Position numbers and translations under genes: made by a program
DNA from: Spongiibacter sp. IMCC21906
Lineage (GTDB): Bacteria; Pseudomonadota; Gammaproteobacteria; Pseudomonadales; Spongiibacteraceae
Direction: 5' to 3'
Length of the DNA stretch: 64,000 nt
Assembly: GCF_001010805.1 (NCBI RefSeq)
Contig: NZ_CP011477.1
Span: 1,875,001 to 1,939,000 of the forward strand
Shown here: piece by piece, positions 1-64,000 of the stretch
Layout of the letters: each line of letters begins with the position of its first letter
How positions within the stretch are numbered: position 1 is the first letter of the stretch
The notes under the pieces: generated by a model
The model's database searches: none
Seen by the model: only the letters and a program-made list of their open reading frames with translations
What the model was told of the DNA's origin: nothing

Positions 1-140
1 CGGGCGCCCTCGAAGGCTCGAATGTGGATCTGACTGCACAGTTAGTCGAGATGATTACCGCTCAGCGTAACTTCCAGGCCAATACCCAAATGATCTCCAC
101 TTCTGATCAGCTCACCCAAGCGATTATTAATATTCGCTAA
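1..140 (+). CDS. flgE: Flagellar hook protein FlgE, C-terminal end (partial)
   Basis: Only the last 45 codons are inside the window, read in frame from base 3 to a TAA at 138-140. They carry the C-terminal signature shared by rod and hook proteins: EGSNVDLTAQLVEMI followed by TAQRNFQANTQMI. FlgE polymerises into the flexible hook outside the cell. Identification as FlgE rather than another rod/hook protein rests on its place directly before flgF and on the ending NTQMISTSDQ, which is usual for FlgE. The gap to flgF is 23 bp, so the two are probably cotranscribed. The start and most of the gene lie upstream of the window. Confidence 0.85.
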   Translation, partial: GALEGSNVDLTAQLVEMITAQRNFQANTQMISTSDQLTQAIINIR

Positions 141-163
141 TCAATAAAGGCTGAGGTTGCATT

Positions 164-904
164 ATGGACAGACTGGTTTTTCTTGGCATGACGGGTGCTA
201 AACACACGCAGATGGCCCAGACCAACAACGCCAATAATCTTGCCAATATGAGCACGGCAGGATTTCGCGGTGATTTTCAAAGTCTGATCGCCGAAACCAT
301 CAGTGGACCGGGCATGGAAACCCGGGCCAATGTGGTATCCGCGGGCACCCAAACCGACTTCAGCCCTGGCGCAGTAATGAGCACTGGCCGCGATTTAGAT
401 GTGGCGATTCGTGGTGAAGGCTGGTTTGCGGTGCAGGCTGCCGATGGTAGCGAGGCCTATAGTCGGCGCGGCGATTTCAGTCTGACCAGCGACGGTATGT
501 TGATTAACGGTGCAGGATTAGCGGTGCTTGGCGATGGCGGCCCGGTTGCTATTCCCGAGCATCAAAGTCTTAGCATTGGCGATGACGGCACGGTGTCAAT
601 TGTGCCGTTGGGACAAGGTCCAGAATCCCAGGTGATTGTTGACCGCATTCGATTGGTCAATGCCGACCCCGCTCAGCTGCAAAAAGGTGACGATGGCTTG
701 CTGCGATTGAAAGACGGCGGTCAGGCCGAAACCTCGGCAGATGTCCGGATTAGTTCCGGTAATTTGGAGTCATCAAATGTGAACTCGGTGGACGCGATGG
801 TGAATATGATCGCGCTGGCCAGACAGTTTGAAATGCAGGTTAAGGTCATGAACACCGCTGAGAAACTTGATGAAGCAGGCGGCCGCCTGATGCGAATTGA
901 ATAA
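164..904 (+). CDS. flgF: Flagellar basal-body rod protein FlgF
   Basis: Encodes 246 aa, close to the usual length of about 250. FlgF is a proximal rod subunit exported through the flagellar type III apparatus and located in the periplasm. The N-terminal rod motif (NANNLANMSTAGFRGD, about residues 21-36) and the C-terminal D0 motif (ESSNVNSVDAMVNMI) are intact. A TGAGG ribosome-binding sequence sits just before the ATG. It lies between flgE and flgG with gaps of 23 and 13 bp, which is the standard flg order. The second residue pair MDRL is typical of FlgF and separates it from FlgG. Confidence 0.95.
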   Translation: MDRLVFLGMTGAKHTQMAQTNNANNLANMSTAGFRGDFQSLIAETISGPGMETRANVVSAGTQTDFSPGAVMSTGRDLDVAIRGEGWFAVQAADGSEAYSRRGDFSLTSDGMLINGAGLAVLGDGGPVAIPEHQSLSIGDDGTVSIVPLGQGPESQVIVDRIRLVNADPAQLQKGDDGLLRLKDGGQAETSADVRISSGNLESSNVNSVDAMVNMIALARQFEMQVKVMNTAEKLDEAGGRLMRIE

Positions 905-917
905 GAGGATTTAAACA

Positions 918-1703
918 ATGAACTCATCTCTTTGGGTAGCTAAAACCGGTTTGGATGCACAACAGACCCGCATGCAGGTGACCAGTAACAACTTGGCCAA
1001 CGCCAATACCACTGGATTTAAGCGTGACCGAGCCTCTTTCGAAGACCTGTTATATCAAAACCAGCGTCAGGTCGGCGGCCAAACATCGCAACAAACGCGC
1101 TCCCCCAGTGGTATGAACGTTGGTACCGGGGTCAGGGTGGTGTCCACTGAAAAAATCCATCAGCAGGGCAGCATGAATCAAACCGGAAATTCACTGGATA
1201 TGGCGGTTCAAGGACGGGGTTTTTTCCAAATTCGTATGCCCGACGGCACCATGGCGTATACCCGTGATGGCGCGTTTCAATTAGATGATCAGGGTCAACT
1301 GGTCACCAATAGCGGCAATATTGTTGAGCCGGGTATTTCTGTTCCCCAGGGAACCTTGAGTGTCACAGTGGGCAGTGATGGGGTGGTGAGTGCGCAGTTG
1401 CCTGGTGACCCGTCTCCCATTCAGGTAGGCAGTATTCAGCTTGCCGATTTTGTTAATCCGGCGGGTCTTCAGGCGCGGGGTGAGAATCTTTATCTGGAAT
1501 CAGCCTCGAGTGGCTCTCCCCAAACCGGGACACCGGGACTGACAGGCATGGGCAGTATTGCTCAGGGCGCGCTGGAAGGGTCAAACGTGAATGTGGTGGA
1601 AGAGCTGGTCAATATGATCGAAACCCAGCGGGCGTATGAGATGAATTCCAAAGCCATCGCCACCAGCGATCAAATGATGCAGTACGTGAATAACAATATG
1701 TAA
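918..1703 (+). CDS. flgG: Flagellar distal rod protein FlgG
   Basis: Encodes 261 aa, matching the family length of about 260. FlgG builds the distal rod that passes through the P and L rings. It begins [19 protein letters not shown] and has the rod motif [15 protein letters not shown] near residues 25-39; the C-terminus has [15 protein letters not shown] and [13 protein letters not shown], all diagnostic. The start is supported by AAGAGGA about 9 bp before the ATG. The gene follows flgF after 13 bp and precedes flgH by 26 bp in one operon. Confidence 0.97.
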
Positions 1704-1729
1704 CAGCGTCTTGGCATGGGACACGAGTA

Positions 1730-2416
1730 ATGAATGTAATGAAGCGAAAAAGTCTGACCGTGTTAATGCTAATGGCATTACTGGGTGCATGTGCTCAAAA
1801 CCCTGCCGCGAAAGGTGGCCCCCAGTGGGAGTCGGCGGCGGTTCCTGTGGAGCCTATGCCTGCAGCAACGGCAGGTGCGGTGTATCGGCCGAATTATGGC
1901 ATGAGCCTGTTTCTTGATCGTCGGGCCCGGCAGGTTGGCGACATCATTACTGTGACCCTGCAAGAGAAAACCGACGCCAGTAAATCTTCCAGTACGGCTA
2001 CCGCCAAAGAGAGCAATATTGCGATTCCTGGGGTTACGGTACTCGGGCGGGGAGTTACCCATGAGGGGGTTCCGATTTTAACGACCGGGGTCAATTCCGA
2101 TCAGGATTTCTCGGGGCAGGGTACCAGTTCCCAAAGTAATAGCCTTACCGGCAGCATTACCGTAACCGTGTCAGAAGTGTTGGCCAATGGCAGTTTGCGG
2201 GTACGGGGTGAAAAGTGGGTCACTATTAATCAGGGTGAGGAGTTTATCCGCTTGCAAGGTATTGTCCGGCCGGAAGATATTGGTGCCGACAATACCTTGC
2301 CGTCATACAAAGTGGCCGATGCCAGAATTGCCTATAGCGGCAAGGGTGCTCTGGCCGACGCTAATTCAATGGGTTGGCTAGGGCGCTTATTCCAATCTGT
2401 GTTATCACCATTTTAA
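1730..2416 (+). CDS. flgH: Flagellar L-ring lipoprotein FlgH
   Basis: Encodes 228 aa. FlgH forms the L ring in the outer membrane around the rod. A lipoprotein signal is visible: basic MNVMKRK, a hydrophobic run, then the lipobox LLGAC with the lipidated cysteine near residue 21. The body contains [17 protein letters not shown] and the C-terminal segment [12 protein letters not shown] followed by GWLGRLF, typical of FlgH. An in-frame ATG at 1739 (MKRKSL) is an alternative start; neither has a strong ribosome-binding site. It sits between flgG and flgI in conserved order. Confidence 0.96.
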
Positions 2417-2427
2417 AGGGGCTGGAT

Positions 2428-3567
2428 ATGTTGATGAAGCGTTCACAGGCCATTTGCAAAACGATGTTGTCGGCCCTGATGGTTTCGATGTTGCTTATCG
2501 CGGTTAATCAGCCCGCAAGGGCAGAGCGGGTTAAAGACCTGGTGAGTGTTGCCGGCGTGCGTGACAATCAGTTGGTAGGCTACGGCTTGGTCGTGGGCTT
2601 GAGTGGTACGGGTGACCAAACCAGCCAAGCGCCATTTACTATTCAAAGTATTCGGAACATGCTCACCGGCTTTGGTATTCGGGTGCCAGATAACGTTAAT
2701 CCCCAGCTGAAAAACGTGGCGGCGGTGACGATACATGCCGATTTACCAGCTTTCTCTAAACCCGGACAAACGATTGACGTTACGGTGTCATCCATTGGTA
2801 ATGCGGCGAGCTTAAGAGGCGGCAGCTTGTTAATGGCACCGTTGATGGGGGCCGATGGTCAAGTGTACGCCATTGCTCAGGGTAGCTTGCTAGTGGGGGG
2901 GCTGGGTGCTTCAGGTAATGATGGTTCTCGGGTAACGGTAAATATTCCCAGCGCAGGACGTATTCCCAATGGTGCCACGGTTGAGCGTGCTGCGCCGAGT
3001 GTTATGGCGTCTAACGGTGAAGTTATGCTGAACTTAAATAAGCCTGATTTCACCACGGCTCGGCGCCTTGCCGAACAAATTAATACTACGTTTGGTCCTG
3101 GCACTGCCAGCGCAATGGATGCTGCCAGCGTAAAAGTGTTGGGGCCGAGCAATGCTGACCGCAGTGTGACGTTTATTTCTATGCTCGAAAGCCTAGAGAT
3201 TACACCTGCAGAAGCGGGTGCCCGGGTGGTGGTTAACTCCCGCACTGGCACCATTGTGATTGGTGGCAATGTTCGGGTTATGCCTGCGGCTGTCACCCAT
3301 GGCTCGCTGACGGTGTCGATCTCCGAGAGTGTCAATGTCAGTCAGCCTGGTGCATTTAATCGTGGTGGCCAGACGGTAGTGACGCCAGAATCGCGCATTG
3401 ATGTGACTGAAACGGGATCGCGCATGTTTCTGTTGGATGCCGGCGTCACCTTAGAAGAAATTGTTAAAGCCATTAATTCGGTGGGGGCAGCTCCTGGCGA
3501 TTTAGTGGCGATATTAGAAGCGCTGGATCAGGCGGGTGCCTTGCGCGCCGAGCTGGTGGTGATCTGA
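2428..3567 (+). CDS. flgI: Flagellar P-ring protein FlgI
   Basis: Encodes 379 aa, slightly longer than the usual 365-370. FlgI assembles the periplasmic P ring. The ATG at 2428 is chosen because AAAGGGG (2415-2421) lies 6 bp upstream; an upstream in-frame codon at 2374 would overlap flgH deeply and adds no signal peptide. The N-terminus is a Sec signal peptide ending near QPARA, followed by [20 protein letters not shown], a family hallmark. The C-terminus has [19 protein letters not shown], also diagnostic. The stop codon is 2 bp from flgJ. Confidence 0.97.
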
Positions 3568-3569
3568 TC

Positions 3570-3977
3570 ATGGACGTAAAGCCCAGTAACTATCACGACT
3601 TCTCTGGTTTAACAGCCCTTAAAAAAGAGGCAGGTCAAAGCCCTGAGGAGGCCGCGTTACCGGTAGCCCGTCAGTTTGAAGCACTGTTTGTGCAAATGAT
3701 GTTAAAGAGCATGCGCGCTGCTGTGCCAGAAGGTGGTTTGTTTTCTGATTCCAGTCAAAAAATGTACATGGATATGTTGGACAGCCAGTTGTCGGTGTCG
3801 GTGGCTGATGGGGGCGGTATTGGTTTGGCAGAGGTGATTGCCAGCCAGATTGCCCAGCAAGATGGCGGCAATGATTCGACCACGGCTGACGCCAGTGCCG
3901 AAGCGCTGCGAATGCAACTGCGACAATCCCGTATTCAGGAATACACCCAATCTGCCGATATGTCGGCACTAAAGTAA
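3570..3977 (+). CDS. flgJ: Short FlgJ, rod-binding domain only
   Basis: Encodes only 135 aa. The rod-binding (rod-capping) domain is present, about residues 25-95, with ARQFEALFVQMMLKSMR and FSDSSQKMYMDMLDSQLS. The C-terminal peptidoglycan hydrolase (glucosaminidase) domain found in the roughly 310-aa FlgJ of enteric bacteria and Vibrio is absent: the ORF ends 10 bp before flgK and no other frame continues it. Rod passage through the wall must then rely on a separate hydrolase, which is inference. Single-domain FlgJ is known in many bacteria outside Beta- and Gammaproteobacteria. Confidence 0.93.
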   Translation: MDVKPSNYHDFSGLTALKKEAGQSPEEAALPVARQFEALFVQMMLKSMRAAVPEGGLFSDSSQKMYMDMLDSQLSVSVADGGGIGLAEVIASQIAQQDGGNDSTTADASAEALRMQLRQSRIQEYTQSADMSALK

Positions 3978-3987
3978 GAGGTTTGTT

Positions 3988-5877
3988 ATGGGTGATATGT
4001 TAGGTAATGCGTTGTCGGCGCTGGTTTCGTATCAGCGAGCCATGGCAACAACCAGCCACAATATTGCCAATGCCGATACTGAGGGCTATAGCCGTCAACG
4101 GGTGGATTTTGCCACCCGCAGCCCGGAGCAACTCGGCAGCCTGACAATTGGCTCAGGGGTCAATGTGTCTTCAGTACGGCGGGTTTATGATGAATTTGCT
4201 GCCAGTCAATTGCGTGATGCCACCGCCGGTTTTAATCAGCTCGACAGTTATTATCAGCTCTCGGTACAACTGGATAATGTGATTGCCGACCCGGATATTG
4301 GCCTCAGCGCGTCATTGTCACGTTTTTATAACAGTATTCAAGATGTGGCCGATGATCCCGGTTCAATGTCGTCTCGACAGTTGATGTTGGCCGAGGCCAA
4401 TAGCTTGACTGGGCGGATTGCCGGTTTAGATTCACAAATGGCAACCTTGAATAAAGAAGTCAATCTGCGAATCTCCAGCTCGGTGGCCGAGGTGAATGAT
4501 TTGACCGGGCAGCTTGCAGAACTTAATCGTTTGATTGTAGAAGGTCAGGGTCAGTTTGGCACCGCAGCCAACGACTTAATGGATCAACGGGATCAAACCC
4601 TGCTGAAACTGAATGAGCTGATTGGTATTAAAACCGTGGCCCAAGACGATGGCGCGGTGAATGTTTTTATTTCTAATGGTGAATCGCTGGTGCTCGGGGA
4701 AAAAACCACCAAACTGACGGCGGTTGCCAGTCAGTTTGAGCCGGGTCGCATCGAATTAGCAATGCAAAAAAGCAATAGCAGTCCGATTATTTCTGACATT
4801 GTTGGCGGCGGGGTATTGGGCGGTGTGCTGTCTTTTCGAGATGGTATTTTGGCTGAGGCTCAGGGGGAGTTGGGCCGGATTACCATTTCTGTTGCGGATA
4901 CCCTCAACCAACAAAATCGTGCGGGTTTAGATTTAAATGGCAATCTGGGACAAGACATCTTCCAGTTAGCAGACCCTCAGGTATACCGGTCCAGCAGTAA
5001 TCAGGGCAGCGCAAGCTTAGATGCGCAAATCAGTGATGTGTCTCAACTTGGCGGCGATAATGTTCGGCTGCGGTTTGATGGCAGTGATTGGCAGTTTTAT
5101 TCCCAAGGTAGCAGCGTTCCCATCAGTGGTATTAATGGCATGGGCAGTGCGTCTAATCCCTTTGTTATTAATGGCGTGAATGTGGTGGTTAATGGCAGTC
5201 CGCAGGCGGGGGATGAATTTTTACTTCGCCCCACTGCCGATGCAGCAACGGGCTTACGAGTGGCGTTAACTGACCCAGCACTGGTGGCTGCCGCAGCGGC
5301 AAGCCGCAGTCGCACCGATGGCAACAATCTTGGTGGTGGCAGTATCTCTGAAACTGACATTGTCGATGCGACAGATCCTAACTTGCTGAGCAATGTGGAG
5401 ATTAGCTTTACATCAACCGGCAGCTACCAAATTAACGGCACGGGTAATTTTACTTATACGGCGGGTGAAGCCATTGAGCTTAACGGCAGTCGCGTTGTTA
5501 TTTCTGGCAATCCGGCGTCTGGGGACCGCTTTTATATTGAGGCCAATTACGGTGGTGTTGCCGATAATCGCAATGCTCTGAAACTGGCCACGACAGAATC
5601 CCAAGCCATTCTTAATGGCGGCACAACAAGCATTCAAGATGCTCTCAGCGGTTTGGTTGGCGATGTGGCGGTAGCGACCCGCAGTGCTGAGGTGAATAGA
5701 CAGTCGCAAGAGAATTTGCTGAGCCAAACCCAGGCTCGTCAGCAAGAAGTTTCTGGGGTGAACCTGGATGAAGAGGCGGCCAATCTACTCAAATATCAAC
5801 AGGCCTATCAAGCCGCAGCTAAAGCTACCAGTACTGCCAATGATATGTTTCAGGCTTTGATGTCGGCCTTTCGCTAA
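3988..5877 (+). CDS. flgK: Flagellar hook-associated protein FlgK (HAP1)
   Basis: Encodes 629 aa, longer than enteric FlgK (about 547) but within the range seen in other Gammaproteobacteria. FlgK is the first hook-filament junction protein. The N-terminus (LSALVSYQRAMATTSHNIAN then ADTEGYSRQRVDF) and the C-terminus (SGVNLDEEAANLLKYQQAYQ then AAAKATSTANDMFQALM) are diagnostic D0/D1 helices. The extra length is a central region, about residues 330-540, of repeated beta-type sequence. AAGAGG precedes the ATG. It is followed by flgL after 46 bp. Confidence 0.97.
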   Translation: MGDMLGNALSALVSYQRAMATTSHNIANADTEGYSRQRVDFATRSPEQLGSLTIGSGVNVSSVRRVYDEFAASQLRDATAGFNQLDSYYQLSVQLDNVIADPDIGLSASLSRFYNSIQDVADDPGSMSSRQLMLAEANSLTGRIAGLDSQMATLNKEVNLRISSSVAEVNDLTGQLAELNRLIVEGQGQFGTAANDLMDQRDQTLLKLNELIGIKTVAQDDGAVNVFISNGESLVLGEKTTKLTAVASQFEPGRIELAMQKSNSSPIISDIVGGGVLGGVLSFRDGILAEAQGELGRITISVADTLNQQNRAGLDLNGNLGQDIFQLADPQVYRSSSNQGSASLDAQISDVSQLGGDNVRLRFDGSDWQFYSQGSSVPISGINGMGSASNPFVINGVNVVVNGSPQAGDEFLLRPTADAATGLRVALTDPALVAAAAASRSRTDGNNLGGGSISETDIVDATDPNLLSNVEISFTSTGSYQINGTGNFTYTAGEAIELNGSRVVISGNPASGDRFYIEANYGGVADNRNALKLATTESQAILNGGTTSIQDALSGLVGDVAVATRSAEVNRQSQENLLSQTQARQQEVSGVNLDEEAANLLKYQQAYQAAAKATSTANDMFQALMSAFR

Positions 5878-5923
5878 GGCGATCTACGACGTGATGACGT
5901 AGCGAAATGAAGAGTAACTGACT

Positions 5924-7111
5924 ATGAGAATTTCCACCGGACAGATTTTTGCGAATGGCCTCAGCAGCATGCTGGAGCAGCAAGCGAAGCTGGCAAAAAC
6001 CCAGGAGCAAGTGGCGACCGGAAATAAAATTCTATCGCCATCAGATGACCCGGTGGGCAGCGTGCGTGGGCTGGAACTGAACCGCTCCTTGGAGCGCACC
6101 CAACAGTTTCAACGCAATGCCAATATTTTGGACAGCCGCCTGAGCTTAGAAGAGGGGATGTTGGCCAACAGTGTGGATATTTTGCAGCGGGTCAGAGAGC
6201 TTGCTTTGCAGGCCAATAATGCGACCCAAAGCAATGAGTCTCGGGCAGCGATTGCCAGTGAAGTGTCACAACAGCTGGATATGTTGCTGGGTTATGCCAA
6301 TACCCAAGACCCTTCGGGTAATTATATTTTTGGAGGTCATTCTCAAGGGGATAGACCCTTTGACCTTGTGAATGGTGAGGTTGTGTACCGGGGTGACGAT
6401 GGCCAGCGAGCACTGCAAATTGGTCCAGCGGCAAAGATCGCCGATGGCGACCCTGGCTCCAAGGTGTTTATGCAAGTGGCAAGTAACGCCAGTAGTTATC
6501 GTCTGGCTCAAGGTGAGAGTAATGGCGTTGCCTTGTCCGCAACGACCTTAGCCCAGTTAAATCAGTTTGCTGGTGACACCGTCACCATCGCGTTTACCCA
6601 GGCAGATGAATATCAAGTTGTTGATGCTGCCGGTAATGTATTGTCTACCAATAGCTATCAAAACGGCGACAGCATCCAGATCGGTGGCGTAGACGTGACG
6701 CTGCTGGGTACGCCGTTAAGTGGCACCGAAATAACCCTTAACAGTCGGCAGCCAGTGGATGTGTTTGCTTCTTTGTCATCGTTAGCGGCAACGCTGTCTC
6801 AACCTATTAATGCGGCAGAAGAGCGGGAAGCTCTAAAAGCAAAAATAGACACGGCTATAGCTTGGTTGGATCGTTCTATTGATCACATGGTGGACAAGCA
6901 GGCCGGGGTCGGGGCAAGAATGCAGTCGCTGGAACAACAAATGGACACCAACGCCGGCGCTGAAATTCAGCTACAACAAAGTCTCAGTGATCTCACCGCA
7001 CTGGATTACGCCGAGGGCATTAGCCGTATGAACCAGCAGTTGTTGGGTTTGCAGGCGGCTCAGCAGGCTTTTGCCAAGGTGCAGGGCTTGTCGTTATTCA
7101 GTTATCTATAA
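5924..7111 (+). CDS. flgL: Flagellar hook-associated protein FlgL (HAP3)
   Basis: Encodes 395 aa. FlgL is the second junction protein, between FlgK and the filament. The N-terminal flagellin-like helix reads MRISTGQIFANGLSSML and then SPSDDPVGSVRGLELNRSL; the C-terminus carries DYAEGISRMNQQLLGLQAAQ. A central insert (about residues 180-290) makes it longer than the enteric protein of about 317 aa. This is the last gene of the rod/hook operon; the next gene, on the opposite strand, ends 26 bp away, so transcription converges here. Confidence 0.96.
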   Translation: MRISTGQIFANGLSSMLEQQAKLAKTQEQVATGNKILSPSDDPVGSVRGLELNRSLERTQQFQRNANILDSRLSLEEGMLANSVDILQRVRELALQANNATQSNESRAAIASEVSQQLDMLLGYANTQDPSGNYIFGGHSQGDRPFDLVNGEVVYRGDDGQRALQIGPAAKIADGDPGSKVFMQVASNASSYRLAQGESNGVALSATTLAQLNQFAGDTVTIAFTQADEYQVVDAAGNVLSTNSYQNGDSIQIGGVDVTLLGTPLSGTEITLNSRQPVDVFASLSSLAATLSQPINAAEEREALKAKIDTAIAWLDRSIDHMVDKQAGVGARMQSLEQQMDTNAGAEIQLQQSLSDLTALDYAEGISRMNQQLLGLQAAQQAFAKVQGLSLFSYL

Positions 7112-7137
7112 AGCCTTGAGTTTTCAAAGCCTATGCA

Positions 7138-7974
7138 CTATTTCTCTGGCGGTGCCATGTGCTCCATGATGTTTTCTAGGCGATCGGCAAGAAAACGGCT
7201 GGCGGCAATCTCCATTGCCCGTCCTAACTCTGCGTCTACCACTATCTCTGCCATCGGCCGCATACGCCAAACCAGCTCGGCGATTTTTGGAAATTCTTCT
7301 TTCGGCGGTAGCGTTTGATCGCCGTAAGGTTCTAGCACGTGGTGAGAGATTAACTTCACAAACTCATTTGCTACTCGCTCTACATTGCCTCGCATCATTC
7401 GTAAGATACTTAGCAGCTCTTCCAGGGGAATGCCTGTTTTACAAAGTTCAGCGGCAACGTTGAGGGTGCTCATGCTGGAGACTCGCACTTTGGTGCCACT
7501 CAGGGAAAATAGCCCCAGGTCCGATGCCGTTTTAATGGCACTGGGGGTGAGCCGGGTGCCAAACATTGAGATCAGTTGGGTCATGGGAACGGTGATGGGT
7601 TGCTCATTGGTCCAAGGTGAGCTCAATGCCGTCTCCATGCCCAAGACTTCGCTTAGGCCAACCCCTTTTTCGATGGCCGACAGCAATTCTCGGATGCTGG
7701 TCAGGGTGTAGCCTCGATCCAGTAAATTTGAGATAAGGGTTAGCCGCGATAAGTGGCTATTGTTGTAGATACCTTTGCGGCCTCTCAGGCTTGGAGGGGG
7801 GAGGACGCCCCGATCCTGATAGGCACGAATATTTCTTACCGTGGTATTGGCGGCCAAGGCCAATTCTTCAACACTGTATTCCTTGCCGGTATCACTGCTC
7901 TCATCAGAGCCAAGTTCTGTCGAATTTGGCAGATATTGGGCCATGTTAGAGATAGTGTCCTCTGGAAACTTCAT
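7138..7974 (-). CDS. MerR-family transcriptional regulator, two-part
   Basis: Encodes 278 aa. Residues about 34-100 form a MerR-type winged helix: YSVEELALAANTTVRNIRAY, then DRGVLPPPSLRGRKGIYNN and HLSRLTLISNLLDRGYTL. The second half (about residues 120-210) seems to repeat the fold in decayed form (TPSAIKTASDLGLFS, STLNVAAELCKTGIPLEELL). No cysteine metal site of the MerR/CueR kind is visible, so an organic ligand is more likely. It is divergent from the TonB receptor gene at 8125, with 150 bp between the starts, and is a reasonable candidate regulator of that operon (inference). AGGA lies about 11 bp before the ATG. Confidence 0.85.
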   Translation of the reverse strand: MKFPEDTISNMAQYLPNSTELGSDESSDTGKEYSVEELALAANTTVRNIRAYQDRGVLPPPSLRGRKGIYNNSHLSRLTLISNLLDRGYTLTSIRELLSAIEKGVGLSEVLGMETALSSPWTNEQPITVPMTQLISMFGTRLTPSAIKTASDLGLFSLSGTKVRVSSMSTLNVAAELCKTGIPLEELLSILRMMRGNVERVANEFVKLISHHVLEPYGDQTLPPKEEFPKIAELVWRMRPMAEIVVDAELGRAMEIAASRFLADRLENIMEHMAPPEK

Positions 7975-8044
7975 ATTGCTTACGTCCTATACCTGACTAT
8001 AAAAAGATTTTTGAGTGCTGATCTACTAAATTGCTTCTATCATG

Positions 8045-8074
8045 TTGACAATGAACACGTCAGGCGTTTATGTT
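8045..8074 (+). promoter_or_regulatory. Candidate promoter with long spacer before the TonB receptor
   Basis: TTGACA at 8045-8050 and TATGTT at 8069-8074 are separated by 18 bp, slightly longer than optimal. Extended spacers are a feature of many MerR-controlled promoters, and a MerR-type gene is transcribed away from the other side of this 150-bp gap. The TonB receptor ATG is about 50 bp downstream. Read by eye only. Confidence 0.45.
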
Positions 8075-8124
8075 ACATCGTACAGTGTCAGATAATAATA
8101 ACACGATAGTTGAGATGTGTTCGT

Positions 8125-10599
8125 ATGAGAAAGTCCACCTTATTTCCGGCAGTGCTATTGGTATCTTCGTCCTTGGCTGCAACTTTAGCAAATGCTGCAA
8201 AGCTTGAGGAGGTGGTAGTAACCGCCCAAGTTCGTGAGCAGAACCTGCAAGATGTGCCGGTATCTGTCAGCGCCATGTCGGGTGAGAAAATGATGGAAGC
8301 GGGCATTAACCGCATGGAGGACCTTCAAGCCTATGTCCCAAATTTGACGGTAACCGAAAGTGGTATCAGTACAGATATTTTTATCCGCGGCATTGGTACT
8401 GGTATGAACCAAGGTTTTGAGCAGTCAGTAGGGATGTATGTTGATGGTATTTACTACGGTCGGGCGCAGCTTGCCCGGGCACCTTTTCTGGATTTGGCTC
8501 GGGTAGAAGTGTTGCGAGGACCGCAGAATATTCTTCACGGTAAAAACAGCATTGCCGGGGCCGTTAATATTGTTACCGCAAGTCCATCTGATGAGTTTGA
8601 AGGACTGATTTCTGCCTTGTACGAGCCAGAATACGATGAGCGTGTTTTTGATTTGATGTTATCTGGGCCGGTGACAGATACGGTGGGGTTTCGTTTTGCG
8701 GGCCGGGTTAGGGATACCGGGGGCTATGTGGAAGATCCATTTTTGAGTTTGGATGTGCCCCAGTATGATCAAGCGACGTTTAGAGGCAAGCTGCAGTGGC
8801 TGGCCAATGATCAAACCACCATTAACGTAAAACTGGAGTTGGGTTCCTTTGACTCCTTGGGTCGCCAAGCGGAAATTATCAACAATGAACCGTCTACTTC
8901 GAGTAACCCCGTACTGGCGGGTCGAACCCAGGCGGAAATTTTGGATAGAACCTTTTTGCCTCCCTTTGTGAACTTGGACACTGACGACTCGGTTACTAAT
9001 ACCACCCAAGATTATGTGCATTCGACTAACGGCAACTACAGCAATAACGATACCCAAAACCTTACGGTAAACGCCGTTTGGGAAAGCGATAGTGGCCACA
9101 CAATTACTTCAATTAGTGGTTACTTGCACTACAAATACGATGATCTCTGCGATTGTGATGCCACTGCGGCTGAGCTTTTCAAATTTGGCTTAAAAGAGAA
9201 TTACGATCAATTTAGCCAGGAGCTTCGTTGGGTTTCTCCTGGCGGGGAAGCCGTTGAATATATTGGCGGTATCTATCTTCAACATAATGAGCTGCACTTT
9301 GAAGATGTTTTAATTCAAGACTCTGATGTCGTGGTTCAGTTGATAAATGCTCTTGATTATCTCGAGCTGGGTATGCGTGGCGACCTCGATCCGCTAGCCG
9401 GTGGCTTATCACCAGAAGAGGTGCTTGGCGTGGGTGATGCCGGTAATGCGATTGCTGATATTACCGCCCCCCGAGATTTCTACAGTGAATCCGATATTGC
9501 TTCGGCCTTTCTTCAGTCTACCTTTAACCTGCGAGATGATTTTCGGTTGACCCTGGGTGGTCGCCTTACGTACGAAAAGAAAACCGGACGCCGCAAGCTG
9601 GATTACGCAGATTTAGACGGTAATGTACTGCCCGTAGGTGAGGTGGATACTGTTGCCGCGATTACGTTTGCAGCCGAACGTCACGATTTGCAGGGGTCTC
9701 GTAGTGAGACCCACTTTTCACCTTTAATCAATATTCAATGGGATTATTCCGCCGATGGCATGGCTTATTTTACCGCCACGCAGGGGGTAAAAGCCGGCGG
9801 CTTCGATGCTCGTTCAAACGCGTCTCCCAGTGATGAGCTGGTGGTAAGAAACCCCGGCGCCACAGTGGCCAACCAAATTGCCCTGATTGGTACTTTTGAA
9901 TACGACGAAGAAGTGGCCACCAGTTTTGAGGCAGGATTTAAAACCGGTTTGCTAGACGGTGCTGCCGAATTGAATCTCGCCTATTTTTACACCATTTATG
10001 AAGATCTGCAGGTCAGCCTTTTTGACGGCACCGTGGGCTTTAAAGTTGGTAATGCCAAAGAAGCGGTGACTCAAGGTATTGAACTGGATGGTCGCTGGCA
10101 GATTACGGACTACTTTATGCTTGGTGGTGCTCTAGCCTTATTGGATTTTGAATTTACTGATTTTAGTAACGGTCAATGTATTCAAGATCAAATCCCCGAT
10201 GCCGCTAATGGCCGGGACTGTGATTACACCGGTAAAACCAACCAATATGTTTCGGACTGGTCAGGCACATTTTTGATGGGCTTAAAAGCCCCCCTTACCG
10301 AGAGCTTGGGTTTTGGTGCGCAGTTGGATGTGGTCTTCTCTGATAACTACAACCCCTCGTCAAACTTAGATCCCCGGGTAGAGCAAGATGGCTTTGCAAA
10401 ACTCAATGGCCGTTTGGGAATTGGCGCTATTGATCGCAGCTGGGAGTTGTCGCTGGTAGGCAAAAACCTGACCGATGAAGCGGTGATTGTGTATGTTGCG
10501 GATACACCGTTGTCAAAAACCTTATTTGGTGTGACCAGCCATACGGCGTTTGTTGAGCCGCCCCGCACGATTGCATTGCAGTTTAATTATCGGCTTTGA
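8125..10599 (+). CDS. TonB-dependent outer-membrane receptor (no STN domain)
   Basis: Encodes 824 aa from the ATG at 8125; a TTG at 8110 in frame is less likely because it would extend the signal peptide needlessly. A Sec signal peptide (about residues 1-24) is followed by a TonB box-like segment EEVVVTAQVREQNLQDVPVS and a plug domain with ADIFIRGIG-like sequence (STDIFIRGIGTGMNQG) and VEVLRGPQNILHGKNSIAG. The rest is a 22-strand beta barrel ending in PPRTIALQFNYRL, with the usual aromatic-rich C-terminal strand. Receptors of this type carry varied organic substrates, not only siderophores. It is followed after 22 bp by the START-domain gene, so the pair is probably an operon. Confidence 0.93.
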   Translation: MRKSTLFPAVLLVSSSLAATLANAAKLEEVVVTAQVREQNLQDVPVSVSAMSGEKMMEAGINRMEDLQAYVPNLTVTESGISTDIFIRGIGTGMNQGFEQSVGMYVDGIYYGRAQLARAPFLDLARVEVLRGPQNILHGKNSIAGAVNIVTASPSDEFEGLISALYEPEYDERVFDLMLSGPVTDTVGFRFAGRVRDTGGYVEDPFLSLDVPQYDQATFRGKLQWLANDQTTINVKLELGSFDSLGRQAEIINNEPSTSSNPVLAGRTQAEILDRTFLPPFVNLDTDDSVTNTTQDYVHSTNGNYSNNDTQNLTVNAVWESDSGHTITSISGYLHYKYDDLCDCDATAAELFKFGLKENYDQFSQELRWVSPGGEAVEYIGGIYLQHNELHFEDVLIQDSDVVVQLINALDYLELGMRGDLDPLAGGLSPEEVLGVGDAGNAIADITAPRDFYSESDIASAFLQSTFNLRDDFRLTLGGRLTYEKKTGRRKLDYADLDGNVLPVGEVDTVAAITFAAERHDLQGSRSETHFSPLINIQWDYSADGMAYFTATQGVKAGGFDARSNASPSDELVVRNPGATVANQIALIGTFEYDEEVATSFEAGFKTGLLDGAAELNLAYFYTIYEDLQVSLFDGTVGFKVGNAKEAVTQGIELDGRWQITDYFMLGGALALLDFEFTDFSNGQCIQDQIPDAANGRDCDYTGKTNQYVSDWSGTFLMGLKAPLTESLGFGAQLDVVFSDNYNPSSNLDPRVEQDGFAKLNGRLGIGAIDRSWELSLVGKNLTDEAVIVYVADTPLSKTLFGVTSHTAFVEPPRTIALQFNYRL

Positions 10600-10621
10600 G
10601 CTGGAGAAGGGGAGGTTAACG

Positions 10622-11299
10622 ATGAATCTGATAGTCAGGGTTGCTGGTCGATTACTTGCGGTGTTTGTGCTGATGCAATATGCAAGCATCATTTCAGCGA
10701 ACGAAAACTGGGAGCTTAAAAAGCAAGCCTCGGGTATCTCGGTATATACCCGTGAGGTACCAGGTTCCGATATTCGTGAATTCCGCGGTGATATCGAAAT
10801 AGCCGCCGGGTTAAATTCGCTCATGGCCGTGTTGGACGATACGGAAGGGTTTTGCAAGTGGATGCATAATTGCAGTGTGGCCAAATTAATATACAAACCC
10901 AGCCTGTTAGAGCGTTATCAATATCTCGTAAATGATTTTCCGTGGCCTGCGAGTGACAGAGATATGCTACTGCGCAATGATATTTCACAAGATCCGGTAA
11001 CTGGGGTGGTCACCGTTGCGCTGACAGCGGTGCCATTAAGTGAACTGCCCGATGCTCAGCAAGTGGCTGTACCCAACAACGATGATTTGCGACGCATTGA
11101 ACGCTTACAGGGTTTTTTTGAATTAACGCCAATTTCTAATGCTAAAAGCAAAGTGCGCTTTCAGCTGCACATGGACCCTGCCGGGAGATTACCCGCCAGC
11201 TTGGTAAATTCTTTAATTGTTGATAATCCTTTTGAAACATTGCAGGGCTTACAAAAACAGGTTTTGCGGCCAGAATATCGTCATTTTGATCCCTTTTGA
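10622..11299 (+). CDS. Secreted START-domain (StAR-related lipid transfer) protein
   Basis: Encodes 225 aa. The ATG at 10622 is preceded by GGGGAGG. Residues 1-25 look like a signal peptide (MNLIVRVAGRLLAVFVLMQY, then SIISANENW). The remainder matches the START fold: WELKKQASGISVYTREVPGS at its beginning, DDTEGFCKWMHNCSVAKLI in the middle, FPWPASDRDMLLRNDISQ and ERLQGFFELTPISNAKSKV later. START domains bind hydrophobic ligands such as sterols and phospholipids; bacterial versions are common beside lipid genes. Placement directly after a TonB receptor suggests periplasmic handling of the same hydrophobic ligand, which is inference. Confidence 0.8.
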   Translation: MNLIVRVAGRLLAVFVLMQYASIISANENWELKKQASGISVYTREVPGSDIREFRGDIEIAAGLNSLMAVLDDTEGFCKWMHNCSVAKLIYKPSLLERYQYLVNDFPWPASDRDMLLRNDISQDPVTGVVTVALTAVPLSELPDAQQVAVPNNDDLRRIERLQGFFELTPISNAKSKVRFQLHMDPAGRLPASLVNSLIVDNPFETLQGLQKQVLRPEYRHFDPF

Positions 11300-11395
11300 G
11301 TCGCACGAAAATTTTTAAGTCACTGTTATTTAAAATAAAAATAAATACTCTTAGTAAATTTTGCCTAAGTCAAAATATTTACAAAAATTAACTTT

Positions 11396-11438
11396 ACATC
11401 AAATGATGTTGTATTTAGTATTTGACATTAAATGATGT
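11396..11438. promoter_or_regulatory. Twin palindromic operators over a TTGACA box
   Basis: Two near-identical 14-bp dyads lie at 11396-11409 (ACATCAAATGATGT, perfect 6-bp arms) and 11425-11438 (ACATTAAATGATGT, one arm mismatch), 29 bp centre to centre. The second covers a -35-like TTGACA at 11422-11427. They sit in an AT-rich 173-bp gap before the hydrolase/monooxygenase operon. The pattern is that of a dimeric regulator (TetR, FadR or MerR type) that represses by covering the promoter. The regulator is not identified. Confidence 0.6.
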
Positions 11439-11472
11439 TACATAAATAAGTGGTTTATTTGGGAGGCGCTCA

Positions 11473-12324
11473 ATGTCTACTGCGATTCGTCCAGTTCATC
11501 GAAATCTAACATTCCATTTACCTGCTCACCGTATTCATGATTGGCATGTGGAAGGTGTGCATGTCAGTCATTTTTACAATGCGCTATCGGTATTCTTTCC
11601 TGATGGCGAGCGGTTTTTTATTGATAGCGTCCGCAATTATCGTGATCAAATTGAAGACCCTGAGTTGAAGTTGGCAGTGCGGGGGTTTATTGGTCAGGAA
11701 GCAATGCATGGTCGCGAGCATGAAGATTACAACGAAGCACTTGAAGACCGCGGGATTCCAGTTAAGCGATATAGCGCTATTATTTTGGGCCTACTTAACA
11801 CCATGCGACGTTTTCTACCCAAAAAAATGCAACTGGCGACGACTATTGCGCTAGAGCATCTCACGGCTATTTTGGCCCACCAGTTATTAACCGAGCCTAA
11901 AATGCTGGAAGAATCCGACCCGCGTTTTGCGGCGATCTGGCGTTGGCATGCGCTGGAAGAAACCGAGCATAAAGCGGTGGCTTATGATGTGTATCAGGCA
12001 ACCGTTGGCAAGGGGTTGGGTGCGTATCTTCATCGCTGCTTTGCACTGATTTCAGTGACGACAGTATTTTGGGCGATGGTGCTGCCTATGCATATTGATA
12101 TGGTGCGGCGGGAAGGCGAGCTTTTCAGCATTAAAGGCTGGTGGAAGGCCATGAAGTTTCTTTGGGGACCTGTGGGCTCGTTACGAAAAACCATTCCCGA
12201 CTGGCTTGATTATTTTAAGCCGGGGTTTCACCCCTGGGACCATGACAATAGCCAATATCTGCAAGAGCTGGATGGACTTGCAGAGACCGTTCGGAGTTAT
12301 TCTACTGCCGAGGCAGGGGCGTGA
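11473..12324 (+). CDS. Predicted metal-dependent hydrolase (COG3687/PF10118 type)
   Basis: Encodes 283 aa with GGGAGG 7 bp before the ATG. The sequence matches the predicted metal-dependent hydrolase family: opening VHRNLTFHLPAHRIHDWHVE, then RGFIGQEAMHGREHEDYNEA, EHLTAILAHQLL and WRWHALEETEHKAVAYDVY. The spaced ExxH-type motifs (EAMH, EETEH) inside helices suggest a ferritin-like diiron or dimetal centre; a hydrolase function is only an assigned name. A hydrophobic stretch near residues 190-210 (ALISVTTVFWAMVLPMHI) may dip into the membrane. First gene of a four-gene operon; its stop overlaps the next start. Confidence 0.8.
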   Translation: MSTAIRPVHRNLTFHLPAHRIHDWHVEGVHVSHFYNALSVFFPDGERFFIDSVRNYRDQIEDPELKLAVRGFIGQEAMHGREHEDYNEALEDRGIPVKRYSAIILGLLNTMRRFLPKKMQLATTIALEHLTAILAHQLLTEPKMLEESDPRFAAIWRWHALEETEHKAVAYDVYQATVGKGLGAYLHRCFALISVTTVFWAMVLPMHIDMVRREGELFSIKGWWKAMKFLWGPVGSLRKTIPDWLDYFKPGFHPWDHDNSQYLQELDGLAETVRSYSTAEAGA

Positions 12325-13295
12325 ACATGCCTCTGCAAGCGAGTAAGACTGTCAACTTTGAGGAAATGAATGCCTTGTTTTCTCAATCCGCGTTGTCTCA
12401 ATTTGATGATGGGGTGTTAAACGCTTGGCGGCCTTTACGACGCTCTTTATGGCGCTACATGCAGCCAATTATGGGGTTTCAAGCGGCGTGTCGTACAGAG
12501 TATGCCCAGCTGGATGATCATCGAATTTGTTTTTGGCAAGCAGGCAGTGCCGAAGAAACTGTGTTGTTATTGCATGGTTTTGGCTCAAGCAAAGAGAATT
12601 GGGCTTTTGTGGCAAGCAAATTTGCTCACTGCCGGATTGTGATCCCCGATCTCCCCGGTTTTGGCTGCAGTGATTTCCATTTTGGGGCCGACTATTCTCT
12701 TGCGGCTCAGGCTGAGCGTTTGGCGGATTTTATAGAGCAGCAAGATATAAAAAAATGTCATGTGGTTGGTAGCTCAATGGGAGGGGCAATAGCCGCCTTG
12801 CTTGCAGTCAATCAGCCGGAAAAAATTGCCAGTCTTACCTTAATGAATGCGGCGGGGGTGTCTGCCGAGCGCAGTAGCTTACTGGAAAGCAGTCTGCTTG
12901 ATGGCGTTAATCCCTTAGCACCTGGGAGCCGAAAAGACGCGGCCATGGTTTTTGCGATTTGTTTATATAAGGGCCACCGGGCTTTGGCGGCTTTTCTTAG
13001 TTGGGTGTTGGCGGGGGAGATGAGTCACCGTAAACCCGTCAATGATTATTTATTCAGTTTATTAATTGTCTCCCAGCAGCATGTTTTCAATAACTTAAAG
13101 AATGTTTCCGTTCCCACCCTTATTTTATGGGGTAGTGAAGACCGGGTATTAGATGTTAGCTGTGTCGGGGCTTTTCGCCAGCAAATTCCCCATGCTCGGT
13201 CTCGGATTTTAGCCAATATTGGCCATTTGCCTATGCTGGAGTCTCCGGGATTGACAGCGAAAATACTGAAAGAATTCTGGCAAAGTCTCAAATAA
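12321..13295 (+). CDS. Alpha/beta hydrolase
   Basis: Encodes 324 aa from a GTG at 12321 that overlaps the upstream stop by 4 bp (GTGA); an ATG at 12327 has better spacing from AGGCAGGGG and may be the real start. The alpha/beta-hydrolase landmarks are visible: oxyanion HGFGSS (about residue 84), DLPGFGCSD, nucleophile elbow GSSMGG (serine near residue 151), acid region LWGSEDRVLD and the C-terminal histidine in NIGHLPMLESP. Fold and catalytic triad are clear; substrate is unknown. In a neighbourhood of a Baeyer-Villiger-type enzyme, esterase or lactone hydrolase activity is plausible but inferred. Confidence 0.87.
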   Translation: MNMPLQASKTVNFEEMNALFSQSALSQFDDGVLNAWRPLRRSLWRYMQPIMGFQAACRTEYAQLDDHRICFWQAGSAEETVLLLHGFGSSKENWAFVASKFAHCRIVIPDLPGFGCSDFHFGADYSLAAQAERLADFIEQQDIKKCHVVGSSMGGAIAALLAVNQPEKIASLTLMNAAGVSAERSSLLESSLLDGVNPLAPGSRKDAAMVFAICLYKGHRALAAFLSWVLAGEMSHRKPVNDYLFSLLIVSQQHVFNNLKNVSVPTLILWGSEDRVLDVSCVGAFRQQIPHARSRILANIGHLPMLESPGLTAKILKEFWQSLK

Positions 13296-13304
13296 TTAAG
13301 CGAG

Positions 13305-14867
13305 ATGGACATGAATAGCGCAGTTGATAAAAAACATACTCCCCCGGCTGAAGCAGTCGATAACACCGATATTATAGAAACAGCTATTATTGGCGCGGGC
13401 TTTGGCGGGATTGGCCTCGCTATTCGGATGCAGCAACAGGGTTTGCAGGATTTTCTGATTTTTGAAAAAGCCGACGATGTTGGTGGAGTCTGGCGAGATA
13501 ATATTTACCCAGGTGCGGCCTGTGATGTGCCGTCTCACTTGTACTCATTTTCTTTTGAACCGAATCCTGACTGGGGGCGGCGATTTAGTCCTCAGCAAGA
13601 GATTTACAGCTATTTACAATATTGCACACGTAAACATAATCTGAAAGATAAACTCTGTTATGGCCATGAGTTAAACAGCATGCGCTTTGATGAGGAAAGA
13701 GGATTATGGATTATTGAGTTTACCGAGGGTCGCCGCCAGCTAGCTCGGAGTGTGGTGATGGCCATAGGCGCATTAAATATCCCTCAGTATCCTAATATTA
13801 AAGGCTTGCAAGACTTTAAAGGCCGCTTAATGCATACCGCTGAATGGGATGCAGAGTTCAAGCCAAACGGCAAGCGAATTGCCGTTATTGGTACTGGGGC
13901 AAGTGCGATTCAGGCCATTCCCGAGCTGCAAAAAACGGCTGACTCGTTGGCGGTGTTCCAGCGTACCCCCCCTTGGGTTATGCCCAAGTTTGATAAGAAA
14001 ATTAAACCATCTGAAGCACGTCGCTTTCGTCGTTTTCCCTTTCTTCAGCGTCTTTCCCGCGGGGTGCAATATAGTATTGCCGAGTCGGTAGTACTCGGAT
14101 TTTTATGGGACAGTTTTTTAACCCGGATTTTTGAAAAAGTCGGTCGTTCGCATTTGCGTAAGGTAATTAAAGACCCTGTTTTGAGAGAGAAGCTGACGCC
14201 CAGTTATTCTATGGGGTGTAAGCGGGTCTTGCTGTCAGACGACTACTATCCGGCCCTGCAAAAGCCGAATGTGAGTCTTATAGACAGTGGCATCAGCCAC
14301 ATAGATGAAACCGGTGTTGTCGATGCCAATGGCCAGCATCATGAGTTGGATGCCATCGTCTTGGCAACGGGCTTTAAAGTGCCGGTAGCAGGGTCGCCAA
14401 TGCCGGTTTATGGCATGGCGGGGCGAAATCTCAATGACGATTGGGCTGAAGGCTCCGAAGCTTATAAAGGTATGACCGTCAGTGGCTATCCAAATATGCT
14501 GTATATGATGGGGCCGAATACTGGTCCGGGAAATACCTCGGTGATTTATTATATTGAGTCACAAATACATTACGCGCTGAAATATCTGAAACGTTTACGG
14601 CGACAGCCTGAGCATTACTTAGATCTGCGCAAAGATGTGCAGCGCCGCTTTAATGATGACTTGCAAGCTAAAATGGAGGGGACGACTTGGACCTCTGGCT
14701 GCAACAGCTGGTATCTCACCCCAAGTGGTAAGAATACAACGCTGTGGCCCAGTTTTTCTTGGCGTTATCGCCTGATGACCAAGAAATTCACCTTTGCCGA
14801 TTACTATGCGTTCAAGGTCGAGCCGGATCAATTGGAAACATCAGACGAACAAGTGTTGGCGTCCTGA
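13305..14867 (+). CDS. Flavin-containing Baeyer-Villiger-type monooxygenase
   Basis: Encodes 520 aa. The FAD Rossmann motif is GAGFGGIG (about residues 29-36). The NADPH Rossmann motif is IGTGASAIQ (about residue 195). Between them lies FKGRLMHTAEWD (about residue 172), which fits the Baeyer-Villiger fingerprint FxGxxxHxxxW. Later motifs VLATGFKVP and PNTGPGNTSVIYYIESQ are typical of class B flavoprotein monooxygenases, which insert oxygen next to a carbonyl to give an ester or lactone. An ATG at 13311 is an alternative start. It follows the alpha/beta hydrolase by 9 bp and precedes the SDR by 10 bp, so ketone oxidation, ester hydrolysis and alcohol/ketone conversion are encoded together. Confidence 0.9.
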   Translation: MDMNSAVDKKHTPPAEAVDNTDIIETAIIGAGFGGIGLAIRMQQQGLQDFLIFEKADDVGGVWRDNIYPGAACDVPSHLYSFSFEPNPDWGRRFSPQQEIYSYLQYCTRKHNLKDKLCYGHELNSMRFDEERGLWIIEFTEGRRQLARSVVMAIGALNIPQYPNIKGLQDFKGRLMHTAEWDAEFKPNGKRIAVIGTGASAIQAIPELQKTADSLAVFQRTPPWVMPKFDKKIKPSEARRFRRFPFLQRLSRGVQYSIAESVVLGFLWDSFLTRIFEKVGRSHLRKVIKDPVLREKLTPSYSMGCKRVLLSDDYYPALQKPNVSLIDSGISHIDETGVVDANGQHHELDAIVLATGFKVPVAGSPMPVYGMAGRNLNDDWAEGSEAYKGMTVSGYPNMLYMMGPNTGPGNTSVIYYIESQIHYALKYLKRLRRQPEHYLDLRKDVQRRFNDDLQAKMEGTTWTSGCNSWYLTPSGKNTTLWPSFSWRYRLMTKKFTFADYYAFKVEPDQLETSDEQVLAS

Positions 14868-14877
14868 GGCGAATGAA

Positions 14878-15747
14878 ATGAAAGTAAACAATAAAATTGT
14901 TGCAGTTACCGGGGCTGGGTCAGGAATTGGTCGCGCTTTGGTGGAAGAGTTGTTGTTAATGGGTGCTTCTGTGGCAGCGTCAGATGTCGATAAGCAGGGC
15001 TTAGAATATTTACGTGGCAAGGCACCAGAGGCTCGCTTGTTACTGTCCATAGTTGATGTGGCAGACCAGCAGGCAGTAACAGCATGGCAAATGGAGGCCG
15101 AGCATTATTTTGGTGGCGTAGATATTATTATCAATAATGCCGGGGTTGCCTTGAGCAGTCATGCTGCACGACAAGCTCGGGAGCAAATGGAGTGGCTTTT
15201 TAATATTAATTACTGGGGCGTCATTAATGGTACGGAAGCATTTCTGCCGAGCTTAATGGCACGCCCTGAAGCCTATATCGTGAATATCTCCAGCTTATTT
15301 GGTTTGCTATCGGTGCCATCGCAGTCGGCTTATAACGCGGCCAAATTTGCGGTAAGAGGCTATTCAGAGTCTCTGCGTCAAGATCTTAGGGACAGCCATG
15401 TTAAGGTACTGACGGTTCATCCTGGTGGCATCCAAACCAATATTGCCAATAATGGTCGCCACTTTGATGCTATGACCAGCAGTAGTGGTGATGTTGAGCG
15501 TACAGCAGAGCTGTTTAATGCCATTGCCAAGACCAGCCCGCAGCAGGCGGCAAAAGCAATTCTCCGTAGCATCAGTAAAAATAAGCGTCGTTTGTTAATT
15601 GGCAGTGATGCGAAATTATTGGACTTGATCCAACGGCTGTTTCCGGGCTCCTATGACCGCATACTATTGCCACTGGTTAATTTTGGCTCGCGCCGTATCT
15701 TAAAAAAGCTGGATGCAAAGCGGCGCAATGCGGTTAAAGCCTCTTAA
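14878..15747 (+). CDS. Short-chain dehydrogenase/reductase
   Basis: Encodes 289 aa from the ATG at 14878, preceded by TGAGG; upstream in-frame codons would overlap the monooxygenase and are rejected. Classical SDR features: cofactor motif TGAGSGIG (about residues 11-18), NNAG (near residue 85), catalytic serine in VNISSLFG and YNAAK, the YxxxK pair. After the catalytic core comes a C-terminal extension with AAKAILRSISKNKRRLLIGS, usual in the subgroup found beside monooxygenases of this kind. Last gene of the operon. Probably oxidises an alcohol or reduces a ketone in the same pathway as its neighbours (inference). Confidence 0.9.
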   Translation: MKVNNKIVAVTGAGSGIGRALVEELLLMGASVAASDVDKQGLEYLRGKAPEARLLLSIVDVADQQAVTAWQMEAEHYFGGVDIIINNAGVALSSHAARQAREQMEWLFNINYWGVINGTEAFLPSLMARPEAYIVNISSLFGLLSVPSQSAYNAAKFAVRGYSESLRQDLRDSHVKVLTVHPGGIQTNIANNGRHFDAMTSSSGDVERTAELFNAIAKTSPQQAAKAILRSISKNKRRLLIGSDAKLLDLIQRLFPGSYDRILLPLVNFGSRRILKKLDAKRRNAVKAS

Positions 15748-15827
15748 TTCCTTGTTAAAATAGCATGCCTGGCGGCTTTGAAGAATAACAACTACCTTGA
15801 TAGGTACATCTACTAACGAAAAAGTTT

Positions 15828-15854
15828 TAAAGGTTTTTCCTAAGACTCCGATAC
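15828..15854 (+). promoter_or_regulatory. Sigma-28 (FliA) promoter of fliC
   Basis: TAAA at 15828-15831, then exactly 15 bp, then TCCGATAC at 15847-15854. This matches the enteric sigma-28 consensus TAAA-N15-GCCGATAA at all but two positions. The flagellin ATG lies 87 bp downstream, leaving a leader of about 80 nt. Confidence 0.85.
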
Positions 15855-15940
15855 ATAGTTTGAAAGCGCAATAAGGCCAAACGGCTGATGCTTAACTAGA
15901 AGACGATAGTCTTTATCTCAAAGAGATTAGGAGAAACACC

Positions 15941-17374
15941 ATGGCACTTAGCATTAACACCAACGTCGCTTCTTTGAACGCACAGCGTAACCTGTCGCGC
16001 TCACAAGAAACGTTAAATACCTCACTACAGCGCCTGTCCACCGGTTTGCGCATTAACAGTGCGAAAGACGATGCAGCGGGTCTGGCAATTTCTACACGCT
16101 TCACTACCCAGATCAACGGTTTGAACCAAGCTGTGCGTAATGCCAACGACGGTATCTCGCTGGCACAAACAGGTGAAGCCGCTCTGGATGAAATTACCAA
16201 TAACCTGCAACGTATTCGTGAACTAGCGGTGCAGTCTGCTAACTCTACTTACTCTGCATCTGATCGCGCCGCTTTGGACGCAGAAGTTCAACAACGCCTG
16301 GCTGAGATTGATCGTATCGGAGGTCAAACCTCATTCAACGGCACCAAGATTCTCGACGGCAGCTTTGGTACAGCGACCTTCCAGGTTGGCGCAAACGTGG
16401 GTGAAACCATCTCTGTTAACTTAAACAGCGGGGTTAAATCCAGCCAGATTGGTCAGGTGGCCAGCCAAACTAACACCGTCACAGCTGGCGCATTGGTTTC
16501 TGGCGGTCTGACTTTGGCAGTGGGTGACGCAGCCGCTGTCACCGTGGGCGCCTCAGCAGCGGGCTCAAAAGGGATTGATGCAACTCTGACTGAAGGCGGA
16601 CAAGCCGCTTCCAGTGCTTATGCCAAGGCTGAAGCGATTAATGCTGCCGGTATTTCAGGTTTGTCTGCACTGGCTAGTACTGAAGCTACTATCGCTTTTA
16701 CTGATGTGACCAGTGCGGGTGGTGCAGGTACCTACAGCTTAAAAATTAACGACACAGATATTTATGACACCGCAGTTGTCGGTTCAACTCTGGATATCGG
16801 AACTGTTGCCGCGGCCATTAATGCCAAGTCAGCCGAGCTGGGTGTGACCGCTGAAGTAAGCGGCAGCGACATTGTGTTGACTGCTGAAGATGGCCGTACC
16901 ATTCAGATTGATGAGACTCTGGCGGGTGACACAGCAGGTGGTGTTAGCGACTCGACTAACTACGGTGAAATCACCTTATCTGCTTCTGAGGCCATCACTG
17001 TTGGCGGTACTGCGCCAGGCACCACGGGCTTCTCTGCGGGTACCGTTGCGCTGGGTAGCGATACCTTGGCTTCTGCAAGTGTTGGCGATGTAGATAGCGC
17101 AAACGACGCTATTCAGCGTGTTGATGCTGCTTTGACCTCGGTCAGTAATCTGCGTAGTGACTTTGGTGCGGTTCAAAATCGCTTTGAGTCAACCATCACT
17201 AACTTGCAGACCATTTCCGAAAACCTGTCAGCTTCACGGGGACGGATCTTGGATGCAGATTTCGCGGCTGAGACAGCTAATCTGACCAAGGCGCAAATCC
17301 TGCAACAAGCGGGTACTGCGATTCTTGCTCAGGCTAACTCCCTGCCGCAAAGTGTTCTCAGTCTGCTGCAATAA
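15941..17374 (+). CDS. fliC: Flagellin FliC
   Basis: Encodes 477 aa. Flagellin is the filament subunit. The conserved N-terminal D0/D1 helices read SINTNVASLNAQRNLSRSQ, RLSTGLRINSAKDDAAGLAI and LAQTGEAALDEITNNLQRI; the C-terminus ends with TKAQILQQAGTAILAQANS and LPQSVLSLLQ. Residues about 175-390 form a variable exposed domain rich in alanine, threonine and glycine. The ATG follows TTAGGAGAAACACC, a strong ribosome-binding site. Transcribed from its own sigma-28 promoter and closed by a strong hairpin, so it is a single-gene unit. Only one flagellin gene is in the window. Confidence 0.97.
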   Translation: MALSINTNVASLNAQRNLSRSQETLNTSLQRLSTGLRINSAKDDAAGLAISTRFTTQINGLNQAVRNANDGISLAQTGEAALDEITNNLQRIRELAVQSANSTYSASDRAALDAEVQQRLAEIDRIGGQTSFNGTKILDGSFGTATFQVGANVGETISVNLNSGVKSSQIGQVASQTNTVTAGALVSGGLTLAVGDAAAVTVGASAAGSKGIDATLTEGGQAASSAYAKAEAINAAGISGLSALASTEATIAFTDVTSAGGAGTYSLKINDTDIYDTAVVGSTLDIGTVAAAINAKSAELGVTAEVSGSDIVLTAEDGRTIQIDETLAGDTAGGVSDSTNYGEITLSASEAITVGGTAPGTTGFSAGTVALGSDTLASASVGDVDSANDAIQRVDAALTSVSNLRSDFGAVQNRFESTITNLQTISENLSASRGRILDADFAAETANLTKAQILQQAGTAILAQANSLPQSVLSLLQ

Positions 17375-17383
17375 GCTGACACA

Positions 17384-17412
17384 AGTCTCGCAGCCCTCAG
17401 GGCTGCGAGACT
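17384..17412 (+). terminator. Hairpin terminator after fliC
   Basis: A perfect 13-bp stem (17384-17396 with 17400-17412) and a 3-nt loop (TCA) begin 10 bp after the fliC stop. There is no T-run after the stem, so it may act as an mRNA-stabilising hairpin or an inefficient terminator. Confidence 0.75.
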
Positions 17413-17479
17413 GATTAGCTTCAACAAACTGTTTTGAAACTGGCGGTAGGGGCTTATAGCTCTTACCGCTGTTTGCGTA

Positions 17480-17505
17480 TGTCGGTAGCTAAAACCATAC
17501 CGACA
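17480..17505. repeat. Inverted repeat before flaG
   Basis: TGTCGGTA at 17480-17487 pairs perfectly with TACCGACA at 17498-17505 across a 10-nt loop. It ends immediately before the flaG ribosome-binding site AAGGCGG. It could fold in the flaG leader and modulate translation, or be an operator. No sigma-28 match was found in this gap. Confidence 0.45.
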
Positions 17506-17518
17506 AGGCGGTGAAAAA

Positions 17519-17932
17519 ATGAACAGTAATGTCAATATCACAAATACTACAGCCAATACGGTCGGGGTGGCCGCAGCAAAGCATGATCTTATTAAACCGC
17601 AGCAGTTAAGTGCTACCAGCCAGCTTGAATTGCCAAAACAACAGACTAAAAGCGCAGACCATAGTCGAATGGCGCTGGCTTTGCTTGCAGAATTTGGCCG
17701 TGCAGACTCCATTGAAAAAACAGAACAGGCGGTAGCCAAGCTGAATGAATTTCTCAAGGACAGAGAGCGAGAGCTGGAGTTTTCTGTTGATGATGCGACT
17801 GGGCGAACGATTCTTAAGGTAATTCATGCGGAAAGTGGCGAGGTTATTCGTCAGATTCCCCCTGAAGAACTGTTAAATGTAATCCGTACCTTTATCGAAG
17901 GCACTGGAAGCCTCATTGATGAACAAGCTTGA
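17519..17932 (+). CDS. flaG: FlaG-family flagellar protein
   Basis: Encodes 137 aa. The C-terminal half (about residues 65-135) is the FlaG domain: QAVAKLNEFLKDRERELEFS, VDDATGRTILKVIHAESGEV and IRQIPPEELLNVIRTFIEG. The N-terminal half is low-complexity and polar. FlaG proteins influence filament length or assembly; the exact role is not settled. Position between fliC and fliD is the conserved one in polar-flagellated Gammaproteobacteria. AAGGCGG before the ATG supports the start. Confidence 0.92.
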   Translation: MNSNVNITNTTANTVGVAAAKHDLIKPQQLSATSQLELPKQQTKSADHSRMALALLAEFGRADSIEKTEQAVAKLNEFLKDRERELEFSVDDATGRTILKVIHAESGEVIRQIPPEELLNVIRTFIEGTGSLIDEQA

Positions 17933-18049
17933 TTGGAAATATGTTATCCCTACATGGATGACTCAGTGTGGGAGTACGGGTTTTTACGAAATGTAAATAT
18001 TGCTGCTAAGCAGTACTGTTTGAAAGAGTTGTAAATTTCTGGAGACATC

Positions 18050-19447
18050 ATGGCATCATTAACCGCGTCAGGTATTGGCTCTGGGCTAGACATCAACAGT
18101 ATTGTTTCTCAGTTGGTTTCTGCCGAGCGAGCGCCACAGCAAAACCGCCTGGATGCCAAGGAAGCGCTGATTCAGGCAAGGATGTCAGCCTACGGTACTT
18201 TAAAATCTGCGCTCACTGAATTTCAAGGTAGTCTGGCGACGCTTAAAGAGAGTGAGACCTTTGCCAAACGCAGCGCGACGGTGTCGGATTCTAGTGTGTT
18301 TACTGCCAGTGCCGATTCCAGTGCTGTACCAGGAAATTACGCTGTATCGGTGGAGCAGTTAGCTAGCCGCCACAAAATTGCTACTCAAGCTTATGCCAAT
18401 GCTGATTCTGTTGTGGGAACCGGCAACGTAGAGATAGCAGCCAATGGCCAGTCTTTCTCTGTGGCTGTTGTATCAGGAGAAGATTCATTATCGGCAATCC
18501 GCGATGCGATCAATAACAGCGAAGATAATTTTGGCGTAACTGCCAGTATTGTTAATGGCGAGGATGGTAGTCATCTGGTGCTTAGCGCCGATAAAACAGG
18601 CTTAGAAAACCAGCTTACTGTGACAGCTTTTCCTGATGCCTTAGATACTGGTGATCTGAGCCAACTGGCTTTCGATCCTCAGTCTTTAACTAGCCCAATG
18701 ACAGAAAAAGCGGCGGCGACAGATACTATTGTCATTGTTGATGGTTTCACACAAACCAGCGCCAACGATCAAATTACCGGCATGATTCAAGGTATTACCC
18801 TTAATCTTAATGAAGCTAAACCGGGCGAAAAAATTGACCTGGTGGTAAGCAAAGATGTCAGTAGTGTACGTAAAGCGATAGAAAGCTTTGTGGAAAACTA
18901 CAATACCTTGATCTCTACTGTTAAAGACCTCACTGCCTATGACCCTGAAGCAAACACAGCAGGCTTACTTCAGGGTGATACCACCACCCGAAATATAGCT
19001 AATCGTCTGCGCCAAGAAATTAGCGCGGTAACCGTTGGTGCAGATTCAGAGGTAGATAGCTTGGCGGAGCTGGGTATCACCACTACGGATAATGGCAGCT
19101 TAGAAATTGACCCGGGCAAGCTAAACCAAATTTTAGATACAGACTTTGACAGCGTTCCAAGTATTTTTGCGGGTGACAGTGGTTATGCAACACGCCTTGA
19201 TGGCTTGGTAGCTAACTTAACAGAAAATAATGGTCTGCTATCGACCCGTACTGGTGGCCTTGAGAGTCAAATTGAAAGAATTGGCGATCAGCGTGATGCA
19301 TTAGAGCGGCGTATAGCGACCATTGAAGCTCGTTATACGGCTCAGTTCTCGGCCTTGGATAGCCTGATTGGTCAGTTGAGCAGTACGGGTGAATTTTTGA
19401 CCCAGCAGCTAGCTAATTTGCCAGGTATCACGCAAAAGAATTCGTAA
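18050..19447 (+). CDS. fliD: Flagellar filament cap protein FliD (HAP2)
   Basis: Encodes 465 aa, the usual length. FliD caps the growing filament and inserts flagellin subunits. N-terminal domain: ASGIGSGLDINSIVSQLVSA, then ERAPQQNRLDAKEALIQAR. C-terminal domain: VENYNTLISTVKDLTAYDP, LAELGITTTDNGSLEIDPGK and the terminal coiled-coil around RIATIEARYTAQFSALDSLI. CTGGAGA lies 6-7 bp before the ATG. Placed 117 bp after flaG; no sigma-28 or sigma-54 consensus is convincing in that gap, so it may be read from upstream. Confidence 0.96.
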   Translation: MASLTASGIGSGLDINSIVSQLVSAERAPQQNRLDAKEALIQARMSAYGTLKSALTEFQGSLATLKESETFAKRSATVSDSSVFTASADSSAVPGNYAVSVEQLASRHKIATQAYANADSVVGTGNVEIAANGQSFSVAVVSGEDSLSAIRDAINNSEDNFGVTASIVNGEDGSHLVLSADKTGLENQLTVTAFPDALDTGDLSQLAFDPQSLTSPMTEKAAATDTIVIVDGFTQTSANDQITGMIQGITLNLNEAKPGEKIDLVVSKDVSSVRKAIESFVENYNTLISTVKDLTAYDPEANTAGLLQGDTTTRNIANRLRQEISAVTVGADSEVDSLAELGITTTDNGSLEIDPGKLNQILDTDFDSVPSIFAGDSGYATRLDGLVANLTENNGLLSTRTGGLESQIERIGDQRDALERRIATIEARYTAQFSALDSLIGQLSSTGEFLTQQLANLPGITQKNS

Positions 19448-19599
19448 TCAGGTCTAGTGCCGAGATTATCGTGTTATGTCGTGTGATTATTGAATTACCT
19501 TACGGTATCGCCAGTAAGTTTTTGGATGTCAGATCATTTATTTTCAATCATGCTTTTTTCAACATGTGGCATCCGTAAAAGTACGGGGTTAATTTGGGG

Positions 19600-19626
19600 T
19601 AAAGAAGCCAGCAAGTTTGCCGATAC
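19600..19626 (+). promoter_or_regulatory. Sigma-28 (FliA) promoter of fliS
   Basis: TAAA at 19600-19603, exactly 15 bp, then GCCGATAC at 19619-19626: seven of eight bases of the -10 consensus and the full -35 core. The fliS ATG is 34 bp downstream. Together with the fliC site it shows that late filament genes here use FliA. Confidence 0.85.
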
Positions 19627-19659
19627 GCTATATAACATGGGTAAACACGAGGCACTAAA

Positions 19660-20085
19660 ATGACTTACTCTGCAGGCATGGCCAGTCGAGCGTACAACAG
19701 TATTGGAGCACAGACCCAAGTAGCCGGGGCGAGCCCGCATCGTTTGATTCAATTACTGATGGAGGGGGCTCTTGATCGTCTTGCTACCGCTAAAGGTCAA
19801 ATTCAGCGCAGTGAAACGGTTAATAAAGCGTCGACTATTGGTAAAGTAATTTCTATTATTGATGGCTTGCGCGTTAGTTTAGACCACGATGTTGATACTG
19901 AAATGAGCGAAAATCTTGAAAATTTGTATGACTATATGAACCGTCGATTATTAATCTCAAATATTAACAATGATGTGCTTGCGCTGGATGAGGTCACGTC
20001 GTTACTAAAAGAATTGAAAGAAGCTTGGGATGCTATCCCTGACGCTACTCACTTTATGGGCGAGTCTGATACTGCTGCGGTTTAA
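19660..20085 (+). CDS. fliS: Flagellin export chaperone FliS
   Basis: Encodes 141 aa. FliS binds the flagellin C-terminus in the cytoplasm and prevents early polymerisation. Family signatures: AYNSIGAQTQVAGASPHRLI and QLLMEGALDRLATAKGQI, then IDGLRVSLDHD, ENLENLYDYMNRRLL and a helical C-terminus with LKELKEAWDAI. Its own sigma-28 promoter lies 34 bp upstream. The stop codon overlaps the ribosome-binding site of the next gene, so the two are translationally linked. Confidence 0.95.
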   Translation: MTYSAGMASRAYNSIGAQTQVAGASPHRLIQLLMEGALDRLATAKGQIQRSETVNKASTIGKVISIIDGLRVSLDHDVDTEMSENLENLYDYMNRRLLISNINNDVLALDEVTSLLKELKEAWDAIPDATHFMGESDTAAV

Positions 20086-20095
20086 GGAGGTCATC

Positions 20096-20443
20096 GTGTC
20101 GATTATGAACTTTAGATATCAAGATGTGATGAGCCCAAGACAACGTGAGCTGAAGTCACTGCTTGACCTTAGTGAACAAGTATTGAGCTTTGCAGAGCTG
20201 GGCGATTGGGGGTCTGCAGTCAAACTGCAGCGGCATCGCCGGGCGAGTATGGAAGAGTTTTTTGCACAGGGTTGTTCAGCTGGTGAGAGTGAACAAGTGG
20301 CGTCAGTAATCAAGTATATTTTGGATATTGATCAGCAGGTCTCCGATGTGTTGTACGGCTATAGGAATAAGCTCGTGCAGGAGTCAGGCCTGGCCTCCAG
20401 AAATATTCGCCAGCTGGATAACTATATTTCTAATAGCTTGTAA
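20096..20443 (+). CDS. FliT-like small flagellar protein
   Basis: Encodes 115 aa from a GTG at 20096. This start is chosen because AAGGAGG (20084-20090) lies 5 bp upstream; an ATG at 20105 is too far from it. The protein is short, helical and charged (REERELKSLLDLSEQVLSF-like pattern: RQRELKSLLDLSEQVLSFAE, then AVKLQRHRRASMEEFFAQG). Size, position right after fliS and helical pattern fit FliT-type export chaperones, which hold FliD; sequence identity to FliT is too weak to be sure, so no symbol is given. Confidence 0.75.
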   Translation: MSIMNFRYQDVMSPRQRELKSLLDLSEQVLSFAELGDWGSAVKLQRHRRASMEEFFAQGCSAGESEQVASVIKYILDIDQQVSDVLYGYRNKLVQESGLASRNIRQLDNYISNSL

Positions 20444-20462
20444 CCCAGCTACTTAATAATAT

Positions 20463-20487
20463 TTTTGTACGATAACTTTGTACAAAA
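20463..20487. terminator. Palindrome after fliT-like gene
   Basis: TTTTGTAC (20463-20470) and GTACAAAA (20480-20487) form an 8-bp stem with a 9-nt loop, 20 bp after the stop. The A/T-rich arms mean it could act as a weak terminator, possibly in both directions, or as an operator for the downstream activator gene. The remaining gap up to 20832 holds no ORF and no sigma-28 match. Confidence 0.4.
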
Positions 20488-20832
20488 TTTAATCTTATCA
20501 GTGAAGTTATGAGAGCTCACCGTCAAGGTGGAAAGTCTGATGTGATGTAACGCTAGCACGGTTTTTCGCTAGATAAAGGGTATTAGCGCATTAGTTTTGC
20601 TTGCTTGAGTCTTTCGTCTACGTGGAAGCGCTTATTTGCTGATGGTGTTGGTGTTGGCACACTTCCTAAAGGGTTTGTTAACACCTTTGGCAACGCCGAT
20701 TTAAAAAAACAATAATTAGCGTTAAGAAGTTCTACGTATATAGAGATCTTCCTGCTCTGTTTAGTATGAGTGTTAAAACCTGCAAACGCTGTGATGAATC
20801 TTCTGGATCAACGCTGAAGACTGAATTCGCTT
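20488..20832. other. Long leader region before the fleQ-like gene, no gene seen
   Basis: About 345 bp without a coding sequence on either strand. It contains a short TGGTGT direct repeat near 20641-20656 and a GCCGATTT near 20695 that lacks a TAAA box at 15 bp, so it is not called a sigma-28 promoter. The sequence does not show a recognisable remnant of the missing FleQ N-terminal domain when read by eye. Confidence 0.4.
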
Positions 20833-21957
20833 ATGGGATATTGTTTAGGTGGCGATGGAGTGGTAACGAATCCGATGCAGAAAAAACTTCAGAATTCATT
20901 CTCGCAATCTAGTGGCTTGGTCTCTAACGCTATGAAGAACTTGGATCGTTTGGTCAAGCAAGTTGCCGAGTTTGATACGCTAGTTTTAATTCGCGGTGAG
21001 TCTGGTGCTGGTAAAGAAGTGATTGCTCGCCGGGTTCACGAATACTCTCCACGAGCAGGCAAGCCATTTATTCCCGTTAACTGTGGTGCCATTCCCGCTG
21101 ACTTATTAGAAAGTGAGCTTTTTGGCCATGAAAAAGGGGCCTTTACCGGTGCGGTAGCCACTCGGAAAGGCCGTTTTGAAATGGCTGAGGGCGGTACACT
21201 GTTTTTGGACGAAATTGGCGATATGAGCTTGCCTATGCAAGTAAAACTGCTGCGAGTGCTTCAAGAAAAGTGTTTTGAACGTGTCGGCAGCAATGTAACC
21301 CAGGCATGTAATGTGCGTATTCTGGCAGCCACTCATCGCAATTTAGAAGAAATGGTTACCGAAGGGAGTTTTCGGCAGGACCTGTTTTATCGTTTAGAAG
21401 TTTTTCCAATTGAAGTACCACCCTTACGAGAACACCCAGAAGATGTTGCAGTATTGATGGGCAAGTTCATGGCAAAGCTTGAGGCGAAGGGGATGAGAAC
21501 CCCGCGTTTTTCAAGTTCTGCTATGCGATCACTGCAGCTTTATAGCTGGCCTGGTAATGTCAGGGAGTTGGAAAACCTGATGGAGCGTATGGCCATTACC
21601 CATGCCGAGCAAGTGGTGCGATCCAGTGATCTTCCCAAGCAGTACCGAGTTTTGGATGTTGTAGACCTGGATGATGAAGACGATACCGTTGATGGCGCAG
21701 ATCAAGCGGCACTGCTCAATGCCCTAACCCGTGATCGTGGTGAGGAAGATGAGCTGACTACGCCCCAGGTACATGATGGTCAGCCTGTACTACCGGATTC
21801 GGGTCTTAATTTGAAAAATTATCTTCAAGACTTAGAGCAGTGGTTTATCAGTGAGGCTTTGCGCAAGGAAGATGGGGTGATAACCCGGGCAGCTCAACTG
21901 CTGGGTTTACAACGAACGACCTTAGCGGAAAAAATGAAAAAGCTTGGCATTAGCTGA
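20833..21957 (+). CDS. fleQ: FleQ/FlrA-like sigma-54 activator lacking the N-terminal domain
   Basis: Encodes at most 374 aa, against about 490 for Pseudomonas FleQ. The AAA+ domain is complete: Walker A GESGAGKE, the sigma-54-contact loop GAFTGA, Walker [12 protein letters not shown], the sensor region [14 protein letters not shown] and [11 protein letters not shown]. The C-terminal helix-turn-helix ends [20 protein letters not shown], the FleQ/FlrA form. The N-terminal receiver-like domain is missing, and the 389 bp upstream contain no ORF for it. Start is uncertain: ATG 20833, GTG 20860 (preceded by AGGTGG) or ATG 20875. It should activate RpoN-dependent flagellar genes. Position after fliS/fliT matches fleQ in Pseudomonas. 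Confidence 0.85.
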
Positions 21958-22022
21958 GCTTCTTTATATTGCTCTTGTTTGGTCGTTTTCTATAACGGCT
22001 TCCTCTTTAATATGTAAACGTC

Positions 22023-22319
22023 TTAGAAGGTTTCGTCGGGGGTATAACCGGGGGGAAGCTTATCTTTCAATTTATAGGCAAAGGATAAAACTTCCGCTAC
22101 CGCGATATACAAACCTTGGGGAATTTCCTCATCCAACTCCAGACGCATTAATAAGCTGAGTAATTCGGAGTTCTGGTAAATAGGCACATCATGCTCGGTG
22201 GCCAAGGCCAGTATTTGCTGGGCAATTTCTCCTTGCCCTTTGGCGCTTAACTGGGGAGCACTGACCCCGTCGTAGTGCAGTGATACGGCAAGCTCGCCGC
22301 AGGTAGTTGGTTTTTCCAT
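22023..22319 (-). CDS. FlhB C-terminal-domain-like protein (EscU/YscU/FlhB family, FlhX type)
   Basis: Encodes 98 aa. It resembles only the cytoplasmic tail of FlhB: AVSLHYDGVSAPQLSAKGQG, then IAQQILALATEHDVPIYQN and SELLSLLMRLELDEEIPQGL, ending YIAVAEVLSFAYKL. The self-cleaving NPTH motif of true FlhB is not present and there are no membrane helices. Its ATG overlaps the fliK stop by 1 base, so the two are translated together. Small free-standing FlhB tails (FlhX or FlhB2) are known and can affect the switch of export specificity; here the pairing with the hook-length ruler supports that role (inference). Confidence 0.85.
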   Translation of the reverse strand: MEKPTTCGELAVSLHYDGVSAPQLSAKGQGEIAQQILALATEHDVPIYQNSELLSLLMRLELDEEIPQGLYIAVAEVLSFAYKLKDKLPPGYTPDETF

Positions 22320-23680
22320 CAGGCTGTAACCTTTACAAAACTTAGATTTTGCAAACCTTGCGGTGGTTCACTAGGCAGGCTTCCCAAATTAATTTCCAGC
22401 TCAGGCGCTTCCAGCCCTTGCGCCACCAGTCGATCTATTAGCTCATTGCGGTTACTGGAGAACAAGGCATGGGTGTTGGGGTTGGCGATATTAACGTTCA
22501 GCGTTAAGGCTTCTCCACGCATTTGCAGCTGAGCCCTTATTGCGCCTAGACCGGGCAAATCGACATTTAAAGTGAATTGCCAATGTCGCTCGCTATTTTT
22601 TTTGGCGGGGTCATGTGGGTGGTCTTTATCGGGTTTGGGATGTGGCTGCTCAAAGTTTTGCAAGCGAAGCTGCCAGAGATCGATGCCATCTTTGTCTCTG
22701 ACGGGCAGCTCAATCAATAAGGGGCTGTGTTGTGACTCACGGTTTTGCAGGTGCAGCAATTGATGGGACTCAATTCTGGCCAGGGCACCATTGATGTCCT
22801 GCAATAAGCGGGCAGGGTTTGCTGTTATAGCGAGGCTGTTTACCGCCTGGGCTTGCCGAGGCAGCGATTGTAATGTGCCTGGTAAATCTGGGTTTCCAGT
22901 CGTCACTGGATACGCCTTTGCCAATGGTTGTTGTTCGCCAGAAGAGAACGTTGTTGTCAGCGTGTTACGTGTTGGAGCGGTATAGGTATTGTCGATGCGC
23001 AGCTGCAGGCTAGTTGATGGTAGGGGTTTGTTGAGCAGCTGCTGGCCAGGTTTAAGATCGTTATTCTCAGTGCGTTGAAACAGGACTTTATCCTGTGATG
23101 TAGAAGCGGGTGTTTTGCTGTGTTGCTCCAGCTGGCGGGCAAGTCGTAATAAGGCGGTTTTTAAATCGCCTTGGGCGACATTGCCTGCCAGTAATTGGCT
23201 TTCCAGAAACATCCCGCTATTTTTTAATGCCGCCAGTAATGTTTGGGGGTGGCTGACCTGCTCCCGATCTGGCAGTCGGGATAAAAATTCTTTGGCGGCA
23301 TCGTTTACCGGGCTTGTAGAGTTACTTTGGGCTAAGGTCACTAAACTGGCCAGTGCTTGAGTTATAGGGCGCTGCTTTGGCATCGCGATACCCAGCTGCT
23401 GGGTAATGGCAGTTTGAGCGGGGGGCAGCACCTTCATGCGTATTCTATGCTGGGCATCCCGGCCATGAAATTGCAGCGTTAGTTGTTCACCATTGCGCAG
23501 GGCGGTTTGGCTTTCTGCCATTAAACGCAAATTACCGGAGGCGAGTTCATAAAGATGGTTGGCCCGTTGGCTTAGTACGGTTGCGATTAATACTTTATCC
23601 GTGGGGATGATAGGCGCAGGACCAGCTGGCCGATTAAAGGCAGCTGGTTGGGTCTGGCTTGTTGGGTTGATAATCACCAT
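22319..23680 (-). CDS. fliK: Flagellar hook-length control protein FliK
   Basis: Encodes 453 aa from the ATG at 23680; a TTG directly before it (23683) is possible. GGAG lies about 10 bp upstream. Long proline/glutamine-rich N-terminal and middle regions of low complexity are followed by the compact FliK C-terminal domain, about residues 330-430: WQFTLNVDLPGLGAIRAQLQ, MRGEALTLNVNIANPNTHAL and the helix ELIDRLVAQGLEAPELEINL. FliK measures the hook and signals FlhB. It forms an operon with the FlhB-tail gene, separate from the flgE-L operon. Confidence 0.87.
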   Translation of the reverse strand: MVIINPTSQTQPAAFNRPAGPAPIIPTDKVLIATVLSQRANHLYELASGNLRLMAESQTALRNGEQLTLQFHGRDAQHRIRMKVLPPAQTAITQQLGIAMPKQRPITQALASLVTLAQSNSTSPVNDAAKEFLSRLPDREQVSHPQTLLAALKNSGMFLESQLLAGNVAQGDLKTALLRLARQLEQHSKTPASTSQDKVLFQRTENNDLKPGQQLLNKPLPSTSLQLRIDNTYTAPTRNTLTTTFSSGEQQPLAKAYPVTTGNPDLPGTLQSLPRQAQAVNSLAITANPARLLQDINGALARIESHQLLHLQNRESQHSPLLIELPVRDKDGIDLWQLRLQNFEQPHPKPDKDHPHDPAKKNSERHWQFTLNVDLPGLGAIRAQLQMRGEALTLNVNIANPNTHALFSSNRNELIDRLVAQGLEAPELEINLGSLPSEPPQGLQNLSFVKVTA

Positions 23681-23859
23681 CAATATAACGCTCCGGTTCC
23701 TTAATCTTATATCGGCATTGGCGACTCAATCTTTAGCTATAGTGAGAATTGCGATATTGTGCTTGGATAGCGGGTGTGTAAAAAAGGGTCAGTTAAATCA
23801 AGGTTTTGGGGATTTTTTGACCGCTTAGAAATTTTTATGAGATTTTCATAGCTGTAGCG

Positions 23860-23888
23860 TTGACAGCATCCGGCACCTTCAATATAGT
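23860..23888 (+). promoter_or_regulatory. Sigma-70 promoter of tRNA-Arg
   Basis: TTGACA at 23860-23865, a 17-bp spacer and TATAGT at 23883-23888, followed by a GC-rich discriminator (CGCCCCC) that is usual for stable-RNA promoters. The tRNA begins 14 bp downstream of the -10. Confidence 0.88.
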
Positions 23889-23901
23889 ACGCCCCCTCGA
23901 C

Positions 23902-23978
23902 GCGCTCGTAGCTCAGCTGGATAGAGTACCTGGCTACGAACCAGGCGGTCGGAGGTTCGAATCCTCCCGAGCGCGCCA
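23902..23978 (+). tRNA. tRNA-Arg (anticodon ACG)
   Basis: 77 nt with encoded CCA. The acceptor stem GCGCTCG (23902-23908) pairs with CGAGCGC (23968-23974), followed by G and CCA. The D-arm AGCTCAGCTGGATAGAG, anticodon loop CTACGAA within CCTGG/CCAGG-type stem and T-loop GTTCGAATC are all standard. The ACG anticodon is read as ICG after deamination and decodes CGU/CGC/CGA. Single isolated tRNA gene with its own promoter and terminator. No integrase or duplicated 3' end was seen nearby, so there is no sign of an integrated element. Confidence 0.97.
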
Positions 23979-24001
23979 TTATTAAGCTGTTCATCAGCAT
24001 A

Positions 24002-24031
24002 AAAAAACCCAGCCTTGGTGCTGGGTTTTTT
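24002..24031 (+). terminator. Rho-independent terminator after tRNA-Arg
   Basis: CCCAGC (24008-24013) and GCTGGG (24020-24025) form a 6-bp GC stem extended by A/T pairs on the outside, with a 6-nt loop and a run of six T at 24026-24031. Confidence 0.92.
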
Positions 24032-24148
24032 ATGCCTGAAATTCCCCTGTGACATTCGATAATAACCGTTTCAATGAAGGCTAAATTTTCCCTCTAGCTA
24101 CCATCGCTGTGCCCCGTTAATGATGAAGAGCTCATGATGAAGCGCCGA

Positions 24149-24187
24149 CCAACCTGGCTAATGCCACAGAATCATTAGCCAGGTTGG
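24149..24187. repeat. 15-bp-stem hairpin at the end of the Fur-controlled operon
   Basis: A perfect 15-bp stem (24149-24163 with 24173-24187) and a 9-nt loop overlaps the last codons and stop of the small membrane-protein gene at 24158. On the minus strand it would end the transcript, but no T-run follows. It probably stabilises or ends the mRNA. Confidence 0.6.
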
Positions 24188-24421
24188 CACTGTGGCGGAA
24201 AGGATAAACAGCACGCCATGTAATAAAAACGATTGGCGCGGGGTAACGGACCAAAACAAGGCGACCAGAGAGGTAATTGCGCCGATATGAAAGACGGTTA
24301 GGTCGCGCTCTGTGTTATCCAGTGGTAGGCGCAAGCTGAGTTCAGCGGTGGCGATAATGGTCGCATAGACGGCCATGCTGGCAATACTGCCGCGCAATAT
24401 CAGTTTATAGGACATGAACAC
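24158..24421 (-). CDS. Small membrane protein, iron-regulated operon (DUF3649-like?)
   Basis: Encodes 87 aa (85 if the ATG at 24415, MSYKLI, is used). Three hydrophobic segments are visible: GSIASMAVYATIIATAEL, VFHIGAITSLVALFWSV and FLLHGVLFILSATVPTWLMI. The pattern RGSIAS..YA..ATAELSLRLPL and the later LFWSV fits small inner-membrane proteins that sit near TonB systems in iron regulons (DUF3649 type); the match is by eye and uncertain. Its first base coincides with the last base of the gene upstream (24421), so both share one message controlled by the Fur box at 25010. Confidence 0.6.
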   Translation of the reverse strand: MFMSYKLILRGSIASMAVYATIIATAELSLRLPLDNTERDLTVFHIGAITSLVALFWSVTPRQSFLLHGVLFILSATVPTWLMILWH

Positions 24422-24948
24422 TAATGCAGCGTTTGCGACGTGGACGCTACGCTGGCACTTCGGTAGATATGAAGTCGTGGGTAGAGCGCGGCAGTATTGG
24501 CTCGGGATAAATGCAGTCCTGCGTCCAGCATGGCCTGGCTGAGGTTGCGGAGTAAGGTGACCACTAATTGTTGATTGCTTTCCGACAGTCGCTCTGCAAG
24601 GGCGAGGTTCAGTCTTGTCTCGTTGTCATGTTGAGCGAGAGTGACGCAGGCAAGCAGCCAGTGCTCGTCCGGGCTCGCAACAGGACAGGCGTAATATTTC
24701 ACCATGGGCGCGGGCCTGCTCGCTGTAAATATCACAGCAAGCAAGGTATTGAAATGTTGTTGGGCTGACGAACTCAAACCGACGGCGGCGAAGCCACTGC
24801 GCCAGTCGGGCGCTGACTCTGTTCGAGCGTCGTGGCAGTGTTCCTGGGCCCACAGCCGAATACAGATCACAAGAAAGTTGTCGGTTGACGGCAGTTCGCG
24901 CAGCGGTCTACCGGCTGTTTCGGCGTCAAAATTGGGATGTAAGCTCAT
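24421..24948 (-). CDS. Hypothetical protein, first gene of a Fur-controlled operon
   Basis: Encodes 175 aa from the ATG at 24948, which has TTGGAGA about 7 bp upstream; an upstream in-frame codon at 24981 lacks such a site. I do not recognise the family. It has no signal peptide or membrane helix and looks globular and soluble: LVICIRLWAQEHCHDA, then WRSGFAAVGLSSSAQQHFN, and a helical C-terminal half with LNLALAERLSESNQQLVVTL. A Fur box lies 62 bp upstream and a small membrane protein follows directly. A role in iron homeostasis is suggested only by the Fur site and the nearby FecIR-receptor genes. Confidence 0.65.
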   Translation of the reverse strand: MSLHPNFDAETAGRPLRELPSTDNFLVICIRLWAQEHCHDARTESAPDWRSGFAAVGLSSSAQQHFNTLLAVIFTASRPAPMVKYYACPVASPDEHWLLACVTLAQHDNETRLNLALAERLSESNQQLVVTLLRNLSQAMLDAGLHLSRANTAALYPRLHIYRSASVASTSQTLH

Positions 24949-25009
24949 TGGGTTCTCCAATCTTTTTTTGTTCAATCCCAAAATACGCTGCTTTTAAATT
25001 TGATGCAAA

Positions 25010-25024
25010 TGATAATTACTATCA
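25010..25024. promoter_or_regulatory. Fur box before the 24948 operon
   Basis: TGATAATTACTATCA matches the 7-1-7 Fur core TGATAAT-N-ATTATCA at 13 of 14 defined positions. It lies 62 bp upstream of the minus-strand start at 24948. Outside this site the 24949-25329 gap holds no gene on either strand that I would support. Confidence 0.8.
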
Positions 25025-25268
25025 TCTTTTGGGTGAGGTTAATAATCTTCTATTTACTGCGACAGGGAGCAGTTTTCCCTCCTTAAAATCGCCATGATGT
25101 GTGTAAGGATGAAGGGGCTGGTACTTAGCTTGTGGGCACTTTAAATTACTGGTTTGGCAATCTTGTGGAGACGAGTTGTGTGAGCAATCCCGCCATAAAG
25201 GATGATTGTGCTGGCGTCGGTCCTGTGAACGTAGCTTTATCTGAGTCGCTAATGGCATTGACTTAAGC

Positions 25269-25295
25269 CTGTCATTCCCTGTGGGGGAATGACAG
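25269..25295. terminator. Hairpin beyond the FecA-like receptor gene
   Basis: CTGTCATTCCC (25269-25279) and GGGAATGACAG (25285-25295) form a perfect 11-bp stem with a 5-nt loop, 35 bp past the stop of the receptor gene on the minus strand. No T-run follows in that direction, so its efficiency as a terminator is uncertain. Confidence 0.55.
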
Positions 25296-25329
25296 AAGTC
25301 GGGGGGTTTACCTTTAAGTTGGTGCTTTT

Positions 25330-27531
25330 TTAGAAACTATAGCGCGCGCTGACCATTATCGACCGGCCCGGCTCCAGCAGGGTTTTTACCGTGGTGAATT
25401 CCTGCCCGTAACTGGCCCGGTCGGTGTAGCCTTCGTTGGTCAGGTTGTCGATGGACAGGCGCAGGTTTAAGGCCTCAGACACCGCGTAATTAAGGTAAGC
25501 ATTAACGACAGTGTAGCTGTCCTGTTTGGCACCGTTGCTTTCCAGATCATCGTTTTCCAGAGCATGTTCGGCATCTGCCCCAAGCGTTACCGGAACCTTG
25601 TCAAAATGGTAGCTGCCGCTGACAGTGATGATTTCTCCTAGCGGAATGGTGAAGTAGTTGCCGTCGTAGGAGCTGGCGACTACGCCATCCATTTCTGATT
25701 CTATATTGGCGTATTTGATGGTGAATTCACTACGCTCACCAAGATAGCCCAGCACCAGATCGTAGCCATCAATTTTAAAATCCGATGTTAAATTGGCGCC
25801 CCCATCGTAGGAAGGTGTGCGACCGTTTTCGATGTCGGTTTTATACATTGTGGCTTCAGCGAAAACCTGTTCGAGCTGAGTGCGAAGGCCAACACTGTAA
25901 TTATCGGCTTCCACTGCTTTGACGTCGTCGTAAGTCCAGGCGCCGTTGAGAATAAAGTTTTCTGCCAGCGCGACACCGCCCCACACATGGGCGTAGGCGG
26001 CTTTGGCGGTGAGGACGTCGTTGATGTAATAGTCGGCAGCAATATTGCCGCTGGTGCCGCTGTCATCGTGGCTGGAGCCGTCGGTGCCGGTGAATTCCTG
26101 ACGGTCGTGGCGCAGGCCGTAGGATAAATCCAGTTTTTCGCCAATGGTTTGCCGAAACTGAATGAAGGCCCCAATGTTTTCGGCTTGTTCTTCCAAGTCG
26201 GGGTCGCCTTCATACTGGAATACGGCGCTGTCGTCATAATGGTCCAGCCCGGCCACAACTTCGCCGAAACCGGTGTAAAAAGTGTTCTTGAATGTCGCGG
26301 ACTGACTGTCGGTGATGCCGGTATAAACGATCAGGGCGGTGGGGTCGGCCAGTGGCACCTCACGGGTTTCCAGCTCGGTTTCGCCCTTGGCAATCGTTAC
26401 GCTAGGGTTCCACAGGCCTTGGGCAGTATCGCGGCTGTAATTAAAAGTTAGATTTTCGCGGCTTAAATCGTAAATCCGAGATTCTGGCACCGGGCGACCT
26501 GCACTCAGGCCGACGAAGTTGGCGCGGTAGGGACGCTGGGATTCGTCATTGACGTTTTCCATGGTCAGTTCAAAACGGTCGGATTGATCATTTTCATAGG
26601 CGACCTTCATCAATCGGCTGAGCAAGCCTGGCTCGGTAAAGCGTACGGTGTCGCCTTCGCCATCTTCGTAGTCATCGCCGTTACTGTGGTTCAGGTAGGC
26701 TAGGGCTTCAAAGCCGCCGTTGCGGCCATATACCGAGCCACCGGTAGTGAGTTGATCACCATTGGAGCCGTAACGGCCGTCAACAAAGCCGCCAAAATTA
26801 TCTTCGGGGTCGAGCAGGTCCGCCACGTCAACGGTTTCGTACACCAGGCTGCCGCCAATGGCGCCGGGGCCATCGTCGGCAGGGGCAACCCCGGCGGAAG
26901 CACGTACGGCTTTCAGCAATGAAGGATCAATCAGGTTGGTGGCATTGTGGTGGAAGACCTTGTTGTTCTGGCGACCACCGTCAATGGTGACGGCCATAGC
27001 GGTTTCTTCAACACCCCGTACATACACCTTCTGGTTAACGGGAATGGAGCCGCCGACGGCCACAGCGGCATCTTTCTTGAACAGCTCCTTGATGTCTCGC
27101 GGTTGCACCGCATCGATATCGTCCCGTCCGTAATCCAGCGATGTTTGGGGCGAGTTTATCGCAGCTGCGCTGATTTTGACGGGGGGAAGGGTAGTGGGGC
27201 CAGCGCTATCTGGCACGGCGACGAGTTTGACCTGAGCTTTCCCAGTGAACTGGAAGTCTACGCCAGACCCTTGTAGCAGTTGTCGCAGTGCTTGCTCCGG
27301 GGTGAGTTGCCCGGAAATGGCTGGCGCCTGTTTCCCTCGTAAGAGGGCGGCGTCACCGCCAATTATCAAACCGGTTTGCTCTGCCAGGTCCAGCACCGCC
27401 TGATCCAAGTCCTGGGCGGGCATATTGATGGTAACCGCGCTGTCCGCCAGCGAAACTATTGGTGTTGCCAGGCCCAAACCCAGTGAAAGGATGGCTGCGT
27501 ACAGTGGACTGCGTTGAACGGTCTTGCTCAT
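25330..27531 (-). CDS. TonB-dependent receptor with STN signalling domain (FecA/HasR type)
   Basis: Encodes 733 aa. A Sec signal peptide (about residues 1-29) is followed by a secretin/TonB N-terminal (STN) domain, about residues 33-107: VTINMPAQDLDQAVLDLAEQ, LIIGGDAALLRGKQAP and PEQALRQLLQGSG. The plug has QPRDIKELFKKDAAVAVGG, VYVRGVEETAMAVTIDGG and DDGPGAIGGSLVYETVDVAD, resembling heme/haemoglobin-type receptors; a barrel follows and ends GRSIMVSARYSF. The STN domain signals to FecR, encoded just upstream. AGGAGC before the ATG supports the start. The ligand is unknown; heme or a ferric chelate is likely given the Fur-controlled FecIR pair. Confidence 0.9.
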   Translation of the reverse strand: MSKTVQRSPLYAAILSLGLGLATPIVSLADSAVTINMPAQDLDQAVLDLAEQTGLIIGGDAALLRGKQAPAISGQLTPEQALRQLLQGSGVDFQFTGKAQVKLVAVPDSAGPTTLPPVKISAAAINSPQTSLDYGRDDIDAVQPRDIKELFKKDAAVAVGGSIPVNQKVYVRGVEETAMAVTIDGGRQNNKVFHHNATNLIDPSLLKAVRASAGVAPADDGPGAIGGSLVYETVDVADLLDPEDNFGGFVDGRYGSNGDQLTTGGSVYGRNGGFEALAYLNHSNGDDYEDGEGDTVRFTEPGLLSRLMKVAYENDQSDRFELTMENVNDESQRPYRANFVGLSAGRPVPESRIYDLSRENLTFNYSRDTAQGLWNPSVTIAKGETELETREVPLADPTALIVYTGITDSQSATFKNTFYTGFGEVVAGLDHYDDSAVFQYEGDPDLEEQAENIGAFIQFRQTIGEKLDLSYGLRHDRQEFTGTDGSSHDDSGTSGNIAADYYINDVLTAKAAYAHVWGGVALAENFILNGAWTYDDVKAVEADNYSVGLRTQLEQVFAEATMYKTDIENGRTPSYDGGANLTSDFKIDGYDLVLGYLGERSEFTIKYANIESEMDGVVASSYDGNYFTIPLGEIITVSGSYHFDKVPVTLGADAEHALENDDLESNGAKQDSYTVVNAYLNYAVSEALNLRLSIDNLTNEGYTDRASYGQEFTTVKTLLEPGRSIMVSARYSF

Positions 27532-27555
27532 GTGAAGTGCTCCTGAAGGTAGTTT

Positions 27556-27840
27556 TAGGGTCTGTCCACACTAATTGGCTTGCCACTGCTGGCGGTCATT
27601 TTTGCCTCCAGCTAGGCGGAGCGAATGAAGTTTGGTGGTTCCAAATAAATGAGCTCCAACAACGCTGGGGGCAAAAATGGCCCCAGCCCCGTTCTCTACA
27701 AAGAAAGGGGTTGTGGCTAAAAATGCGCCACTCTTCGTTGCTCGTCTCTCATTGGGAACCACCAAACCACGTTCCTCGCGCCTTGATTGACGCATTTTTA
27801 GTCACAACAGTGATAAGCCAAGTAGTGTGAACAGGCCCTA
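27556..27840. mobile_element. MITE-like element between fecR and its receptor gene
   Basis: A 285-bp non-coding segment with imperfect terminal inverted repeats: 27556-27591 (begins TAGGGTCTGTCCACACTAAT) against 27805-27840 reversed (begins TAGGGCCTGTTCACACTACT), 30 of 36 bases matching. Inner arms also pair, for example GTTTGGTGGTTCC near 27635 with GGAACCACCAAAC near 27760, so the whole element is one long imperfect palindrome. TA borders both ends, consistent with a TA target duplication. A related 51-bp end is at 32472-32522. No transposase is inside. It fills most of the gap between the fecR stop and the receptor start. Confidence 0.75.
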
Positions 27841-27938
27841 GTTGCTGCTTTACCGTTAATGACAAAGCAGGAGCGAAATCGGGCAGAGGTTTTGAAAAAA
27901 TTTTTGTTGTCGCTTCGAATGATGGAATTATTCTTTCA

Positions 27939-28859
27939 TCATGGCTTTGCCGAAGGCTTTAGATACGTTAACCAAGACGTCATGCTGTGAACATCCAGGC
28001 CCATGCTGCTGCTTAGCAGCTTGATGGCGGCCTCGGTGTCATCGCTGGGCAGTACGCCGGTGAAGCGCCGTTGATGTGCTGTGGTATCGCTGCTGAGTTT
28101 GATCATGCCTGAATGATAGGGTTGTAGACGGGCAATCACTTCCTTCAGCGGCGCGTTCTGAAAGATCAGTCTTTGTCGAGCCCAATCGGGGTTGCTGGCT
28201 AGCTTAAGGTCGCGTTTAACGATGCCGCTGTCATCTACTACGGCCTGTTGGCCAGCGTTTAGCAAAGTGCTGTGCTGGCTGCTTGTGGAGCTGACCCGGA
28301 CTTGGGATTCATACACGGTTACGAGACTGGTGTTGTCGTGTTGGGCAACGCTGTAAATCGTACCCAGGGCTTTGGCGTTAACTTTGTTTGTAGCAAGGAC
28401 AAAGGGGCGGCGCGGGTCTTTGCTGACATCCAATAAGACTTCGCCGCGAATCAAGTTGATGCGCCGTTGGTTGTGGCTGAAGTCTACGTCGATGGCGCTG
28501 TTGGTATTAAGAGTGGCAACACTGCCATCGGGCAGGGTGATGGCTTGGACTTTGCCAATCTCGGTGCGGTAGTCGGCCTGCCAGTATTGCCAGGGCAGTT
28601 GCAGGCTGAGTAGGGTGGCGACCAGAAATAAGCCTGTTATTGCCAGATGCTGGCTGAGTCGGTTGGTTTTTTTCGGCGCCTGGGCAGCGCTCCAAAGGTT
28701 TTGCATTTGTGAGAACACTAGATTATGGCGCTGATCTTGGTTCAGCCAGTGTTGAAACGCATCCTGCTGCTCAGAGCTGGTTTCCTCGTCCAGCTGTATT
28801 AGCCAGTTCGCCGCTTCTTCCCGCATGGCATCGGTGATACTGGGGTCGATGACCGTCAT
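27939..28859 (-). CDS. fecR: FecR-type anti-sigma/signal-transducing membrane protein
   Basis: Encodes 306 aa from the ATG at 28859, whose A is shared with the stop of the sigma-factor gene (1-base overlap); an upstream in-frame start at 28901 would overlap that gene and is not used. Cytoplasmic N-terminal part: AANWLIQLDEETSSEQQDAF and HWLNQDQRHNLVFSQMQNLW (DUF4880-like). One membrane helix near residues 85-103 (LAITGLFLVATLLSLQLPW). Periplasmic FecR domain: IGKVQAITLPDGSVATLNTN and INLIRGEVLLDVSKDPRRPF. It relays the receptor STN signal to the sigma factor. Confidence 0.93.
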   Translation of the reverse strand: MTVIDPSITDAMREEAANWLIQLDEETSSEQQDAFQHWLNQDQRHNLVFSQMQNLWSAAQAPKKTNRLSQHLAITGLFLVATLLSLQLPWQYWQADYRTEIGKVQAITLPDGSVATLNTNSAIDVDFSHNQRRINLIRGEVLLDVSKDPRRPFVLATNKVNAKALGTIYSVAQHDNTSLVTVYESQVRVSSTSSQHSTLLNAGQQAVVDDSGIVKRDLKLASNPDWARQRLIFQNAPLKEVIARLQPYHSGMIKLSSDTTAHQRRFTGVLPSDDTEAAIKLLSSSMGLDVHSMTSWLTYLKPSAKP

Positions 28860-29416
28860 CAATCGGCCTCCGCAAACTCGTTGTACAAGCTCTTGTGGCA
28901 ATGCATTAACGCTTTGGCGATGTACTGCTTGACGCTGCTTTCGGATACGTCCAAACGTTTTGCAATTTGTCGGTAGGCCATGCCGCCAACTCGCGCCATC
29001 AGGAAGGCCTGGCGGGGCTTTTTCGGCAGTTCCTCGGTCAACATCAGTAGCACCCGGTGGAGCAGATCTCTGGCGGCAATGATCTCTGCTGGGCCTTTGT
29101 CGTTACTGGTGTCCAGCAGATAAGCCACCTGCTGGAGAACATCGGCTTCTACTTTTTTACGGCGGTAGCGGTTGATCATCAGCCGGTTGGCTATCACCAG
29201 CAGATAAGCTCGGGGTTCTCTGAGGCTGGCGAGATCAACAGACAACAGACGCAGAAACGTGTCCTGACTCATATCCCCTGCGTCAAAAGGGCAGCTGAGC
29301 TTGGCCCGCAGCCAATTGAGCAACCAGGGTTGATGCTCGCGGTACAGCTTGTCCAGATCCCGGGTGGCCGGGATGGCATATCCGGGTGGCGTTATGTCGG
29401 GCGGGAGCTGTGACAT
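28859..29416 (-). CDS. fecI: FecI-type ECF sigma factor
   Basis: Encodes 185 aa. Sigma region 2 (about residues 20-85): KLYREHQPWLLNWLRAKL, DAGDMSQDTFLRLL and EPRAYLLVIANRLMINRYRR. Region 4 (about residues 130-175): LPKKPRQAFLMARVGGMAYR and QIAKRLDVSESSVKQYIAKA. Cell-surface signalling sigma factors of this group direct transcription of the partner TonB receptor. The gene heads the fecI-fecR pair; a Fur box lies 40 bp before its ATG, so iron limitation should switch it on. Confidence 0.93.
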   Translation of the reverse strand: MSQLPPDITPPGYAIPATRDLDKLYREHQPWLLNWLRAKLSCPFDAGDMSQDTFLRLLSVDLASLREPRAYLLVIANRLMINRYRRKKVEADVLQQVAYLLDTSNDKGPAEIIAARDLLHRVLLMLTEELPKKPRQAFLMARVGGMAYRQIAKRLDVSESSVKQYIAKALMHCHKSLYNEFAEAD

Positions 29417-29455
29417 CAGGATTGCATCTGCGCAGGTGAACGATATTTTAGATAA

Positions 29456-29470
29456 TGATAGTCATTATCA
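29456..29470. promoter_or_regulatory. Fur box before fecI
   Basis: TGATAGTCATTATCA matches the 7-1-7 Fur core at 13 of 14 positions, and the surrounding 19-mer at 29451-29469 matches the classic Fur box GATAATGATAATCATTATC at 18 of 19. A further TTATC at 29471-29475 extends the array. The fecI ATG is about 40 bp away on the minus strand. The rest of the 29417-29874 gap contains only a short CCTCA/TGAGG hairpin near 29572 and no supportable gene. Confidence 0.92.
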
Positions 29471-29874
29471 TTATCAGGTGCAAGCAGCCCAGTCTTGAAG
29501 TGTTAGAGGCCGGTTAAGCGGTTTGCGCGAAAATTTTTACCCCCCTTTTAGGCGTCATGTTCCTCATGCGTGAGGGGCTAATGATTTGGCAGATAAAATA
29601 AGCCGTTTCCGAGGGAGCCTGCTAGCGCAAAAATGCCGTTGCGTATTGTGATCAATATTTCGACAATGGCAGTTAGGTATTTTTGTGAGTGCTGGTCGCA
29701 GAGGTCTGAAGATCGAGCTGTCTTTCTGGGATGCATCGCAGTAGAGGGGCTTTATTATGTGCAAAGATAGCCGAGTAATTAATTGCTGGAGTAGCTGAAC
29801 CAAGCCGGTGGACGATTGTTCTAACGCCGTGAGCATCTGTGATAATAGCGAATGAATAAAAGAAGGTGACTGGA

Positions 29875-30600
29875 ATGCAAAAACAGGAATCAAGTTCTCT
29901 CAGTGCCGTTATTTTAGGCTTGGCGCTGGTGTTGGGTCTGGCATCACTGGGCTACTTGCTGGGCAAGGCTGCGGTAGATGTTAAAGAATATGAGCGCAGT
30001 GTTACGGTCAAGGGCTTGTCTGAGCGGGAGTTTGCGGCAGATGTAGTGATTTGGCCGATTCAGTTTACCGAGGCCAGTAATGATTTGGCGGGCTTGTACC
30101 GTAATATTGAAACAAGCACGGATAAAATCCGCGGCTTTTTATTGAAAAATGGCGTGACTGAAGATGAAGTGTCGGTGTCGACCCCCGCAATTACCGATAA
30201 GTCCGCCCAGCAATATGGTAATAATGGCCGGGCGGAATTCCGTTATACGGCCACGCAAAATGTAACGGTGTATTCCAATAACATTGATAATACCCGCAAG
30301 GTAATGAGTTCGCTGTCTGCTTTAGGGAAAGAGGGCATTGTATTTACCGGCGGTAATTATCAGGCACAAACCGAGTATTTATTTACCCGCTTGAATGACA
30401 TTAAGCCCGCAATGATTGAGGAAGCGACCCGCAAAGCCAGGGAAGTGGCAACGAAATTTGCGGAAGATAGCAACAGCACCTTGGGTAAAATTCGTCGGGC
30501 TTCACAGGGCCAGTTTAGTATTCAAGATAGAGACCGAAATAACCCCCATATCAAGAAAGTGAGGGTGGTTTCGACGGTTGAATATTATCTTTCTGACTAA
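29875..30600 (+). CDS. SIMPL-domain (DUF541) protein
   Basis: Encodes 241 aa from the ATG at 29875 (AGAAGG 8 bp upstream; a GTG at 29866 overlaps that site). One N-terminal hydrophobic helix (about residues 12-28, VILGLALVLGLASLGYLLG) serves as signal or anchor. The SIMPL domain follows: YERSVTVKGLSEREFAADVV, VIWPIQFTEASNDLAGLY and later TRKAREVATKFAEDSNSTLG. These proteins are periplasmic or surface-facing and poorly understood. No clear operon partner: the next gene is on the other strand. Confidence 0.85.
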   Translation: MQKQESSSLSAVILGLALVLGLASLGYLLGKAAVDVKEYERSVTVKGLSEREFAADVVIWPIQFTEASNDLAGLYRNIETSTDKIRGFLLKNGVTEDEVSVSTPAITDKSAQQYGNNGRAEFRYTATQNVTVYSNNIDNTRKVMSSLSALGKEGIVFTGGNYQAQTEYLFTRLNDIKPAMIEEATRKAREVATKFAEDSNSTLGKIRRASQGQFSIQDRDRNNPHIKKVRVVSTVEYYLSD

Positions 30601-30725
30601 GCCATCCCGTTAAAAGCACTCAGGTTGCACCTGCCTTGGCAGAAACGTGCTAACCCTGTTTTGGGGTTGGGGGCGGCTATACCCGGTACGGCGGGGCGAT
30701 ACTATGAAAACCCTACAAAAACGGG

Positions 30726-31232
30726 CTAGGCCTTTATGCAGCCTTCAATGCCAAACTGCCTTATTGGTAGCCCCAGTTTGCGCAGTTCTTCCAGCAGGCG
30801 ACCGCTATCATCTTTATTTAAAAAACGACCGAGTGCTATTTGTTCTCCGCAGTGGCTAAGACTGATGTGCAGGGGATCCCATGGGTGGGGAAGGACGGTG
30901 ACTAAGACGCTGCAAGTCTGGCGGGGCCATTGCCAGCGTTGTTCCAGGTAGCGGTGGCCACTTTCAATAAGTAGCTTTTGGCTGTCGAGGCGAACAATTT
31001 GTTGAAGTTGGAGTTTGCTGAAGACTTTGCGAAGCACATGCCAGATCAGCAATAGCTCAAGTCCCATAAAGGGCAATACTAACCACGCCCCCATCGCGAC
31101 AAAGCCGCTGGCAAAAAATACATTCACCATTAATACAGCGGCCAGAATACGTTGATTACTTTGCCAGCTCGCAGAGCAGTTGGGGCGCAGGGTAATTTGA
31201 GCCTGTTGCTGTTGGTATTCGACGTTCACCAT
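30726..31232 (-). CDS. DUF2244 membrane protein
   Basis: Encodes 168 aa from the ATG at 31232 (MVNVEYQQQQ); in-frame codons further upstream add a segment unlike the family. Two membrane helices lie near residues 28-68 (ILAAVLMVNVFFASGFVAMG and AWLVLPFMGLELLLIWHVL). After them comes the soluble part with QWPRQTCSVLVTVLPHPWD, SLSHCGEQIALGRFLNKDD and GRLLEELRKLG, which matches DUF2244. Function unknown. It is divergent from the lipoprotein gene at 31434. Confidence 0.82.
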   Translation of the reverse strand: MVNVEYQQQQAQITLRPNCSASWQSNQRILAAVLMVNVFFASGFVAMGAWLVLPFMGLELLLIWHVLRKVFSKLQLQQIVRLDSQKLLIESGHRYLEQRWQWPRQTCSVLVTVLPHPWDPLHISLSHCGEQIALGRFLNKDDSGRLLEELRKLGLPIRQFGIEGCIKA

Positions 31233-31433
31233 AATGCGAATCCTCGATGCCTGAGACGCTTTTAGCCTGATCAAAGAGCCTCCCTGGATGAAGTTTAGCA
31301 GTGGCAATGAGAAAATGCCCAAATCGCGACACTTTTTGGAGAAAATGGTATCTAGTAATAAGCTTTTCGGTTTGAGGTTGGTTAGCCTTGCTGAATTTAT
31401 AAATACACGATTTTGTAAAGGGGTATGGACGCT

Positions 31434-32441
31434 ATGTTAAAAGGCGCGGTTGTCTTTGGAACAGTTTTGGGTTTTTCTGCAGTTTTGTTTGGCTGCGGTG
31501 GTAGCAGCAGTAGTGGTGGGAGTGGCAGCCCTTCGCCAACGCCGTCAGCAGGCTCAACAATTGCTGAGCAGCGTGTTGAGGCCAATTGCAGTGATACCCC
31601 CACCAGCACAGGCGCTTATGACATCAATAGTTACCATGCCTGTGGTGATGAAGAGGGTGGAATCAGCGGTTTATGGATGCTGGTAGCAGACTATCAGGTC
31701 AGTAGCTTGTTGCAGCCCTCTTTTGAAGGTCAGCTACGTATGGGGTTTAGGATTGATGAGGGGGAGTCGGGAGAGTTGACCATTACGTCTTGCCCGGGGT
31801 TAAGCTCTTCGCCTTCGCAAATTATTATTTCCAGTGCTGAGAATGATGCCGAGCAAATTGAGCTAACGGATCCTATGACCGGGGCGACAATTTTATTAGA
31901 TGTTGTGGATGCCTTGCACCTTGAGGGCGAGCACCAGTCAGATGGTTTGATTGGTCAATATACGGTGGCGCGCAGTGCGGTTAGTGCCCGCAAACTAACC
32001 GAGGACACCAGTTTGCAGTTTGGTGCCACGGACCTTGAGGTTCAACTGGGTGATGAAAATGTTATGGCCAGTGGCGCAGCAGTACCGTGTTTTGTTCATG
32101 CCTTAGGTGAATCGGTCCAGCCAGGTAGTATTATTCCGCGTTCTGAAATTATCACGGTATTTAGTGATGTGGGTGATGAAAGCAGCCCGCAGTATGTCAG
32201 TGTGAATACACTGGTTGCCCAAGACACGGATGCCGACGGTGAGCCAATAGATGACTTTGAAGCCTATCAGGCGGTAGAAGTGTATTTGTCAGCCACTGAG
32301 TTTGTGAGCAGTGATGAAATGGACGGTACCGAGATTGAATATCTCAGCAACAATAATGTCAGCATCGAACAAGAAGTCGTGGTGGAAGATGAAGACGATG
32401 CTAATGACTTTGCCAGCAGTTCAAGCAGCCTAAGCTTTTGA
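31434..32441 (+). CDS. Putative lipoprotein of unknown function
   Basis: Encodes 335 aa from the ATG at 31434 (AAAGGGG at 31417-31423 is 10 bp away; the ATG at 31425 is too close to it). The N-terminus is a lipoprotein signal ending in the lipobox VLFGC; a serine/glycine linker (GGSSSSGGSGSPSPTPSAGS) follows. The mature part is acidic and beta-rich without a family I recognise; two cysteines near CSDTPTS and YHACGDE may form a disulfide. The last 60 residues are very acidic. Base composition is like the surroundings. It is followed by a repeat fragment at 32472. Confidence 0.8.
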   Translation: MLKGAVVFGTVLGFSAVLFGCGGSSSSGGSGSPSPTPSAGSTIAEQRVEANCSDTPTSTGAYDINSYHACGDEEGGISGLWMLVADYQVSSLLQPSFEGQLRMGFRIDEGESGELTITSCPGLSSSPSQIIISSAENDAEQIELTDPMTGATILLDVVDALHLEGEHQSDGLIGQYTVARSAVSARKLTEDTSLQFGATDLEVQLGDENVMASGAAVPCFVHALGESVQPGSIIPRSEIITVFSDVGDESSPQYVSVNTLVAQDTDADGEPIDDFEAYQAVEVYLSATEFVSSDEMDGTEIEYLSNNNVSIEQEVVVEDEDDANDFASSSSSLSF

Positions 32442-32471
32442 GTTTTGGCTAGGGCTGGGGCCTAACCGGAA

Positions 32472-32522
32472 AGCAAAAATGACTTCCAGCAGTGACAATT
32501 GGATTAGTGTGAACAGGCTCTA
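32472..32522. mobile_element. Solo end of the MITE-like repeat, overlapping the rluA stop
   Basis: This 51-bp segment matches the reversed left end of the element at 27556-27606 at 40 of 51 positions; its outer part (TGTGAACAGGCTCTA at 32508-32522) is best conserved. No second inverted repeat is present within 285 bp upstream, where the lipoprotein gene lies. The outermost CTA (32520-32522), read on the minus strand, is the TAG stop codon of the pseudouridine synthase gene. Confidence 0.65.
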
Positions 32523-33185
32523 AATAAAGTCGGCGCTGCTGCTGACGTTGAGCCACTCTTGGGTCTGGGGGTGGCGAAAACGTAGGCGGCTCGCATGCAG
32601 TAATAACCGTGGTGACAGCTGTTTAGCGTGGCTGTGGGCGTAAAACTCGCAGCCAAGTATGGGGTGGCCAAGGCTGGCCATATGGACCCTGAGTTGATGG
32701 GAGCGGCCGGTAATGGGTTTGAGCAGTAATTGCGTATGGCCGTCGGCGGTGAGACGCTGTTTTTCATACCAGGTTTGAGATGGTTTACCGTAATCAAAAT
32801 TCACATGCTGACGAGGGCGGTTGGGCCAATCGCAGGCCAGTGGCAAATCCACAAGACCGTGGTCAGCCATAAGGTTCCCGTATACGGTAGCTTGATATTC
32901 CTTCTCGACCTGCCGTTGCTGAAAGAGTTTGCTGAGGCCGCGGTGATTGTCTTTACCTCTTGCCAGCACCATTAACCCTGAGGTGGCCATGTCTAAACGG
33001 TGAACGATTAATGCGTCGTTAAAGTCTTGTTGTACTCGGGTAATAAGGCAGTCTTGGTTTTCTGCCAAACGCCCTGGCACGGACAATAACCCCGGTGGCT
33101 TATTGACGACTAGCAGGTCGGTATCTTGGTGCAGAAGTTGATAGTCCTCGGTGCAGGCCGGAACAATAAAAGGGACGTCTGACAT
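32520..33185 (-). CDS. rluA: Pseudouridine synthase RluA family
   Basis: Encodes 221 aa, equal to E. coli RluA (219). RluA makes pseudouridine in 23S rRNA (746) and some tRNAs (32). Motif II with the catalytic aspartate is VHRLDMATSGLMVLA (Asp65). Other signatures: LLVVNKPPGLLSVPGR near the start and TGRSHQLRVHMASLGHPILG near residue 160. No S4 domain is present, which fits the short RluA type. The stop codon lies inside the end of a repeat element; the final residues SSADFI may have been changed by that insertion. It is followed at its 5' side by the CULT-domain gene on the same strand. Confidence 0.9.
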   Translation of the reverse strand: MSDVPFIVPACTEDYQLLHQDTDLLVVNKPPGLLSVPGRLAENQDCLITRVQQDFNDALIVHRLDMATSGLMVLARGKDNHRGLSKLFQQRQVEKEYQATVYGNLMADHGLVDLPLACDWPNRPRQHVNFDYGKPSQTWYEKQRLTADGHTQLLLKPITGRSHQLRVHMASLGHPILGCEFYAHSHAKQLSPRLLLHASRLRFRHPQTQEWLNVSSSADFI

Positions 33186-33195
33186 TGTTTGGGTG

Positions 33196-33567
33196 TTATC
33201 CCACTCCCTGTAGGCTGTCGGGAATCAAGCCGAAAAAAGCATCGCTGCCGTCTTCGTAGTACCAGCCAAGGTGGGTATCACACTCTTCGCAATGGGCGTA
33301 TTGCCAGCAGTAGCCCTGAAACCAGCTGTGCTCATGAGTAGCTTGACCGATAATGGTGGCGCCGGGCGCCCACTGAAAGCAGCAGACGTCGTATACTTGT
33401 TTGCTGGGGTTCTGATAACGATGCTGATGACCGCCATTGACTCTGATTCGAAAGTTTTCTGCGGTTATTGCTCGCTGGCAACATCGGCAATGCAATAGCT
33501 CCTTGTCGTTAAACTCACTGGGTTCACTCAGCTCATCCAGCAGGTTAGCAATAGCGTGTTGACTCAT
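33196..33567 (-). CDS. CULT-domain (cereblon-like) protein
   Basis: Encodes 123 aa from the ATG at 33567; a GTG at 33588 is an alternative. The whole protein is one CULT domain, the ligand-binding fold of eukaryotic cereblon and of the small Magnetospirillum protein MsCI4. Zinc cysteines are Cys27/Cys30 and Cys93/Cys96. The three tryptophans of the aromatic cage are Trp82 (HSWFQGY), Trp88 (YCWQY) and Trp102 (HLGWYYEDGSDAFFGLI). The domain binds cyclic imides and uracil-like rings; the natural bacterial ligand is not known. It lies 10 bp upstream of rluA on the same strand, which acts on uridine in RNA. Confidence 0.85.
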   Translation of the reverse strand: MSQHAIANLLDELSEPSEFNDKELLHCRCCQRAITAENFRIRVNGGHQHRYQNPSKQVYDVCCFQWAPGATIIGQATHEHSWFQGYCWQYAHCEECDTHLGWYYEDGSDAFFGLIPDSLQGVG

Positions 33568-33637
33568 AGGACGATTTCCAAATAACACTAGGGGCCTTCA
33601 ACTGGCCTATGTAAAGGCTATATCAAAAAGGGTGGCA

Positions 33638-34312
33638 ATGTCTTACGCAATACTAAAGACAGAACAAAAATTATCGAGGCACCTGGCCAGCAATATTCCA
33701 AATGCTACGCTCTCGGCCCAGTCGTTGCCGTTGGTGCCCGAGATTAAACTGCTGTTGATTAACCAAGACTATCCCCAGCAACTGCTGTCGTCAGAACAAA
33801 TTCAACAGATTATGAATTATCCCGCGTACTGGAGTTTTTGCTGGGGCAGTGGCCAGGCGTTGGCTAGACATATTCTTGACCAGCCAGAGCTGGTGGCCGG
33901 TAAACGGGTACTGGATTTTGGTTGTGGTTCTGGGGTGGCCGCGATTGCGGCGGCGATGGCAGGCGCAAGTCAGGTAACGGCGTGTGATATTGATGGGGAT
34001 GCGATTTTAGCGAGCCAGATCAATGCAGCCTTAAATGACGTTGAGTTGATTTATAGCCCCGACTTTTTTGCCGATCAGCAGGTTTATGAGCTGATTTTGG
34101 TGGCCGATGTGTTATATGACCGAGCCAATCTGCCCTTGTTGGATGCGATTTTGGCAAGAGCTAAGGGCGTGTTGCTCGCCGACTCCCGGGTGAAAGACTT
34201 TCAGGTGCAAGGGTATCGACATATTGGCCGCCAGCGCGCGACCACTGTGCCTGACCTGGCTGAGTGCGAGGCTTTTTCGCATATCAACCTGTACTGGGGT
34301 GAGTCACCCTAA
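33638..34312 (+). CDS. SAM-dependent methyltransferase, METTL20/ETFB-KMT-like
   Basis: Encodes 224 aa from the ATG at 33638 (AAAAAGGG upstream; a GTG at 33632 overlaps it). Class I Rossmann fold with motif I VLDFGCGSGVAA at residues 91-102, acidic loop ACDIDGDA and post-motif VADVLYDR, the last resembling the DxxY motif of the METTL21/METTL20 lysine methyltransferase group. The upstream element YPAYWSFCWGSGQALARHIL is also typical. The family includes enzymes that methylate the beta subunit of electron transfer flavoprotein. The exact substrate here is inferred. It faces away from the CULT-domain gene, 70 bp apart. Confidence 0.82.
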   Translation: MSYAILKTEQKLSRHLASNIPNATLSAQSLPLVPEIKLLLINQDYPQQLLSSEQIQQIMNYPAYWSFCWGSGQALARHILDQPELVAGKRVLDFGCGSGVAAIAAAMAGASQVTACDIDGDAILASQINAALNDVELIYSPDFFADQQVYELILVADVLYDRANLPLLDAILARAKGVLLADSRVKDFQVQGYRHIGRQRATTVPDLAECEAFSHINLYWGESP

Positions 34313-34337
34313 AAAAGTTGAGGCGGTCGACAGTTTG

Positions 34338-35354
34338 CTATTGAGGCTTGGCAGGGGTTGGCAGCAAATCTAAAAAGTTTTGCCCAGCCAGTCCTTGAGC
34401 CACGTCTTTGGGGAGGGCGTCTAAAAATGTGGAAAAATCCTGCAGGTTTTTACCTAAGTTATCAAACTTACCCAACAAATCTGAGCCGATGAGAAATCGT
34501 GTTGGATACTGTTCTACCAGTGCCACCCAGTCTGCATTGGGTTTGCCTTGCTTGTTTAAGAGGTAGGGTGTAAGGACGGTCCAAGATAAATCGATAAAGA
34601 CATTGTCATGCTCTGACAGCAATTTTTTGATACTGGGCAGCAGAAAATCCATCTTACCTTGGTAGCGGTGCAGGGTTTTACTGGTGCCTGCGTGGGCCCA
34701 GATGAAACGCACCTCGGGATGACTCTTAAGTGCCTCCTCTAGCTCACCTAAGTAGAGAGGGTTTTTCTCCCGTTTTGAGGTGATGTTGGAGTGCAGTAAT
34801 ACCGGCAGATTATATTTGGCCGCCAACTTGTATATCTTCTGCATGGCTTCGCTGTTGGCTCTGGGCGGCTCGTCCTGGGTGAGGGTGGTGAGGTCGTCAT
34901 GCCGGGTTAATACCTCTCCAATGCCTTGCCAAACGCCGGGGTAGGTCTCTATGAGTTTTTCTAACTGGGCGCTGGCATTTTTGTCGGTGGGATTAAAGCC
35001 CGCAATAAAGGGGTGAAGACGCTTTTGACTGTCTTTGGGAAGTGCTTGGTAGGCCTGCATAACATAATTGTCAGTGGCGCTATACCAATACAGTGCGCCA
35101 TTATCACCGCTGTAGTAGCGCGGTTTTTTGGGCTCGTTTTCATGCCATTTTTTCATCAGCGGGATGCCCGCAATCATGGCGTGTTCGACCTTGTCTTTAT
35201 CCATTTGGCTAATCAGCGATTTGAGCGATTCACCTTCTTGAAAAAAATCCACAATATGCAAATGACTGTCGCTATAACGGTAGTCTGCCAAGCTGATGTT
35301 GGCTTGAAAAAGCATGACGGCAGTCATAAAAATCAGTCGGGTTTTTGACCCCAT
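34338..35354 (-). CDS. Exported amidohydrolase-family protein
   Basis: Encodes 338 aa. A Sec signal peptide (residues 1-23, ending ISLA) exports it to the periplasm, which is unusual for this mostly cytoplasmic superfamily (PF04909 type). Metal ligands are visible: HLH at residues 31-33, then LLHSN, FIWAHAGTS and the final aspartate in FLIGSDLLG. The TIM-barrel metal site therefore looks intact, so a hydrolase or decarboxylase reaction is possible. No operon partner: it is convergent with the methyltransferase (26 bp) and 126 bp from the LysR gene. Confidence 0.83.
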   Translation of the reverse strand: MGSKTRLIFMTAVMLFQANISLADYRYSDSHLHIVDFFQEGESLKSLISQMDKDKVEHAMIAGIPLMKKWHENEPKKPRYYSGDNGALYWYSATDNYVMQAYQALPKDSQKRLHPFIAGFNPTDKNASAQLEKLIETYPGVWQGIGEVLTRHDDLTTLTQDEPPRANSEAMQKIYKLAAKYNLPVLLHSNITSKREKNPLYLGELEEALKSHPEVRFIWAHAGTSKTLHRYQGKMDFLLPSIKKLLSEHDNVFIDLSWTVLTPYLLNKQGKPNADWVALVEQYPTRFLIGSDLLGKFDNLGKNLQDFSTFLDALPKDVAQGLAGQNFLDLLPTPAKPQ

Positions 35355-35480
35355 TTGTTTCTCCAGCTGTGTTATTTGCCGCTGATGAGACTGCGAGAAA
35401 TGACCCCGGTTCCCATGGGTGTTTGATGCAACAGCAATGGGCGTGTTAGTGCGCTATCAATTTTTTGTTCTCAAATAGCA

Positions 35481-36398
35481 TTATTTCGGTATATGTAGGG
35501 CTTCTAGAAAGGCGTTGGCAAGGGGGTTCAGGTGTTTGCCTCTGGGGTGGGCACTACACCAAGAGCGGCGAATGGGAAAACTGTTGACGGGTAGTTGAAC
35601 CAATTCGCCGCTGGTCAGGTATTTGTTGGCGGTTTCTTTGGGAATAACCGCGTAATCGCTGAGTTGCGTGTTTCTTTGTGAAAGCAGTGCCATCAGGATG
35701 CTTTGGTGGCTGCCGAGTTGACGGCTATTGCGGAGGGTCAGGCTGTGTTCCCGGCAAAAGTTTTCAAAAATTTGGCGACTTCCCGATCCTGCTTCTCGTT
35801 GCAGCAAGCGATAATTTGTTAAATCGAGCAGGCTCAGCTGCGAACTTGCCGCTAAAGGGTGTTCAGGTTTAGCGACGGCAATCAATTGGTGCTCGGCAAA
35901 GGGCGTGTAGTTAAGACTGCGGTCGCCCGGGACTTGGGTCATGATGGCCAGGTCGTCTAGATTGTCTTGCAGCCTTGCTAATAAGCGTTGATGGTTTTCG
36001 ACGTGGAGAACAATCTCGGCATCACTGTGTTGATCGCAGAAAGGCAGAATGTATTGGGGTAATAGATATTCGGCGCTGCTTTCAATGGCGATGTTCAATG
36101 TGCCCGAGAGGCGGCCGTGCATTTCGGTGAGCTCAATTTCTAAATGGACCAATCTTTGCTTTAAATCCCTTGCGGCCCGTTCCATCAGCTCGCCTGCGGC
36201 GGTGAGGTAGAGCTGTTTACCAATGTAGTCAAACAGAGGCTGTTTTGTTAATTCTTCCAGGCTTTTGATTTGGCTGCTTACTGCCGGTTGGGTGAGGGCC
36301 AGTTGGTTGGCAGCCTTTGAGTAGCTGCGGTGCTGGCAAACCGACAAAAAAATATCGATTTGTCTTAGTGTCAGGCGATTTAGAAAGCTGAGTTTCAT
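35481..36398 (-). CDS. LysR-type regulator, likely PycR
   Basis: Encodes 305 aa. N-terminal helix-turn-helix: LRQIDIFLSVCQHRSYSKAA, then NQLALTQPAVSSQIKSLEEL. C-terminal effector domain with GTLNIAIESSAEYLLPQYIL and REAGSGSRQIFENFCREH. It is divergent from the biotin carboxylase gene at 36568 with 169 bp between starts; the same arrangement (LysR regulator, pycA, pycB) occurs in Pseudomonas, where the regulator is PycR. A perfect 16-bp palindrome in the gap is a good operator candidate. Control of pyruvate carboxylase is inferred from this context. Confidence 0.88.
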   Translation of the reverse strand: MKLSFLNRLTLRQIDIFLSVCQHRSYSKAANQLALTQPAVSSQIKSLEELTKQPLFDYIGKQLYLTAAGELMERAARDLKQRLVHLEIELTEMHGRLSGTLNIAIESSAEYLLPQYILPFCDQHSDAEIVLHVENHQRLLARLQDNLDDLAIMTQVPGDRSLNYTPFAEHQLIAVAKPEHPLAASSQLSLLDLTNYRLLQREAGSGSRQIFENFCREHSLTLRNSRQLGSHQSILMALLSQRNTQLSDYAVIPKETANKYLTSGELVQLPVNSFPIRRSWCSAHPRGKHLNPLANAFLEALHIPK

Positions 36399-36437
36399 AG
36401 GGGGCCAGAGTGTTTGGAGCCAGAGGGTTATTTGAGT

Positions 36438-36453
36438 ATAAGTAATTACTTAT
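36438..36453. promoter_or_regulatory. Perfect palindrome between the LysR gene and pycA
   Basis: ATAAGTAATTACTTAT at 36438-36453 is a 16-bp perfect dyad and fits the LysR T-N11-A pattern. It lies 40 bp upstream of the LysR start and 115 bp upstream of pycA, a usual place for the recognition site of a LysR regulator. Confidence 0.65.
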
Positions 36454-36567
36454 GCGTGTTAAAACAATTATTAATTTTTTATATTGTGCTCTTTTGGTTA
36501 GGGTTCTAAACATTAGCAACAGGGAGATGATCACGGTGAAGTCAATGCGCTTAGAGGGAGCCCTAAG

Positions 36568-37983
36568 ATGTTGAAGAAAATTCTCATCGCCAATCGCGGC
36601 GAGATTGCAGTGCGTATTGTGCGTGCTTGCGCAGAAATGGGGATTCGCTCGGCGGCCATATACACCGAACCGGACCGGTTTTCGCTGCATGTAAAGCGCG
36701 CAGACGAGGCTTATAACGTCGGTGAAGATCCCCTTGAAGGTTATCTGAACCCTCGAAAACTGGTGGCGTTGGCTGTCGAAACCGGTTGCGATGGCTTGCA
36801 CCCCGGTTATGGTTTTCTATCCGAGAACGACGAGTTGGCTGAGATTTGCGCTCAGCGTGGCGTTCGGTTTATTGGCCCCAGCGCTGAAGTCATTCGCCGA
36901 ATGGGTGACAAGACCGAAGCCCGGCGGGCGATGACAGCGGCTGGAGTGCCGGTGACCCCCGGCACCGAAGACAATCTTGCCGATGTTGATGAGGCTGTTG
37001 CCGTGGCCGCGGATATTGGCTACCCCGTGATGCTGAAAGCCACTTCTGGCGGTGGCGGCCGGGGTATCCGGCGCTGCGATAGCGAAGAGGATTTGCGTCG
37101 TCAGTTTAGCCGCGTGGTGTCAGAGGCAACCAAAGCCTTTGGCCGTGCCGATGTGTTTTTAGAAAAATGCATTGTGAATCCCCGTCATATCGAATCGCAG
37201 ATTTTGGCCGATAGCCAGGGCAATGTGATTCATTTATTTGAGCGGGACTGCTCCATTCAGCGCCGCAATCAAAAGCTGATTGAAATCGCACCGTCTCCCC
37301 AGCTTACCCCCGAGCAGCGCGCTTATATTGGTGATCTGTCAGTTCGCGCCGCCGAAGCGGTGGGCTATGAAAATGCCGGCACGGTGGAATTTTTGCTGGC
37401 AGATAATCAAATTTACTTTATGGAAATGAATACCCGGGTACAGGTGGAGCACACCATCACCGAGCAGATTACGGGGGTGGATATCGTTCGGGAGCAAATA
37501 CGCATTGCTTCGGGTTTGCCTTTGGCGTATCGACAAGAGGACATTTCTTATCGGGGATATGCCATGCAATTTAGGGTGAATGCAGAAGACCCTAAAAATG
37601 ATTTTCTGCCAAGCTTCGGCAAAATCAGCCGCTACTATGCGCCGGGTGGGCCGGGGGTGCGCACCGATACCGCGATTTACACCGGCTATAACATTCCGCC
37701 GTATTTTGACTCAATGTGTCTCAAACTCATTGTGTGGGGCCTGACTTGGGAGGAAGTGCTTAATCGAGGCGAGCGAGCCTTGAACGACATGCGCTTGCAG
37801 GGGGTAAAAACCACCGCCTCTTATTACCAGCAAATTCTCAAGCACCCTGATTTTCGGGCCGCGAATTTTGATACCAGTTTTGTTGAAAGTCACCCGGAAT
37901 TGATTCAGTACTCTGATAAAAGTCGTCCAGAAGAAGTGGCCCTGGCGGTAGCTGCCGCCATTGCTGCTTACGCTGGCCTGTAA
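36568..37983 (+). CDS. pycA: Pyruvate carboxylase subunit A (biotin carboxylase)
   Basis: Encodes 471 aa. It carboxylates biotin with ATP and bicarbonate. Motifs: ILIANRGEIAVRIVRACAEM at the start, the ATP-grasp glycine loop KATSGGGGRGIRR, and FMEMNTRVQVEHTITEQITG near residue 290. AccC of acetyl-CoA carboxylase is a close paralogue of similar length; assignment to pyruvate carboxylase rests on the neighbouring oxaloacetate-type carboxyltransferase/biotin subunit 17 bp downstream. GAGGGAG lies before the ATG. The pair replenishes oxaloacetate for the TCA cycle and gluconeogenesis. Confidence 0.92.
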   Translation: MLKKILIANRGEIAVRIVRACAEMGIRSAAIYTEPDRFSLHVKRADEAYNVGEDPLEGYLNPRKLVALAVETGCDGLHPGYGFLSENDELAEICAQRGVRFIGPSAEVIRRMGDKTEARRAMTAAGVPVTPGTEDNLADVDEAVAVAADIGYPVMLKATSGGGGRGIRRCDSEEDLRRQFSRVVSEATKAFGRADVFLEKCIVNPRHIESQILADSQGNVIHLFERDCSIQRRNQKLIEIAPSPQLTPEQRAYIGDLSVRAAEAVGYENAGTVEFLLADNQIYFMEMNTRVQVEHTITEQITGVDIVREQIRIASGLPLAYRQEDISYRGYAMQFRVNAEDPKNDFLPSFGKISRYYAPGGPGVRTDTAIYTGYNIPPYFDSMCLKLIVWGLTWEEVLNRGERALNDMRLQGVKTTASYYQQILKHPDFRAANFDTSFVESHPELIQYSDKSRPEEVALAVAAAIAAYAGL

Positions 37984-38000
37984 CGCGAAAGGAATTGATG

Positions 38001-39812
38001 ATGAGTAAAGCCAAAGCTGTAAAAATTACCGATGTTGCTCTTCGAGATGGTCATCAGTCGCTGATTGCCACCCGGCTGCGTACAGAGGATATGTTGCCCG
38101 TTTGCCCAGAAATGGACGAGGTGGGATTTTGGTCGATGGAAGTGTGGGGCGGGGCGACCTTTGACGCCTGCGTACGGTTTTTGAAAGAAGATCCCTGGGA
38201 GCGATTGCGTCAGCTTCGGGCGGCATTGCCTAACACGCAATTGCAAATGCTGTTGCGGGGCCAAAACCTGCTGGGTTATCGCCATTATTCCGATGACGTG
38301 GTGAAGGCCTTTGTCAAAAAATCTGCCGAAAATGGCATGGATATTTTCCGGATTTTTGATGCGATGAACGATGTCAGAAATTTGGAAACGGCCATCGTTG
38401 CGGTTAAAGACGCTGGTAAACATGCCCAAGGCACATTGTGTTACACCACCAGTCCGGTCCATAACACAAAGGTGTTTATGAAGCAGGCCGAGGCAATGGT
38501 GGCGATGGGCGTGGACTCCATTGCAATAAAGGATATGGCAGGATTGCTGACGCCTTCGGCCACAGCAGAGTTGGTGGCCGCGTTGAAAGACAAGTTTGAG
38601 GTCCCGATTGCGCTCCACAGTCATATGACGTCTGGTTTGGCGGGTTTGTGTCAGCAGCGGGCTATCGATGAAGGGGTAGATATTATTGATACCGCTATCT
38701 CAGCCTTTGCCAATGGCACCAGTCATCCGGCGACTGAAACCATGGTGGCAGGTTTAAAAGGCACAGCGCGAGATACCGGTTTGGATTTGGAAAAACTACA
38801 GAGTATTGGCAAAAAGCTCTGGGCTGTGCGCAAAAAATATCACCAGTTTGAAAGTGAATTTACTAAAGAAGATGTCGGTGTACAGATTAGTCAGGTACCG
38901 GGCGGCATGATGTCCAATTTGGCGAATCAGTTAAAAGAGCAGGGGGCGCTTAATCGGATTGACGAGGTTTTTGCGGAAATTCCCGCCGTGCGTAAAGATT
39001 TAGGCTACCCGCCATTAGTGACACCCAGCTCGCAAATAGTCGGCACTCAAGCAGTGATGAATATTCTGGCCGATAAACGCTATACCACCATTACCAATGA
39101 AGTGAAGCGTTATCTGCAAGGTCATTACGGGGCGGCGCCCGCTGAGGTAAATGCCGAGCTGCGTGCGCGCGCTATTGGCAGTGAGGATGTGATTGATGTG
39201 CGCCCCGCAGACTTGATCCTCCCGGAGTTAGAAAAGCTGCGGGGTGAAATTGCCGAGCTGGCTGACAGCGAAGAAGATGTTTTGACCTATGCCATGTTCC
39301 CGGATTTGGCGAAGGATTTTCTTCAGCAGCGCCGAGATGGCAGCTTGCAGCCCGAAATCTTAGAGGCAGCAGATGGCGGCCAGCGTCCGGTGAGTGAGGG
39401 CGGGGTCCCCACCGAGTTTGTTATTGATGTGCATGGTGAGAGCTATCAAGTGGCGATCACTGGCGTGGGAATTAAAGGGGCAGGAAAGCGTCATGTTTAT
39501 TTGACGCTGGATGGTATGCCCGAAGAAGTGGTGTTCGAAGCCCTCAATGAATATCAAGCTGAAGGCGGAAGCGGTCGCAAACAAGCCAGCAAACCCGGTC
39601 ATGTAACAACAAATATGCCGGGTAATATCGTCGAGGTCTTAGTGGCGCAAGGAGATAGCGTGTCAGAAGGACAGGCGGTCTTGGTCACCGAAGCCATGAA
39701 GATGGAGGCTGAGGTTCAGGCTCCTATTTCTGGGACCGTGATCGGTATCCATGTCAGCAAGGGTGATCGAGTAACACCGGGTGAGGTGTTGATAGAAATC
39801 GAGGCTTCTTAG
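38001..39812 (+). CDS. pycB: Pyruvate carboxylase subunit B / oxaloacetate decarboxylase alpha-type (carboxyltransferase plus biotin domain)
   Basis: Encodes 603 aa from the ATG at 38001 (AAAGGAA 7 bp upstream); ATG 37998 and TTG 37995 are close alternatives. The carboxyltransferase TIM barrel has ALRDGHQSLIATRLRTEDML, metal ligands in HSHMTSGLAGL and the catalytic lysine region SIAIKDMAGLLTP. The C-terminal 75 residues are a biotinyl domain with the lysine in VTEAMKMEAEV. Such proteins serve either as PycB or as sodium-pumping decarboxylase alpha subunit; no membrane beta subunit is nearby, and the biotin carboxylase and LysR neighbours favour PycB. Confidence 0.93.
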   Translation: MSKAKAVKITDVALRDGHQSLIATRLRTEDMLPVCPEMDEVGFWSMEVWGGATFDACVRFLKEDPWERLRQLRAALPNTQLQMLLRGQNLLGYRHYSDDVVKAFVKKSAENGMDIFRIFDAMNDVRNLETAIVAVKDAGKHAQGTLCYTTSPVHNTKVFMKQAEAMVAMGVDSIAIKDMAGLLTPSATAELVAALKDKFEVPIALHSHMTSGLAGLCQQRAIDEGVDIIDTAISAFANGTSHPATETMVAGLKGTARDTGLDLEKLQSIGKKLWAVRKKYHQFESEFTKEDVGVQISQVPGGMMSNLANQLKEQGALNRIDEVFAEIPAVRKDLGYPPLVTPSSQIVGTQAVMNILADKRYTTITNEVKRYLQGHYGAAPAEVNAELRARAIGSEDVIDVRPADLILPELEKLRGEIAELADSEEDVLTYAMFPDLAKDFLQQRRDGSLQPEILEAADGGQRPVSEGGVPTEFVIDVHGESYQVAITGVGIKGAGKRHVYLTLDGMPEEVVFEALNEYQAEGGSGRKQASKPGHVTTNMPGNIVEVLVAQGDSVSEGQAVLVTEAMKMEAEVQAPISGTVIGIHVSKGDRVTPGEVLIEIEAS

Positions 39813-39852
39813 CCGCCATGGTTGGCGGGGAATAAAAACTTAGCGACAGTGC

Positions 39853-39881
39853 TTGCAATTAGTAATGATAATAATTATCAT
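39853..39881 (+). promoter_or_regulatory. Promoter fully covered by a perfect Fur box
   Basis: TTGCAA at 39853-39858, a 17-bp spacer and TATCAT at 39876-39881 form a good sigma-70 promoter. Over it lies a 25-bp perfect palindrome at 39861-39885 (12-bp arms around one A), whose centre TGATAATAATTATCA (39866-39880) is an exact match to the 7-1-7 Fur core. Iron-loaded Fur would block RNA polymerase here. Confidence 0.85.
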
Positions 39882-39887
39882 TACTAG

Positions 39888-39989
39888 CAAGTCTTCGGTG
39901 CTGAGTCATGTCTCCCCCCTCATCACACACCTCGGCACTGAAGGTTTGTCTCTCCGTATTGGCCCCGGCTTTTTAGCCGGGGCTTTTTT
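39888..39989 (+). ncRNA. Predicted Fur-repressed small RNA with C-rich loop
   Basis: Predicted transcript of about 100 nt starting about 7 nt after the -10 at 39881. A 13-bp stem (39893-39905 with 39931-39943, two G-U pairs, no mismatch) holds a 25-nt loop (39906-39930) with six consecutive C at 39914-39919. A short single-stranded linker follows, then a rho-independent terminator (8-bp GC stem, six T) ending at 39989. No reading frame of note is inside. Position, size, Fur control and terminator match iron-sparing sRNAs such as RyhB and PrrF, but the sequence resembles neither by eye. The C-rich loop could pair with purine-rich ribosome-binding sites. Expression is not shown by sequence. Confidence 0.75.
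39962..39989 (+). terminator. Rho-independent terminator of the sRNA
   Basis: GCCCCGGC (39962-39969) and GCCGGGGC (39976-39983) form a perfect 8-bp GC stem with a TTTTTA loop and a T6 tail at 39984-39989. The opposite strand lacks a T-run, so it acts on plus-strand transcripts. It could also stop read-through from pycB. Confidence 0.93.
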
Positions 39990-40146
39990 ATGAGTCAGGT
40001 TTTTATGGGTCGGGTGTTGGCGGCGTTGTTTGCTGCAATGACAGACATTGTGCCTGGCGACCAGACGCTTCTATAATCCATGGCCTTAAAACGATAGTTT
40101 CAATCCGTTTTCATTGAGCTGTGGTCGAATACAGAGGGGTAATTTC

Positions 40147-41478
40147 TTGAGTGCAATCACTGAGGCCGTGATGTTTTTTCAAGACGGTGAAATCGTCAAA
40201 GAGATGTATTTCACAGAGTTTGAAGCGGTATTGGATGAGGTGGTTGGCATTCCTGATTTTGCAGACAGTGAAATTCAATCCGTTTTTTTACCCATCACTT
40301 CTCAGCTTAAAGTGACCGCTGCCGTTTTTTTTCTGATTCGTTTTGATGCCCAAGGTCGGGTAACAGGGCATTGGAATATCCCACTTCGACATTTGATGGA
40401 TTATGCGACCCTTGGCCCGGATTTGGGCGCCGGGCCAATTAAGGTTGCCTGTTATAGCGCCTGTCCTGAAGAGTGGTATCAAAAACAGCTTTGGGATCCT
40501 GATATGGAGGAGGATAAAACTTTTCGACAGATCAGTGCTGCAGCCGAGCGGAACCGCTTGGGTATTTTGACGGAGCCAAGCCCCGAACAGGCAGCCTCTC
40601 ACGGTACAGTGTTTCAGCCGTTCGCTAAGGTTTCATCGAATCGAGATCAAAGCTCGACTGAAAATACACCACAACCGGTATTTCATCGACGTTATCGACA
40701 AAAGCGTCGGGCTTTGTTGGCCCAGCAGCGTTTGGCCCTGGCCACCCAAACTCGGGAATGGCGGCAGCGGGTAGAAGCTTTAGAAAATGAACATGTTGAA
40801 AAGTTGGCTGACCGAGATGCTCTTGTTGAGCAACTGCAAGCTAACTGGGACAGTGAGCAAAAACAACGGAAACAAGCGGAATCTCAGTTGCAACAACTGC
40901 GCAGGCAGTTGGCTGATAAAGCCACAGAGCTGGAACAGTCGCTGGCTGACAGCGGTCAAGAATATCGGTCTCAATTGGAGGCTCTTCGCCAGCAATATCA
41001 AGGTGATTCTGAGCAGCGCGTGACCGACATCACCGCTCATTATGAAGAGCTGGTGAAAAAACGTGAGCAGGAACTTTACGCCCGGTCGACCGAAATCGTA
41101 GAACTTCGTGCCCAGCTAAGTACGTTGCGGGAGCAAAATAGTGGTCTGATGTTGAGCAGTGATGACCATGTTCTTGATGAAATGGTGAAGAAGGGCATTG
41201 TTTTTGTGGCCTATCATCCCGGAATTGAACATTTGTTGATTGCCAAGGAGGAAATGCCCCAGTACCTCGGTGATCCTACCGCCTTTGCAGCCGCGCGTTG
41301 TGAGGTATCTGAAGCTCATTACAAAACATGGCTGGCACATTATCGTCTGCCTATTTGTCGGGCACTGGAAGAGGGTCACTACTGCGGTCAACCTATTGAT
41401 AAAGTTATTCGACCACGCCTGTTTCGTAGCGGAGAAAGCGACCGCTGTCAGCGCCATATTCACGTCCCGGATGAATAA
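40147..41478 (+). CDS. Coiled-coil protein of unknown function
   Basis: Encodes 443 aa from a TTG at 40147, chosen because GAGGGG lies 8 bp upstream and no ATG or GTG fits. Residues about 1-150 are a globular domain (VMFFQDGEIVKEMYFTEFEA, RVTGHWNIPLRHLMDYATLG). Residues about 190-350 are a long coiled coil rich in Q, E, K and R (QRLALATQTREWRQRVEALE and on). The C-terminal 90 residues are globular with several conserved-looking Cys/His (YRLPICRALEEGHYCGQPI, ESDRCQRHIH). Similar proteins occur in Pseudomonas under names such as chromosome segregation ATPase-like, but no Walker motif is visible here. Function is unknown. It overlaps the next gene by 8 bp. Confidence 0.75.
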   Translation: MSAITEAVMFFQDGEIVKEMYFTEFEAVLDEVVGIPDFADSEIQSVFLPITSQLKVTAAVFFLIRFDAQGRVTGHWNIPLRHLMDYATLGPDLGAGPIKVACYSACPEEWYQKQLWDPDMEEDKTFRQISAAAERNRLGILTEPSPEQAASHGTVFQPFAKVSSNRDQSSTENTPQPVFHRRYRQKRRALLAQQRLALATQTREWRQRVEALENEHVEKLADRDALVEQLQANWDSEQKQRKQAESQLQQLRRQLADKATELEQSLADSGQEYRSQLEALRQQYQGDSEQRVTDITAHYEELVKKREQELYARSTEIVELRAQLSTLREQNSGLMLSSDDHVLDEMVKKGIVFVAYHPGIEHLLIAKEEMPQYLGDPTAFAAARCEVSEAHYKTWLAHYRLPICRALEEGHYCGQPIDKVIRPRLFRSGESDRCQRHIHVPDE

Positions 41479-42397
41479 GACTACCGCCGTTTCACACGCT
41501 TTACTTGAAACGATTCAAATTGAGGGGCGCAGTGTGGATGTGTTGCGCCTGGATCGTCATCACGGCCAAGCTCCCGGCAATAAATGGTTTAAGTTAAATC
41601 ATAATCTTGGTGACGCGCGTCAGCTGTCTGCCCGCACGCTGGCCAGCTTTGGCGGTGCTTGGTCAAATCACTTGCACGCCCTGGCAATAATCGCTGCAGA
41701 GACAGGTTTTGCCAGTGTGGGCTGGGTTAGAGCTGATGGGCTAGAAACTGCCATGCTGCAAGATGCACAGCAGGCGGGTATGCAGTTGGTGTTTCTCAGT
41801 CGTAGTGAATACCGGCGGCGTCATGACCCTGGTTTTGTCGCGGAGCTGCTTGGCGATATTGATGCGCCGTTTTATATTCCTGAAGGTGGCGGTAATCTTG
41901 CTGGTGTGCAGGGTTGCGGTGATATTTTAAAACTGCTGCCAAACGCGGGTGCCGATTACGACGAGATTATGCTGGCCTGCGGCACGGGTACCACCTTGGC
42001 TGGGCTGGTCGCCGCTTATCAGGGGCGGGGCTGTATTACCGGGGTGCCCGTATTAAAGGCCGAGAAATTTATGGCGGCGGAAGTTAATAAACTACTGGCT
42101 CAGCTGCCGGTCTCTTCTTGCCAGTGGCGCTTAGATCATCGTTTTCACTGCGGCGGCTATGCAAAGCTGCCTGATTATTTACGGTGCTTTATCCAACAAT
42201 TTGAGTCTAAGCAGAGCATTCCATTGGAGCCGGTGTATACCGCAAAAGTGTTTTATGCCGCGCAACAGCGAATCCGGGCGGGGGAGTTTGCGCCTGAGGA
42301 GAAACTGTTATTGATTCATACCGGTGGATTGCAAGGCAGGCGTGGTTTTCCCGATTTGTACCCCGACTTGTACTCCGATTTATACAATGGTGGCTAA
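41471..42397 (+). CDS. PLP-dependent ACC deaminase / D-cysteine desulfhydrase family enzyme
   Basis: Encodes 308 aa from the ATG at 41471, overlapping the upstream stop by 8 bp. The PLP lysine lies in PGNKWFKLNHNL; SFGGAWSNHLHALAIIAAET binds substrate carboxylate and CGTGTTLAGLV holds the PLP phosphate, as in the tryptophan synthase beta fold. The family deaminates ACC, D-cysteine or related small amino acids; the true substrate is not clear from sequence. The last residues are a threefold PDLY/PDLY/SDLY repeat. The stop codons of this gene and of the convergent DUF1853 gene overlap (42394-42397). Confidence 0.87.
   Translation: MNKTTAVSHALLETIQIEGRSVDVLRLDRHHGQAPGNKWFKLNHNLGDARQLSARTLASFGGAWSNHLHALAIIAAETGFASVGWVRADGLETAMLQDAQQAGMQLVFLSRSEYRRRHDPGFVAELLGDIDAPFYIPEGGGNLAGVQGCGDILKLLPNAGADYDEIMLACGTGTTLAGLVAAYQGRGCITGVPVLKAEKFMAAEVNKLLAQLPVSSCQWRLDHRFHCGGYAKLPDYLRCFIQQFESKQSIPLEPVYTAKVFYAAQQRIRAGEFAPEEKLLLIHTGGLQGRRGFPDLYPDLYSDLYNGG
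42350..42385 (+). repeat. Three 12-bp tandem repeats inside the PLP-enzyme gene
   Basis: Units at 42350-42361, 42362-42373 and 42374-42385 are near-identical (CCCGATTTGTAC, CCCGACTTGTAC, TCCGATTTATAC) and encode PDLY, PDLY, SDLY just before the stop. In-frame tandem expansion by slippage is the likely origin. Confidence 0.85.
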
Positions 42398-43374
42398 GTT
42401 AGCTTGGGCCATTCGTTTGGGGTGAGGAAAATACATTCCTGGCGCGGGTTAATTAGCATAAGCGGGCGATTTTCCGCGAGTTGAAAGACCTTTGCGGTCA
42501 GGGCTTCAGCACAACTGTAGTGGCTGTCCAGCCAGTTTGGTTTAGCTAAGTATCGCCAATCCGCTTTATCCGGGCGTGCCAGAAATTGCGATATGCTTAG
42601 CCAGTGTCCTCGAGGGTAGTTGCTGACAAAGGCACTGTTATCTGGTGCTTCTATACCAAGTGATGTAAAAACCCGGCCACTGATCTGCACTTGTCGCCGA
42701 GTTACTGGAATCCCTTGCTCTTGCAAGCACTGTTGCCCGGCTGGGCTTAATGATAGGGCGAGTTGATGGCTGCGAAGCCGGTTGAGCTTGCGGTCTAGTC
42801 GATCTGCTTGGTTTGGTCCTAGCCAGCCGCTATACGCGTTGTCGCCGTGAAGTTCTCCGACAAAGAGATAAAACTTTACCGCCAATTCCAGATGAATGAT
42901 TTCGTCCAGCTGTTTGCAGCGATAAATCACGTCGTATTCGCCCAAGGTGCGGCCTTTGTCTCGCACGGGTAAATTGTGGGCGAGCAGCTCGGTTTGGGGG
43001 TCGTTAATTAAAAAGAAGTGCCACAGGCTTTCAAATACCAAACCTAATCGTGGGCTGGAGCAGTGCGCGGCAAGGTATTCGCGCAGTGGTGTGTCGTCGT
43101 GATTAAGGCGCTGTAACCACTGGAGTCTTTCCTCGGTGAGCGGTAGCTGAGGCCGCGAAATGCTCTCGACATTGTTTTCAGTGCTGCTCAGGCCTGGCAA
43201 AAGTGTAGAGCCAAAACAGCTCCAAGCCAGTGATCTGACAAGACTGGAATTAAATTGCGATGGTGTGGTGATAGGGATGGGGAAATCCTTTTGGGTGAGC
43301 GATAGCTTGGCCTGTTTGGCTTGCGGATGCCGTTCTTTGCCTACACACTGCCGGGGGCGTTCTTTTGTTATCAA
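42394..43374 (-). CDS. DUF1853 family protein
   Basis: The conserved region matches DUF1853: SLVRSLAWSCFGSTLLPGL near the start, LREYLAAHCSSPRLGLVFES, LWHFFLINDPQTELLAHNLP, then GEYDVIYRCKQLDEIIHLEL and KFYLFVGELHGDNAYSGWLG, a layout that resembles nuclease-like folds (the E/D-rich core). Function is unknown. The start is unclear: no ATG or GTG is in frame in the right place. TTG 43374 is given; TTG 43422 would run into nadK. The gene is convergent with the PLP enzyme and divergent from nadK. Confidence 0.75.
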   Translation of the reverse strand: MITKERPRQCVGKERHPQAKQAKLSLTQKDFPIPITTPSQFNSSLVRSLAWSCFGSTLLPGLSSTENNVESISRPQLPLTEERLQWLQRLNHDDTPLREYLAAHCSSPRLGLVFESLWHFFLINDPQTELLAHNLPVRDKGRTLGEYDVIYRCKQLDEIIHLELAVKFYLFVGELHGDNAYSGWLGPNQADRLDRKLNRLRSHQLALSLSPAGQQCLQEQGIPVTRRQVQISGRVFTSLGIEAPDNSAFVSNYPRGHWLSISQFLARPDKADWRYLAKPNWLDSHYSCAEALTAKVFQLAENRPLMLINPRQECIFLTPNEWPKLT

Positions 43375-43379
43375 CAGGG

Positions 43380-43385
43380 TATAAT
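43380..43385 (+). promoter_or_regulatory. Candidate -10 box of nadK
   Basis: TATAAT at 43380-43385 lies 28 bp before the nadK ATG and is followed by a C-rich stretch. A good -35 was not found at 16-18 bp, so activity may depend on other factors. It is also inside the 5' region of the divergent DUF1853 gene. Confidence 0.45.
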
Positions 43386-43413
43386 AGCCCCCCGTTTTTC
43401 GGCTGCAGCTTAT

Positions 43414-44307
43414 ATGGAACAATTTCGCAATATAGGGGTGATAGGCCGCGAAGGCAACGGTGTGGTAGAAACCCTCAACCGATTGTTAACGCTGCTTGAG
43501 TCCCGTCAGCTCACTGTTGTGCTGGATGATAGCGTCTCTGCGTTATTGCCTGACCATGGGCTACGGGTGTCTCCTCGACGCATGATGGGTGAGACCTGCG
43601 ATTTGATTATCGTGGTCGGCGGTGACGGTAGCTTGTTGGGCGCTGCTCGGAGTTTGACCCGTCACAATGCGCCGGTGTTGGGGGTAAACCGCGGTCGACT
43701 CGGTTTTCTTACTGATATATCTCCCGGTGAGATTGAAACGCAGGTAGGTGCAGTACTGGATGGTGAGTACGTACTGGAGAAGCGCTTTTTACTAGACGTA
43801 GAAGTGCTGCGTGGAGGGGAGCGCATTGGTCGCGGCGACGCCCTGAATGACGTGGTTCTTAATTCGGGTACCTCGGGCCATATGATGGAGTTTGAGCTTT
43901 ACGTGGATGGCGAGTTTGTCTACCGGCAACGCTCCGATGGGCTGATTGTGTGCACGCCAACCGGCTCCACTGCGTATTCTCTTTCTGCCGGGGGGCCGAT
44001 TATGCATCCCCGCTTGGATGCCATTGCGATTGTGCCCATGTTTCCGCACACCTTAAGTAGCCGGCCGATTGTGATTGGTGGCAATAGCGAAGTGAAAATG
44101 GTGGTTTGTGACAGCAATGTTGTTAATCCGCCGGTGACCTGTGATGGCCAAGTGAAAATTACTACCCAGCCCGGCGACATTATTTATGTGCGCAAAAAGC
44201 CCCACAAATTGCGCTTGGTTCATCCTATCGATCACAGTTTTTACGCGAGCTGCCGGGATAAATTGGGTTGGGGAGCGCATTTGCCATTAGAGGACAGTGA
44301 TGACTGA
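43414..44307 (+). CDS. nadK: NAD kinase
   Basis: Encodes 297 aa from the ATG at 43414 (E. coli NadK has 292); the in-frame extension to 43321 is not family-like. It phosphorylates NAD to NADP in the cytosol. The catalytic GGDGS motif is in IIVVGGDGSLLGAARSL. NDVVLNSG and DGLIVCTPTGSTAYSLSAGG are the other family motifs, ending with PPVTCDGQVKI near the C-terminus. It starts a run, nadK-glpG-DUF1315-DUF2797-pepN, that is conserved in Pseudomonas. Confidence 0.97.
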   Translation: MEQFRNIGVIGREGNGVVETLNRLLTLLESRQLTVVLDDSVSALLPDHGLRVSPRRMMGETCDLIIVVGGDGSLLGAARSLTRHNAPVLGVNRGRLGFLTDISPGEIETQVGAVLDGEYVLEKRFLLDVEVLRGGERIGRGDALNDVVLNSGTSGHMMEFELYVDGEFVYRQRSDGLIVCTPTGSTAYSLSAGGPIMHPRLDAIAIVPMFPHTLSSRPIVIGGNSEVKMVVCDSNVVNPPVTCDGQVKITTQPGDIIYVRKKPHKLRLVHPIDHSFYASCRDKLGWGAHLPLEDSDD

Positions 44308-45163
44308 GCATATTGCGCTGCGCCAGCCATTAAGCACGGACCTTAAGCCATTATCACAATTACTGCGTCGGGGCGGTTTGCCCCACCGAATTGTCGAGCA
44401 GCGCGGGGAACAGCTGGTTTGGGTCGCCTCTGAAGAGGATGCTTTGCGAGTGCAGGCGGTTTTTTCGAAGTTGGAGACGGGCGAGCTGGATGAGTTTTTA
44501 GCGTCCCCTATGCCTGCAAGCAACGCGTCAGAAAAAAGCCGGGCTTTTTTCCGGTATCCCCTCAAGTCAGTTCCCATGGTTATGGTAATACTGGGGCTCA
44601 GTATTGTCGGCGCCTTGATTGCGTGGGTAGATACTGATTTTACGATTTTACCTTGGCTGAGCTTTTATCAGTTGAGCATCGTCGATCGCCAGCTGGTGGG
44701 CGAGTGGCCTGCCGGTCAGTTGTGGCGTTTAGTCAGCCCGATTTTTCTGCATTTTAGTTTGTTGCATATCGCTTTCAATGGACTCTGGTTGTGGGAACTT
44801 GGCGGCATGATCGAGCGTCGTCAGGGCCACGTTCGGATTTTGGGGGTGACGTTGCTGGTGGGAGCGGGATCAAATATCGCCCAAGCGATGGCGGGGATGT
44901 CGTTATTCGGCGGTTTGTCTGGGGTAATTTACGGCTTGTTGGGGTATGTTCTGGCTTGGAATAAATTGCGACCAAGCCAACGCTTCCCGCTGGTGCCCGG
45001 CGTAGCGGTGGTGATGATTATATGGTTGCTGCTGTGTATTTTCGGCTTTTCTAGTTTGCTGGGCTTTGGCGATATTGCGAATACGGCCCATGTGAGTGGT
45101 TTACTGTTGGGGCTACTACTTGGTGGCGCTGCGGCGCTGTTGGATAAGCGGCCTGCCTTCTGA
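44300..45163 (+). CDS. glpG: Rhomboid intramembrane serine protease, GlpG type
   Basis: Encodes 287 aa from the ATG at 44300, overlapping nadK by 8 bp; AGAGGA is 5 bp upstream. The N-terminal cytoplasmic domain (about residues 1-75) is followed by six membrane helices. The catalytic serine is in GLSGVIYGLLGY (about residue 205) and the histidine in ANTAHVSGLLLG (about residue 262). The L1-loop elements WRLVSPIFLHFSLLHIAFNG and WLWELGGMIERRQG are present. GlpG cleaves membrane helices; physiological substrates are mostly unknown. Confidence 0.95.
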   Translation: MTEHIALRQPLSTDLKPLSQLLRRGGLPHRIVEQRGEQLVWVASEEDALRVQAVFSKLETGELDEFLASPMPASNASEKSRAFFRYPLKSVPMVMVILGLSIVGALIAWVDTDFTILPWLSFYQLSIVDRQLVGEWPAGQLWRLVSPIFLHFSLLHIAFNGLWLWELGGMIERRQGHVRILGVTLLVGAGSNIAQAMAGMSLFGGLSGVIYGLLGYVLAWNKLRPSQRFPLVPGVAVVMIIWLLLCIFGFSSLLGFGDIANTAHVSGLLLGLLLGGAAALLDKRPAF

Positions 45164-45181
45164 ACGACAACGGAATGAATT

Positions 45182-45190
45182 TGCTATAAT
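45182..45190 (+). promoter_or_regulatory. Extended -10 promoter before the DUF1315 gene
   Basis: TGCTATAAT at 45182-45190 is a perfect extended -10 (TGnTATAAT), which compensates for the weak -35. It precedes a leader of about 90 nt with a small ATCGCA/TGCGAT hairpin and drives the DUF1315-DUF2797-pepN group. Confidence 0.65.
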
Positions 45191-45284
45191 GCGCGGCTGG
45201 CTGGCCTATCGCAAAATGCGATGCCCATTCCTCTTTTGGGCGCGGCGTCTTTTTTAGACAAGTTTTATTTAGACAAGAGCGACA

Positions 45285-45560
45285 ATGACTTTTCAAGATT
45301 TAATCGACAATATCAATCCAACGGTATACGAAGCCTTAAAGCGTGCTATTGAAATTGGCAAGTGGCCAGATGGTCGAGCGCTAACGTCAGAGCAACGTGA
45401 GCACTGTATGTCGGCGGTGATTGCCTACGATTTGCAATCTCAGCAAGAAGAGCAACGGGTTGGCTACATTGACCGGGGGCCGAAAACAGAAGGTGAGGTC
45501 TGCGGTGATGATCACTCCCATGACCAAAATGCCGAGCAAACGCTGAAGTGGGCTAAATAG
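45285..45560 (+). CDS. DUF1315 (YeaC-like) family protein
   Basis: Encodes 91 aa. The first 60 residues match the family: MTFQDLIDNINPTVYEALKR, AIEIGKWPDGRALTSEQREH and MSAVIAYDLQSQQEEQRVGY, continuing IDRG. The C-terminus is polar with a short His-rich patch (DDHSHDQ). Soluble and cytoplasmic; function unknown. It is located between glpG and the DUF2797 gene with only 3 bp to the latter, as in Pseudomonas, so it is probably cotranscribed with it. Confidence 0.9.
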   Translation: MTFQDLIDNINPTVYEALKRAIEIGKWPDGRALTSEQREHCMSAVIAYDLQSQQEEQRVGYIDRGPKTEGEVCGDDHSHDQNAEQTLKWAK

Positions 45561-45563
45561 CCC

Positions 45564-46403
45564 ATGGCGATGACCGAGTTACAGGGCGGCATTCGAAAAA
45601 TGCGCACTTCTTTGCAGGAGGGCGTTGCCCAATATCAACTTCCTGTTGGCGACCAACTGTTGCCGATGAATGGCTTGATAGGCAAGCGTGTAAGCCTTAA
45701 TTATCTGCAGAAAATTCATTGTGTTCATTGCGGAAGATTGACTAAAAAGAGTTTTAACCAAGGTTACTGCTACCCGTGCTTGCAGCGCCTTGCCCAATGC
45801 GATAGCTGTATCGTGAGCCCTGAAAAATGCCATTACTTTGAAGGTACATGCCGCGAGCCCGAGTGGGGTGAGGAACATTGCATGATTGACCATATTGTCT
45901 ATCTGGCCAATTCCTCGGGGGTAAAGGTGGGCATTACCCGCAATACCCAAGTCCCCACGCGCTGGATTGATCAGGGCGCGGTGGCAGCGCTACCTATTTT
46001 TAGAGTGAGTAATCGCCTGCAGTCGGGGTTGCTTGAAACTGTTTTTAAAAATCACGTGGCTGACAAAACCAGCTGGCAAGCCATGTTAAAAGGCGAGCCT
46101 GCTCCCGCAGATTTAGCTGCTCGGGCGCTAGAACTGGCCGCTGAATGTGAGCCCGAGATTGCCCAGCTGCAGGACAAATTTGGTTTACAGGCTATTCAGC
46201 CGATCAACGATGCTGAACGGCTTGATATTTCATACCCGGTTGACGAGTACCCCATCAAAGTTAAGTCCTTTAATTTAGACAAGCTGCCGTTGGTAGAGGG
46301 AACCTTGATGGGCATAAAAGGCCAGTATCTGATTTTTGATACCGGCGTTATTAATATGCGCAAATATGCCGGTTATCAATTGGCCGTCAGTAGTGAGTCC
46401 TGA
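45564..46403 (+). CDS. DUF2797 family protein
   Basis: Encodes 279 aa. Two cysteine pairs (IHCVHCGRLTKKS and YCYPCLQRLAQCDSC) form a probable zinc site near residues 52-80. After it comes DHIVYLANSSGVKVGITRN and PTRWIDQGAVAALPIFRVS, which resemble the GIY-YIG nuclease fold, suggesting a nucleic-acid role; this is inference. The remainder YPIKVKSFNLDKLPLVEGTL and GIKGQYLIFDTGVINMRKYA is the family-specific C-terminus. ATG 45570 is an alternative start. Lies between DUF1315 and pepN. Confidence 0.88.
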   Translation: MAMTELQGGIRKMRTSLQEGVAQYQLPVGDQLLPMNGLIGKRVSLNYLQKIHCVHCGRLTKKSFNQGYCYPCLQRLAQCDSCIVSPEKCHYFEGTCREPEWGEEHCMIDHIVYLANSSGVKVGITRNTQVPTRWIDQGAVAALPIFRVSNRLQSGLLETVFKNHVADKTSWQAMLKGEPAPADLAARALELAAECEPEIAQLQDKFGLQAIQPINDAERLDISYPVDEYPIKVKSFNLDKLPLVEGTLMGIKGQYLIFDTGVINMRKYAGYQLAVSSES

Positions 46404-46423
46404 GTAGGACGGGAGAGTTTTTA

Positions 46424-49078
46424 ATGCGCGATGCGCAGCCAAGTACCATATATCTTAAAGATTACCAGCCCCCGGCGTTTCTTATTGACAAGACAGAACT
46501 GCGTTTTGACCTGCAAGAAAGCGAAACCTTGGTGCAAAGCCGATTACACTTGCGACGCAACCCGGCGGCGGTCAGCGGCACGGCATTAGTGCTCCATGGT
46601 TGTGAGCTGGAGCTGCTATCACTGGCGATTGATGGGACGGCATTGTCGCCATCAGACTGGCAGCAAAACGGCGAGCAGCTGAGTTTAAATAATGTGCCAG
46701 ACGATTTTGTGCTGGAATGCGAAACGCGGATCTTCCCCCAGAACAATACCTCTCTTGAAGGGCTGTATAAGTCCTCTGGTATGTTTTGCACCCAATGCGA
46801 AGCTGAAGGCTTTCGCAAGATAAGCTATTACCTGGACCGGCCCGATGTGATGTCGGTGTTTACCGTTGAAATCATCGCTGAAAAATCGCTTTATCCGGTA
46901 TTGCTGTCCAACGGTAATTTACAGTCTTTAGAAACCTTAGCCGATGGCCGTCAGCGTGCGGTGTGGCACGACCCTTTTCCAAAGCCTGCGTATCTCTTTG
47001 CCTTGGTGGCGGGAGATTTGGCCTGCGTCAACGACAGCTTTACTACTCGCAGCGGCCGCAAGGTTGACCTCAATATTTATGTTGAAGAAAAAGACCGGGA
47101 TAAGTGCGATCACGCCATGACTTCCCTGAAAAAATCCATGCGCTGGGACGAAGAAGTGTATGGCCGGGAATACGATCTGGATATCTTCAATATTGTTGCG
47201 GTGGATGACTTCAATATGGGGGCGATGGAAAACAAAAGCCTCAATATTTTTAACACCTCCTGCGTGTTGGCTAAGCCAGAAACCACCACGGATATGGGAT
47301 TTCAGCGAGTAGAAGGCGTTGTCGCCCACGAATATTTTCATAACTGGTCTGGTAACCGCGTTACCTGCCGGGACTGGTTTCAGCTCAGTTTAAAAGAAGG
47401 TTTTACGGTCTTTCGGGACTCTGAGTTTTCTGCTGACATGGGCTCCCCGACGGTGAAGCGCGTCGAGGATGTGTCACTGTTGCGGACCGCGCAATTTGCT
47501 GAAGACGCGGGACCGATGGCCCACCCGATTCGCCCAGATTCGTTTATCGAAATCTCCAATTTTTACACCGTGACCATCTATGAAAAAGGTGCGGAAGTGG
47601 TGCGGATGATTCATACCTTGTTGGGGCCAGAGCGGTTCCGGCAGGGGAGTGATCTGTATTTTGATCGCCACGATGGCCAAGCGGTAACCTGCGAAGATTT
47701 TGTCAAAGCGATGGAAGATGCCAGCGGGGTGGATCTTGGTCAGTTTCGCAACTGGTATTCTCAAGCTGGCACGCCCGAGCTGAATGTGACCGGACGCTAT
47801 GACGCCGATGCTGGCAGTTATACCTTAACGGTGAAACAGTCTTGCCCGGCAACGCCGGGGCAAAGCGAGAAAGCGCCGTATCATATTCCCTTAGCCATGG
47901 CGCTGATTGGTGAAGCGGGTGCACTGCGCTTGAATTTGGCAGGTGTGGAGGCCGACCCAGAAACCGCAGACAATACTCAGTGCGTATTGGATGTTAGGGC
48001 GCCAGAGCAAGAATTTGTGTTTACTGATTTGCCCGAAGAGCCCGTGCCGAGTTTGTTGCGAGGTTTTTCTGCGCCGGTGAAATTGCATTTCTCCTATAGC
48101 CGTGAGCAATTATTGCGTTTAATGCGCAACGACAGCGATGGCTTTAGCCGTTGGGATGCGGGCCAACAATTGGCGTTGATGGAAATAGACGCGGCTGTTG
48201 AAGCACTAAAAGCCGGTAAGGCGGTGGTTGCGGACGATGACTTTATTGAAGCCTGCAGGGCGGTTCTGGCAGATGAGTCGCTGGATCAAGCCATGGTAGC
48301 GCTAATGATGCAGCTGCCGTCAGAGGCATATTTGGCTGAGCTTTATCGGCCCGTGGACGTACATGCGCTGCACGATGCCCGGGATGCGCTTCGTAAAGCC
48401 ATTGCTGTTGCGCTGAGTGATACCTTCTGGGCAGTGTATCAGCGTTGCCAAAGCGACGAAGACTACGAACCTAGTGCCGGGCAAATTGCCCGCCGCAGCC
48501 TGAAAAATTGTGCACTGTCTTATGTAGTGTGTACGGGTAGTGATCAGGCCATTGCCGCTGCCGTCAGCCAGTTTGAACAAAGTCGTAATATGACTGATCG
48601 TTTGGCCGCGTTGAGCCAGTTGGTGAATAGTGACAATAGCTATAAAGCCCAAGCCTTGCAGCGCTTTTATCAAGACTGGCAGCACGAGCCCCTAGTAATT
48701 AATCAATGGTTTCAAGTGCAGGCAATGTGTCAGCTTCCGGGGACCTTGGAAAAAGTCCAAAGCCTGATGGGGCATCCGGCCTTTGATATTCGCAATCCCA
48801 ATAAAGTAAGGGCGCTGATTGGTGCCTTCTGTGGTCAGAATACGGTGAATTTTCACCGTAAAGACGGCGCTGGGTATGGCTTTTTAGCCGATCAGGTAAT
48901 CTCGCTAAATCGCAGTAATCCGCAAATCGCCTCGCGCTTGCTGGTGCCTTTAACCAAGTGGGCCAAGTACTTACCCACGGTACAAGAGCGGATGCGCGAG
49001 CAATTGCAAAGAATTATGGCTGAGCCGGATTTGTCCAATGACGTTTACGAAGTGGTGTCCAAAAGCCTCGCCGAATAG
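46424..49078 (+). CDS. pepN: Aminopeptidase N
   Basis: Encodes 884 aa, in line with E. coli PepN (870). Zinc metallopeptidase of the M1 family, cytoplasmic, that removes N-terminal residues from peptides. The exopeptidase motif GAMEN (about residue 268) and the zinc motif HEYFHNW with the downstream glutamate in LKEGFTVFRDSEFS (about residues 301-330) are intact. The DUF3458-type C-terminal repeats follow. GGACGGGAG precedes the ATG. No signal peptide. Last gene of the nadK-pepN run. Confidence 0.97.
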   Translation: MRDAQPSTIYLKDYQPPAFLIDKTELRFDLQESETLVQSRLHLRRNPAAVSGTALVLHGCELELLSLAIDGTALSPSDWQQNGEQLSLNNVPDDFVLECETRIFPQNNTSLEGLYKSSGMFCTQCEAEGFRKISYYLDRPDVMSVFTVEIIAEKSLYPVLLSNGNLQSLETLADGRQRAVWHDPFPKPAYLFALVAGDLACVNDSFTTRSGRKVDLNIYVEEKDRDKCDHAMTSLKKSMRWDEEVYGREYDLDIFNIVAVDDFNMGAMENKSLNIFNTSCVLAKPETTTDMGFQRVEGVVAHEYFHNWSGNRVTCRDWFQLSLKEGFTVFRDSEFSADMGSPTVKRVEDVSLLRTAQFAEDAGPMAHPIRPDSFIEISNFYTVTIYEKGAEVVRMIHTLLGPERFRQGSDLYFDRHDGQAVTCEDFVKAMEDASGVDLGQFRNWYSQAGTPELNVTGRYDADAGSYTLTVKQSCPATPGQSEKAPYHIPLAMALIGEAGALRLNLAGVEADPETADNTQCVLDVRAPEQEFVFTDLPEEPVPSLLRGFSAPVKLHFSYSREQLLRLMRNDSDGFSRWDAGQQLALMEIDAAVEALKAGKAVVADDDFIEACRAVLADESLDQAMVALMMQLPSEAYLAELYRPVDVHALHDARDALRKAIAVALSDTFWAVYQRCQSDEDYEPSAGQIARRSLKNCALSYVVCTGSDQAIAAAVSQFEQSRNMTDRLAALSQLVNSDNSYKAQALQRFYQDWQHEPLVINQWFQVQAMCQLPGTLEKVQSLMGHPAFDIRNPNKVRALIGAFCGQNTVNFHRKDGAGYGFLADQVISLNRSNPQIASRLLVPLTKWAKYLPTVQERMREQLQRIMAEPDLSNDVYEVVSKSLAE

Positions 49079-49146
49079 GGGGATGTTGCTTGGGCCTTGC
49101 GGGTAGAAATGCTCACTCAGGGGCGAGGGTATATAAATTCAGTTTG

Positions 49147-49177
49147 TTATAACTATATGCTTTAATGTTATAACTAG
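49147..49177. promoter_or_regulatory. Two GTTATAACTA repeats 21 bp apart before cysH
   Basis: GTTATAACTA occurs at 49147-49156 and 49168-49177. Each contains the perfect 8-bp palindrome GTTATAAC and the spacing is two helical turns, so a dimer pair could bind the same face. They lie 80-110 bp before cysH, a usual place for an activator site. CysB is the natural candidate for a sulfate-assimilation gene, but this is not proved by sequence. Confidence 0.55.
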
Positions 49178-49257
49178 CTGATTTATATAGAAAAATATTC
49201 CAATTTTCGATGTTTGTGGTAAAGTGGCGACCCTGTTATTCAAGTAAGCCGATTATC

Positions 49258-49887
49258 ATGCAACTCGACCTGGACGCACTTAACACCCAATTGCGAGACA
49301 AGTCTGCCCAAGAAATCATCCGCTGGGCAGCGGGCTTGGGTGAGCCAATTATGTCTTCTACTAGCTTCTCCCAGAATTCTGCGGTGATGTTAAAGCTGGT
49401 GACGGACGCTGCGCCAGAAATGCCAATTGTGTGGGCGGATAGCGGCTACAATGTGCCAGATACTTATCGGGTGGCCGAACAGCTCATCAAGCTGCTTAAA
49501 CCTAATCTTAAGGTGTATACGCCTGAAATGACGGCGGAGCGCCGCAATGCCATTATGGGCGGCATTCCCCATCCCGATGATAACCCCGAGCTGCACAAAG
49601 AGTTTACTCGGCAGGTCAAGTTGGAGCCTTTTGATCGCGCGTTTCAAGAGATTAACCCCAAAATTTGGGTAACGGGTATTCGTAAAGAAGAAACGGCTTT
49701 TCGTCAGGGATTAGACGTTTTGTCTTGGGATGGTCGCGGTATTCTCAAGGTGGCGCCGATTTTTTATTGGTCTGAGCAGGATGTGCTCGACTATATGAGC
49801 GATCATCAGTTACCCAGCTGTAAACACTATTTTGATCCGACAAAAGTCGCAGAAAATCGTGAGTGCGGCTTGCACACATCAGCCTAG
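49258..49887 (+). CDS. cysH: Phosphoadenylyl-sulfate (PAPS) reductase
   Basis: Encodes 209 aa from the ATG at 49258, shorter than E. coli CysH (244). It reduces PAPS to sulfite in sulfate assimilation. PP-loop-type motif EPIMSSTSFSQNSAVMLKLV, then WADSGYNVPDTYR and WVTGIRKEETAFRQGLDVL. The C-terminus ECGLHTSA carries the catalytic cysteine. The two extra cysteine pairs that hold the iron-sulfur cluster of APS reductases are absent, so PAPS rather than APS is the likely substrate, unlike in Pseudomonas. An in-frame start at 49210 is not supported by a ribosome-binding site. Confidence 0.9.
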   Translation: MQLDLDALNTQLRDKSAQEIIRWAAGLGEPIMSSTSFSQNSAVMLKLVTDAAPEMPIVWADSGYNVPDTYRVAEQLIKLLKPNLKVYTPEMTAERRNAIMGGIPHPDDNPELHKEFTRQVKLEPFDRAFQEINPKIWVTGIRKEETAFRQGLDVLSWDGRGILKVAPIFYWSEQDVLDYMSDHQLPSCKHYFDPTKVAENRECGLHTSA

Positions 49888-49967
49888 TGTGAAAACCGCT
49901 GCCGTTGCGCTTTGTTGCGGCGCGGCTTTTCGGTATCCTTCCCGCTCCCTTCAGAAGGTTGTTTTTC

Positions 49968-50993
49968 ATGTACAGCATTTTGCGCCGCGTGCTTTTTTGC
50001 CTCCCTACGGAAACCGCTCACACCGTTTCCCTAAGACTGCTTTCTGTGCTCGAAAAGCTTGGGCTGAGTCATCTTATTGCCACCACTTTGCCGCCTCAGC
50101 CCCGGGAGGTGATGGGGATTCAATTCCCGAACCCGGTGGGTTTGGCAGCAGGACTGGATAAAAACGCACGCCACATTAATGGGCTTGCGGCTTTGGGGTT
50201 TGGCTTTATTGAGGTGGGTACCGTCACGCCAAAACCGCAGCCGGGCAATCCCCAGCCCCGTTTATTTCGCTTGCCAGAGGCAGGGGCAATCATCAACCGG
50301 ATGGGCTTTAATAATCAGGGTGTTGATGAGCTTATTGCGGCAGTTAAAGCCAGTGGTTATCAAGGTGTACTGGGTATTAATATTGGTAAAAACAAAGATA
50401 CCCCTGCAGAGCAAGCAGTGGACGATTATCTGTATTGTTTAACCGAAGTTTATCCCTATGCCAGCTATGTTACCGTAAACCTTTCTTCACCAAACACCCC
50501 GGGCCTGCGTGATTTACAGTTTGGTCAGCCGTTAATTGATCTCTTATCTAAACTCAAAGCTGCACAGCTAGCGTTAGCTGATAAATATGGCCGTTATGTG
50601 CCATTGGCGGTGAAAATTGCCCCAGACATGGCCGATGACGATATTCGCCAAGTGGCCAAGGTTTTTGTCGAACAGGGGGTTGATGGTGTTATCGCCACCA
50701 ATACCACCATTGATAAAGGCGCTGTGCAGGGGCTTGCTCATTGTCACGAAACGGGTGGCTTGAGTGGCTTGCCCGTAAAAGACAAGTCGACAGCGGTTAT
50801 ACGGGTGTTAGCCGATGCTTTGGCGGGCAGCATGCCCATTATTGGCGTGGGTGGCATTGATGACGGTGAGAGTGCTGCAGAGAAAATAACGGCGGGGGCG
50901 TCGTTGGTCCAGATTTACACCGGGTTTATTTATAAGGGACCATCGTTGATCGGGGAATCTGTTGCAGCCATTGCTGAACTAGAGGCGCGATAG
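49968..50993 (+). CDS. pyrD: Dihydroorotate dehydrogenase (quinone)
   Basis: Encodes 341 aa from the ATG at 49968, which follows AGAAGG; an upstream in-frame codon at 49905 is rejected. Class 2 enzyme, inner-membrane associated, oxidising dihydroorotate with quinone as acceptor in pyrimidine synthesis. N-terminal amphipathic membrane-binding helices ([20 protein letters not shown]) precede the FMN barrel: [40 protein letters not shown], catalytic-serine region [15 protein letters not shown] and [16 protein letters not shown]. The next gene starts at the base after the stop codon. Confidence 0.97.
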
Positions 50994-51650
50994 ATGGCCT
51001 TAACCGGTGTGCTAGAAAGTTTTACTCTTTCCTTAACCACCTTTTTTGCCATGATAGGACCTATTGATGTGGCCGCTATGTTTGCGGCCTTATCAGCTGG
51101 GCTTACCGAGCGGGAGCGGCGTCGTGCCGCAGTCCGGGGTGTTTTGATTGCCAGTGGTATTTTGTTGGCATTTGCTCTTGTGGGCGAGTGGGTGCTCAAT
51201 ATTATGGGGATTTCACTGGCAGCATTGAGAACGGCCGGCGGCGTTTTATTATTGTTGATTGGCATCGAGTTGGTTTCTGCGCGAGCGTCTGGCGCCACGA
51301 CGACGACCTTGGAAGAAGATCAAGAGGCAGAGCAACGGGAAGACATTAGTGTGTTTCCATTAGCGACCCCCTTAATTGCTGGCCCAGGCGCGATTGGTGC
51401 GGTGATATTGTTAATGGCCCATGCCGAGGGCAATTTTTTAGAGCAGTCAGCTGTTGTAGTGAGTTTAATTTTGGTCATGGCCATGACTCTATTGTCATTA
51501 CTGTTGGCAAGCCAGCTGCAAGATCGTCTGGGTGTCACCGGTATGCACATGATTAGTCGCGTGTTTGGTGTCTTATTGTGCGCCCTCGCGGTACAGTTTT
51601 TGTTTGATGGTATTGCCCAGAGCGGCTTGCTGTCAGGTACATTGAATTAA
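50994..51650 (+). CDS. MarC-family (UPF0056) membrane protein
   Basis: Encodes 218 aa with six hydrophobic helices. Family motifs are FFAMIGPIDVAAMFAALSAG in the first third and VFPLATPLIAGPGAIGAVIL near residue 120, the internal repeat typical of MarC. An acidic loop (TTTLEEDQEAEQREDIS) lies between. It begins directly after the pyrD stop codon, so it may be translated by coupling. Function is unsettled; the link to antibiotic resistance implied by the name is not supported. Inner membrane. Confidence 0.93.
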   Translation: MALTGVLESFTLSLTTFFAMIGPIDVAAMFAALSAGLTERERRRAAVRGVLIASGILLAFALVGEWVLNIMGISLAALRTAGGVLLLLIGIELVSARASGATTTTLEEDQEAEQREDISVFPLATPLIAGPGAIGAVILLMAHAEGNFLEQSAVVVSLILVMAMTLLSLLLASQLQDRLGVTGMHMISRVFGVLLCALAVQFLFDGIAQSGLLSGTLN

Positions 51651-51850
51651 GCAGAGTTGCCCTAAACAGTAGGGTGTTATTTTGCGCTTGCCCTCTTGCC
51701 TGTGTAGTCTAAAAATCACCAAAGCCTGCTAGGCTTGTCTTTTTCTCCTGCCGTTGTTTTAAAATTCGGTCAGACATACAGCCATAGTCGGCTGCTGCTT
51801 ACCGGTGTATCTTGGTTCTACTTTAGCCATAGGGTCAAAGGAGTATTTGC

Positions 51851-53170
51851 TTGAACAATCTCAATCGTCAGTCTGTTATAAAAGGGAGCGCCGCTCCCAA
51901 AATTGGTGTTGCCGAGCTTGGGGTTCGCGGTTCGTGGCGCATGGCTCAGACGCTTGTGGCGGTCTACCCTCGGGCATTGAAGTGGTTAATCGAATGGCGC
52001 AAACCTACGCCCAAAGATGTACGGGAGTTATTTGAGGCGCTAGGGGCCACATATATAAAGTTGGGGCAATTTATTGCCAGCTCACCGTCTATTTTTCCAG
52101 CAGCCTATGTTGAGGAATTTCAACGCTGTCTTGATCAAACACCGTCCCTGCCTTTTGACAAAATTAAACAGATTATTGAACAGGACTTGGGTAAACCCAT
52201 TTCTCAGGTGTTTTCTCATATCGATACAAAGGCCTTAGCTTCAGCCTCCATTGCACAGGTTCACGCCGCAAAATTGCTCAGTGGCGAAGATGTTGTGGTG
52301 AAGGTGCAAAAGCCGGGTGTGCAGGCGGTGCTAACGACAGATATGAATGCGGTGTATTTATTTACTCGTATTTTTGAGTTGATTCTGCCCAATACCGATA
52401 AGGATGCGGTGGCCGGTTTGGTGAGTGAAATGTATCAGTCGATGATAGATGAATGCGACTTTTACAAAGAGGCAGACAACCTGCGCCAGTTCCGCCAGTT
52501 TCTCCAGGACAGCAATATCGATACGGTGGTTGCACCAAAACCGTATAGCCAAGCCTCTGGCAGTCGAGTGCTGACAATGGAACGATTATACGGCACAGCG
52601 TTAACTGATCCTGAAACTCTGGAAAAACGCAATATTGACCCCGCTCAGGGACTTTTTAATGCCTTGAATACGTGGTTTGCCAGTTTGACCCAGTGCACTT
52701 TTTTCCACGCTGATTTACACAGTGGCAATCTGTTGTTATTGGATGATGGCCGGGTCGGGTTTATTGATTTTGGTATGGTGGGGCGGATTCAACCGGAAGC
52801 ATGGCAGGCAATGTTTTCGTTATTTGCTGGCGTTAGCGCGCAAGACTACCGTCAGATTGCTGAGTCGATGCTCACGGTGGGGATAACCCGGGACAAAATT
52901 GATCTTGATGCCCTGAGCAATGATATTCGCGATTTGTTTGAGGGGCTTAATGCGATGGATCCTGCCAAAGTGTTGAACAATAGCGGTGGAGACAATATCA
53001 ATAAAATGATGGCCGATTTAGGCGGGATAGCGCGAAACTACGGCATTCGCTTTCCTCGTGCTTTTACAATGCTGTTGAAACAGTTTTTGTATTTTGATCG
53101 CTATATGGAAATGCTGGCCCCGGGGGCAGATATTTTTCAGGATGATCGGGTGGATTTTTTCCTCAATTAA
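51851..53170 (+). CDS. ABC1/UbiB-family atypical kinase
   Basis: Encodes 439 aa from a TTG at 51851, chosen because AAAGGAG (51837-51843) lies 7 bp upstream. The ABC1/AarF motifs are clear: KxGQ element YIKLGQFIASSPSIFPAAYV then FQRCLDQTPSLP; alanine-rich loop ALASASIAQVHAAKL; VVVKVQKPGV; catalytic region HADLHSGNLLLLDDGRVGFI and DFGMVGRI. UbiB-type proteins work in ubiquinone synthesis or lipid handling. This one is shorter than UbiB (546 aa) and has no clear C-terminal membrane helices, so it is a paralogue and not the canonical UbiB. Confidence 0.9.
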   Translation: MNNLNRQSVIKGSAAPKIGVAELGVRGSWRMAQTLVAVYPRALKWLIEWRKPTPKDVRELFEALGATYIKLGQFIASSPSIFPAAYVEEFQRCLDQTPSLPFDKIKQIIEQDLGKPISQVFSHIDTKALASASIAQVHAAKLLSGEDVVVKVQKPGVQAVLTTDMNAVYLFTRIFELILPNTDKDAVAGLVSEMYQSMIDECDFYKEADNLRQFRQFLQDSNIDTVVAPKPYSQASGSRVLTMERLYGTALTDPETLEKRNIDPAQGLFNALNTWFASLTQCTFFHADLHSGNLLLLDDGRVGFIDFGMVGRIQPEAWQAMFSLFAGVSAQDYRQIAESMLTVGITRDKIDLDALSNDIRDLFEGLNAMDPAKVLNNSGGDNINKMMADLGGIARNYGIRFPRAFTMLLKQFLYFDRYMEMLAPGADIFQDDRVDFFLN

Positions 53171-53192
53171 AACCATCCGCTACCGGTTTTTT
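53169..53192 (+). terminator. Weak terminator after the ABC1 kinase gene
   Basis: AAAACC (53169-53174) can pair with GGTTTT (53185-53190), followed by more T. It overlaps the last bases of the stop codon. Weak stem. Confidence 0.4.
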
Positions 53193-53288
53193 CTAGGAGG
53201 GCCGGGTTGCTGATGCAAGTCTGTGTTGGCTGTGGATTGTACCTATTTGTGTCTTTTTCGCTGCATTTAGAGTCTTGTTTCTAATATT

Positions 53289-53306
53289 TGTAAGAGTTTT
53301 CTTACA
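53289..53306. promoter_or_regulatory. Palindrome before the patatin gene
   Basis: TGTAAGA (53289-53295) and TCTTACA (53300-53306) form a perfect dyad with a GTTT centre, 92 bp before the start. It could be an operator or a small hairpin. Confidence 0.4.
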
Positions 53307-53397
53307 ATTCTAAGTAGTAACCAGGCAGCCAATTCGATAGAGTTAAGCATAGAGTTTGCTAAGGCATTGTGGTCTCGAAGATTAAAAAGGGTGAAGT

Positions 53398-54885
53398 GTG
53401 AAGAAACTTGAAAGAAAGCTGGGGCAGGCGGCCAGTTACGAAGAGTGGAAAACGTTGGCCCTAGAGCATGATCGATGTTCGGGTCGTGAGCATTGGAAAA
53501 AAATAGATAAAACCAGCCTTTACGACTATGCATCTATTCGTTCGCGATTGGAGCGCCTTCGGTATTTTCGTGATAACGGTGACAATATCGGTTTGTTGTT
53601 TACCTTAAACGAAGGTATTCACGGCAATATGGGCGGCATGGGTAAGCCGGTGTTATACGCCCGGGCCAAGTTTGGTACTAAACAACTCATTCAAGATTAT
53701 GTCGACGAAATTACCAGTGCACTAGACCATTTGGCACGGCTGGACGGCGATTGCCCCAGTTTTTTAGAGCGGCTTGATTTCTTTCGCCGAGCCAGTAAAT
53801 GTTTTGGTAAGTCTGCACTGATGCTGAGTGGTGGTGCTGTCCTGGGTAATTTTCATGTGGGCGTAGTTAAAGAGTTGCTTGGTCAAAATTTACTCCCCGA
53901 TGTGATCTCCGGTTCCAGTGCGGGATCGCTTCTGGCGGCGGTGCTTGGTACTCGTACTGAGGAAGAATTAAGCCATTTTCTCGAAACCAAAAACCTGTTG
54001 AAGGACCTCCTCCATGAGGAGACCCAATTGGTTAATCAGCAAAACAGCGCGTCTCCACGTATCAATCACCAAGTTTTAAAAGAAAAGATCGCCAAGCTCA
54101 TTCCTGACTTGACCTTTCAGGAGGCGTTCGAGAAAACGGGTCGGCATATCAATATTTCTATTTCACCTTCGGACGTGCATCAAACCTCGCGGCTTTTAAA
54201 TGCCATCGCGTCGCCCAATGTTTATATTCGTAAGGCGGTATTGGCGTCTTGTGCCATTCCCGGTATTTACCCGCCGGTGATGTTAGAGGCTAAAAATGTA
54301 CACGGTCACCCCCAGCCTTACTTGGCGACCCGGCGGTGGATTGATGGTTCCCTGAGTGATGATTTGCCCGCCAAGCGCTTAGCTCGGCTTTACGGCGTCA
54401 ATCATTTTATCGTTAGTCAGACCAATCCCCTGGTGCTGTGGGCGGTACACGATGCAAAAAGCAGCAGCAGTATGCTTGGTGCCGTGAGGCAGCTGGGGGC
54501 CCGCAGTGTTAAAGAGTGGTCTAAGGTTGGTAGCAGCTTGACCCGTCGTTACTTTAAAAATTCACCTCGAGTCAGGCGAATGGCTAATCTGGTTTATTCG
54601 GTTATTAACCAGGAATACACAGGCGATATTAATATTATTCCCCGCTACCGATTTTTTGACCCCAGAAGCCTACTGACTGAGGTGAATGAAAAGGAGCTTC
54701 TCGAGTTTATCCGTGAGGGGGAGCATGCCACTTGGCCTAAAATAGAGATGATTCGAATTAGCACCAAAATCAGCCGTAAATTGACAGAAATTTTAGAAGT
54801 CTATGAAGCTGAAGAGTTAAACCGCTTGGGTAAAAGTCATCATGCCCTCGGTGCTGAAATGCCGAGAAACCATCTTTCTGCCTGA
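53398..54885 (+). CDS. Patatin-like phospholipase with DUF3336 domain
   Basis: Encodes 495 aa from a GTG at 53398 (AAAAAGGG upstream). The N-terminal DUF3336 region (about residues 1-140) has YEEWKTLALEHDRCSGREHW and YDYASIRSRLERLRYFRDNG. The patatin domain follows: oxyanion LSGGAVLGNFHVGVVKELL, nucleophile GSSAGS (serine about residue 172) and the aspartate in RWIDGSLSDDLP (about residue 314). This architecture is the triacylglycerol lipase/lysophospholipid acyltransferase group (TGL3/4/5-like of fungi), also found in lipid-storing marine bacteria. A role in neutral lipid turnover is inferred. Confidence 0.92.
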   Translation: MKKLERKLGQAASYEEWKTLALEHDRCSGREHWKKIDKTSLYDYASIRSRLERLRYFRDNGDNIGLLFTLNEGIHGNMGGMGKPVLYARAKFGTKQLIQDYVDEITSALDHLARLDGDCPSFLERLDFFRRASKCFGKSALMLSGGAVLGNFHVGVVKELLGQNLLPDVISGSSAGSLLAAVLGTRTEEELSHFLETKNLLKDLLHEETQLVNQQNSASPRINHQVLKEKIAKLIPDLTFQEAFEKTGRHINISISPSDVHQTSRLLNAIASPNVYIRKAVLASCAIPGIYPPVMLEAKNVHGHPQPYLATRRWIDGSLSDDLPAKRLARLYGVNHFIVSQTNPLVLWAVHDAKSSSSMLGAVRQLGARSVKEWSKVGSSLTRRYFKNSPRVRRMANLVYSVINQEYTGDINIIPRYRFFDPRSLLTEVNEKELLEFIREGEHATWPKIEMIRISTKISRKLTEILEVYEAEELNRLGKSHHALGAEMPRNHLSA

Positions 54886-54913
54886 TTGTAATTGTTAAAT
54901 TATAACGTCGCGT

Positions 54914-54945
54914 AAACCAGCTTGTAATTTGAGCTGGTTTTTTTT
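54914..54945 (+). terminator. Rho-independent terminator after the patatin gene
   Basis: AAACCAGCT (54914-54922) and AGCTGGTTT (54932-54940) form a perfect 9-bp stem with a 9-nt loop and a run of eight T (54938-54945). Confidence 0.92.
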
Positions 54946-54954
54946 GAATGCTAT

Positions 54955-54977
54955 AAATATACTGCGGGGGTATATTT
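54955..54977. promoter_or_regulatory. Palindrome before the YeeE pair
   Basis: AAATATAC (54955-54962) and GTATATTT (54970-54977) are perfect inverted arms around a G-rich 7-bp centre, 63 bp before the first YeeE start. Sulfur importers of this type are often under ArsR- or CsoR-type sulfide sensors that bind AT-rich dyads; no such gene is in the window. Confidence 0.5.
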
Positions 54978-55039
54978 GAGCGGCAGCTTACTTTGTGCTT
55001 AAATTTTAATAAATATTACTTTTTGGTTTGGGGTTAAAT

Positions 55040-55474
55040 ATGGTTCCGGCAACCGAGTTCACGCCACTAATATCGGTTATTGGTGGTGTTTTGATTGGGG
55101 CCTCAGCGTTGTTGCTAATGTGGTCTGTGGGTCGTATTGCCGGAATCTCCGGTATTGTTGGCGGCGCATTGACACAAAAAGGCAGCGAACGCTCCTGGCG
55201 ATTGGTTTTTATCGCAGGTCTTTTTCTCGGAGGTTTTCTCGCCGCCTACTTTAGTGGCGCATTAGAGGGTGTTCAGCCTGTGAGTGCCTGGCCTGTTTTG
55301 TTGCTTGCAGGCTTGTTGGTGGGGTTTGGTACGCGGATGGGGTCGGGATGCACCTCTGGTCATGGTATTTGTGGTTTATCCCGGTTTTCTAAGCGTTCTT
55401 TGTGGGCAACGGTGACTTTTATGGCGAGTGGGTTTGTTACCGTTTTTGTGCTTCGCCACGTGATTGGAGCCTAA
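55040..55474 (+). CDS. YeeE/YedE-family sulfur transporter, first half
   Basis: Encodes 144 aa from the ATG at 55040 (TTGGGG 6 bp upstream). Four hydrophobic helices. The signature cysteine motif is GFGTRMGSGCTSGHGICGLS. GGVLIGASALLLMWSVGRIA near the start and FIAGLFLGGFLAAYFSG are typical. Members of the family import thiosulfate or other reduced sulfur. The next gene starts at the base after the stop codon and supplies the other half; pairs like this are common in Gammaproteobacteria. Confidence 0.92.
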   Translation: MVPATEFTPLISVIGGVLIGASALLLMWSVGRIAGISGIVGGALTQKGSERSWRLVFIAGLFLGGFLAAYFSGALEGVQPVSAWPVLLLAGLLVGFGTRMGSGCTSGHGICGLSRFSKRSLWATVTFMASGFVTVFVLRHVIGA

Positions 55475-55891
55475 ATGATGTCACTATTATTGATATTAAT
55501 ATCTGGAATCTTGTTCGGGGCAGGTATTGCTTTGTCTGGTATGGGTGACCCTGCAAAAGTGCAGAATTTTTTGGATTTGGCGGGGCAGTGGGACCCCAGT
55601 TTAGCGTTTGTGATGGGGGGCGGCTTGTTGGTGACCACGCCTGGATTTATGTGGTTACTTAAACGTGAGCGCCCTTTATTCGCCGATGTTTTTTCACTGC
55701 CTACAAAACAAGACCTGGATGGCAAATTGCTTGCCGGAGCCGCGATGTTTGGCGTCGGCTGGGGCTTGAGCGGTTTATGTCCCGCGCCAGCGTTGGTTGT
55801 GTTGCTATCAGGTGGGGCAATGTTTTTATTGTTTGCCGCCGCGATGGCTGCTGGAATGTTGATGCATTATGTTGTGTTTGAGCGCGAATGA
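55475..55891 (+). CDS. YeeE/YedE-family sulfur transporter, second half (DUF6691-like)
   Basis: Encodes 138 aa. It has four hydrophobic helices and the motif ILFGAGIALSGMGDPAKVQN, then FLDLAGQWDPSLAFVMGGGL and GAAMFGVGWGLSGLCPAPAL, where the cysteine of GLCPAPA corresponds to the conserved transport cysteine. Directly adjacent to and in frame order with the first half, so the two probably form one importer in the inner membrane. ATG 55478 is an alternative start. Confidence 0.9.
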   Translation: MMSLLLILISGILFGAGIALSGMGDPAKVQNFLDLAGQWDPSLAFVMGGGLLVTTPGFMWLLKRERPLFADVFSLPTKQDLDGKLLAGAAMFGVGWGLSGLCPAPALVVLLSGGAMFLLFAAAMAAGMLMHYVVFERE

Positions 55892-55962
55892 TTTGCTAGC
55901 GGCGGTCTCGCTTTTCTGTCGTTCTGGAATACACTGAATAACAGCAATAACAAAAAGAGTAG

Positions 55963-56445
55963 ATGCATATGACAGTAAGCTGTGACTTTTCACAAGATCT
56001 TGATGCGGTCTTAAGCAAACTCAAAGACGAGTCTTTTCGTCGACAGCGATGCGCGGCCCTGCATGAAGACATGCTGAGTTTTGCGATTGCAGAAGAGGGT
56101 GATGGTTTTGTTGTTACCATGAGCCGTAATGTTCGACGAGAGTTGCCGTCGGTGTTGGCAAAAGTCTTTAGCTCTGTACAGACCTTGGATTTTGAGGAGC
56201 GCTGGTGGCCTGTGGGGGATGGCTGGCAGGGCAGTTTGAAAATGGATATTCGAAGCCAACCGGCGACAGTGAAGGGGGATTTCAGTTTGATGCCGACCGC
56301 CAAGGGTTGTCGATATCAGATTGAGCATCGCTGTAACGCCAAAATTCCGCTGATTGGCGGAAAGGTCGAGAAATATGTTTGTGCCCAAACGGATGGCGGT
56401 GCAGAGGCCGAGTTACAGTATTTGCACTCTGAGCTTGTAAGCTAG
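55963..56445 (+). CDS. DUF2505 family protein
   Basis: Encodes 160 aa (158 if ATG 55969 is used). The sequence fits DUF2505, an SRPBCC-like fold: AVLSKLKDESFRRQRCAALH, then VTMSRNVRRELPSVLAKVFS, QTLDFEERWWPVGDGWQGSL and the C-terminal AKIPLIGGKVEKYVCAQ. The family is soluble and of unknown function; its fold binds hydrophobic ligands in relatives. The stop overlaps the convergent dusC gene by 4 bp. Confidence 0.82.
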   Translation: MHMTVSCDFSQDLDAVLSKLKDESFRRQRCAALHEDMLSFAIAEEGDGFVVTMSRNVRRELPSVLAKVFSSVQTLDFEERWWPVGDGWQGSLKMDIRSQPATVKGDFSLMPTAKGCRYQIEHRCNAKIPLIGGKVEKYVCAQTDGGAEAELQYLHSELVS

Positions 56446-57431
56446 GCCGCTTGAATCCGGGCGGTCGTTCTCAGTTTTTGAGTTTCGAGTTGGTTTGCCA
56501 GGGCAAGCCGCAATTCCGCTATGCCCGTAAGGCGCTTAATCTGAGTGAACAATTGCTCAGCTTCAGGGTAGTGCCGGCGAAGATATCCCAACCATTGTTT
56601 GATCGGGCCGCCAACGTGGCGGGCTTGGCAGGTTGCCACACTGTCTTCAAACATAATTTGCAGTAGCGCTAATACCTCAAACCACGCCAAGGCTTGGTAA
56701 TCATCGCCTTGATGACGTGATTTGATCTGCCGAGCCAAGTCTGGGCGGGCCAGTAAGCCACGGCCAATCATGACGTCATCACAGTTACTCTGAATACGAC
56801 ATTGCCGATAATCGTCGGCATTCCAGACCTCACCATTAGCCACAATAGAGAGCTTGTGGCGTTGCCGTAGCGGTGCAATATGTTGCCAGTAGGCTGGGGG
56901 TTTATAGCCGTCTTCACGGGTACGGGCGTGAATGGTGATTTCATCGGCTCCTGCGGAAACCAATGCATCACTAATGTCGGTTAGTAAACTGGCATCTTGG
57001 TAACCCAAGCGGATTTTAGCGGTGACAGGGATGTGCTTGGGTACGGCGTGACGCATGCTGGCGACAATGTCATGCAGTAACTGGGGCTCTTCCAGCAATA
57101 TTGAGCCACCGCGATGGCGATTAACACATTTTGCAGGGCAACCAAAGTTGGTATCAATGCCGGGAGCACCAAGCTCGGCGGCACGCTGGGCATTTTCGGC
57201 CATCAACACAGGGTCGCTGCCCAGTAGCTGCAGGTAAACGGGTATCCCGCTGGGAGTGAGCCCGTGGTGGTTTAGTTCTGGACAGAGGCGATAAAATACC
57301 CGGGGCGGCAGAAGTTGGTCTGATACCCGAACAAACTCCGTGACGCAGCGGTCTATCCCGCCGATACCTGTCAGCAGTGCCCGCATTCTGGCATTGACTA
57401 CCCCCTCCATGGGGGCTAAATGAATTCGCAT
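56442..57431 (-). CDS. dusC: tRNA-dihydrouridine(16) synthase DusC
   Basis: Encodes 329 aa. Flavin enzyme that reduces uridine 16 of tRNA. It opens with HLAPMEGVVNARMRALL (the APMEGV form is DusC-type), and the catalytic cysteine is in DTNFGCPAKCVNRHRGGSIL. FMN-site motifs IPVTAKIRLGY, ITIHARTREDGYKPPAYW and VANGEVWNADDYRQC are present. The start is the ATG at 57431. Transcribed toward the DUF2505 gene and divergent from the GspC-like gene at 57532. Confidence 0.95.
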   Translation of the reverse strand: MRIHLAPMEGVVNARMRALLTGIGGIDRCVTEFVRVSDQLLPPRVFYRLCPELNHHGLTPSGIPVYLQLLGSDPVLMAENAQRAAELGAPGIDTNFGCPAKCVNRHRGGSILLEEPQLLHDIVASMRHAVPKHIPVTAKIRLGYQDASLLTDISDALVSAGADEITIHARTREDGYKPPAYWQHIAPLRQRHKLSIVANGEVWNADDYRQCRIQSNCDDVMIGRGLLARPDLARQIKSRHQGDDYQALAWFEVLALLQIMFEDSVATCQARHVGGPIKQWLGYLRRHYPEAEQLFTQIKRLTGIAELRLALANQLETQKLRTTARIQAA

Positions 57432-57531
57432 TGCGTGGTAACGTGTCGTTTCTCAAAAAGCGCGAGTATATCTCAGCTGAGGGAATATGGATAAAATGCC
57501 AACGATATACATGGATTAAGGCGAGTTGTCG

Positions 57532-58296
57532 GTGAAAGTGAAGTTAGTACAAGGCGCGATTTGTGCCTGCATTGTCACATTGACGCTGTATGGTCTAGCC
57601 CAGCTAGATTTTTTGCAGAGACCACCGACTCAGGCAGAACTGGAAGAAGCACGAATATTTAATTCTGACGATGCTCAGTGGTTTGGTGAAGATCCGGATT
57701 TTGGTATATCGGTAAAGCTTGAAAATATTGCGGAAGATGCTTCTTTTGCGGTGGTTACGGTGGCGGGACAAAGAAAAAAGGTCGCTGTCGGGGCAACATT
57801 GTTACCCCCTTGCTTGCTCCTGACTGAGGTTTTAGCTGATGCAGTAGTGCTTGATCAGTGTGGCAGCTACTCTTTATTGCGCAGTGGCAAGGGGGTATTG
57901 ATTACCCTGCCCACCGACGTTGATGTTGATCCTCAATCCAAATCTACGTCACCTAAAATTGTAGATATGCGCGGCAATAATGATGTTGTGGCCTTGGTGG
58001 CAGAATATCGCCAAAAGCTTTATAACAAGCCGCTGTCATTGCGGGGTCAGCTTGAGGTGGACGTTCGTAAAGATAATCGCGGTCTGCGGCGTTATTTTAT
58101 CTCTCCAGGTAAGGATATGCGTCTATTTACCGCATTACCGCTGGAAGCAGGGGATCAGGTTGTTGCCATTAACGGTACGCCGATGGCAGGGAAAGAGTCG
58201 ATCAGTGATATATATGGACAGCTTAATGAGGCAGACAACTTGACCGTGACGCTGCTCCGGGGGCGTCGTGAGCTGGTGGTGCTGTTGGGCTTTTAA
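57532..58296 (+). CDS. Orphan GspC-like inner-membrane protein with PDZ-like end
   Basis: Encodes 254 aa from a GTG at 57532 (AAGGCGAG 6 bp upstream); TTG 57526 is an alternative. One N-terminal helix (VQGAICACIVTLTLYGLAQL) anchors it. Residues about 60-130 resemble the GspC homology region (ENIAEDASFAVVTVAGQRKK, VAVGATLLPPCLLLTEVLAD), with two cysteines (PPCLLL and DQCGSY) that could pair. The C-terminal 80 residues resemble a PDZ domain (GRGLRRYFISPGKDMRLFTA-like run, GDQVVAINGTPMAGKESISD). It differs in sequence from the operon gspC at 58854 and has no other secretion gene next to it except the operon 560 bp downstream. Confidence 0.7.
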   Translation: MKVKLVQGAICACIVTLTLYGLAQLDFLQRPPTQAELEEARIFNSDDAQWFGEDPDFGISVKLENIAEDASFAVVTVAGQRKKVAVGATLLPPCLLLTEVLADAVVLDQCGSYSLLRSGKGVLITLPTDVDVDPQSKSTSPKIVDMRGNNDVVALVAEYRQKLYNKPLSLRGQLEVDVRKDNRGLRRYFISPGKDMRLFTALPLEAGDQVVAINGTPMAGKESISDIYGQLNEADNLTVTLLRGRRELVVLLGF

Positions 58297-58443
58297 AGTA
58301 TTTTAGATGCTGTCGGTAATTTGATGGAGGTCTGCGTAGTAGCTCGCTGATTTTTCAGGTAAAACACCGTCGTCATTAGCTGCCCCCGAGGCTAGAGCTC
58401 TGTTACACTTTGGGGGTTGATGTACATAATTGAGTAGACAATC

Positions 58444-58611
58444 ATGAAAATAATACCGCTTGGGAGTGTGTTGCTGGCGTTGTTGACCCTGTCAGCCTGC
58501 GCACCGGAAGTTGGCAGTGAAGCGTGGTGTGCGGCAATGAAAGAAAAGCCCAAAGGGGATTGGTCAGCCAATGAGGCGGGTGATTACACTAAGCATTGCG
58601 TTTTTAAATAA
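58444..58611 (+). CDS. DUF3012 small lipoprotein
   Basis: A 55-aa ORF (too short for many gene finders) from the ATG at 58444 to a TAA at 58609-58611. The N-terminus is a lipoprotein signal with lipobox LSAC (cysteine at residue 19). The mature 37 residues, APEVGSEAWCAAMKEKPKGD and WSANEAGDYTKHCVFK, match DUF3012: two cysteines, EAWC and KHC, could form a disulfide. Envelope protein of unknown function. It sits between the two GspC-like genes. Confidence 0.85.
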   Translation: MKIIPLGSVLLALLTLSACAPEVGSEAWCAAMKEKPKGDWSANEAGDYTKHCVFK

Positions 58612-58749
58612 CGACACGGGCAATGTGCTAAGCCACAATGTGGTGGCGCGGCTACATCTGTGTGGGGCTTGTTTGCCCAGCTGGTGTAACAAGACTGTCA
58701 TACACCTTAACTAGTATTCGCGCGGTTGCCTGCTTGCGGCCGCAACGGT

Positions 58750-58767
58750 CAAATATCCTGATATTTG
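58750..58767. repeat. Palindrome before the gspC operon
   Basis: CAAATAT (58750-58756) and ATATTTG (58761-58767) around CCTG form a short dyad 87 bp before gspC. Possible operator. The remaining 242-bp gap (58612-58853) has no gene. Confidence 0.35.
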
Positions 58768-58853
58768 CCACTTTTGCGGTCACATTATTGGCCGGTTAAG
58801 CTCAGAAATGCCTCTGACAACGCTCCTGTTTGAGGAGATAAAACGGAACTATT

Positions 58854-59732
58854 GTGGATAGCGCTATCGTACTGACTAAATTATTAAAACCTGGGGTGTT
58901 ACGCCCTTTGTCGGTGCTGCTGGCGATACTCGTCCTTTATTTGCTTGCAGGCTTGATCTGGCAGTTTGTTGAACTGGGCCGGGAAGCACCATTGTCCACA
59001 GCAATAACGGAAAGCCGTACCCAGTCTGTTACCCGCGAAACAACCAATTACAATGTGCAGGCCCTATTGGCGGTGCCGCTGTTTGGTGTAAAGCCGAGTT
59101 CGGCTGTAGAGCAAGATCCGCTGTCTTCAGAAAATGTCAAAGTCTCTGCGCTAAAAATTAAAGTAATGGGCCTGGTCGCGGGTAATGATGAAGCGGGTAT
59201 TGCCGTACTCCAATACGGGAGCAAAACCCGCGCCTACGCGGTGGGCGAAAAGATCGAAGTGCCCGGCGACGTTCGTTTGCTGGCAGTAAAAGCGGATCAC
59301 GTCTTAATAGAAAACAACCGCCGCCGTGAAAAGATTGAGCTGGATAAGCGTCCTGCAGTAAGCGGGGTTAGCAGTTCTGTGGCTGAGCAACATAGCGACG
59401 TTGTGGATATACATACTCCTGAAATACAGGCGTTGATTGGAGACCCTAGAGAAACCGTTCAGAACAGCCCTTTGAAATTGGCGCGGTTTTTTGCGGTATC
59501 ACCGGTTAACGAGGGTGGCCAATTAGTGGGTTATTCATTGGCGCCGGGCAGAGATAAACGCTTATTTGAGTTGCTGGATATAAAATCTGGCGATGTTCTG
59601 CTCTCTGTCAACGGCCAAGCCTTGGCCGATGTGTCTACACCTGAATTACTACGAATGATGGAAGATACCAGCAGCTTTGAGCTGTTGGTGAAACGCGGCG
59701 ACGCGATACTGACCAAAAGACTTGAATTATGA
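58854..59732 (+). CDS. gspC: Type II secretion protein GspC
   Basis: Encodes 292 aa from a GTG at 58854. GspC links the inner-membrane platform to the outer-membrane secretin. One membrane helix lies near residues 15-38 (LSVLLAILVLYLLAGLIWQF). The homology region (about residues 90-165) has LKIKVMGLVAGNDEAGIAVL, QYGSKTRAYAVGEKIEVPGD and VLIENNRRREKIEL. The C-terminal PDZ-like domain (about residues 205-290) has GYSLAPGRDKRLFELLDIKS and GDVLLSVNGQALADVSTPEL. The ribosome-binding site (TGAGGAGA) is about 16 bp away, so the start may be elsewhere. It overlaps gspD by 4 bp. Confidence 0.92.
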   Translation: MDSAIVLTKLLKPGVLRPLSVLLAILVLYLLAGLIWQFVELGREAPLSTAITESRTQSVTRETTNYNVQALLAVPLFGVKPSSAVEQDPLSSENVKVSALKIKVMGLVAGNDEAGIAVLQYGSKTRAYAVGEKIEVPGDVRLLAVKADHVLIENNRRREKIELDKRPAVSGVSSSVAEQHSDVVDIHTPEIQALIGDPRETVQNSPLKLARFFAVSPVNEGGQLVGYSLAPGRDKRLFELLDIKSGDVLLSVNGQALADVSTPELLRMMEDTSSFELLVKRGDAILTKRLEL

Positions 59733-61819
59733 AACAACTTCTCTGGGCGTTTAGTCTGATCAGCCTGCTGTCTATGCCGCTTTATGGCTATGCTCAGGAG
59801 CGCTATGAGCTGGATATGCAAAATGTCGATATTGCCGATTTTATCGATACGGTGGCTAAGCAAACGGGCAAAACCATTGTTGTGGACAGCCGGGTAAAGG
59901 GCAAAATTACGATACAGAGTCATCGTAAACTGGATGCCGATGAGTTGTATCAAGTGTTTCTACTCCAGCTTGGCGTAGAGGGCTATTCAGTTGTTGAAGT
60001 GGGCAATGGTTTATTAAAAGTCATTCCTAACCAGGCAGCCAAAATTGAAGGTGTTGAGGTTCAGGGTAATAGCACGGTAATGGGGCGCAGCGAATCTATC
60101 GTGACGCGGATTGCCCATGTGGAAAATGCCGATGCCGATGAACTGGTTAAATCATTGCGTCCTTTGGTGGATAACAAAGTTGGGGTCATTACCAGCTACG
60201 CCGATTCCAATATTGTGTTGATTACTGATAGGGAGTCGAATGTTCGCCGTTTAATGTCGATTATCGATTCGGTCAATTCGGTAGATTCCCAATTGATGGA
60301 AACCGTCGCGTTAAAGAATTCCTCTGCCGAAGAAGTGGAACGCATTCTTTCAAAAGTGCTATCTCAGCAGACTCGCCGGCGGGGTGCATCTAAGCCCGTT
60401 GTGGCGGCAGATCCAAGAACCAATACCTTAATTTTGTTTGGTGATGAGGAGGCGCGTAGTTATTTACGTGAGCTGGTCGATGATTTGGATAGCGAGGTTG
60501 GCTCCCAATCTAATATCAAAGTGGTGTATTTGAAATACGCCAAAGCCAAAGATCTTGTACCGGTTTTACAGAGTATTAGTGACACCATCGTAAAAGAAGA
60601 TGAGACAACCGGCCGGACAGCTGGGGGAAGTGCACCTTCTAATATTAATATAGAAGCCCACGAGCAAACCAATGCGGTGGTGTTGTCAGGCAGCCCTCAT
60701 ATTATTTCTAATTTACAGCAGGTGATTCGTGACCTCGATATTCGCCGGGCACAAGTTTTAGTCGAAGCGATTATTATCGAGGTGTCGGATAACCGTGCTA
60801 AAGAGCTGGGTGTGCAATGGTTATTTCGCGGTGCCGATGATGGTAGTCGTCCTATCGGCGGCATCAACTTTGGCGGTGGCGGTTCTGGTACCTCCAGCAC
60901 ACCGGGTATTGTCAGTCTGCTTGCTGGCGAAGAAGCGGCGGCCTCGGCGGCCAGCGGCCTGCGAGGGGCGGCATTGGGCGTGGGCAAAGTTGCAGATGGC
61001 GCATTTAGTTTTGCCGCACTGCTAACGGCACTCTCCAGTGACTCTCAGTCCAACATCCTGTCTACACCGAGCTTGCTGACTCTGGATAATGAAGAGGCGT
61101 CAATTTTGGTGGGGCAAGAAGTGCCGGTGGTGACCGGCTCTACCGCTAGCTCGACAAATACTAATCCCTTCCAAACCATTAGCCGCCAAGAAATAGGGGT
61201 AAAACTGCTTGTCACGCCCCAGATTAATGAAGGTGATGCGGTCCAGCTGGCGATTGAGCAAGAGGTTTCCTCATTGTCTACCAGTAATCAGGCGGCGGAT
61301 GTTATTACCAATAAGCGCACCATCAAAACAGCGGTATTGGTTAACGATGGCGCCACTATTGTACTGGGTGGCTTGATTGATGATCAGGTAGATGAAAGCT
61401 CGGCAAGAGTCCCGCTTTTAGGTGACATTCCCTTACTTGGGCGCTTGTTTCGGGCGGACAACACCAATATTGTGAAACGCAACCTGATGGTGTTTATTCG
61501 TCCAACGATTGTTAGAGATCAAGCGACGCTTTCCGAGCTCAGTAGCAGAAAATATAACTATATTCGGGCCGAACAACTCTCCAAGAAAGACTCGGGTATT
61601 AACTTGTTTCCATTCTCTGAGATGGCAGTTTTACCGGCTTGGACAGGGCTTGAGCCTACAGATCCAAACCAGGTACCGCTTAAGAAAATTCCTAACCCGC
61701 TATCACCTGCCGAAGATACGGTGATGAAAAAACAACAGGAATTAAAGCGCCAAGGTAAAACAGAAGGCGAGGACGACGGTGTTATTCCCGCGTCGACTCT
61801 GCCTGAGACGGCGAATTAA
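59729..61819 (+). CDS. gspD: Type II secretion secretin GspD
   Basis: Encodes 696 aa. Signal peptide (about residues 1-22, ending GYAQE) then the N0 domain MQNVDIADFIDTVAKQTGKT, N1-N3 repeats (VENADADELVKSLRPLVDNK, ETVALKNSSAEEVERIL, KVVYLKYAKAKDLVPVLQSI) and the secretin barrel with RRAQVLVEAIIIEVSDNRAK and the C-terminal gate region VPVVTGSTASSTNTNPFQTI, QEIGVKLLVTPQINEGDAVQ. It forms the outer-membrane pore of the T2SS. The last 60 residues are a charged C-tail, the likely pilotin-binding S domain. Confidence 0.96.
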   Translation: MKQLLWAFSLISLLSMPLYGYAQERYELDMQNVDIADFIDTVAKQTGKTIVVDSRVKGKITIQSHRKLDADELYQVFLLQLGVEGYSVVEVGNGLLKVIPNQAAKIEGVEVQGNSTVMGRSESIVTRIAHVENADADELVKSLRPLVDNKVGVITSYADSNIVLITDRESNVRRLMSIIDSVNSVDSQLMETVALKNSSAEEVERILSKVLSQQTRRRGASKPVVAADPRTNTLILFGDEEARSYLRELVDDLDSEVGSQSNIKVVYLKYAKAKDLVPVLQSISDTIVKEDETTGRTAGGSAPSNINIEAHEQTNAVVLSGSPHIISNLQQVIRDLDIRRAQVLVEAIIIEVSDNRAKELGVQWLFRGADDGSRPIGGINFGGGGSGTSSTPGIVSLLAGEEAAASAASGLRGAALGVGKVADGAFSFAALLTALSSDSQSNILSTPSLLTLDNEEASILVGQEVPVVTGSTASSTNTNPFQTISRQEIGVKLLVTPQINEGDAVQLAIEQEVSSLSTSNQAADVITNKRTIKTAVLVNDGATIVLGGLIDDQVDESSARVPLLGDIPLLGRLFRADNTNIVKRNLMVFIRPTIVRDQATLSELSSRKYNYIRAEQLSKKDSGINLFPFSEMAVLPAWTGLEPTDPNQVPLKKIPNPLSPAEDTVMKKQQELKRQGKTEGEDDGVIPASTLPETAN

Positions 61820-61820
61820 T

Positions 61821-63308
61821 ATGTCCTTGGGTTTAACGTATGCCTTTGCCAGAACCCATCGTGTTCTGGTTGTTGACGGTGACGAGGGTGGCTTGCAGCT
61901 GCTGTGTTGCAAGACTACGACGCCAGCTGCGATTGCCGAAGTAAAGCGAAGCCTGGTGCCAATAGAAGTACGCTTGGTGCTTTGCGAAGAAGACGCATTG
62001 CAAGATCAAATCAATGACAGCTATCAGCGCAAGCAAGGCGATGCAATGTCGGCGATTGGCGATATCTCTGATGAGGTTGATCTTGATCGTTTGGCGGAGG
62101 AAATTCCCGAGTCTCAAGACTTGCTCGATGCCCAAGACGATGCACCAGTTATCCGGCTGATTAATGCCTTGTTCGGTGAAGCATTAAAACGTGATGCTTC
62201 AGATATCCACATCGAAACCTATGAAAGAACCATGTCGGTGCGGTTGCGCGTTGATGGCATTCTACAAGAAGTCTTAACCCCGAGCCGACGCTTGGCACCG
62301 CTGCTGGTTTCCCGAATCAAAGTGATGTCCAGGCTCGATATTGCTGAGAAACGTGTGCCTCAGGATGGCCGGGTCTCGTTGCGCATTGCCGGGCGTTCGG
62401 TCGATATACGGGTGTCGACGATTCCCTCCAATTACGGCGAGCGGGTGGTTATGCGCTTGCTGGACAAACAAGCGGCGCGAATTGACCTTAATCACCTGGG
62501 CATGCCTGCCAGCCAGTTGGCGACACTGAAAGACTTACTCCATCAACCCAATGGCATTATTTTGGTGACCGGTCCAACGGGGTCGGGTAAAACCACTACG
62601 CTTTATGCGGGATTGATGGCGTTAAATGATCGCCGCCGTAATATTCTCACTGTGGAAGACCCGGTCGAATACGATATTGAAGGTATTGGTCAAACCCAGG
62701 TTCATGCCAAGGTGGGGATGACCTTTGCCCGGGGCTTGCGAGCTATTCTCCGCCAAGACCCCGACGTGGTAATGCTCGGTGAAATACGCGATCAAGAAAC
62801 CGCTGAAATTGCCGTACAAGCCTCATTGACGGGGCACTTGGTGCTCTCTACTTTGCACACGAATACAGCGGTGGGGGCCATAACCCGCTTGGTTGATATT
62901 GGGGTTGAGCCTTATCTGATTGCTTCTAGTTTAAAAGGCGTATTGGCTCAGCGTTTGGTCCGGCGGCTTTGTGGTGAATGTCGAGAGCCGATAGAACTGG
63001 ATCGCGCCGAGGCGCGGTTATTGGGTGACGCCGATTTGGAAGGCCAGCCTGCGTTTGCCGCTAAGGGTTGTGACAGTTGTCAGCAAACAGGCTACCGGGG
63101 ACGTCAGGGGGTTTATGAGCTGCTGGTGGTGGATCGGGAGGTCGCAGATCTAGTACATAACAAAGCGGGTGAGAATGAGATTATCCGCTATATGGGCAAT
63201 AATATGCACTCGCTCATGTCTGAAGGCCGCCGCTTGGTCCTAGAAGGCAAAACCAGCATCGATGAATTGCTGCGTAGCGTACGTGAGGGCACTGATGCCG
63301 GCGTATGA
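61821..63308 (+). CDS. gspE: Type II secretion ATPase GspE
   Basis: Encodes 495 aa from the ATG at 61821, 1 bp after the gspD stop; an in-frame start at 61779 lies inside gspD. Cytoplasmic ATPase that powers pseudopilus assembly. N1/N2 domains are followed by the Walker A GPTGSGKTTTLYAGL, aspartate box ILTVEDPVEYDIEGIGQTQV, Walker B region LRQDPDVVMLGEIRD and His box LTGHLVLSTLHTNTA. A zinc site CxxC...CxxC lies near residue 390-430 (CGECREP and GCDSCQQTGYRGRQGVYELL). It overlaps gspF by 14 bp. Confidence 0.96.
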   Translation: MSLGLTYAFARTHRVLVVDGDEGGLQLLCCKTTTPAAIAEVKRSLVPIEVRLVLCEEDALQDQINDSYQRKQGDAMSAIGDISDEVDLDRLAEEIPESQDLLDAQDDAPVIRLINALFGEALKRDASDIHIETYERTMSVRLRVDGILQEVLTPSRRLAPLLVSRIKVMSRLDIAEKRVPQDGRVSLRIAGRSVDIRVSTIPSNYGERVVMRLLDKQAARIDLNHLGMPASQLATLKDLLHQPNGIILVTGPTGSGKTTTLYAGLMALNDRRRNILTVEDPVEYDIEGIGQTQVHAKVGMTFARGLRAILRQDPDVVMLGEIRDQETAEIAVQASLTGHLVLSTLHTNTAVGAITRLVDIGVEPYLIASSLKGVLAQRLVRRLCGECREPIELDRAEARLLGDADLEGQPAFAAKGCDSCQQTGYRGRQGVYELLVVDREVADLVHNKAGENEIIRYMGNNMHSLMSEGRRLVLEGKTSIDELLRSVREGTDAGV

Positions 63309-64000
63309 GTACCGTGCCCTAGACGCGGCAGGCGCAACACGTAAGGGCATGATTGAAGCTGACTCCAGCCGCCAAGCCCGGCAGTTGTTGCGAGAAAAAA
63401 AGCTTTTCCCCGTCGATGTTCGCCAGACCCGTGAGAAAAACTCGGGAAATCGTCGCAGCTTTGGCCGCGGTCGGGTGGGGGTTGCCGATCTGGCGCTCTT
63501 TGTTCGGCATCTTGCTACGTTGGTTCAGTCTGGTATCCCAGTTGAAGAAGCCTTGGGCGCAACGGCTAAGCACAGCCGAAAAAACTCCCTCAAACGCATT
63601 ATTCTCGACCTTCGTTCTAGAGTATTAGAAGGGCATTCGTTGGCCGAAGGGCTCAACGATCACCCGCATGTGTTTAATTCGGTGTTCCGGGCCTTGGTTA
63701 GCTCAGGTGAAAAATCTGGCGATCTGGCATTAGTGTTAAATCAGCTTGCCGAGTACACCGAAGACAGTCAAAAACTACGTGGTGTGATTGTACAGGCCGC
63801 GTTGTATCCGGTTGTTTTGTGCCTGGTCGCTGTATGCGTTATTGCGGCTTTGATGATTTATGTGGTGCCGAAGGTAACGTCCCAGTTTGATCATTACGGT
63901 GAGGCATTACCGCTGCTGACCCGTATCCTTATTTCTGTTAGTGATGGCTTATCGGCCTATTGGATATATATTGTCGCAGTGATTGTGGCCGCTATTTTTG
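63295..64000 (+). CDS. gspF: Type II secretion platform protein GspF (partial, cut by window end)
   Basis: The ORF starts with ATG 63295 inside gspE and runs to the window edge without a stop (235 complete codons visible). N-terminal MPAYEYRALDAAGATRKGMI is the GspF signature. The first F domain has LALFVRHLATLVQSGIPVEE and ALGATAKHSRKN, then LAEGLNDHPHVFNSVFRALV and SSGEKSGDLALVLNQLAEYT. The first membrane helix is near residues 170-195 (LYPVVLCLVAVCVIAALMIY). Full-length GspF is about 405 aa, so roughly 60 percent is present. Confidence 0.94.
   Translation, partial: MPAYEYRALDAAGATRKGMIEADSSRQARQLLREKKLFPVDVRQTREKNSGNRRSFGRGRVGVADLALFVRHLATLVQSGIPVEEALGATAKHSRKNSLKRIILDLRSRVLEGHSLAEGLNDHPHVFNSVFRALVSSGEKSGDLALVLNQLAEYTEDSQKLRGVIVQAALYPVVLCLVAVCVIAALMIYVVPKVTSQFDHYGEALPLLTRILISVSDGLSAYWIYIVAVIVAAIF

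Follow-up and report, generated by a model that had tools for sequence, protein, structure and literature searches.

The segment at positions 39853-39989 of the window, the 64,000-nt stretch of Spongiibacter sp. IMCC21906 DNA analysed here, in all likelihood contains a gene for a Fur-controlled small RNA (sRNA) that is undescribed as far as we have searched. On the basis of its sequence we read the sRNA as a trans-acting, lineage-specific member of the iron-sparing type and as a functional analogue of RyhB, PrrF, BrrF and IsrR. The window belongs to a genome of 3.48 Mb (G000), which was compared with its relatives in a set of 18 genus genomes; in the database scheme this genus is Spongiibacter/Zhongshania and includes Spongiibacter thalassae, of the family Spongiibacteraceae, together with several Zhongshania species.

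Promoter, Fur box and predicted transcript

The segment is preceded by a biotin-carboxylase/carboxyltransferase gene pair (36568-37983 and 37995-39812, identified by Pfam) and is composed of the following features, listed with the nearest gene:

37995-39812, plus strand: carboxylase/biotin-carrier subunit gene (pycB/oadA-like), upstream neighbour and synteny marker, outside the sRNA
39853-39881, plus strand: sigma-70-like promoter by consensus match, with -35 TTGCAA (39853-39858), a 17-nt spacer and -10 TATCAT (39876-39881)
39860-39886, no strand assigned: Fur box, a perfect palindrome of 27 bp with the 7-1-7 core TGATAATAATTATCA at 39866-39880, by palindrome and core match
39888-39989, plus strand: predicted sRNA transcript of about 102 nt, its start placed from the -10
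39888-39948, plus strand: 5' hairpin with an 18-bp stem (39888-39905/39931-39948) and a 25-nt loop, by predicted fold and covariation
39914-39919, plus strand: CCCCCC run in the loop, a possible second pairing site, never shorter than five C in the 13 copies
39949-39960, plus strand: single-stranded linker UCUCUCCGUAUU with invariant UCUCUCC, put forward as the chief seed for pairing with sodB and sdhC, by fold, alignment and duplexes
39961-39989, plus strand: intrinsic terminator, a 10-bp stem (39961-39984) followed by a T run, by terminator prediction and fold

The original prediction described a promoter of the form TTGCAA-17-TATCAT overlaid by a perfect 25-bp palindrome with an exact 7-1-7 Fur core. 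Promoter and core are present as described, and the palindrome does lie over the promoter, but it is 27 bp long. The core is the sole zero-mismatch match within the window; at up to three mismatches the window holds 10 matches against 2.48 expected, a number reached by none of 100 shuffles. Counts of the promoter consensus are not above shuffles (3 found, 4.0 expected), and the TTG of the -35 is unchanged across 11 aligned genomes. Two further strong Fur-like boxes lie in the window at 25010-25024 and 29450-29476, the former close to a minus-strand gene (25330-27531) that, read from its sequence, is TonB-receptor-like.

The predicted transcript folds with an energy of -45.8 kcal/mol (z -6.33; none of 200 shuffles is as stable), and seven relatives, folded one sequence at a time, show the same shape of two hairpins with z values from -4.05 to -6.74. 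Of the hairpin originally proposed, the 25-nt loop with its CCCCCC stands and the 13-bp stem becomes one of 18 bp, and the rho-independent terminator was recovered at 39961-39984 with its T run, terminator-like sites as such numbering 6 against 4.3 expected. The claim that the segment holds no open reading frame needs rewording: a 46-aa TTG frame (39853-39993) and a 22-aa ATG frame (39908-39976) exist mechanically, but no reading frame is conserved among the ATG starts inside the transcript, the frames of the 13 copies being unlike one another.

Conservation, covariation and loss in the genus

An intact unit of Fur box, hairpin, linker and terminator is found in 13 of the 18 genus genomes, and this conservation makes chance untenable. 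The pycB gene is present in all 18; the unit lies directly 3' of it in 11 genomes, and in G008 and G005 it lies, with its own Fur box, about 1.9 kb past pycB and therefore stands on its own. Upstream of the hairpin, a Fur-like box matching 11 to 14 of 14 positions is found in 13/13 intact copies. The linker motif UCUCUCC and a run of at least five consecutive C are likewise found in all 13, unlike the stems, which vary in sequence.

Compensatory changes in the stem among relatives, to which the original prediction had looked in the segment after pycB, are indeed found. In an alignment of 12 sequences (A7, with G005 left out), 21 of 27 pairs have changed on both sides and pairing is kept while the stem sequence varies. 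The proportion of paired cells is 93.0%, compared with 41.7-48.4% for slid partners and with none of 500 shuffles as high, a figure that leans favourable because the alignment was fitted to the structure. The hairpin alignment was model-based, MAFFT alignments having misplaced the hairpin.

Stem, loop and promoter, the features for which close relatives had been proposed as a test, are kept in the 13 genomes but missing in the other five, which also lack the sdhC site described below. Among these five, G006 lacks a Fur-like box and keeps a diverged body that scores 52.5 bits with model R2, G011 retains a remnant at most, and G002, G010 and G015 have no convincing copy, their weak matches being terminators without linker and box. 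On a three-protein tree these cases amount to three losses (G010; G002/G011/G015; G006), each of which comes with loss of the sdhC loop; since the supported branches leave two independent pairs, a test of this co-loss cannot reach significance. In G010 (L037), two small genes that by eye resemble a VapB/VapC-type toxin-antitoxin pair lie 3' of pycB, the place of the sRNA in most relatives.

Outside the genus, when 390 genomes of the order were searched with model R1 at E up to 0.05, none of the matches in other genera had a Fur-like box (at least 10 of 14 positions); the strict R1 filters recovered 8 of the 13 known genus copies and hence have limited sensitivity, and G003 was perhaps not drawn. 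Among the weaker R1 matches, two have a 10-of-14 Fur-like stretch and none has a higher one. The search with model R2 covered the genus. A strict pattern scan of genome contigs from 84,980 species, from which records near the window were perhaps omitted, gave 10 matches: six from Spongiibacter/Zhongshania, with Fur-like box and hairpin, and four without the box. Within G000, neither R1 nor R2 detected a second sRNA copy above noise. An element in G021, a genome of another family, consists of a hairpin, then AUCUCCGCAUUGCCCC, then a terminator (L068:1420-1590); it is linker-like, has no Fur box and is possibly a related or convergent sRNA.

Complementarity to sodB, sdhC and other mRNAs

A gene for Fe/Mn-SOD was found in 17 of the 18 genus genomes, G003 yielding none, and in 16 of these 17 the sequence GGAGAGA, with which the linker could pair, is at the sodB ribosome-binding site; the exception, G010, is without the sRNA. 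Every sRNA-bearing genome that yielded sodB (12/12) thus has the motif, and it still precedes sodB in four of the five genomes without an intact sRNA. Within gene samples of 400 kb (340 genes in G000, 330 in G009), GGAGAGA precedes two genes in each genome, and sodB is one of the two each time. The search of 29 outgroup genomes gave 24 SOD loci from 22 of them, 23 being readable, and GGAGAGA occurs in none of the 23 reads, G026 having GGAGAG; the assigned start is doubtful in three cases, G040 plus the second copy in each of G048 and G055, and a shift of the start is probable in G038.

The predicted linker-sodB duplex ranks first among 330 genes in G009 and shares first place, to within 0.1 kcal, among 340 in G000, and it is matched by 0 to 3.8% of shuffled sodB leaders across 12 genomes. 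The flanks of the two partners match clade by clade, sRNA UGUCUCUCC facing sodB GGAGAGACA in G000 and G014 and sRNA UGAUUCUCUCC facing sodB GGAGAGAAUCA in G017, G009, G008 and G016 (10 nt in G005), so that the match is 9 nt long in G000 and G014, 8 nt in G004 and 10-11 nt in clade 2. The two to four extra pairing bases beyond UCUCUCC sit in the predicted 3' arm of the stem, the base of which would consequently have to open. The linker match spans 7 nt in the subclade of G007, G013, G012 and G001. There, a bulged pairing of 12-13 bp at about -20 kcal/mol, a value without a shuffle control, is possible between the same sodB site and CUCUCUCUGACGU(U), a stretch of the hairpin loop and the upper part of the stem, and would require opening of the inner stem. 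Because the pairing segment varies among genomes, sodB seems to be a target that the sRNA contacts somewhat differently from one genome to another.

The original prediction proposed that the C-rich loop could block purine-rich ribosome-binding sites of iron-using proteins. Pairing with a ribosome-binding site, that of sodB, is what the sequences point to, but the segment best supported is the linker UCUCUCC and not the C-run, which ranks poorly against sodB and sdhC (66 and 216 of 340 in G000; 175 and 202 of 330 in G009) and may provide a second contact.

The sdhC leader carries, at -77 to -82, a hairpin loop with the sequence GGAGAG in 13/13 sRNA-bearing genomes (pairing assigned by eye). The stem of this hairpin varies in sequence and the loop is constant (alignment A10), and the GGAGAG loop is found in 0/5 genus genomes without an intact sRNA. 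Among outgroup sdhC leaders (190 nt before the Pfam match) GGAGAG occurs in one of 28, where it adjoins the start codon, unlike its placement in the genus. For the linker-sdhC duplex, 0 to 0.6% of shuffles are as good in the six clade-2 genomes; the corresponding values in clade 1 are 4% (G000), 8% (G014) and 40-62% in the other five, the match of 6-7 nt being no better than shuffles in five of the seven genomes. Ranked over 150-nt leaders, sodB is first and sdhC second among 326 sampled genes in G009; in G000, five sampled genes, sodB included, reach at least the sodB score and seven at least the sdhC score. The hexamer GGAGAG itself occurs in 15/329 (G000) and 12/326 (G009) sampled 150-nt leaders. 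We tentatively raise the possibility, which we hold to be somewhat doubtful, that the sdhC leader forms a dedicated docking hairpin that is kept and lost with the sRNA, and that contact between this loop and the linker, about 80 nt upstream of the start codon and away from the ribosome-binding site, is how the sRNA controls sdhCDAB, e.g. by displacing CsrA/RsmA or by opening a cleavage site.

The usual target of iron-sparing sRNAs, acnB, was rejected as a candidate: GGAGAG is absent from the 150 nt upstream of the gene in 18/18 genomes. The acnB leader (L187 in G000 and 17 orthologous loci) is conserved, with small changes, around ATCGATGATGGGCATCGAT and through the GC-rich inverted repeats that come next; this segment is probably structured, and L187 gave no Rfam match. 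In G000, CGGAGAGA precedes an ATG 8 times and the reversed pattern 7 times, which amounts to no enrichment; the genes of more than 100 aa that CGGAGAGA precedes are sufC, an enoyl-CoA hydratase-like gene and a hisE-like gene (named by reading). The sufC ribosome-binding site reads CGGAGAGA, the full complement of UCUCUCCG in the sRNA linker, in 3/3 genomes in which the gene was found (G000, G014 and G004; L255, L256 and L257; E up to 1e-60). SUF is normally wanted in iron starvation, and sufC would be an odd target under this condition. In G000, a small gene that by eye is c-type-cytochrome-like (L261) has GAGGGGGACA before its start and is second-best of 340 for pairing with the C-rich loop, in this one genome.

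Proposed mechanism and relation to known iron-sparing sRNAs

Combining these data, we suggest the following model: (i) when iron is present, Fe-Fur bound to the palindrome over the promoter would keep the sRNA off, as the box suggests; (ii) when iron is short, the cell would make a transcript of about 102 nt, with a stabilising 5' hairpin, the exposed linker and a terminator with a U tail that suggests the use of Hfq; (iii) base pairing of the linker with GGAGAGA would close the sodB ribosome-binding site to translation, and its pairing with GGAGAG in the loop of the sdhC leader hairpin, some 80 nt before the start, would lower sdhCDAB; and (iv) the loop, by way of the C-run and, in one subclade, of CUCUCUCUGACGU, may add contacts. 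The net effect would be that less iron goes into Fe-SOD and succinate dehydrogenase under starvation. The sequences themselves show the Fur box, the structure with its conservation and covariation, the complementarity and the co-loss; transcription, Fur binding, the role of Hfq and the direction of regulation we infer, taking repression of the targets by analogy with RyhB, PrrF and BrrF.

Alternatively, the sRNA is real and Fur-controlled and sodB and sdhC are not its main targets, GGAGAGA being a good ribosome-binding site and the GGAGAG of the sdhC loop a CsrA/RsmA site. The motif of CsrA/RsmA sites is a GGA in a loop, which the sdhC hairpin resembles, and both the weak sdhC duplexes of clade 1 and the persistence of GGAGAGA before sodB in genomes without an intact sRNA agree with this alternative. 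However, GGAGAGA is rare in front of the sampled genes and absent from the outgroup sodB reads (GGAGAG in G026 apart), in each clade the sodB flank follows that of the sRNA, and none of the five genus genomes without an intact sRNA retains the sdhC loop; we consider the alternative unlikely. That the segment is the 3' UTR or terminator of pycAB, with a Fur site serving something else and a hairpin that is processed or inert, would be in line with its place directly 3' of pycB in 11 of 13 genomes, but the promoter-like pair under the Fur box, the conserved linker and the distance of about 1.9 kb from pycB in G008 and G005, with the box kept, make this very improbable.

We give least weight of all to the sRNA being a highly diverged orthologue of PrrF or RyhB. 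PrrF (RF00444) is its best-scoring sub-threshold Rfam match, with 35.4 bits, and has its parts in the same order; yet the gathering cut-off is 90 bits, the score is 16.4 bits without the Fur box and 16.7 bits in a clade-2 copy even with the box, and the alignment rests on the Fur box and the terminator. RyhB is absent among 40 Rfam matches up to E 10 and does not match at gathering. At the Rfam cut-offs the window yields a tRNA alone and 10 further loci yield nothing. In total, the view that this is an undescribed Fur-controlled sRNA with a RyhB/PrrF-like layout and a different sequence has held up: Fur box, stem, linker and terminator occur together in the genus, no Rfam family is reached at its cut-off, and the candidate targets have matching sites. 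We prefer the reading of a Fur-controlled sRNA directed at sodB and sdhC. A literature search on Spongiibacter, Zhongshania and Spongiibacteraceae gave no sRNA work on these bacteria, turning up a paper on Legionella instead.

If confirmed, this would be one more Fur-controlled iron-sparing sRNA, in the marine Spongiibacteraceae. Three lineages without the sRNA, with the sdhC site lost to match, provide natural knock-outs within one genus, and because of these three matched losses one could read from sequence how an sRNA regulon arises and decays.

The predicted sRNA has three traits of the functional class: a Fur box over the sRNA promoter (here with a perfect 7-1-7 core in the window), a structured non-coding transcript with an intrinsic terminator, as predicted, and complementarity to mRNAs of iron-using enzymes, for sodB and sdhC and with acnB lacking a site. 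RyhB of enteric bacteria is a Fur-repressed sRNA, as proposed here, but differs in seed and synteny, the sequence comparison being made through the Rfam model. PrrF1 and PrrF2 of Pseudomonas share the order of Fur box over promoter, 5' hairpin, single-stranded part and terminator, and are present as two copies, unlike the single copy above noise in G000. PMC7377471 lists sdhC and sodB among the confirmed targets of RyhB and PrrF. It describes BrrF of Burkholderia as an iron-starvation sRNA that regulates sdhC and sodB and has no sequence likeness to known Fur sRNAs; in contrast to the sRNA proposed here, BrrF lacks, in that account, a Fur box immediately before it, and its co-expression with hemP is probable. 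According to PMC9410917, IsrR of Staphylococcus and FsrA of Bacillus are Fur-repressed and meet Shine-Dalgarno sequences with C-rich single-stranded regions; IsrR has three such regions and three stem-loops, whereas in the sRNA proposed here a single hairpin carries a C-run and support is best for the linker UCUCUCC. The same paper describes Fur-controlled iron-sparing sRNAs that share neither synteny nor sequence, and its authors expect unrelated Fur-controlled sRNAs to become analogues. Judged by its sequence, the Spongiibacter sRNA joins this known functional kind and lies outside the known sequence families, as far as searched.
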